Shown: positions 1-21,638 of the stretch, in pieces
How positions within the stretch are numbered: the first letter of the stretch is position 1
Layout: every line of letters begins with the position of its first letter
Source: a virus
IMG/VR virus record: IMGVR_UViG_3300009504_000041
Span: 1-21,638 of that record
Direction: 5' to 3' (one strand)
DNA length: 21,638 nt
Notes under the pieces: model-generated
The model's input: the letters and a program-made list of their open reading frames with translations, nothing else
Told to the model about the DNA's origin: nothing
Databases searched by the model: none
Program-made: the position numbers and the translations under genes

Positions 1-1404
1 ACCAGTACAACCTCTCACTTCGGGGTTCGTTGGGCTGTCGCTGTCTCCGGACCCAGTAGAGGTTTCCCGTACAAGATCGACGCTATTCGATGGGGGCGCT
101 CGGTGACCATTACGGAGGGTGATTCAGGTGCCCCTGCTTCTTGGGCAACCGTGGCGACTCACGCCAGCGCACTTACTAGGCGTTGGGGTCTCATTGAACC
201 CACCGACACAGGGGCTGCTGTTCAAGGCGAGATCTTGTGGGGCAGCGGGTCAACGGCAGTTTATAGCAGAGACGCTAACCGAACAATCGTACTACTAGCT
301 ACGCTTGGCTTTGTTCCTACAGACTTTACTAAGATTGTTATTGCTAATGCTGGCAGTGATATTGAATGGTCTAACCTTACCTTCTTGGCGCTAGATACTG
401 CGAACAGGGGGGAGGTGTCAGTTCTTAACAATGCCTCGTTCTCTGCGTTAGGTTGTTCGTTCTCAGATATTAACACAACCATAGACGGGGGTTCAAACTC
501 CGTATGGGATGGGTCTATATGGAGACGTTGCAACGCTGTCACTGCGGCGGGTGGTTCTTTTCTTGGAGCTGCCTTCCTTGAGCCGACTGTTGCTGTTGAC
601 GCAGCAGGGTTGGTTTGGAATGTGAACGTAGCCCCTGACAGCAGGCTTGACGGGGCTGAATTTTCTAAAGGTACTAACGCTCACCACGCCATAGAGTTTG
701 GCGCTGACGCACCCTTGTCTGTGACTTTGAGAGATGTTACTTATTCAGGGTTCAGCGGTACCAATGAACAGAACGACTCAACTCTGCTGTTTGCAGACCG
801 TGGTTCAGATGTTACGTGGACTGTGAACGTTGTTGGCGGAGACACTCCCTCCTATAAAAGGGCACGATCCGGGGATACAGTGAACATAGTAGCTAATCCG
901 GTCACGGTGTCCGTAACGTGTGTAGACACAAGCGGTGCTCCTCTTGAGAACGCTCGTGTTCTCCTCCAAGCAGCAACAGGCGGGCCGTTCCCGTTCCAAG
1001 CCTCTGTTACCATCACCAGGTCAGGGTCTACTGCTACGGTGGCACACACAGGACATGGCTTAGTTACAGGGGATAAGGTTGTTATCGCTGGAGTAGCTGA
1101 GATTGAGTACAACGGAGCGTTCACTATTACGAGAATTGATGATGATAGTTATAGCTATACCGTTTCTGGCACCCCCGCTACCCCGGCAACAGGCTCACCC
1201 ACATCTAGTTTTGTGGCGGTAGAAGGGTTAACCGACGTAAACGGATTCATCAGTGCATCTAGGGTGTACCCGAGCAACCAGCCCGTCATAGGACGAGCCC
1301 GCAAGAGCAGCTCTGCGCCCTTCTTCAAGTCAACGACATTGACTGGAACAGTAGACAACTCTCTTGGTCTGCCCGTTACAGCGGTTATGGTCTCGGACGA
1401 CTAA
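1..1404 (+). CDS. Tail or fibre-like structural protein, C-terminal part (5' end outside window)
   Basis: The frame is open from base 1; a GTG at 103 lies inside it and has no need to be the start, so at least 467 residues are present and the gene begins upstream. The product is rich in Gly, Ser, Thr and Val in alternating beta-strand patterns, with almost no charged helices, as expected of a phage tail, fibre or baseplate component. About residues 334-400 of the visible part (SVTITRSGSTATVAHTGHG, then GDKVVI and NGAFTI) match the small FCCH-like beta module common in phage structural proteins. The next gene starts one base after the TAA, so the two are co-translated. Exact role (fibre, hub, adsorption protein) cannot be decided from sequence. 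No signal peptide or membrane segment is seen. Confidence 0.7.
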   Translation, partial: TSTTSHFGVRWAVAVSGPSRGFPYKIDAIRWGRSVTITEGDSGAPASWATVATHASALTRRWGLIEPTDTGAAVQGEILWGSGSTAVYSRDANRTIVLLATLGFVPTDFTKIVIANAGSDIEWSNLTFLALDTANRGEVSVLNNASFSALGCSFSDINTTIDGGSNSVWDGSIWRRCNAVTAAGGSFLGAAFLEPTVAVDAAGLVWNVNVAPDSRLDGAEFSKGTNAHHAIEFGADAPLSVTLRDVTYSGFSGTNEQNDSTLLFADRGSDVTWTVNVVGGDTPSYKRARSGDTVNIVANPVTVSVTCVDTSGAPLENARVLLQAATGGPFPFQASVTITRSGSTATVAHTGHGLVTGDKVVIAGVAEIEYNGAFTITRIDDDSYSYTVSGTPATPATGSPTSSFVAVEGLTDVNGFISASRVYPSNQPVIGRARKSSSAPFFKSTTLTGTVDNSLGLPVTAVMVSDD

Positions 1405-1405
1405 C

Positions 1406-1921
1406 ATGGCAATCACAATAGACTATGGTACGTTCATCATAGATGTACCACAAGCAGACCTTACATTTATTGGCGGGAATCTTTACGAGCTAAATGCTAA
1501 CGACTTCCGCAACATCTTAAAAGACCTCGAAGATGATGAGGACGGGATGCATTTCCCTCCCACGCTTCGACATGCGACCGAATCACTCCTATCAGGTGTG
1601 ACCTATGCTCGACAGCTTGAGATAATCAACGGTTACACCATTGACTTTGAGAATACAGGTGTACCCTACACTGTCGTAGTGGTAGGGGCCAACCATAACT
1701 TGGCAGACGTAACCAACTTTGATGGTGGTATGTCTATGATCATCGGAAACTCTGCTGGCTTGCAAGTAGTAGAGACTGGCAGCGGGTTGAGCCCAGGACA
1801 GGACGCTACTCTTACTGCCATAGCAGGTGATGTGACCGACTTAGAAGCAGACCTCGTTATCATTAACGACGGTGTGAAGAAAGCCAGTCTACTAATCCCT
1901 CATACGGACGACCTCCCTTAA
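1406..1921 (+). CDS. Conserved-looking phage structural-module protein, function unknown
   Basis: The product has 171 aa, starting MAITIDYGTF. An in-frame ATG at 1364 would give 14 extra residues but lies inside the preceding structural gene; the 1406 ATG is one base after that gene's stop and gives the typical MAITIDY opening of proteins found beside tail genes in marine phages. The middle is mixed alpha/beta, with LSGVTYARQLEIINGYTIDF and a run of short beta segments; the C-terminus (GSGLSPGQDATLTAIAGDVTDLEADL) resembles the start of a helical trimerisation or attachment segment. It is the last gene of the + strand late unit and is followed directly by a strong terminator. A virion or assembly role is inferred from position. 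I do not recognise a named family with certainty. Confidence 0.75.
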   Translation: MAITIDYGTFIIDVPQADLTFIGGNLYELNANDFRNILKDLEDDEDGMHFPPTLRHATESLLSGVTYARQLEIINGYTIDFENTGVPYTVVVVGANHNLADVTNFDGGMSMIIGNSAGLQVVETGSGLSPGQDATLTAIAGDVTDLEADLVIINDGVKKASLLIPHTDDLP

Positions 1922-1954
1922 CGGGAAAGCCTCCTCCTCCAAGGCTTCAAATAG

Positions 1955-1997
1955 AAAAGCCCCGGTATCCTAATGGACGCCGGGGCTTTTTTTTTTT
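1955..1997 (+). terminator. Rho-independent terminator between converging operons
   Basis: An 11-bp stem, AAAAGCCCCGG (1955-1965) with CCGGGGCTTTT (1980-1990), encloses a 14-nt loop and runs into 11 consecutive T (1987-1997). It lies 34 bases after the last + strand gene and just before the stop of the last - strand gene. The long T tract favours the + direction; in the - direction the stem is followed by only four T, so it may also act, more weakly, on the leftward transcript. Confidence 0.93.
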
Positions 1998-2010
1998 ACT
2001 TGAACTCAGA

Positions 2011-2400
2011 TTACTCTTTATTCAGCAAAGCTTTGATGAACTTACGTAACATACTTTCTGCCTTGTTGTAGTCGCCGGTCTGATGGAAGAATCCATGCAG
2101 CTCTCGGTGGCAGTTAGCACACACTGTCATTAGATTGTCAGGTTCGTTGTGTTCCTTGTCGCCGTCCCTGTGATGAACGTCGAGAGATCCTTTAAAGAAT
2201 GGGTGGTGACCACACATCTCACAAGAATCTCCCCTGTACCTAAGCCACGGCATACCGTAGTTACCCTTATGACAGGCGGTACAGTTTTTATCCCATCGGG
2301 GGTTACCAAGGGAAGTGTAGCCTTTGAACCGTACTGGCTCTACACCACACTCTTCACACAAATCACCTTCTTGTCTAGTCGTCGGTCTTCCCTGGGGCAT
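2011..2400 (-). CDS. HNH homing-type endonuclease
   Basis: The product has 129 aa. The HNH core is LDVHHRDGDKEHNEPDNL followed by VCANCHRELHG: the catalytic HH pair, the central Asn and the last His are present, held by two Cys pairs (CEMC and CANC). An extra N-terminal Cys-pair region (CEEC and CTAC) looks like a second zinc site. AAGGA lies 8 nt before the ATG. The gene overlaps the end of the upstream gene by 26 nt and is the last of the long leftward unit. In phages such proteins are either free-standing homing endonucleases or accessory nucleases in packaging. No packaging gene is next to it here, so a mobile homing gene is the more likely reading. Confidence 0.85.
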   Translation of the reverse strand: MPQGRPTTRQEGDLCEECGVEPVRFKGYTSLGNPRWDKNCTACHKGNYGMPWLRYRGDSCEMCGHHPFFKGSLDVHHRDGDKEHNEPDNLMTVCANCHRELHGFFHQTGDYNKAESMLRKFIKALLNKE

Positions 2401-2815
2401 TGTACTTGTCCTTCAGGTACTCATGTGCATAACCTTGAAGGTTAAAAAACATAGCAGAGATGTCTTCTTCTATGCTATCTGACGCCAAAGCATCAGTCAC
2501 TTCATAACCACGGTGGCGCTGCCACATGTGGAAAAAGTGACGCCACATACCCTTCATGTATCTAGCCAAAGGGATACCCTTCTGCCAGTTATCGCTCTCG
2601 CGTACTTGCCCGTCAGCTTGTACTCGGTGCTTAGTCATGTATCTGAAGTACATGTCAAGGAAGAGAGGCGATAGGTACCCATCAGGGTCGTCACGCACTA
2701 TATCCTCAGACCGGGTTGCCCCTGTCTCGAACGTATTCATAGGCTGACCCTTTTGGTCTACCGAAAATTGCTGTTCTTCTTCAGGGTAGAGCCCTCGAAT
2801 CTCATCTCTGTTCAT
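2375..2815 (-). CDS. dATP/dGTP diphosphohydrolase-domain protein (DUF5664 type)
   Basis: The product has 146 aa, starting MNRDEIRGLY. The start at 2815 is chosen because its ATG shares an A with the upstream stop (TAATG) and GGAG lies 6 nt before it; the frame is open a little further upstream. The signature is TGATRSEDIVRDDPDGYLSP, then NWQKGIPLARYMKGMWRH, and a C-terminal EEDISAMFFNLQGYAHEYL. This is the conserved layout of the phage family TGA.R....G..DL.SP / NW.KGIP..R / WNL. The family is associated with dATP/dGTP diphosphohydrolase function in phages with altered nucleotide pools; the activity here is inferred. A MazG-like gene and a dCMP deaminase in the same unit fit a role in nucleotide metabolism. 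Confidence 0.75.
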   Translation of the reverse strand: MNRDEIRGLYPEEEQQFSVDQKGQPMNTFETGATRSEDIVRDDPDGYLSPLFLDMYFRYMTKHRVQADGQVRESDNWQKGIPLARYMKGMWRHFFHMWQRHRGYEVTDALASDSIEEDISAMFFNLQGYAHEYLKDKYNAPGKTDD

Positions 2816-3081
2816 TATTTCTCCGGGTAACATATGTAGGTGCTGTCGTCTTTAACGGTGAACTTCCCGTACTTGCGGCAAGACTCAACGATTGCTCGCA
2901 GAGCTTCTTTACCAGTGTCGGCTCCCCGAACACTTCGTCGAACAGTTCCTTCGTTATGAACGTGGGCCTGCTCTTGGTACTTAAGGGTGGGAAGCTCAAT
3001 TACTCTGTCCTTTACGGGGGTCAACGCTTGGCACCCCACAACAAAGAGCAGGAATCCTACGATTGAAAAGATCATTCTCAT
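2815..3081 (-). CDS. Small lipoprotein, possible outer-membrane spanin subunit
   Basis: The product has 88 aa. The N-terminus MRMIFSIVGFLLFVVGCQAL is a lipoprotein signal with a lipobox ending VVGC (Cys17). The mature part is short, charged and has two further Cys (SCRKYGKF and YICYPEK). The ATG overlaps the TGA of the holin-like gene (ATGA), so translation is coupled to it. A lipoprotein directly after a holin-like membrane protein is the usual place of an outer-membrane spanin, which joins inner and outer membrane during lysis. However, no partner with a long periplasmic helix and no endolysin are visible nearby, and the mature part is not proline-rich. The spanin role is therefore only a suggestion. 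The lipobox indicates a Gram-negative host. Confidence 0.7.
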   Translation of the reverse strand: MRMIFSIVGFLLFVVGCQALTPVKDRVIELPTLKYQEQAHVHNEGTVRRSVRGADTGKEALRAIVESCRKYGKFTVKDDSTYICYPEK

Positions 3082-3503
3082 TTCGCACTACTCGATCCGA
3101 AGTACACACCAGCGATGGCGTATACTAGGTGGGTGTGAATGGGTCCGAGCACCAAGCCTGTTCCTGTGGTCCAGACAAGTGTGTCGGTTGGATCAGAGAA
3201 GAACCAGAAACCTCCCACTGCTTCCGTTGCTCCATATGAGATTGGAAGATATGGAAAGAATAGAGGCGCAACCAGAGGTAATACGATAATACTGAAGACG
3301 GCAGATAAAGCGATTGTTCTTCGGGTAAAAACGAATCCTTTATCGGAGTACTCTCGGGCTGCTTGGACGGCTTCATTAGCCTTCCCAATCTTCCCCATCA
3401 GCAGCTCGTGCTTGTGCTGATTCATACGCATCTTGAGGGAAATCACCCTCGTCACTGCTGTCAGAATAAACGAGATCAGACCCGTCATCAACTCGAGGGG
3501 CAT
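3078..3503 (-). CDS. Membrane protein, putative holin
   Basis: The product has 141 aa. It shows an N-terminal hydrophobic stretch (LMTGLISFILTAVTRVISL), a basic/coiled cytoplasmic piece (MRMNQHKHELLMGKIGKANEA), then RRTIALSAVFSIIVLPLVAPLFFPYL as a second membrane segment, a GGFWFF loop, and a C-terminal hydrophobic HLVYAIAGVYFG. This layout recurs in putative holins of marine podoviruses. GGGAG lies about 9-10 nt before the ATG, which supports this start even though it places the first 128 nt inside the end of the upstream gene in another frame. Together with the downstream lipoprotein it forms a possible lysis pair. The function is inferred from topology and neighbours, not shown. Confidence 0.6.
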   Translation of the reverse strand: MPLELMTGLISFILTAVTRVISLKMRMNQHKHELLMGKIGKANEAVQAAREYSDKGFVFTRRTIALSAVFSIIVLPLVAPLFFPYLPISYGATEAVGGFWFFSDPTDTLVWTTGTGLVLGPIHTHLVYAIAGVYFGSSSAK

Positions 3504-3717
3504 ATGCCTGCACTCCCTTCTCTGCCAGAGCTACATCAAGCTCAGTCAGAAACTTAATCATATCAATGTCACGCTCTTTGGCTTGCTCTACCAACTCAGG
3601 TACTGCCTGCTCGAGGGTCAGCAGGTTACCGCTGCGCTCGAGTTCATTGTCGATAGCTATCTCTACGCCGTGCTTTTGGTAGTCATCCCAAAACAGGGTA
3701 ATTGCGTTCTCTTCCAT
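3376..3717 (-). CDS. Acidic protein of unknown function
   Basis: The product has 113 aa. The first 70 residues look globular and helical (WDDYQKHGVEIAIDNELERS, AVPELVEQAKERDIDMIKF). The last 40 are very acidic and low in hydrophobics (DDGSDLVYSDSSDEGDFPQD). That acidic tail is the part that overlaps the holin-like gene for 128 nt, so the two frames compete for the same DNA. The start is fixed by a TAATG overlap with the preceding small gene. I do not recognise the family. A late-acting role near lysis genes is only positional. It could end earlier in relatives; comparison would show whether the tail is a by-product of the overlap. Confidence 0.65.
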   Translation of the reverse strand: MEENAITLFWDDYQKHGVEIAIDNELERSGNLLTLEQAVPELVEQAKERDIDMIKFLTELDVALAEKGVQAYAPRVDDGSDLVYSDSSDEGDFPQDAYESAQARAADGEDWEG

Positions 3718-3896
3718 TACAGGTCCACCACTTGTACTTGATTAGGTTCAACGGCTACGAACTTACGTCGACGGCCATCGTATACTTCAACGGATACATC
3801 AAGGTCACCCTTCATCCGCTTGATTGGATTCTTGAGGTACGAGGGACGAACTACCGTCAACCGAACCTTCTGCGCTTTGTCCGCTTTTGTTACCAT
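3717..3896 (-). CDS. Small basic protein of unknown function
   Basis: The product has 59 aa: a basic N-terminus (MVTKADKAQKVRLTVVRPSY, then LKNPIKRMKGD) and a beta-rich end (VSVEVYDGRRRKFVAVEPNQ). Its TAA overlaps the ATG of the next gene (TAATG), good evidence that it is translated. The ATG at 3896 has only a weak GAGA-type binding site and overlaps the MazG-like gene by 92 nt; an internal ATG at 3815 would reduce the overlap to 11 nt but would remove the basic half, which looks protein-like. Charge and size suggest nucleic-acid binding, but no motif proves it. Confidence 0.6.
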   Translation of the reverse strand: MVTKADKAQKVRLTVVRPSYLKNPIKRMKGDLDVSVEVYDGRRRKFVAVEPNQVQVVDL

Positions 3897-4206
3897 AACG
3901 TTTCTCTAGTTTTTCCATGTTCTTATGTAGGGCATCAACGAGGCTGATGCCTTGCATGTCAGCTACCCTTGCCAGGTAGTACATAACGTCCCCTATCTCT
4001 AGGGTCATCTCTTCTTTGTCTACTACTACGCTCCTGTTCGGAGTGTAGCGTGACTTCTTAAACGGATCAACAATCTCTGCTACCTCAGTGACTAGGCCGA
4101 ATAGAGCGTGTGTCATCTGATCCTCGGGATCAATGCTGTTCGTCCATACGTCTCTAGTCCACGCTTGGTAGTAAGACAGGTCGTCTACCGATTCAATCCT
4201 TTCCAT
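3805..4206 (-). CDS. MazG-like nucleotide pyrophosphohydrolase
   Basis: The product has 133 aa. The MazG helix pair carries E41-x2-E44 (LVTEVAEI) and E70-x2-D73 (LEIGDVMYYLARVAD), the metal-binding residues of all-alpha NTP pyrophosphatases, which split an NTP or dNTP into the monophosphate and pyrophosphate. A loop rich in Ser, Arg and Val between the helices, and a disordered Ser/Gln-rich tail after residue 105, are extra. GGAG lies 7 nt before the ATG; the start overlaps endonuclease I by 14 nt. In phages the family is linked to nucleotide-pool control or to lowering host (p)ppGpp signalling. It lies near a dATP/dGTP diphosphohydrolase-domain gene, which favours the first. Confidence 0.85.
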   Translation of the reverse strand: MERIESVDDLSYYQAWTRDVWTNSIDPEDQMTHALFGLVTEVAEIVDPFKKSRYTPNRSVVVDKEEMTLEIGDVMYYLARVADMQGISLVDALHKNMEKLEKRYGNKSGQSAEGSVDGSSSLVPQESNQADEG

Positions 4207-4606
4207 GTATCCACTCCAACGGTATCTTCTTATCGGCGTAACGCCAGGTCAGCCCTTTGAAGATTCCTCTTCCACGTCCTTCGCAAATATCTGCATAAGT
4301 TTGCTTTGCTCCCTTGCTAGTTTTTGTAAGGCTTCGGGTGAAAACGAATCTAATATCCAGGTTCGGATAGAGCGTCTTGATGATGGCGTGTTTGTATCTA
4401 TCGTCGTAGTCCCAAATTCCTTTGGTCTCGACGATGAACCAGTCTCCGTTATCTTGGTGGATGAAGAAGTCTGGCTTGTACGTGTGCTTTTCCGCCGGGA
4501 GGATGTATTCGATCTTCCCTTCTTGCGGCTCGTAGAGGTACGTGGCTCGCTCAAGGGTGAGTAGCTCCGCGTTTACCCTCTCCAGTTTGCTCTTGTAGTC
4601 CGGCAT
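4193..4606 (-). CDS. T7 gp3-like endonuclease I (Holliday junction resolvase)
   Basis: The product has 137 aa, starting MPDYKSKLERV. The T7 endonuclease I signature is complete: Glu9 (KSKLE), Asp46 (HTYKPDF), Glu60 and Lys62 (IVETKG), followed by DDRYKHAIIK, DIRFVF and a final ADKKIPLEWI that matches the end of the family. The family cuts branched DNA and, in T7, also breaks down host DNA to feed phage synthesis. An ATG at 4630 would add eight residues, but the 4606 ATG has AAGG 9 nt upstream and fits the family better. It overlaps the preceding membrane protein by 56 nt. Confidence 0.93.
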   Translation of the reverse strand: MPDYKSKLERVNAELLTLERATYLYEPQEGKIEYILPAEKHTYKPDFFIHQDNGDWFIVETKGIWDYDDRYKHAIIKTLYPNLDIRFVFTRSLTKTSKGAKQTYADICEGRGRGIFKGLTWRYADKKIPLEWIHGKD

Positions 4607-4853
4607 CTTCTTGTGCCTTGTATTTAGCATACAGCTTAGCGATGATGTTGTTCGACCACCGCCGGATAGTATACTTACGTGCCCATGCTACTATAAAGAA
4701 GATTACACCGCCTAGCACGTTATCGGAGAGTGTAATCCCGTAGCCAAATATACCGTTGTAAACAATTACAACCATGACTACGTTCATCAGATAACCTACG
4801 ACATTATCGAAGAAGGTCTCTGCTGCGTGTACGTGTCTTGCTCTTATCCTCAT
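4551..4853 (-). CDS. Small two-span membrane protein (DUF7220-like)
   Basis: The product has 100 aa, starting MRIRARHVHAAETFF. The start is fixed by TAATG overlap with the exonuclease stop. Two membrane spans are visible: about residues 15-37 (VVGYLMNVVMVVIVYNGIFG) and 46-60 (GGVIFFIVAWARKYTIRRW), ending in a conserved-looking basic ARKYTIRRW. The pattern VGY..N......N..FG....L.DN...G..F......R...RR is that of a small phage membrane-protein family often placed in replication modules. Its role is unknown; anchoring of replication or of host-directed functions at the membrane is conceivable. The last 25 residues are polar and overlap endonuclease I. Confidence 0.7.
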   Translation of the reverse strand: MRIRARHVHAAETFFDNVVGYLMNVVMVVIVYNGIFGYGITLSDNVLGGVIFFIVAWARKYTIRRWSNNIIAKLYAKYKAQEDAGLQEQTGEGKRGATHP

Positions 4854-5749
4854 TACAGGTACCAGTAGTGTTCGTCCCGCTCGTGCGGGGGGAGCCACTC
4901 GTCGTCTACACGACGCTGCATGTGCAGGAGATTAGCGTTCTCTTTGAGGAACATCATACCGTAGTGTCGACCGTAGTACTTGATGTACTTCTCTTCGACA
5001 TGCTCGTACATTTCCTCTTCCTCGTTCATATCATCAAGCTGCTTAACCCAAGCAGACTTAGGACCTACGTTGTAGAGCCCCTTGATGTTATCTGAGGCAT
5101 CACCCACGAGTAGCTGCTTGTAGAAGTTGCGGAAGGCTTGGATGATCGACACCCAGTAGGCTTCCCCTTTCTCTACACTACGCTTCTCTTCAGGTATCTC
5201 GTTACCTTCTGCATCCTTTGCACCCTTCAACCACCACTTGAAGTGCCAGCCGGGTACGGTATCCAGGTCCTTGTCTCGTGAAGCAATGACCGTATTAGAA
5301 TAACTCCGGAGTGTGCTGTCGTCCCACCCCAACTTGCTACCAACGTCAACGAGGTCGGACCACATCTGCGTAGCCATAGCGTCGTCAGCTTCTCGATCGT
5401 CCTGCCACTCAGCACCAAGCTCGTCGGCTAGGGCTTGCTTAACAGCATCTACGTTGTTGCGTTGAACGTCCTCTCTGTGGCCCTTATAAGGTAGAATCGT
5501 AGCGAGCTTGTGACGATAGTGCTTGCCTCTTGTAAGGAAAGCTTTCCACCCACCAGCTTGTGCTCCCATAACAATAGAAAGCAGTCGTCCTTTCGCAACA
5601 TCAACTACTCGGTCAAGTTCGATGAGGTCTCCCTTAACAACTCGGCCAGTCTCCTCGTCAATGAGTGGCTCACCGTCTTCATCCTTCATGTCGTAGCGCA
5701 GGTGTCCTACCTCGTGGGCAATCATGTCTGCATCTATTAGAACTTTCAT
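4853..5749 (-). CDS. 5'-3' exonuclease (FEN/T7 gp6-type)
   Basis: The product has 298 aa. Recognisable FEN-family elements in order: LIDADMI at the N-terminus (Asp6, Asp8), LPYKGHR (the helical-arch Lys/Arg region), DDREADDAMA (metal-binding acidic cluster), VIASRDKDLDTVPGW (second acidic cluster), and LLVGDASDNIKGLYNVGPKSA (third cluster plus the helix-three-turn-helix DNA-binding segment). This enzyme degrades DNA from 5' ends and removes RNA primers. AGGA lies 6 nt before the ATG. The gene sits between a small acidic gene and the membrane protein, with a one-base overlap to the latter. All catalytic Asp residues that I can place by eye are present, so it looks intact. Confidence 0.92.
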   Translation of the reverse strand: MKVLIDADMIAHEVGHLRYDMKDEDGEPLIDEETGRVVKGDLIELDRVVDVAKGRLLSIVMGAQAGGWKAFLTRGKHYRHKLATILPYKGHREDVQRNNVDAVKQALADELGAEWQDDREADDAMATQMWSDLVDVGSKLGWDDSTLRSYSNTVIASRDKDLDTVPGWHFKWWLKGAKDAEGNEIPEEKRSVEKGEAYWVSIIQAFRNFYKQLLVGDASDNIKGLYNVGPKSAWVKQLDDMNEEEEMYEHVEEKYIKYYGRHYGMMFLKENANLLHMQRRVDDEWLPPHERDEHYWYL

Positions 5750-5750
5750 A

Positions 5751-5951
5751 TTAATCCTTTGTTAACACAATCGGGAACATGCCTTCACCCTTCCCGTATA
5801 CTAGTGTGGTTAGGATTTTCATCCACCTATTCCTCACTGCTTCCTCTTCCTCGTCCTCTATATCTGAGTCGGCTAGAGCATCTATCATCTGGAAGATGTC
5901 TTCCCTCTCGGAGTAGGTCAAGAAGAGCCTTGCCTTGTACTTTTCTGTCAT
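5751..5951 (-). CDS. Small acidic helical protein of unknown function
   Basis: The product has 66 aa, starting MTEKYKARLFL. It looks alpha-helical with an acidic centre (DALADSDIEDEEEEAVRNRW) and ends in a hydrophobic VYGKGEGMFPIVLTKD. The start at 5951 is preceded by AGG 8 nt upstream; an ATG at 5975 would add eight residues but its GGG is too close. The TAA is one base before the ATG of the exonuclease, so the two are translated in sequence. No family is recognised. Its place between SSB and exonuclease suggests a replication accessory factor, which is positional inference only. Confidence 0.65.
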   Translation of the reverse strand: MTEKYKARLFLTYSEREDIFQMIDALADSDIEDEEEEAVRNRWMKILTTLVYGKGEGMFPIVLTKD

Positions 5952-5995
5952 AATCTTTACCTGACTTATGGGCATGGCCCTTCGTGAAGTACAGT

Positions 5996-6178
5996 TTAGA
6001 GGGACGCGGTTGCATCAGGGTTATCCGACAACGCTCGACGACTAAGCTCACGACCTATGTAGGTGCGAGCGAAGAGGAGTTCATCCTCAGACCAGGTAGA
6101 TAGGCAAGCAGGCTCGATAGCCTCGCCACCAACCTTGCTGTAGATGAGGTCATTCCACTCTGCGTATACTTGTTCCAT
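5996..6178 (-). CDS. Small protein of unknown function
   Basis: The product has 60 aa, starting MEQVYAEWNDL; it is acidic, likely helical (EDELLFARTYIGRELSRRAL), with one Cys. AAAGGAG is followed by two tandem ATG codons (6181 and 6178); the second has the better spacing (6 nt). The frame stays open upstream to a GTG at 6289, five bases after the SSB stop, and the extra 37 residues (WTGETYGCKSHLL and so on) look protein-like, so a longer form started by coupling to SSB is possible. The strong internal binding site argues for the short form as the main product. No known family is recognised. Confidence 0.6.
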   Translation of the reverse strand: MEQVYAEWNDLIYSKVGGEAIEPACLSTWSEDELLFARTYIGRELSRRALSDNPDATASL

Positions 6179-6294
6179 CATACTCTCCTTTAAAAGGTGG
6201 GACTTACACCCGTACGTCTCACCAGTCCAGGTATACTTACCCGGTATACCTAACGAGCCGTAACTTAACCACTCAGCCGGGATGCCCACAGAAA

Positions 6295-6885
6295 TTAGGC
6301 TTTCATTGCCTCGAGTCGAAGCACCATAGCTTCTACCTTAGACCCGGAATAGTTCTTCGCGGACTTGATCTGTTCGCGCAGGCCATCCCAAAGGAAGTCG
6401 TTCCAGATATCCTCGTCGGGATTATCATAGTCAAAGTAGAAGGGGGTAGTATCGAGAGCACCAACCTCAATACCTTCAGGTACACCAGACACTTGACTGA
6501 TGTTTGCAAAGGTACGGGATTGACCACCCGACTCTACCTCGTTATGTACGATGGTTACGAAGCACGGCTTGTTGAGCAACTCAGCCAGGTCACGGGCTGC
6601 CGGATTCAGCACGTTGACGTGCTCCATCAGGGTAGCCTTGTCCGAGCTAGACTTGCGCAGCGGTGCAGTACGTACCATGTGCTGCTTGCCGTTGTAGTCG
6701 CTGTCCGGCATATCAATGATACGAGTCGGCAGCGAGTAGTGAAGGATTACTTGATCCTTCTCACCGTAAAACGTGTCATGAATACCGATCTCAATTACCC
6801 TTGCCAGCCGTGCAGGTACTACACCTGCTGCTGGATTCGGGATACGCGGGCCACTCTCTTGCTTATTCTGCGGATTCAGGGCCAT
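6295..6885 (-). CDS. Single-stranded DNA-binding protein
   Basis: The product has 196 aa. The layout is that of phage SSBs used with T7-like polymerases: an N-terminal NPAAGVVPARLARVIEIGIH opening strand, a beta-rich core (KDQVILHYSLPTRIIDM; PCFVTIVHNEVESGGQSRTF), a loop with basic and Ser residues (LRKSSSDKATLMEH), and a C-terminal FDYDNPDEDIWNDFLWDGLR segment ending in KSAKNYSGSKVEAM. It would coat ssDNA at the fork and pair the polymerase with the helicase. The tail is less acidic than that of T7 gp2.5, and the acidic, Trp/Phe-rich DNPDEDIWNDF block may do the protein contacts. GAGG lies 8 nt before the ATG. Confidence 0.75.
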   Translation of the reverse strand: MALNPQNKQESGPRIPNPAAGVVPARLARVIEIGIHDTFYGEKDQVILHYSLPTRIIDMPDSDYNGKQHMVRTAPLRKSSSDKATLMEHVNVLNPAARDLAELLNKPCFVTIVHNEVESGGQSRTFANISQVSGVPEGIEVGALDTTPFYFDYDNPDEDIWNDFLWDGLREQIKSAKNYSGSKVEAMVLRLEAMKA

Positions 6886-7504
6886 ACTTTGATCCTCTTA
6901 GTTCATTGAACATTATCTGACATTGTAACACTTGTCGACGTGCGTCGTCCAGTGCGTTATGTTCTTCGCCCAACTCAATTGTGGGGCGTTTACCTTTAGA
7001 CCCCCAATTTGTCAGGGAGTTCCATAGGTATGTAAGGGTGCGGACATCAAGGTCTCGGTGATAGGGAACTGGATACTCGAGATTATAGTCTCGGCAAAGG
7101 GACCGGACAATGGCGTTATCGAACATGTTGCCGTTGCCCCATATACGCTTGGCTCCCTTGCAAAACTTAAGGAAACGCTTAAGTGCGATGGCCGTAGCCT
7201 CTCGGTCTTCTTCAAAGACCTGTCGGGCACCGTCTGATTGGTTGGCCCACCACTCAACTGTACTAGCGTCGCAACTTCTGCCCTTGCTTGCTTGATCGTT
7301 CTCATCAAGACGAGCGTAAAAGTTTCGCTCTTCATCAAGGATCGACTGAATATCATCAACTGTATCCAACCTAAAGCGTACTGCTCCGATGCTAAGGACT
7401 TGGGCAGAGGCATCTGTTCCCAAAGTTTCGAGGTCCACCATGACATCTGGATAGTTCCGTTCATCGAACTCTGCCTTCTTCTTTCTATTTCTGATCCACC
7501 CCAC
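6863..7504 (-). CDS. DnaQ-like 3'-5' exonuclease (DEDDh, Rv2179c-like)
   Basis: The product has 213 aa from a GTG at 7504, which has AGAGGAG 6 nt upstream; the frame is open 33 codons further to a GTG at 7603 inside the polymerase gene. Exonuclease motifs: MVDLETLGT (catalytic Asp, Glu), VLSIGAVRF, STVEWWANQS, WGNGNMFDNAIV (Exo II Asp) and EEHNALDDARRQ (Exo III His, Asp). The HNALDDA ending and STVEWW block are typical of the group that includes the 3'-5' exoribonuclease Rv2179c. Substrate (DNA or RNA) cannot be told. The polymerase next to it has its own 3'-5' domain, so this is a second exonuclease. It overlaps the SSB start by 23 nt. Confidence 0.85.
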   Translation of the reverse strand: MGWIRNRKKKAEFDERNYPDVMVDLETLGTDASAQVLSIGAVRFRLDTVDDIQSILDEERNFYARLDENDQASKGRSCDASTVEWWANQSDGARQVFEEDREATAIALKRFLKFCKGAKRIWGNGNMFDNAIVRSLCRDYNLEYPVPYHRDLDVRTLTYLWNSLTNWGSKGKRPTIELGEEHNALDDARRQVLQCQIMFNELRGSKYGPESAE

Positions 7505-7625
7505 GGGTATCTCCTCTATCAAATGGGCACCCTGGATAGGAACAATCCTCAAAGGAATTGGTTCTACCACAAAGGGTGCAGGCTTTAGTGACAGTCGGAC
7601 CACGTGACCCCCTCGTTAATGTCAA
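7485..7625 (-). CDS. Possible small Cys-pair (zinc knuckle-like) protein, start unclear
   Basis: The frame from 7667 down to 7485 holds KACTLCGRTNSFEDCSYPGC followed by PFDRGD: a C-x2-C-x8-C-x4-C pattern that looks like a small zinc-binding module and is unlikely to be a chance by-product. It lies across the junction between the polymerase and exonuclease genes. No convincing start exists: a TTG at 7625 has AGGA only 2 nt upstream, and the ATG at 7667 is deep in the polymerase gene with no binding site. The coordinates use the TTG and are a guess. It could be a real short gene with a weak start, or a relic. Confidence 0.35.
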   Translation of the reverse strand: MTLTRGSRGPTVTKACTLCGRTNSFEDCSYPGCPFDRGDTRGVDQK

Positions 7626-9429
7626 TGTCCTGCGGGCACCAGAGATTAAACTTCTTATTAACTGCATCTATACTGAGCCTCGCTTGGTCACGGAAGGTAC
7701 TAACCATTGCGTCAGGTACCAAGAACTGCACTTCATCGTGCATCGTAGTCACTAGCAGTATGCCGGTGTCACCCACTCTCTCGAACAGGTTGTTGATGAA
7801 GTTCTTCATCACGATAGCTTCGAGGGATTGGAGCAGGTAGTTAAGCAGCATGTGCTTAGCTCGTACCCACACAGCCCTGCCGTCAAGCCCGGTGATGTAG
7901 CCCTTCGTTTTCCACTCTGCCTCCAGTATCCGGATGAGGCCCGGCAGTGAAGGGAGACCTCTGAAGTACTCTTTACGTACCTCTGCTGCCGTTACCTTGG
8001 TTATCCCTAGGTCACTGGCTAGCTTCTCATCACTCGCACCGAAGATGATGGAGTAGTTCAGCTTCTTCCCGTCTGCCCTAGTAGCCAGGCCAGCCAGGTC
8101 TGCTGCGTACTGGTGCTGGTCACCCTCAGTAACTACCAGCCTATAGTTCTCATCCCTCAGGTAGTGAGCCAGGCCGTACACTTGGCAGGACTTAAGGTCG
8201 ATCCCTATCCTGGTGTACCCAGGTAAGCTGATGAAGCAGGACCGTAGCTCTTTGCCATACGGCCTACCGTTGCCAGGTACGTTGACTACAGTACGGTGGG
8301 TCATGCGACCAGTGGGTGTACCCAAAGGGTTAGCCCCTGCTGTCAGTCTACCGTCTGGCCTTATGTCACGCATGAACCCGGCAAGCATACCGGCCCTGTG
8401 TGACAGCATCAACCGCTCAACGATCTTAGCGCCTACCTCTTGGTAGCCCTCGGGCCATTGGCACGACTCGAGTGAGTCGAGGGTGAGCTTCGGTGATGTT
8501 CGTACCTTGTTACCCATCAGGTCACGGGCAGGCTTACCAGTGTTAGGGTCCTTCTTGAAGTTCCACTCGGTTGGCTTCCACCCTATAGACAAGAGGTACT
8601 CTTTCACCTGCTTGTCGCTGCCTATATTCATCGGAGCCTTTCGGACAATGAGGTCCGTGCGATACTCCTGGTCTGCTCCAAAGCTATCTCCGTAATACTT
8701 AAGTGCCTGAGCAGTAGGTTTGCCTTGCTTCGTATACTGCTTTGAGGGCCAGGTAAGTTGAGCCGTCTTGGGAAGTGCCACCTCAGGAAGGAGAGGCACC
8801 ACCTCTTCATCAATCTCACGGATGCGAGCTTGAAGCTCAAACCACAACCCCCATACCAGTGGCGTATCAACTGGTACTCCGTTGAGTTCCTGCTGAGTGA
8901 TGTGTCTAGCAATTGTCTGCTCCGTTTCGATAGCGTCTAGCCAACTTACCTTAGCCTGTCGCCCCTCCTCCTGAAGTGCTCGGTAGGTCGAGACGTTAAT
9001 CTGGACATCCTCCGAACAGCGATGTAACATCTCAGGAGAATACACAGACCAATCACTGTGGTCAGGCTTACCGCGACCGCAGCGATAACCCCATGCAGCC
9101 AATGAGTGGGGGCCAATATTGCCAGGGGCACTAGCAGGCACAAAACGATCAGGCTTAAAGAGCCTAGAGTAGACCAGAGTATCGGTGATTTTGACATTAG
9201 ATCGGGGCTCCCACCCGTATAGCTTCTTCAGCAAGGGTAGATCATACCCTACGATGTTGTGACCAATGAGTTCATCCGCGGTATTCAGGTAATCAATGCC
9301 CTGTTGTAGATCGTAAGGCGTAAAGCTGTTCGCTACATTTTCGGATACATCGTGGGTACAGATACACCATACTTGAGTGGCATCGGGCAGTAGCCCGTCA
9401 GCCTCAAGGTCGAATACAATCTTACTCAT
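7585..9429 (-). CDS. T7-like family A DNA polymerase
   Basis: The product has 614 aa, shorter than T7 gp5 (704). The N-terminal 3'-5' exonuclease is complete: Asp7/Glu9 (FDLEADG), Asp63 (HNIVGYD), Asp141 (CSEDVQINV). The polymerase domain has TGRMTHRTVVNVPG, KELRSCF, motif A at 410-418 (IDLKSCQVY), motif B at 451-464 (Arg451, Lys455, Tyr459, Phe463, FGASDEKL) and motif C HDEV (His564, Asp565). Motif A is odd: the usual steric-gate Glu (DxSxxE) is Gln416, and the Arg after it is Tyr418. Tyr459 is at the T7 Tyr526 position, while Phe463 replaces the usual Tyr530. GAGGTG lies 5 nt before the ATG. It copies the phage genome with the helicase and SSB. Confidence 0.95.
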   Translation of the reverse strand: MSKIVFDLEADGLLPDATQVWCICTHDVSENVANSFTPYDLQQGIDYLNTADELIGHNIVGYDLPLLKKLYGWEPRSNVKITDTLVYSRLFKPDRFVPASAPGNIGPHSLAAWGYRCGRGKPDHSDWSVYSPEMLHRCSEDVQINVSTYRALQEEGRQAKVSWLDAIETEQTIARHITQQELNGVPVDTPLVWGLWFELQARIREIDEEVVPLLPEVALPKTAQLTWPSKQYTKQGKPTAQALKYYGDSFGADQEYRTDLIVRKAPMNIGSDKQVKEYLLSIGWKPTEWNFKKDPNTGKPARDLMGNKVRTSPKLTLDSLESCQWPEGYQEVGAKIVERLMLSHRAGMLAGFMRDIRPDGRLTAGANPLGTPTGRMTHRTVVNVPGNGRPYGKELRSCFISLPGYTRIGIDLKSCQVYGLAHYLRDENYRLVVTEGDQHQYAADLAGLATRADGKKLNYSIIFGASDEKLASDLGITKVTAAEVRKEYFRGLPSLPGLIRILEAEWKTKGYITGLDGRAVWVRAKHMLLNYLLQSLEAIVMKNFINNLFERVGDTGILLVTTMHDEVQFLVPDAMVSTFRDQARLSIDAVNKKFNLWCPQDIDINEGVTWSDCH

Positions 9430-9437
9430 CAGTCACC

Positions 9438-9665
9438 TCACTTTTTATAGGGGATGTCTCCGAATACAACCTCAGTTGCCGACTTACCCTCAGTATCCAT
9501 GACAGACAGGAGATCTTCCCACTCTCTTTTCTCTTCTGCGGCGATGGCAAGTTGCAGTTCATTCCGCGCTTTGTTAAAAAAGAGTCCATCAGTTTTGTCC
9601 ATCCTATCACCATTGACCTGGCTCATCCAGAACATAACATCTTTCAGCCTACCAAGTAGATACAC
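9438..9665 (-). CDS. Small protein of unknown function
   Basis: The product has 75 aa from a GTG at 9665. That start is decided by AGGAGGT 8 nt upstream, one of the best binding sites in the window; it overlaps the preceding stop by 17 nt. The sequence (MYLLGRLKDVMFWMSQVNGD, then FFNKARNELQLAIAAEEKRE, ending FGDIPYKK) looks helical with a central amphipathic stretch. A different frame of similar length over the same bases (9422-9613) lacks a binding site and is not taken. Located directly before the polymerase, 8 nt from its start. No family recognised. Confidence 0.7.
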   Translation of the reverse strand: MYLLGRLKDVMFWMSQVNGDRMDKTDGLFFNKARNELQLAIAAEEKREWEDLLSVMDTEGKSATEVVFGDIPYKK

Positions 9666-9975
9666 TAGAGTCTACCTCCTGCCTGTGAGTGCCCTCGTAC
9701 GACAGCGTGAGGTTGTTCTGGCAGGCGTAAGCATCTGACTGCCACCCCATTAGGAACCCCTCTCTCTTGTCTCCCTCAAGCTCTTGTATGAACCCGTTGA
9801 GGGTGTCCACCTGGTCCTGCCCCATCGTACTACGGAAGGCTGCTTGGCCCTTACGGTACCACTCACGGAGGTTGTTGGACTTGCTTTCAATGAACCCCTT
9901 GGATACGGAGTCACCGCTCTCCAGGCGGAAGCGGACGAAGAGTTTAGTCAACGAGTCGTGGCCTGCCTTATTCAT
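9649..9975 (-). CDS. Protein of unknown function
   Basis: The product has 108 aa, starting MNKAGHDSLTKLF. GGAG lies 7 nt before the ATG, and the start overlaps the upstream stop by 8 nt; the open frame continues upstream, but without a binding site. The sequence is soluble and looks mixed helix/strand (WYRKGQAAFRSTMGQDQVDT, then LEGDKREGFLMGWQSDAYAC). I see no membrane segment, zinc site or catalytic motif and do not recognise it. It belongs to a block of five small genes between the dCMP deaminase and the polymerase. Confidence 0.65.
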   Translation of the reverse strand: MNKAGHDSLTKLFVRFRLESGDSVSKGFIESKSNNLREWYRKGQAAFRSTMGQDQVDTLNGFIQELEGDKREGFLMGWQSDAYACQNNLTLSYEGTHRQEVDSSVSTW

Positions 9976-10159
9976 TGTTCCACTCCCCACCAGTGTCGGC
10001 GCTATCGTCGGACAGCGGTTGAAGAACATCTCCGATTACATTCTCTACCCGGCGTATGTCATCGTCAGACATATATATACCACGATGAGCGCACCGCACT
10101 CGCAGGTGCTCTACCGTTCCTTTAACAATCTCTCGTACGTCATCGGTTCGCATGGTCAT
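9968..10159 (-). CDS. Small helical protein of unknown function
   Basis: The product has 63 aa. A charged helical pattern (MTMRTDDVREIVKGTVEHLR and DDDIRRVENVIGDVLQPLSD) suggests a two-helix protein. The ATG overlaps the upstream TGA (ATGA) and has GGGGA 8 nt upstream; a second ATG two codons later is possible. Coupled to the zinc-ribbon gene before it and overlapping the next by 8 nt. No known family recognised. Confidence 0.6.
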   Translation of the reverse strand: MTMRTDDVREIVKGTVEHLRVRCAHRGIYMSDDDIRRVENVIGDVLQPLSDDSADTGGEWNNE

Positions 10160-10401
10160 AGTTCGTTCCCCAATTCTAGTTGAAGTACATAGTCACAACG
10201 GTCATCCATTGTGTTGTGCTTGTCGTGCTTCGGTGTATCAGACATCAAGTCTTGGTAAGAGTTCATCGGCCTGGGCCGCTTGACTATGTTGAAGGAGCGG
10301 CAACCATTCCACCTACATTGATCTACTTCTTTACCTCTCAGATCCCAGCTCCGCCCACAATCCAGGCAGTCGTGCTCTATCCATCCCGTTGCTCTCGCCA
10401 T
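10156..10401 (-). CDS. Small zinc-ribbon-like protein
   Basis: The product has 81 aa. The N-terminal half has Cys12-x2-Cys15 (HDCLDCGRSWDLRG) and Cys29-x4-Cys34 (DQCRWNGCRSF), a likely zinc site; the rest is polar (KHDKHNTMDDRCDYVLQLEL). The start is fixed by a TGATG overlap with the gene before it and GGAGGT 4-5 nt upstream. Phage proteins of this type often bind nucleic acid or host transcription factors, but nothing here proves either. The spacing of the second Cys pair is wider than in classical ribbons. Confidence 0.65.
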   Translation of the reverse strand: MARATGWIEHDCLDCGRSWDLRGKEVDQCRWNGCRSFNIVKRPRPMNSYQDLMSDTPKHDKHNTMDDRCDYVLQLELGNEL

Positions 10402-10601
10402 CAGTACCTCCGCAGGCTTGTCTGTGGCAGGGTCTCGAACACTCCCTTGTCTCGCAGCGTTTCAAACGGTACGCAAGGGGCATGTCGTATAATCTTGACC
10501 CAATCTCCTGGCTCAGTTGGTCCCACATTGTAGTCCGAAAATGCTCGCTCAACCTCGACCACCCTACCTGTCCCCAAGTCTCGCCATTCATACGTCGGCA
10601 T
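10401..10601 (-). CDS. Small protein, FmdB-like N-terminus without its zinc cysteines
   Basis: The product has 66 aa. The opening MPTYEWRDLGTGRVVEVERA recalls the FmdB/zinc-ribbon opening (MPxYEY...C..C....E), but the two N-terminal Cys of that family are absent, so any zinc function is lost or the likeness is convergent. GGAG lies 7 nt before the ATG; the start overlaps the dCMP deaminase end by 14 nt. The second half (GPTEPGDWVKIIRHAPCVPF) has one Cys. Function unknown. Confidence 0.6.
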   Translation of the reverse strand: MPTYEWRDLGTGRVVEVERAFSDYNVGPTEPGDWVKIIRHAPCVPFETLRDKGVFETLPQTSLRRY

Positions 10602-11109
10602 CTACGTTCTCCATGACTACTCCCGCCTCTTTAAGCATGTGCCTTCCTTCGTCTTGACCTTCAGCATACTTACCTTTGCCGGGCCACGCTCGGTTGACAC
10701 CAACAACACGGGCGATACGAGACTGGATAATAGCCTTGGCACAATCATTACAAATCTTATCAACTGAGTAGTTGAAGTACATGGTAGCACCCTTGAGCCT
10801 TACCCCTGCACCAGCCGCGTTATAGATCGCGTTACGTTCTGCATGTTCTACCCACTCGTACTTCCCTGGCCGCTCCCATCGGTCGTTGAGGGTGGTGACG
10901 TATCCATCTCCTTCGTGGTCGTCGTGGTCGTCGAGCCCCACCATAAGCCTTTCCGTTTCAGCCACGCCTCGAGGGAATCCATTGAAACCAGTAGCCAGTA
11001 CTTCATTGTCCTCTCCTACTATGACAGCCCCACACTTCGTGCTCGGGTCCTTACTCCATTGAGCTACGAGGTCAGCCATCTTAACGAATCGTTCAGCCCA
11101 CTTACTCAC
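10588..11109 (-). CDS. dCMP deaminase
   Basis: The product has 173 aa from a GTG with GGAG 8 nt upstream. It has the cytidine/deoxycytidylate deaminase fold: DPSTKCGAVIV, GFNGFPRGV, the zinc and catalytic site HAERNA (His89, Glu91), and Cys120-x2-Cys123 (KICNDCAKAI). The usual Pro before the first of these Cys is Ile here; zinc ligands are intact. An insert of about 25 residues rich in Asp, Gly and His (DDHDDHEGDGY) sits between the Gly-rich loop and the active site, a place where related phage enzymes also differ. It turns dCMP into dUMP, feeding dTMP synthesis. No thymidylate synthase is in the window, so the host or a gene outside must do the next step. Confidence 0.92.
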   Translation of the reverse strand: MSKWAERFVKMADLVAQWSKDPSTKCGAVIVGEDNEVLATGFNGFPRGVAETERLMVGLDDHDDHEGDGYVTTLNDRWERPGKYEWVEHAERNAIYNAAGAGVRLKGATMYFNYSVDKICNDCAKAIIQSRIARVVGVNRAWPGKGKYAEGQDEGRHMLKEAGVVMENVDADV

Positions 11110-11139
11110 CCCATATACTCCGGGTTATCCCACGGGTCA

Positions 11140-12813
11140 TTAAAAGTTTCTCTCTTCACTGTAGTTCGCTGGTTCGGGGACAGCAAGCATACGTCCAGTG
11201 TCCTCGTCGAACTTGAGATACCCCGCAGGTCCTGTTCGTCCCGTAAAGCGGCACTTAAGGACCGTAAGCTTCGAAACATTTCTACAATAGGGATCGTAGT
11301 GCTGTTGGTTTCTTGAGAGTGCGATGACATCCCAAGATAATTGCTTAATACTTCCACTTCCTCGTAGATCGTCGAGAGATGGGACTGCGCCCTGTTCAAA
11401 GCTTCGTCCGGAACCTTCTTTGCGAAGGTGTACCACCAAGAATATAACAACTTCAAGCTCCTTAGCTAGCTTGGCTAGCTTTGTCATTACTGTATCAATC
11501 CTTTCACGTTCTCCCCCTTCAGCAGCGTACTCAGAAACGATGATACTGAGGTGATCGAGGAAGATTGCTCGATGTCCGGTAGCACCAAAGTATCTAAGCT
11601 TGTTGAATAGAGATTCGTCGTCCATTCCTCCGAAGTGGTCATAGAAGGAGAAGCGTCCGGACCCGAACAGTTCCTCGTGAACCTTACGCTCGTGCTCTTC
11701 TTGGACCTGTACGTCTGGCAGATGAAGTCGTCGTCCCATGTGTAGAGACATGATCCCTCCGACACTATCCCCAACATCTTCTTCAAGTGAGATATCAGCG
11801 ATACTCCAATCGGTAGTTTTCCAAACGTGATACTTGAGTTCTCTACAAACCTGTGTCTTGCCCAAGCCTGTTCCAGACGTGATCGTAACGATGCTACCCG
11901 GTCTGAATCCATATGTCATCCTGTTGAGATCGCCCCACTCTTCAGGGTAGGCGACACACTGTATGTTAGAGCTGTGCTTGTACCGTTCCCATGTGTCGGA
12001 ACCGTTTATGATTCCGTCGGGCTGGTACTTCTTGGCGTGCTTGACTATTGCCCACTTGAGTTCGTCACCCTTCCCGGCAAGCAGCATATCATTGGCATCC
12101 TTTTCAGGAAGCTTGGTAACGTACACTTTGCCAGCAAGGATTGGACAAACCTTCTCAACCGCACGTCGTCCTTCATCATCTTCGTCGAAGCAGAGTATGA
12201 CTCGATTAAAGGCAGAGATGAATTCGAGGTTCTCGCTGATGTCTTTAAGTGCTCCACTAGCTCCGTGTGTGAGGCTGACAACAGCAGGTGTCCATCCAGC
12301 CAGGTCGGTGCGATCAGATAGACATTGCCAGACAGCGCAAGCGTCATCTTCACCCTCTGTAACAACAAGGAAAGCTCCGCCGGTTCTCGTAACTGACTGA
12401 CCGAAAAGCTCTCCACCTTTGAGGTTACCAACGGCAGCGAAACTTTTGTCTCTGTCTTTGGACTTGTATCCATCGAGCTTTCCGTTTGTGTAGTGAGGAT
12501 ACCAGGTACGGTCGGGTTCACCTTGTCCGTTGAACTCTGTTCTGATTCCGAAGTGTTCACACGCATCTATCTTGATTCCTTTGTGAGGGATACCAAACAC
12601 CGGAAGCTCTTTCACATCGTAGAATGAAAGCTTCTCTTCTTTTACCACATCGTCACCCCTCTCCCTGGTTTGGGTACCATCCTTGCTCTCGAAGTAATGG
12701 CACCTGTTGCAATACTTATTACCGTCGTCGAACAACATCAGGTGGTTGCCCGTAGAATCTCGGCCCATCTCCCTGCATTGAGGGCAGGCAGCATCACCTA
12801 TGATCTTGGACAT
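11140..12813 (-). CDS. T7 gp4-like primase-helicase
   Basis: The product has 557 aa. Zinc-binding domain Cys10, Cys13, Cys35, Cys38 (CPQC and CNRC); TOPRIM primase core with VVTEGEDDACA (Glu153) and LCFDEDDEG (Asp210, Asp212); then the RecA-like helicase with Walker A SGTGLGKT (313-320), SLEEDVGD, IFLDHLSI (Walker B, about 420) and a VVHLRKEG/RGSGSIKQLSWDVIAL end. It unwinds the fork and makes primers for the polymerase. The annotated C-terminus is YSEERNF, acidic with a terminal Phe as in T7, where that residue contacts the polymerase. A +1 shift at the last Phe would add 11 residues. AGGG is 9 nt before the ATG. Confidence 0.95.
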   Translation of the reverse strand: MSKIIGDAACPQCREMGRDSTGNHLMLFDDGNKYCNRCHYFESKDGTQTRERGDDVVKEEKLSFYDVKELPVFGIPHKGIKIDACEHFGIRTEFNGQGEPDRTWYPHYTNGKLDGYKSKDRDKSFAAVGNLKGGELFGQSVTRTGGAFLVVTEGEDDACAVWQCLSDRTDLAGWTPAVVSLTHGASGALKDISENLEFISAFNRVILCFDEDDEGRRAVEKVCPILAGKVYVTKLPEKDANDMLLAGKGDELKWAIVKHAKKYQPDGIINGSDTWERYKHSSNIQCVAYPEEWGDLNRMTYGFRPGSIVTITSGTGLGKTQVCRELKYHVWKTTDWSIADISLEEDVGDSVGGIMSLHMGRRLHLPDVQVQEEHERKVHEELFGSGRFSFYDHFGGMDDESLFNKLRYFGATGHRAIFLDHLSIIVSEYAAEGGERERIDTVMTKLAKLAKELEVVIFLVVHLRKEGSGRSFEQGAVPSLDDLRGSGSIKQLSWDVIALSRNQQHYDPYCRNVSKLTVLKCRFTGRTGPAGYLKFDEDTGRMLAVPEPANYSEERNF

Positions 12814-12839
12814 ATAGCTGAGCCCTCTCTCTGGTTAGT

Positions 12840-13085
12840 TTAGAAGCTGAAGGAGAAGGAGGTCTCAACCTCACGGGTTACAAGTACACCACAGTAGGAC
12901 GTTGCCAGGGTGCCGCAGTGTTGAAACGTGAGGTGGGGTTGGTAGAAGCAACAACCCTGCTCCTCCATAAACTGATCCCACTCGTACACACTCAGTTCGA
13001 TCTTCTCGATCTGTCGCTGTTCGAGACGAGCTACATAAATTGCATCATCAATGGCATTGGTTACGGACTTGTAAATAACGTTCAT
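12840..13085 (-). CDS. Small protein of unknown function
   Basis: The product has 81 aa. A helical, charged first half (DDAIYVARLEQRQIEKIELS, VYEWDQFMEEQ) is followed by a Cys- and aromatic-rich half (GCCFYQPHLTFQHC) and a GVLVTRE ending resembling the GVPV-type C-terminus of small phage proteins with an EL...EW..F helix. AGGA lies 9 nt before the ATG. In front of it is an AT-rich 67-nt gap (13086-13152), the widest space in the replication unit, which could hold a promoter; TTGATA and TATTAAT boxes are visible there, but about 20 nt apart, so I do not claim one. Confidence 0.6.
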   Translation of the reverse strand: MNVIYKSVTNAIDDAIYVARLEQRQIEKIELSVYEWDQFMEEQGCCFYQPHLTFQHCGTLATSYCGVLVTREVETSFSFSF

Positions 13086-13152
13086 GTTAGGTATTCCTAG
13101 TTATTAATAGGTAGTCTTTCGTTCGTTAGTATCAATTCTAAAAAGGAACTAG

Positions 13153-13983
13153 TTATTCGACACTGAAAAGATCGTTTAGTTCCTCAAGCACACCGCTCTC
13201 AACAAACAACACGTTCTCATATCGGTTGGAACTATACCTGTGCGGATATCCCTTCGGGTTAGTGAACACTCGAGTCGATCCTTCGGTATAATTGTGACTG
13301 CTGTGAACATGTCCGTGTACCCATGCAGTCGGAGCCCTCTCTCTGATTAGTGCGCTCAAGTCACTGACGTAAGCTGCGTTCAACGTGTCACCAATAAACT
13401 CGGGTGATACGGACTGAAGAGTAGGACCGTGGTGGGTAACGACAAGTATCGGTAGCCCCTCTCCCTGATTAGTTTCTAGCTCACGGTCAATGAACTGACG
13501 AGCCATGTAATGCTCAGCAGCGGTATCTTCAGGTGTAATTTTAGGGGCATGACCAAACTCGTTAGGTAAATCTTTTCTGATAGAATGATAATCATTCATG
13601 TATTGTGATGCCATGTACATAGCACCAGAGTCTAGGTCATTAAAGTCAGTCCACAGAGTAGCCCCGATGATCTTGACACCATCAAGTACCACACTGTCTT
13701 GGTTCAGCATGTGTAGGTTAGGGATGTCCTCGAAGTGGGACTTCATATTGTCCCATGCAGTGTAGGTGCTGCTGCCGTAGTACTCATGATTGCCTGGGAT
13801 ATACACTACATGTTTGTGCCTATGACACAAGTTGATAATGAAGTCGACATACGTACCAGACTCCCGAGCTACAGCAATGTCACCTGCGAGGATGACGATG
13901 TAGTCCTTCTCGCTCTCAATGACAGGGACTTCCCAGCCATCGAACTCACGATGAAGGTCAGAGTAGAGGCGGAACTTAGTCAT
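13153..13983 (-). CDS. Calcineurin-like metallophosphoesterase
   Basis: The product has 276 aa. All motifs of the family are present in order: SDLHREF (Asp9, His11), LAGDIA (Asp35), IPGNHEYY (Asn65, His66), VVTHHGP and WVHGHVHSSHN. The SDLHxE opening and the GNHEYYG sequence match the phage/bacterial group of small metallophosphoesterases; substrates in that group include cyclic nucleotides, nucleic-acid ends and phosphoproteins, so the activity here cannot be named. GGAG lies 7 nt before the ATG, and the start overlaps the upstream 43-aa gene by 8 nt. It is the first large gene downstream of the tRNA-like region. Confidence 0.88.
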   Translation of the reverse strand: MTKFRLYSDLHREFDGWEVPVIESEKDYIVILAGDIAVARESGTYVDFIINLCHRHKHVVYIPGNHEYYGSSTYTAWDNMKSHFEDIPNLHMLNQDSVVLDGVKIIGATLWTDFNDLDSGAMYMASQYMNDYHSIRKDLPNEFGHAPKITPEDTAAEHYMARQFIDRELETNQGEGLPILVVTHHGPTLQSVSPEFIGDTLNAAYVSDLSALIRERAPTAWVHGHVHSSHNYTEGSTRVFTNPKGYPHRYSSNRYENVLFVESGVLEELNDLFSVE

Positions 13984-14107
13984 CAGCTAGCTCCATAGCT
14001 GTGCGTACCCACCACTTAGGGTACTTGAAGTGATCATCGTCCCAATACAGCGGCTTCTTAAGCGGGCACGGCTGTAGGAAGATGAGGATATAGTCTATGT
14101 AAGTCAT
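13976..14107 (-). CDS. Very small protein of unknown function
   Basis: The product has 43 aa, starting MTYIDYILIFLQPCPLKKPL and ending VRTAMELADD. It is supported by an ATGA overlap with the gene before it, an 8-nt overlap with the phosphoesterase after it, and an AGG-type site just upstream. A short hydrophobic stretch (YILIFL) is too brief for a membrane span. The centre is rich in Trp, Tyr and Asp (YWDDDHFKYPKWWV). Function unknown. Confidence 0.6.
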   Translation of the reverse strand: MTYIDYILIFLQPCPLKKPLYWDDDHFKYPKWWVRTAMELADD

Positions 14108-14391
14108 GGACCTACCCATTCAGAGGGGTCAAACCACAAGATCTCCGCTCTTATACACCGTTGGAAGTGATCAAGGATTTTGTCCTTGCTCCATACCTCC
14201 TCGGTCTCAAGGTCAGAGAGGTACTCGGTCAACATTTCCCAAGAGTCCTTGTGCATTACGTCCAAGGAGTACTCCTTAGGATACGGTTGGTCATCGTGAA
14301 CATCAATACGACCTACTCTCCACCAGTTACCGTACTTGTCTATAAAGGCAGAGCTTATAGGCCCCATGTAATTCAAGAAGTATGTCACCAT
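14104..14391 (-). CDS. Small acidic protein of unknown function
   Basis: The product has 95 aa: beta-like N-terminal half (YMGPISSAFIDKYGNWWRVG, RIDVHDDQPYPKEY) and helical, acidic C-terminal half (DSWEMLTEYLSDLETEEVWS). GGAG lies 6 nt before the ATG. It is the first gene of the dense replication unit and lies 17 nt downstream of the 3' end of a tRNA-like gene, so its message may be freed by processing of that RNA. No family recognised. Confidence 0.7.
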   Translation of the reverse strand: MVTYFLNYMGPISSAFIDKYGNWWRVGRIDVHDDQPYPKEYSLDVMHKDSWEMLTEYLSDLETEEVWSKDKILDHFQRCIRAEILWFDPSEWVGP

Positions 14392-14408
14392 ACGTGTCTC
14401 CAGTAAGG

Positions 14409-14477
14409 TGTCCGTGCTCGGAGTCGAACCGAGATCTCCCTGTACAATCAGGGGCTCTACCGTTGAGCTACACGGGC
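14409..14477 (-). tRNA. tRNA gene with an atypical anticodon arm
   Basis: On the - strand: acceptor GCCCGTG/CACGGAC (one C-A mismatch at 2:71), U8-A9, a canonical D-arm (GCTC, loop AACGGTA, GAGC), and a perfect T-arm CTCGG-TTCGACT-CCGAG, then A73 and CC but no full CCA. The anticodon stem CCCTG/CAGGG is perfect but closes a loop of only six bases (ATTGTA), base 26 is missing and the variable loop is four bases, so the gene is 69 nt. With U33 placed normally the anticodon would read TGT (Thr); GTA (Tyr) is the other choice. A tandem tRNA-like gene follows 6 nt upstream. It is either a degenerate tRNA or a non-standard one. Confidence 0.6.
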
Positions 14478-14483
14478 AGTGGG

Positions 14484-14555
14484 TGGGGTTGTGAGGGATT
14501 CGAACCCTCTTACTATAACCTTATCGGCCTGTCTCACCCTTTGACTTACAACCCC
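14484..14555 (-). tRNA. tRNA-like gene, anticodon arm not canonical
   Basis: On the - strand: a perfect 7-bp acceptor GGGGTTG/CAACCCC, U8-A9, D-arm GTC-AAAGGGTGA-GAC with the conserved GG, and a perfect T-arm GAGGG-TTCGAAT-CCCTC, followed by A73 and CCC. Between the D- and T-arms only 20 nt remain, with at best a 4-bp stem GGCC/GGTT (two G.U) and a 5-nt loop GATAA, so no anticodon can be read with confidence (GAT, Ile, is the nearest). There is one extra A between T-stem and acceptor. The element is tandem with the previous one, which supports both being real tRNA-derived genes. It probably does not decode normally. Confidence 0.5.
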
Positions 14556-14598
14556 GCAGGCGGGCCACTACAAGGCCGTGACCCAAGGCGCTAGGACT

Positions 14599-14706
14599 CT
14601 ATGCTGTCGCCATCACTAGGCTGATCAGCGTCCATTGGACAGCTACGGCTGCCACCATCGGGATTACTCCATCTTTCAGGAGTTCGATTTGATCACAAAT
14701 TGTCAT
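14599..14706 (-). CDS. Tiny single-span membrane peptide
   Basis: The product has 35 aa, starting MTICDQIELLKDG and ending in a hydrophobic segment (PMVAAVAVQWTLISLVMATA) that would span the inner membrane. The ATG overlaps the TGA of the preceding gene (ATGA), the main evidence that it is translated. It ends 44 nt before the tRNA-like pair. Small early membrane peptides in phages often act on host membrane functions or exclude other phages, but nothing in this sequence shows which. Confidence 0.6.
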   Translation of the reverse strand: MTICDQIELLKDGVIPMVAAVAVQWTLISLVMATA

Positions 14707-14885
14707 GCTACACTCAGTGCCGGGCCATCAGTAATCTCTACTACAGCGATGACTCGCCCGTCCTTCAGTGCAACCGAGCTTACACCAGTGACGGCATAAG
14801 CTTCAACGCCTACCGGAAACATGGCATCGACCCATGCATCCGGCGGGAGCTTCTCAAGTTCAGCGACAAGATCGCTTACTACCAT
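14703..14885 (-). CDS. Small protein of unknown function
   Basis: The product has 60 aa: MVVSDLVAELEKLPPDAWVD opening, then beta-rich VEAYAVTGVSSVALKDGRVI and AVVEITDGPA. The opening (L...L..LP.DA.V) is of a kind seen in small conserved bacterial and phage proteins. GGAG lies 7 nt before the ATG. Its leader contains the 22-bp inverted repeat at 14912-15013. No function can be named. Confidence 0.7.
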   Translation of the reverse strand: MVVSDLVAELEKLPPDAWVDAMFPVGVEAYAVTGVSSVALKDGRVIAVVEITDGPALSVA

Positions 14886-14911
14886 GCTTGCTCTCCGGCT
14901 GGTTGAACAGA

Positions 14912-15013
14912 CAGTGCGCTCTGCTCAGGGCCAACCAGTATGCCTATGGTCACTCTTGCGAATGTCCAAACCCTATGATGGGCACAAGGGCTGGCCCTGA
15001 GCAGAACGCACTG
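14912..15013 (-). repeat. 22-bp inverted repeat, long RNA hairpin in a gene leader
   Basis: Arms at 14912-14933 and 14992-15013 match at 21 of 22 positions, around a 58-nt loop. The one mismatch is C/A on the + strand but G/U on the - strand, so the leftward transcript can pair all 22. It stands 27 nt before the start of the 60-aa gene and has no following U run, so it is not a normal terminator. Two smaller stems follow upstream: AGAGG/CCTCT (around 15024-15039) and CACTG/CAGTG (around 15044-15064), the latter reusing the arm sequence CAGTG. Confidence 0.85.
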
Positions 15014-15048
15014 CCGCAGGGCCAGAGGCTGAGTCCTCTAGCGCACTG

Positions 15049-15198
15049 TCATAGGTAGCGCAGTGTCTTTCGGACTATTCCCCTTATTGTGTAGCGATTT
15101 CGATGCAGCCACAAGAGCGCAGCACTCGACACTAACAACAAGGTGACCAAGCCAGCATGGATTAGTTCTCCGGTATCACCGGAGCTAAGTCCAAGCAT
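15049..15198 (-). CDS. Small single-span membrane protein
   Basis: The product has 49 aa, starting MLGLSSGDTGELIHAG, with one membrane span (LVTLLLVSSAALLWL) and a strongly basic end (HRNRYTIRGIVRKTLRYL), predicting a cytoplasmic C-terminus. AAGGAGGT stands 4 nt before the ATG, which decides this start over a longer open frame reaching 15270. It lies between a tRNA-like element and the long inverted repeat. Role unknown. Confidence 0.75.
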   Translation of the reverse strand: MLGLSSGDTGELIHAGLVTLLLVSSAALLWLHRNRYTIRGIVRKTLRYL

Positions 15199-15265
15199 AA
15201 CACCTCCTTGGTTATTGGACAACGAAACTTCTATTGTGTTCCCGGCTACCCGGTTGCAGGGGCTA

Positions 15266-15386
15266 TTCACAGGGAGGGATTCGAACCCTCATGATCCGCT
15301 CGTGCCTGTACCCTGGTACTGTCTAAGCAAAGGGGACGTGATTACGACACGCCGCCGGGGGACGCCCCGGTCTCGGCCACCCGTTC
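15266..15386 (-). ncRNA. tRNA-like element with enlarged D-loop and variable region
   Basis: The T-arm at 15274-15290 is the same 17-mer as in the tRNA-like gene at 14484 (GAGGG-TTCGAAT-CCCTC). Next to it, CCTGTGA can pair for five of seven bases with GAACGGG at 15380-15386 (one G.U), and TGGCC plus GGC resemble a class II D-arm. But the D-loop contains an extra CCGGGG/CCCCGG hairpin; the anticodon-like stem GGCGTG/CACGTC closes a 7-nt loop TCGTAAT without U33; and a GTACC/GGTAC hairpin fills the variable region. At 121 nt it is too long for a tRNA. It fills the space between two membrane-peptide genes. Confidence 0.45.
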
Positions 15387-15403
15387 TCGTGGTCACCGTT
15401 GTT

Positions 15404-15544
15404 TCAGGTTCGGCGAAGCAGGACACGAACTCTGCTTGCTACCCGTTGCCCGATGTTAAGAACACCGTTGACAGTAGCGTGACATGCTAAGTATGCAGTC
15501 ACGTACAACAGAAGCGCGACAGTTTCTATGACTAATAATTCCAT
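15404..15544 (-). CDS. Small membrane protein, translated by coupling
   Basis: The product has 46 aa: MELLVIETVALLLYVTAYLA is a membrane span or uncleaved signal, and the rest is basic (NIGQRVASRVRVLLRRT). Its own ATG has no binding site; it overlaps by one base (TAATG) the stop of a 7-codon leader that has a near-perfect site. Expression by translational coupling is therefore likely. A leader TAA in this place makes an accidental origin unlikely. Function unknown. Confidence 0.6.
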   Translation of the reverse strand: MELLVIETVALLLYVTAYLACHATVNGVLNIGQRVASRVRVLLRRT

Positions 15545-15567
15545 TAGTCGGGCTCCAATAATATCAT
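15544..15567 (-). promoter_or_regulatory. 7-codon leader peptide (MILLEPD) coupled to the next gene
   Basis: TAGGAGGT, whose TAG is the stop of the gene before it, stands 8 nt before an ATG that opens a reading frame of only seven codons, MILLEPD. Its TAA overlaps the ATG of the 46-aa membrane protein. The layout makes downstream translation depend on reading the leader. Whether this is regulatory or a way to restart is not visible. Confidence 0.55.
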
Positions 15568-15580
15568 TGGCTCTTACCTC

Positions 15581-15952
15581 CTATTGATTGGCTTGGTTGA
15601 TGGTGAACAGGGGTTTAAGCTGTTCAGGTTTCTTGTCCGGCTTTTTCTTTGGAGGTTTCACATCCCTGTTCAGCCTCGTGGGTTCACGCCGGGTAGTGAA
15701 CGAGTCACGGTACGGCATACCGACACCGCCGGTATCCATCAGCTTATCCTTTGCCTTTTTGACCCGTTCTTCGTGCTCAGGAATCATCTTCATGAGAGCG
15801 GTGTGCTCTGCCCGGATGGTCATGAGACGGTTCTTCATACGGATGAGGTGATCCTCTTCCGAACGGTTAAAGAACCACATCCAGAAGCGAATGAAGCCTC
15901 GCTTCTGTCGTACCAACAAGCCGTTCTGGACGGCGAGACGATACATACTCAT
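15581..15952 (-). CDS. Basic protein of unknown function with a hydrophobic N-terminal segment
   Basis: The product has 123 aa, starting MSMYRLAVQNG. GGAG lies 10 nt before the ATG at 15952 (a second ATG two codons on); the frame is open 23 codons further to a GTG with no good site. The order is: a basic N-terminus (LLVRQKRG), a short aromatic stretch (FIRFWMWFFN) that may touch the membrane, a charged coiled-coil-like helix (DHLIRMKNRLMTIRAEHTAL to EERVKKAKDKLMD), and a Lys/Pro-rich disordered tail (PPKKKPDKKPEQLK). It could bind nucleic acid or the membrane. No family recognised. Confidence 0.6.
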   Translation of the reverse strand: MSMYRLAVQNGLLVRQKRGFIRFWMWFFNRSEEDHLIRMKNRLMTIRAEHTALMKMIPEHEERVKKAKDKLMDTGGVGMPYRDSFTTRREPTRLNRDVKPPKKKPDKKPEQLKPLFTINQANQ

Positions 15953-16298
15953 AGGTTGGGTACTCCTCGTCATGGTTGTGAGTTGAAGGGTGTTGTTGTT
16001 CAGCTTACAGAGATCACACACATACTTTTCAGGGTATGTACCTTACCACTCGGTCATCTCAGGGAGTTGAACCCGTGCGACGTGTAGCTGTAGTAGTGTT
16101 GTTGACGCAGGGACACTGATGCTCCTGCGGTACGCGCATGTATTGGAATCGCGTACTCTCCAGCGTATCCTCGATGGCAGAGGGGTGGGCTCGAACCACC
16201 ATCGCTTACCAACAGTAGTGCAGACAACCAAGGCTCACGCTAGACCAGACCTTTTACTTACCAGACAAGAACAGAGGCGTGACCGGATTTCACCCCGG
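15953..16298 (-). other. Gene-free stretch with tRNA-like fragments
   Basis: No reading frame with a binding site is seen. On the - strand it holds a perfect T-arm GGTGG-TTCGAGC-CCACC (16184-16200) with no good acceptor partner; a class II-type D-arm ACC-GAGTGGTAA-GGT (around 16047-16061) followed by a CATAC/GTATG stem with an 8-nt loop containing CTGAAA; and a partial T-arm GGG-TTCAACT-CCC just before it. A CGCAGG/CCTGCG hairpin lies near 16105-16130. These are pieces of tRNAs, but no complete cloverleaf can be assembled. Confidence 0.45.
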
Positions 16299-16364
16299 CT
16301 AAGCTTGTAGCCCAGTGTTCTGAATCCTAGTCCGGACTATCTGCGGTTCACCCTTAAGCCACAT
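16299..16364 (-). CDS. Possible 21-aa peptide containing the palindrome
   Basis: Reading frame MWLKGEPQIVRTRIQNTGLQ plus Ala. GAGGGGAG stands 3 nt before the ATG. The palindrome TAGTCCGGACTA is read inside it as VRT. The opening ATGTGGCTNAAGGGT (MWLKG) recurs at 18316-18330, also upstream of a palindrome copy. It could be a real micro-gene or a leader element; size alone cannot decide. Confidence 0.35.
   Translation of the reverse strand: MWLKGEPQIVRTRIQNTGLQA
16328..16339. repeat. Palindrome TAGTCCGGACTA, copy 1
   Basis: Exact 12-bp palindrome, inside the possible 21-aa peptide frame. First of six identical copies, all in the right third of the window. Confidence 0.9.
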
Positions 16365-16931
16365 GCACTCCCCTCGGTTTATAGCCAGCTCCAATGGAGC
16401 GAGGGTCGAGTCGTGTTAACCATCCCCGTGGTTGAGAGCCACGGCTCGGTAACACCTGGCCTGCCAAGACACGGATCACTCCATCCGTTTGGGGATCGAA
16501 CCCAACAGTGGCGCAGACTTACCATAGGTACAGATTGTCTGAAATTTTTTCTGGCAAAAATCTTTAGGCTGCCCTGCTAGACGGACAGGTTTCACCCAAC
16601 GGGTCTGGAGTCCGTCAGGGTACTTGATTTATCTATTGTCAACGACGAATTGACACTGGTATCTCAACCAGTAATTATGACTCATCTTGGTAGTAGTGGT
16701 GTGCACTCCGGCGGAGCGGTAGCTACGCTACTTCACCCGGCACTCCTGCCTGACTAGTATGGCAGGTTCTGTGACGTGCATCTCATTCGGTAACGCTCGG
16801 CGGCCACTGCCGCTCGGCTAAGGGTAGCACAGTCGGCGGATACATCCGCTCGCTATGTAGCTACCGATCAACGTTCATAGGTGAACGCTGATGATCAGGT
16901 CAGGTGGATGGGAGGGTTACTCGCTGTCGGC
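16365..16931 (-). other. 567-nt gene-free island made of hairpins and tRNA-like pieces
   Basis: No gene is seen. Perfect stems include GCTCC/GGAGC (16388-16400), GTGTTA with an inner CCGTGG/CCACGG and TAACAC (16413-16455), TGTCAA/TTGACA (16637-16655; loop TTCGTCG on the - strand, anticodon-like CGT), ACTGG/CCAGT (16655-16672), CCTGCC/GGCAGG (16745-16766), GCGGC/GCCGC (16800-16813), GCGGA/TCCGC (16836-16849) and CGTTCA/TGAACG (16872-16887). At 16481-16587 a T-arm TTGGG-TTCGATC-CCCAA and a 7-bp acceptor TGTCCGT/ACGGATG (two G.U) frame a region with a GCC-bearing loop and an extra CAGAC/GTCTG hairpin. Confidence 0.6.
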
Positions 16932-18191
16932 TTACGGGCCGATACCGTTACGCTGGTACCTCCGGACCAGCTCCCCGATAGGCAGGTACTCAGCTTCGCT
17001 CGGGGGAACGATGCCAGCTTTCTTCACGAGGTCGGCCTCACGGCTCGCCTCCAGGTCCAGCACAAGCTCGGCGCGGGTACGCTCGGCCATGCTACGCACA
17101 GTGGGCTTCATACCAAGAAGCTTGCGCGTTTTCTGGTACATCTCGAAGCCCCAGGTACCGATGGCTGCGACTTGCGAAGCAGTCGTAACACGGGGCTCGA
17201 CCGTCAGCTTGCGGCTGATCGTCTGGACTCGGCTGAACGCAGCTCGGTCCTGCGGCTTGGCAGCAGCTCGGTCCGCCAGGAATTTCTTCCGGCGGTACTT
17301 CGCTTCGCCTTTAACCCACGGCGCATGGTCGGTGGGTGACCGCTGCTCACGGACCCGACGGGCGATAGCTTCGCCTCGCAGGTGCTTCATGCGAGCCTCG
17401 GTTTCCATCCACCACCCGGAGAACCCGGACGTGCAGTGGGCAACCTGGACGTAGCCACCAGGCAGACACTTGATATGCTGCCTCATGTGACGCTCGAGAC
17501 GCACCACCTCACGGCTCTGGCCGTGCTTGTCGTAGCAGTGCAGTTCACGCTTCGAATACTCCCGGTAGAGAATCTCCGAAGCTTCCTCCAAGGTCATGCC
17601 GTAACCTTGGGCCAACGTTGCAACGTCTGCCGCGGGTACATCAGTGATATCCCGCAGCGAATCGACAGCTTCCTTGTTGTCGACAACCTCGTCATTGGCA
17701 GCAACCACGCTGGAAGCGCGGACTGCCTGACTAGTATGCGGCAAGTGAACCGGGTTCACCTTGCCGGTAGGCACGAGCTTGACCGGAGACTCTTTCCGGG
17801 GCGGCTCTTCCGACGGAGAAGGCAAGGCAAGGGCCTCATTGCCAGCGACCGGCAACGGATGAGACACTTGAACTGCACTCTCCTTCCCCGTCGGCTTACG
17901 AGCGGTCGTCATAGGGATGACATTACTCGTAGTAGCACCGACTATCGGAGCTGCGTAACCAGAACTAACCGCACCTTCACGCTTGAGCCGGGAGACTTCC
18001 AGCTCCAACGCATTGATACGGAGACGCTGAGCGTGTAGCTCAGACAACGTCACGTCGACCTTCGCCTCGTAACTCCCCGAGATTCGGTCACGAACGATAG
18101 CATTCCGGGCAGTCGGGACCCTCATCCCTTCGTGCTTCCGGGCACTCGTCCGTTTGGAGTGACGTGTAACATGCAAGTCATGGACTAGCAT
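16932..18191 (-). CDS. Large early-region protein of unknown function
   Basis: The product has 419 aa. AAGGAGGT lies just before the ATG, and palindrome copy 2 stands 42 nt upstream. Regions: a basic, disordered start (to about 45); a coiled coil about 47-72 (LSELHAQRLRINALELEVSR); a Pro/Ser/Val-rich linker about 75-185; a helical domain (VATLAQGYGMTLEEASEILY, REYSKRELHCYDKHGQSREV) that could be DNA-binding; a Cys/His-bearing stretch (HMRQHIKCLPGGYVQVAHC); and a long basic helical end (KYRRKKFLADRAAAK). It looks like a regulator or scaffold rather than an enzyme. It is the largest gene of the right region and appears more G+C-rich than the replication genes. No family recognised. Confidence 0.75.
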   Translation of the reverse strand: MLVHDLHVTRHSKRTSARKHEGMRVPTARNAIVRDRISGSYEAKVDVTLSELHAQRLRINALELEVSRLKREGAVSSGYAAPIVGATTSNVIPMTTARKPTGKESAVQVSHPLPVAGNEALALPSPSEEPPRKESPVKLVPTGKVNPVHLPHTSQAVRASSVVAANDEVVDNKEAVDSLRDITDVPAADVATLAQGYGMTLEEASEILYREYSKRELHCYDKHGQSREVVRLERHMRQHIKCLPGGYVQVAHCTSGFSGWWMETEARMKHLRGEAIARRVREQRSPTDHAPWVKGEAKYRRKKFLADRAAAKPQDRAAFSRVQTISRKLTVEPRVTTASQVAAIGTWGFEMYQKTRKLLGMKPTVRSMAERTRAELVLDLEASREADLVKKAGIVPPSEAEYLPIGELVRRYQRNGIGP

Positions 18192-18232
18192 ACAGTACCT
18201 CCTTGGTTAAATTTTACCATCCGAACCAGGAT

Positions 18233-18244
18233 TAGTCCGGACTA
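18233..18244. repeat. Palindrome TAGTCCGGACTA, copy 2
   Basis: Exact copy, 42 nt upstream of the 419-aa gene, before its binding site. On the - strand its TAG ends a short Cys-bearing frame (18242-18313). Confidence 0.9.
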
Positions 18245-18313
18245 CATCGCATCGCAGGCAGACCTCGCCTTGACGTAACAGCTTCTGCACTGCATGGTTA
18301 CTGAGCAACCCAC
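18242..18313 (-). CDS. Possible 23-aa Cys-containing peptide ended by the palindrome
   Basis: GTG-started frame MGCSVTMQCRSCYVKARSAC and three more residues, with AAGGG just before the GTG and a CRSC pair. Its TAG is part of palindrome copy 2. Short and weakly supported, but it follows the same plan as other copies where the palindrome supplies the stop. The 120 bases upstream (18314-18435) hold stems CTCTGC/GCAGAG (around 18390-18409) and CTACGC/GCGTAG (around 18413-18431) and no other gene. Confidence 0.3.
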   Translation of the reverse strand: MGCSVTMQCRSCYVKARSACDAM

Positions 18314-18435
18314 CTACCCTTCAGCCACATTCGCAACGTGCTAGCGTGGCTATGTATCGACAGGCTTAGCTTGTTCACACACACAATTGCTCTGCGTATT
18401 ACAGCAGAGGAACCCTACGCACAGCTAGCGTAGAC

Positions 18436-18609
18436 CTAGCCGCGGCTTACCAAGCAGAGCTTGGTGTTTACGTCAAGCAGGACGCAACCCCCCACAGACT
18501 GGTGGAGGAACAGGTCGAGCACAGCGTGAGCGCCCAACAAGAGCAGACCGAGGACCAAGATGGCAAGGATGCCAGTCGAAGGACCTCGTATCAATTTCAA
18601 CAAGTTCAT
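18436..18609 (-). CDS. Small single-span membrane protein
   Basis: The product has 57 aa, starting MNLLKLIRGPSTG, with a strong hydrophobic span (ILAILVLGLLLLGAHAVLDL) and a C-terminal part with two Cys (GGCVLLDVNTKLCLVSRG) that would lie outside the inner membrane and could form a disulfide. GAGG lies 5 nt before the ATG; the open frame goes on to 18666 but without a site. Function unknown; host membrane modification is a guess. Confidence 0.65.
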   Translation of the reverse strand: MNLLKLIRGPSTGILAILVLGLLLLGAHAVLDLFLHQSVGGCVLLDVNTKLCLVSRG

Positions 18610-18867
18610 AGGAACCTCGTCGTGGTAGTGTGAATTACCCACAGTACAGAGGGATGCCGCCCTCAAGGACGCTAAGACCTCCAGCCTCCTCGCCTAATGG
18701 TGAGGCTGGTACGTCGTACTGTAGATCCGTTGGCAACTGAGACTAGTCCGGACTACTCATGTCCGAGGCAGATTTAAACTGCCACCCGCACGGTGCCAGG
18801 CCGTGCGATTGATCTCACTCTCAGCATCTTCACGGGGTACTAAGGGACGATGCCTGTTTTGCCCGTG
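18610..18867 (-). ncRNA. Structured gene-free stretch with a tRNA-like 3' half
   Basis: Around 18767-18810 the - strand reads a 6-bp stem GCACGG/CCGTGC with a 7-nt loop CCTGGCA (TGG, Pro, at the anticodon positions, but C in place of U33), a five-base spacer and a perfect T-arm GGCAG-TTTAAAT-CTGCC. The expected acceptor partner and D-arm are not found. Downstream lie palindrome copy 3 and an 8-bp hairpin CCAGCCTC/GAGGCTGG (18681-18709). No reading frame with a binding site is seen. Confidence 0.45.
18744..18755. repeat. Palindrome TAGTCCGGACTA, copy 3
   Basis: Exact copy, 135 nt upstream of the 57-aa membrane protein gene, directly after the tRNA-like 3' half. Confidence 0.9.
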
Positions 18868-19245
18868 TTAGAACCAATTCCACCTGGCCCACTGCTCAGT
18901 ACGCGCAGAGCAGCTTAGGTACAGACCCGCTTCCTGCCAGGTGTTGACGTTCAATTGCAGGATGTGATGCGAGAAATCTTCGACAGCCACGCGCAGCTCC
19001 TCTTGGGTGTGACCGGCTGCGATAGCACGAGACTGCAACGTTTCAGCCAGCCCCATGCCACGACTCTCAAGGTCAGTGATGTCGTACTGAGGCCAGCCTC
19101 GCTGCGTACCGATCTGCACAGCAAGCGCATAGCTTACGACGCAGAATACATCGGCGGCAATGTCACTGTGCTCCAGTATGTCATGCCCCGGATGAGCTAG
19201 AGCCAAACCCGGAAGCATAAGCGCAGAGGCAATGATGTTCTTCAT
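18868..19245 (-). CDS. Exported protein of unknown function
   Basis: The product has 125 aa. A classical signal peptide (MKNIIASALMLPGLALA, cleavage before HPGHD) directs it to the periplasm. The mature part is mostly helical with many His and Gln (ESRGMGLAETLQSRAIAAGH, VEDFSHHILQLNVNTWQEAG) and two Cys (DVFCVVSY, LYLSCSA) that may pair. AAGGAG lies 8 nt before the ATG. The first 65 nt overlap the end of the upstream gene in another frame. An early phage protein in the periplasm could act on incoming phage DNA or the envelope; this is speculative. Confidence 0.75.
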   Translation of the reverse strand: MKNIIASALMLPGLALAHPGHDILEHSDIAADVFCVVSYALAVQIGTQRGWPQYDITDLESRGMGLAETLQSRAIAAGHTQEELRVAVEDFSHHILQLNVNTWQEAGLYLSCSARTEQWARWNWF

Positions 19246-19447
19246 GGCAGTGTCTCCTTCCTAGTATGTAGTTTGTGTTCTGAGTTTCAGCCACAGTCAT
19301 TCTCCGATGGAATGACACTAGCTCGGACGTGACTTGATACGCCCGTTCGAATTCATCTTGTCTTGGGTGATCACTGATCTGGCCGACCAGTGTGTTCCCC
19401 ATCAGGCACCAGCGATCAATGTGGGCTATGGGTTTGTTGGGATTCAT
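19181..19447 (-). CDS. Small phage protein of unknown function
   Basis: The product has 88 aa. AGGAGG lies 6 nt before the ATG. The first 63 residues (HIDRWCLMGNTLVGQISDHP and TSELVSFHRRMTVAETQNTN plus YILG) fit a small phage protein pattern in which a W....L.G...HPR motif is followed by TS.V and ends near Y.LG. The last 25 residues (RRHCHEEHHCLC and a Ser-rich end) are read from DNA that also encodes the next gene's signal peptide, and look like a late extension caused by loss of the usual stop. Confidence 0.65.
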   Translation of the reverse strand: MNPNKPIAHIDRWCLMGNTLVGQISDHPRQDEFERAYQVTSELVSFHRRMTVAETQNTNYILGRRHCHEEHHCLCAYASGFGSSSSGA

Positions 19448-19462
19448 GTGTGTCCTCCTGTA

Positions 19463-19669
19463 TCAGAGATGAGATGACGGAGGTGACCACATCATCTCAT
19501 CTATAGCACAGCAGACTGTATGGCGCATCTCCATGAGTGTATCGTAATCAAATGAAGCCTCACGAGAGGAGGACAGGAGGGCTGCAAGGCACAAGTCATC
19601 AACTGCACTAGGATCTTCTCCAACGAGGAGAGCTAGTGGAACCCACGGCGTGTGCTGATTAGTGTACAT
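19463..19669 (-). CDS. Small helical protein of unknown function
   Basis: The product has 68 aa, starting MYTNQHTPWVPLALLVG. The start at 19669 makes a TAATG overlap with the lipoprotein stop and has GGAGGG just upstream. The rest (AVDDLCLAALLSSSREASFD, MRHTVCCAIDEMMW) looks like two amphipathic helices with three Cys. No family recognised. Confidence 0.65.
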   Translation of the reverse strand: MYTNQHTPWVPLALLVGEDPSAVDDLCLAALLSSSREASFDYDTLMEMRHTVCCAIDEMMWSPPSSHL

Positions 19670-19809
19670 TACACCCTCCATTCGCACTTAATACGCACCT
19701 TGATTGGCTGTGCCTTGCAGTATTCAGTCAGCGGTACGTCCAACGGCTTGTCAGACGGTGCTGAACTGCAACCCACAAGGCACAGCGCCAGGATAGTCCG
19801 GACTACCAG
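19669..19809 (-). CDS. Small lipoprotein with non-standard start
   Basis: The frame reads VVRTILALCLVGCSSAPSDK and on to KVRIKCEWRV: a typical short lipoprotein with lipobox LVGC. No ATG, GTG or TTG lies at a useful place; the VVRT codons are made by palindrome copy 4, whose TAG is the stop of the gene before. The likeliest start is a CTG at 19809 overlapping that stop (restart by coupling), which gives 46 aa; the coordinate is an estimate. The normal start may have been lost when the palindrome arose or was inserted. The downstream gene is joined by TAATG, which supports translation of this frame. Confidence 0.5.
   Translation of the reverse strand: MVVRTILALCLVGCSSAPSDKPLDVPLTEYCKAQPIKVRIKCEWRV
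19794..19805. repeat. Palindrome TAGTCCGGACTA, copy 4
   Basis: Exact copy at the junction of two genes: its TAG stops the 51-aa membrane protein and its next bases encode the N-terminus of the lipoprotein. Confidence 0.9.
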
Positions 19810-19958
19810 ACCACGGACAGATTGAATGCCTGCACCAACGATTCGCCGATCGGCACAGCCACCCAATACACCCCAACGATTGCAAGCGCAACCATCAGGG
19901 CGAGAAACGTGCCAATGCAGACACGACCCACCGCTTGAGAGAACGAACGGTACCACAT
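19803..19958 (-). CDS. Small membrane protein
   Basis: The product has 51 aa, starting MWYRSFSQAVGRVC, with one clear span (TFLALMVALAIVGVYWVAVP). AAGGAG lies 7 nt before the ATG. The stop is the TAG of palindrome copy 4. The N-terminal third overlaps the end of the preceding basic gene by 64 nt. The positive charges before the span predict the N-terminus inside. Function unknown. Confidence 0.7.
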   Translation of the reverse strand: MWYRSFSQAVGRVCIGTFLALMVALAIVGVYWVAVPIGESLVQAFNLSVVW

Positions 19959-20050
19959 CTTTTCACTCCTTCTGTTGTTGCATAACTCTCATCCCACTTC
20001 GAACGCGGGAGGTTCTTACTCGGCTGGGACTTACCGTGTCCTCCATACAT
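19895..20050 (-). CDS. Small basic protein of unknown function
   Basis: The product has 51 aa: MYGGHGKSQPSKNLPRSKWD, then EGVKRCGTVRSLKRWVVSAL and ARFSP. GAGGAG lies 7 nt before the ATG, four bases after the upstream stop. Very basic in both halves, so RNA or DNA binding is possible. The last 21 codons overlap the membrane protein gene in another frame. It might end up truncated in relatives. Confidence 0.5.
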   Translation of the reverse strand: MYGGHGKSQPSKNLPRSKWDESYATTEGVKRCGTVRSLKRWVVSALARFSP

Positions 20051-20054
20051 ACGG

Positions 20055-20201
20055 CTACTCCTCGATGTCCGGAGGTGGGTAGTCACGCTCCGACGTGTGT
20101 CCACAGTTGTCACACACCGACGAGCCCCACAAGCACGGGTAGTCCGGCTCGTTGTTCTCGTTGAAGGTGTGCATCTCGTATCCGCACTCGTTGCACTTCA
20201 T
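20055..20201 (-). CDS. Small zinc-ribbon protein
   Basis: The product has 48 aa: MKCNECGYEMHTF and SSVCDNCGHTSERDY give two C-x2-C-G knuckles (Cys3, Cys6, Cys30, Cys33), a classic zinc-ribbon layout, with an acidic end (PPPDIEE). GGAGG lies 7 nt before the ATG, and palindrome copy 5 is 24 nt upstream. Small phage zinc ribbons often bind nucleic acids or host polymerase subunits; there is no direct evidence here. Confidence 0.75.
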   Translation of the reverse strand: MKCNECGYEMHTFNENNEPDYPCLWGSSVCDNCGHTSERDYPPPDIEE

Positions 20202-20224
20202 ACCACATCCTCCGATCGTTAAGT

Positions 20225-20236
20225 TAGTCCGGACTA
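20225..20236. repeat. Palindrome TAGTCCGGACTA, copy 5
   Basis: Exact copy, 24 nt upstream of the zinc-ribbon gene; its TAG is the stop codon of the 34-aa membrane peptide. Confidence 0.9.
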
Positions 20237-20338
20237 CGCGGCGCAAGCAACCTGGATTGCCTGCCAAACGTGCATCCCGAACATGCCACCGAGCATTCCA
20301 ATCAGGAAGTACCCAATGATGACCAGCTTACGAGGCAC
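20234..20338 (-). CDS. Tiny single-span membrane peptide
   Basis: The product has 34 aa from a GTG: MPRKLVIIGYFLIGMLGGMF and GMHVWQAIQVACAA. Basic start, then a Gly/Met-rich span with GxxxG-like spacing. AAGGGG stands 10 nt upstream, and the GTG overlaps the preceding gene's end by 11 nt. The stop is the TAG of palindrome copy 5. Function unknown. Confidence 0.6.
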   Translation of the reverse strand: MPRKLVIIGYFLIGMLGGMFGMHVWQAIQVACAA

Positions 20339-20972
20339 GACGCTGTTGCCCCTTAGCACGCTCAGCCCCAATGAGGGACAGGTCATCGTTGACAGTCTTG
20401 CTGAACTCCTTGACCCGCTGAGCAAAGCGCAGCTCCGACGCATTGCTGAGCTTGCCGAGCAGCTTGACCAGCTCACGAAGCTGAGCAGGGACAAGCTCCG
20501 TGGACTGTGCATCCACCACAGTACCTGCGGCAAGAGCCTCGGCCAGAGAGTTGTCGGGCTTGGCATCACGCTCCTTGCCTTCAGCTCCCGTGTTCGGTGC
20601 AGGTACTTCAGTGGCATCCGATGCCTCCTTGCTTGCCTTTGCTGCGCCATTAGCCTCAGCCTTCGCCAGCTTCATCTTGTAGTACGACGGAATCTTGGTC
20701 AGGTCGAGACCTGCCTTGAACGCACCCTTGATGTCCGACTTGGCTTGAGTCCATGCCTTCGGAAGCTCAGTCACCTGCATCTGCCCCGCCTCTTGGGACA
20801 GTACCCATTCTTCCTCCATCTGACACTTGGCGAGGAACTCATCGCATCCCTGACATCGACGTGCCAGCTTGAACAGATCACTGGCAGCCCCCATCTCCTT
20901 ACGCATGGCAATCACGAACTCCGTCATGACTGACCGGAACGTCAGGTTATCACTCCTTCCTTTCTCACTCAT
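20328..20972 (-). CDS. Early-region protein of unknown function, Ala-rich linker
   Basis: The product has 214 aa. AGGAG lies 7 nt before the ATG. An N-terminal helical part with a Cys pair (RRCQGCDEFLAKC) is followed by a helical region (WTQAKSDIKGAFKAGLDLTK), an Ala/Glu/Lys-rich low-complexity linker about 105-150 (KAEANGAAKASKEASD), and a C-terminal helical domain (LRELVKLLGKLSNASELRFA, then FSKTVNDDLSLIGAERA). No enzyme motif is seen. It may be a structural or regulatory factor. The C-terminal extension is basic (KGQQRRAS). Confidence 0.75.
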   Translation of the reverse strand: MSEKGRSDNLTFRSVMTEFVIAMRKEMGAASDLFKLARRCQGCDEFLAKCQMEEEWVLSQEAGQMQVTELPKAWTQAKSDIKGAFKAGLDLTKIPSYYKMKLAKAEANGAAKASKEASDATEVPAPNTGAEGKERDAKPDNSLAEALAAGTVVDAQSTELVPAQLRELVKLLGKLSNASELRFAQRVKEFSKTVNDDLSLIGAERAKGQQRRAS

Positions 20973-21008
20973 CTGTAGTCTCCTATCAGGGTACTCCTAC
21001 CCTTGTGG

Positions 21009-21191
21009 TTACGGTTGGTGTTCGGCAGTCACACCATTGACACGGCAGATATAACCCGTCACTTTCCCTGGGTACGCTGCCATGTAGTTCTGTCCTGCCT
21101 GGCGGCAAGCAGCTTGGGTTTCAAAGGTTTCCCTCTCCACCAAGTCTACCCCAGCCAGACTGGTCAGGATAATGAACAACACTACGCTCAT
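21009..21191 (-). CDS. Small exported or membrane-anchored protein
   Basis: The product has 60 aa: MSVVLFIILTSLAGVDLVER is a signal or anchor; the mature part has two Cys (QAACRQAGQNYMAAYPGKVT, then GYICRVNGVTA), a pattern of the type C..AG..Y......GY.CR seen in small secreted phage proteins. AGGAG lies 8 nt before the ATG; an open frame upstream to 21227 has no site. Palindrome copy 6 is 41 nt upstream. Confidence 0.7.
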   Translation of the reverse strand: MSVVLFIILTSLAGVDLVERETFETQAACRQAGQNYMAAYPGKVTGYICRVNGVTAEHQP

Positions 21192-21231
21192 CCCTTTCTC
21201 TCCTGTTGCTATGAATGGGAGAGGCAAGCGA

Positions 21232-21243
21232 TAGTCCGGACTA
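21232..21243. repeat. Palindrome TAGTCCGGACTA, copy 6
   Basis: Exact copy, 41 nt upstream of the 60-aa gene; its TAG ends a six-codon leader frame. Confidence 0.9.
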
Positions 21244-21261
21244 CCGCTGCCCCGTGTACAT
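21241..21261 (-). promoter_or_regulatory. Possible six-codon leader peptide (MYTGQR) ended by the palindrome
   Basis: TAAGGAGGT, a near-perfect ribosome site, stands about 10 nt before ATG TAC ACG GGG CAG CGG, whose TAG is the start of palindrome copy 6. No longer gene uses this site, so it is either a leader peptide or a standby ribosome site. Confidence 0.4.
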
Positions 21262-21310
21262 TTTGACTGTCACCTCCTTACCCATAGGGCTGTTACGCCT
21301 CGGCAGGACA

Positions 21311-21382
21311 TAAGGCTAGGCTCTCCCTATCGGTTCTGTCTCCACTAGCTAGGGCACCAGTGGCGGGAGTAGCCTAGTCTTA
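21311..21382 (-). repeat. Long imperfect hairpin between early genes
   Basis: Arms 21311-21327 and 21365-21382 pair at TAAG/CTTA, CTAGGCT/AGCCTAG and CTCCC/GGGAG, with one mismatch (a G.U pair on the + strand RNA) and a one-base bulge. The loop holds a second stem CCACT/AGTGG. No U run follows on either strand, so a plain terminator is unlikely. Confidence 0.75.
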
Positions 21383-21390
21383 TATCCTCC

Positions 21391-21522
21391 CTATCTCTTG
21401 TACCGACTGCTATACTCTCGGTACCTGTTGTAATGGAACTCCGCTCTTTTGTAGTCCGCCCCTTCCATCGCTCGCCTACAACGGCAATAGTAGATATACG
21501 CTATCTGTTTGTAGTCCATCAT
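21391..21522 (-). CDS. Small Tyr- and Arg-rich basic protein
   Basis: The product has 43 aa from the first of two tandem ATG: MMDYKQIAYIYYCRCRRAME and GADYKRAEFHYNRYREYSSR, ending YKR. It holds ten Tyr and nine Arg; the pattern suggests nucleic-acid binding. GAGG is 5 nt before the first ATG and 8 before the second. The stop of the preceding frame lies inside this site. Too small to assign. Confidence 0.55.
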   Translation of the reverse strand: MMDYKQIAYIYYCRCRRAMEGADYKRAEFHYNRYREYSSRYKR

Positions 21523-21524
21523 CC

Positions 21525-21638
21525 CTACCTCAGTGGTCGCCCGGAGAGGGTGTGTCCCTGCTTACATTGGGCATCACATGAGGGACGGTATGACCGTATC
21601 TTGTGTGCCCGATCGCAGCGGCAGAGTACCACCCTCCC
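21525..21638 (-). CDS. Possible small Cys-rich protein, 5' end at the window edge
   Basis: The frame is open from the right edge to a TAG at 21525 that lies inside the ribosome site of the next gene, the usual spacing in this phage. It reads GRVVLCRCDRAHKIRSYRPS and CDAQCKQGHTLSGRPLR, with a CRC and a CDAQC pair. A GTG at 21632 right after GGGAGG could be the start. An ACGGT/ACCGT hairpin lies within it. It is too short and cut off to be sure. Confidence 0.35.
   Translation of the reverse strand, partial: GRVVLCRCDRAHKIRSYRPSCDAQCKQGHTLSGRPLR

Follow-up and report, generated by a model that had tools for sequence, protein, structure and literature searches.

A glutamine sugar gate coupled to a palm-helix glutamate in a T7-like phage DNA polymerase and its relatives

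The gate glutamate of motif A normally helps to exclude ribonucleotides from DNA. According to the available text of PMC4882331, this residue (Glu710 in Klenow-type enzymes) positions the incoming nucleotide and forms a hydrogen bond with Tyr766 in the closed state, a long helix of the palm is said to contact both residues, and the two of them are called universally conserved in family A. The equivalent gate in T7 DNA polymerase is Glu480, which aligns with Glu710 in the accessible part of PMC13228545. As for the tyrosine of helix O, the portion available of PMC8599892 presents a phenylalanine at this position as the one characteristic change common to both clades of 2-aminoadenine polymerases, the tyrosine being otherwise strictly conserved, and phiVC8 DpoZ is one enzyme with such a phenylalanine. 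Viral PolA proteins have been treated by Nasko 2018 and Keown 2022 (PMC6302109 and PMC9069017), whose accessible text mentions position 762 often, while term searches of that text returned no 766, no "steric" and, outside reference numbers, no 710.

Term searches of the accessible text of PMC9324360, PMC13228545, PMC4882331, PMC7581432, PMC12926913, PMC9069017, PMC6302109, PMC8599892 and PMC4215692 returned no statement on a natural glutamine gate. In the open-access literature, no study of a family A polymerase carrying E710Q, E615Q or E480Q was found by title, and neither the enzymology of any glutamine-gate member nor a description of the coupled form presented below, with a glutamine gate and a helix glutamate, was found. 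TgoT is a family B polymerase. It is to this enzyme that the E658Q mutation of PMC9738464 belongs in the text available of that paper.

The polymerase of the window and its motif A

The window, by which is meant the whole stretch of DNA that was analysed, is an IMG/VR virus record of 21,638 bases and represents a genome fragment. Its polymerase gene contains the following features:

7585..9429, minus strand: T7-like family A DNA polymerase of 614 residues with an N-terminal 3'-5' exonuclease (intact open reading frame, HMMER, Pfam, fold)
8191..8193, minus strand: Lys413 (AAG), a rare residue (codon read, survey)
8185..8187, minus strand: Cys415 (TGC), at the position of Taq Ile614 (alignment, codon read)
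8182..8184, minus strand: Gln416 (CAA), at the gate position of T7 Glu480 and Klenow Glu710 (alignment, codon read)
8176..8178, minus strand: Tyr418 (TAC), in place of a near-invariant arginine (codon read, survey)
8158..8202, minus strand: motif A, residues 410-424, IDLKSCQVYGLAHYL, within the stretch 8149-8220 marked earlier
8041..8043, minus strand: Phe463 (TTC) of helix O, at the position of T7 Tyr530 and Klenow Tyr766 (alignment, codon read)
7732..7740, minus strand: catalytic His-Asp-Glu of motif C (564-566), intact (translation, alignment)

The protein matches the Pfam family DNA_pol_A (PF00476) with an E-value of 1.6e-24 and 87 bits against a cut-off of 34.3, and T7 DNA polymerase is its best PDB match in HMMER (E 1.6e-35). 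Its AlphaFold2 model, for which the input alignment held 59 sequences (that of the window and 58 from IMG/VR loci), has a mean pLDDT of 93.3 and a pTM of 0.90, and T7 polymerase structures are its best fold matches in Foldseek, with a query TM of 0.78-0.83 among the T7 chains listed. The domain order, the exonuclease and polymerase motifs and a C-terminal W..CH are common to the window enzyme and T7 gp5, whereas gp5 is longer (704 residues) and differs at five positions: the gate, its helix O partner, the palm helix position discussed below, the residue preceding the gate and the motif A arginine are Glu, Tyr, Gly, Leu and Arg in gp5, and Gln, Phe, Glu, Cys and Tyr in the window. Asp411 of motif A and His564, Asp565 and Glu566 of motif C are all kept, and so are Arg375, Lys455, Tyr459 and the exonuclease acids Asp7, Glu9, Asp63 and Asp141; with the catalytic residues of both activities retained, the enzyme does not look dead. 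The best full-length matches of the window polymerase in the phage collection are Zobellviridae polymerases, at about 32-34% identity, no polymerase above about 40% identity was found in the phage collection, IMG/VR or the genome contigs, the last of these yielded no relative of it, and megablast of the window against 50,697 phage records gave no match.

HMMER pairs motif A, IDLKSCQVYGLAHYL, with GIDASGLELRCLAHFM of T7, so that Asp411 is kept, Gln416 stands opposite Glu480 and Tyr418 opposite the arginine two residues further on, while in helix O 'NYSIIFGAS' is aligned with 'IYGFLYGAG' of T7, with Phe463 opposite Tyr530. The first-pass annotation had singled out Gln416 and Tyr418 beside a conserved Asp411, as well as Phe463 in place of the usual tyrosine, and both the alignments and the codons confirm these readings; its view that the altered residues belong to the sugar pocket is borne out by homology. 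Beyond the residues it named, Lys413, Cys415, Tyr531 and, above all, Glu537 deserve attention.

Two of the motif A residues are unusual in the survey of phage polymerases described in the next section. Tyr418 is the only tyrosine among the 376 rows with a readable gate, 366 of which have arginine, and since no arginine codon can be reached from TAC by fewer than two base changes, one read error would not produce it. Lys413 is found in seven glutamine-gate rows, the window included, and in one glutamate-gate row. Both residues may reflect lineage-specific tuning. Tyr418 was also considered as the mark of a special function, an idea that was set aside because loss of the arginine recurs in other phages of both gate types: it is also missing from Ounavirinae, H101 and 1.161.O, which have the glutamine gate, and from four fetched phages with the glutamate gate (Vequintavirinae, ICP1 and a Phapecoctavirus).

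Coupling of the gate to a glutamate of the palm helix

A total of 461 loci was gathered, and removal of identical and contained polymerase frames left 388 rows, which include some gene fragments. All counts given for these rows are counts among the matches listed and not prevalences, as some search patterns favoured one or the other form and the queries of later searches were drawn from members already found. The gate is glutamine in 172 rows, glutamate in 203, aspartate in one and unreadable in 12. Read together with the partner in helix O, the rows comprise 198 Glu/Tyr, 153 Gln/Phe, 13 Gln/Tyr, three Glu/Phe, one Gln/Leu and one Asp/Tyr, with 19 incomplete. A subset of 220 rows was fetched by N-terminal patterns or by peptides that avoid motif A, motif B and residues Gln534-Glu537, and it comprises 104 Glu/Tyr, 97 Gln/Phe, 13 Gln/Tyr and one Gln/Leu, with five incomplete. 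The combination seen in the window is thus no peculiarity of this phage but prevails across a large clade, which is part of what the first-pass annotation had named as counting against its reading. As to the universal conservation of the glutamate and the tyrosine stated in the accessible text of PMC4882331, the window departs from it in both Gln416 and Phe463, and, given a glutamine gate in 172 of 388 phage rows, it is this statement that has to yield and not the membership of these enzymes in family A.

The Gln/Phe form is well represented among named phages. Seven of the eight Zobellviridae polymerases fetched (from CVT22, RIO-1 and Vibrio and Klebsiella phages) have the glutamine gate, the phenylalanine partner and Cys at 415 as in the window, but keep the arginine at 418 and have Ala or Ser at 413. 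The eighth, from phage O4, is filed in the same family but has the Glu/Tyr/Gly form, its polymerase being of another lineage. All three polymerases read from the Ounavirinae (Felixounavirus and Kolesnikvirus; L444 and L446) and Shandongvirus H101 (L460) resemble the window in having Gln/Phe together with the helix glutamate, whereas they are longer (771-889 aligned residues) and have Val or Ser at the 418 position. Gln/Phe is also the form of Vibrio phage 1.161.O (L461). Finally, with only the window protein as query, four IMG/VR loci were retrieved, of which L001, the closest at 35%, and L004 have Glu/Tyr, and L002 and L003 have Gln/Phe.

The residue that follows the gate most faithfully lies on the palm, where three further features are found:

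7837..7839, minus strand: Tyr531 (survey)
7828..7830, minus strand: Gln534, the counterpart of T7 Gln615 in the HMMER alignment, without variation in alignments A1 and A8
7819..7821, minus strand: Glu537 (GAA) of the palm helix, three residues after Gln534 and aligned with T7 Gly618 (HMMER alignment, survey, model)

The Klenow counterparts of the Gln534 and Glu537 positions are presumably Gln849 and Ala852. In the AlphaFold2 model, residues 525-552 form a predicted long helix that carries Glu537, and we infer that it is the same palm helix as the one of PMC4882331.

All 164 glutamine-gate rows that are readable at this position have Glu537 (eight are unreadable), whereas none of the 197 readable glutamate-gate rows does (Gly in 192, Ala in three, Cys and Ser in one each; six unreadable), and the single aspartate-gate row has Ser. 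The same split is obtained without exception in the 220-row subset, at 109 against 100 rows with 11 incomplete. When 557 well-filled columns were scored across 99 representatives for how well each predicts glutamine or glutamate at the gate, residue 537 was the only column besides the gate itself to do so without error (97 of the 99 being readable there), followed by 463 and 415 with 98% each, 600 with 96%, 523 with 95% and 531 with 94%. The first-pass annotation thus saw that the gate glutamate is gone but missed Glu537, and with this residue what is seen is a coupled change and not a simple loss.

Coupling of the gate with its other neighbours is looser. Position 415 reads Asn in 73, Cys in 71, Ala in 23, Tyr in two, Ile in two and Ser in one of the 172 glutamine-gate rows, and Leu in 198, Ile in three and Val and Gln in one each of the 203 glutamate-gate rows, while position 531 is Tyr in 160 of 165 readable glutamine-gate rows and Thr or Ser in 185 of 197 glutamate-gate rows. 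Phenylalanine at the 463 position was counted in 161 of the 388 rows (153 with glutamine, three with glutamate, five in gene fragments) and is not obligatory, as tyrosine accompanies the glutamine gate in 13 phage rows and phenylalanine the glutamate gate in three. The idea of Gln and Phe as a strict pair was dropped in view of these 13 rows and of bacteria with Gln/Tyr.

Some rows of the survey merit a separate remark. L131, L132 and L137 have a glutamate gate, a phenylalanine partner and a helix glycine, so that the partner has changed without a change of the gate, and L454 (Lauvirus lau218) is a phage in which an aspartate gate is found with a helix serine. In L066, L068, L069 and L070, the polymerase frame is interrupted immediately ahead of residue 463 and continues in a later stretch of the locus, and this break in motif B looks like an intron, an intein or some other insert.

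Recurrence in bacterial Pol I and phylogeny of the phage gate

The pair of glutamine gate and helix glutamate recurs beyond the main phage clade, including in cellular Pol I. A narrow motif A pattern with a glutamine gate retrieved three stretches from a collection of 84,980 species, each represented by a single genome. In a separate genome set, the glutamate form of the same pattern is present in 46 of the 289 genomes that were sampled from one class, so that the glutamine form of this pattern is rare. L463 and L464, both from alphaproteobacterial MAGs, have the glutamine gate with the helix glutamate. L462, from a cyanobacterial MAG with a coverage of 4.9 in its title, combines the glutamine gate with a helix serine and is an exception to the pair; in a sample of its cyanobacterial phylum, the helix-glutamate pattern was found in none of 146. 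When the class sample was searched for the helix glutamate only, three of the 289 genomes were returned, one of them known and two new, and both new ones have a glutamine gate.

Within one alphaproteobacterial order (96 genomes), the helix-glutamate pattern is present in 76 genomes, all of which have the glutamine gate: 74 were detected by the glutamine-gate pattern, which occurred in none outside the 76, and the remaining two read Gln by translation. Each of the 33 bacterial helix-glutamate loci that were translated (three obtained by searching the class sample, and 30 belonging to the 76 genomes of the order) has a glutamine gate and a tyrosine partner. The glutamate-gate pattern is found in 13 genomes of the order, none of which has the helix-glutamate pattern; in each of them the helix position is occupied by Ala, Gly, Asn or Ser. 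Of seven further genomes without either gate pattern, one has an aspartate gate with Thr, one gave weak matches only and five gave no match. The Pol I of the order (G002 group) thus resembles the window polymerase in its glutamine gate and in a glutamate at the same helix position, but has its own tyrosine partner, Ile at 415 and the motif context of a cellular Pol I. An aspartate gate with a helix threonine was read in the alphaproteobacterial Pol I of L511 (genome G451). The Glu/Tyr rule is thus broken, with the same coupling, in a large phage clade whose cultured representatives include CVT22, RIO-1 and a Felixounavirus, and in the majority of the genomes sampled from a single bacterial order.

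For the phage polymerases, the columns of motif A and of helix O were excluded from the trees; column 537 was kept, which can only draw glutamine rows together. Parsimony on a tree of 181 representatives gives two gate changes, a tree of 99 representatives with denser sampling gives three (the main glutamine clade, L380 and L265), and five were counted on a tree of 48 rows. The main glutamine clade has an SH-aLRT of 85 and takes in the window, the Zobellviridae, the Ounavirinae and many IMG/VR contigs. Within it, the window is weakly placed in the 99-representative tree (20), and its grouping as sister to the Zobellviridae has an SH-aLRT of 86 in one tree and of 20 in the denser one. A Glu/Tyr group that was nested in the glutamine clade of the first tree no longer belonged to that clade once sampling was denser, the branches concerned being weak. 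For groups that were named only after the trees had been seen, a single clade of all glutamine rows is rejected on the 48 rows (p-AU 0.018), while the main clade and L380 together are not (p-AU 0.40), and L380 as a separate origin is unsupported. Phages therefore probably account for two origins of the glutamine gate, namely the main clade and L265, both with Glu537.

Possible workings of the altered gate

In a classical family A enzyme, the motif A glutamate supplies the carboxylate of the pocket and, in the closed state, hydrogen-bonds to the tyrosine of the O helix. A lone change of this residue to glutamine would lose the charge and alter the hydrogen bond, and the presence of a coupled glutamate on another helix suggests that the charge has been moved and not lost. 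The side chain of Gln416 may be held by the carboxylate of Glu537, or Glu537 may itself replace the old carboxylate, and the gate would thereby be tied to the palm rather than to the moving fingers. The tyrosine of the fingers could then be free to turn into phenylalanine, the residue seen in most phage members but not in the bacteria. As the bulk of glutamine is similar to that of glutamate, the exclusion of ribonucleotides has probably been maintained, whereas the link between finger closure and nucleotide sensing is probably altered. Judging from the sequence, the reading that we favour with moderate confidence, taken as a whole, is that the window encodes an active T7-like replicative polymerase whose sugar gate has undergone a compensated rewiring, with discrimination probably kept.

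A broader proposal, to which we give slightly less than an even chance, is that these enzymes possess a second, interchangeable gate architecture of family A, in which the pocket carboxylate would reside on the palm helix beside Gln849 (Klenow numbering) and not in motif A. It would have arisen at least three times (in the main phage clade, in L265 and in the alphaproteobacterial order) and would uncouple the sugar gate from the closing of the fingers, with speed, fidelity and sugar choice balanced in a way particular to it. The natural double substitution is a probe for ribonucleotide rejection and for communication between gate and fingers, glutamine-gate polymerases are possibly enzymes with new substrate ranges, and, for annotation, the results suggest as a rule that the gate and the helix position of a polymerase be read jointly.

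Among the alternatives, a relaxed sugar selectivity of the kind suggested by the first-pass annotation, in which the glutamine gate, a polar residue at 415 and Phe463 would together admit ribonucleotides or modified dNTPs, is unlikely. Although Taq positions 614 and 615, which correspond to 415 and 416, recur in directed evolution and 615 is Gly in ribonucleotide-using variants (available text of PMC4215692), it is precisely this glycine that sets the relaxed Taq gate apart from a glutamine, which is about the size of glutamate. The distribution at position 415 would fit such a relaxation, with Cys, Asn or Ala in 167 of 172 glutamine-gate rows against Leu or Ile in 201 of 203 glutamate-gate rows, but the perfectly coupled helix glutamate speaks for retained function. 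MazG and a dCMP deaminase do lie in the same gene run as the polymerase; the tie to nucleotide-pool genes that the first-pass annotation had proposed is nonetheless unsupported, the glutamine gate being found also in the Ounavirinae and in a bacterial order.

It is less likely still that a single ancestral fixation of the glutamine, Glu537 and the phenylalanine accounts for their co-variation by descent alone. Most glutamine rows do form one clade, so that the 164 rows with glutamine and Glu537 are not independent events, parsimony counts as few as two and as many as five gate changes depending on the tree, and the independent-pairs tests had too few pairs for significance to be reachable. Descent is, however, common to all 557 columns, of which 537 alone follows the gate without error, and the pair is seen again both in L265 and in the Pol I of the alphaproteobacterial order, in which glutamate-gate members exist as well, so that an explanation by common ancestry is already weakened. 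Finally, that the enzyme is a DpoZ-type 2-aminoadenine polymerase is highly improbable, since, although Phe463 corresponds to F459 of phiVC8 DpoZ as described in the accessible text of PMC8599892, where this phenylalanine is reported for both DpoZ clades, and although the NCBIfam DpoZ model NF038380 gives a weak match, its 36.1 bits are far below the cut-off of 500 bits, no PurZ-type adenylosuccinate synthetase domain was found by Pfam in the 20 proteins scanned of the window, itself a fragment, and phenylalanine occupies this position in 161 of 388 phage rows, Zobellviridae and Ounavirinae among them.

With regard to the remainder of the window, the same strand encodes further T7-like replication genes (endonuclease I, a 5'-3' exonuclease and a primase-helicase), among which the dCMP deaminase and MazG are located at 10588..11109 and 3805..4206, respectively, on the minus strand. 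A second 3'-5' exonuclease, Rv2179c-like (PF16473; 6863..7603, minus strand), is separate from the exonuclease motifs of the polymerase itself, and its open reading frame, if its earliest possible start is used, shares 19 bases with the end of the polymerase gene. ARAGORN detects one tRNA with an undefined anticodon at 14407..14477 on the minus strand. Close to it, two plus-strand open reading frames (14382..14594 and 15143..15490) read like the spurious peptides to which tRNA genes give rise, and the region around 14407..14477 may represent an unusual or decayed tRNA cluster.
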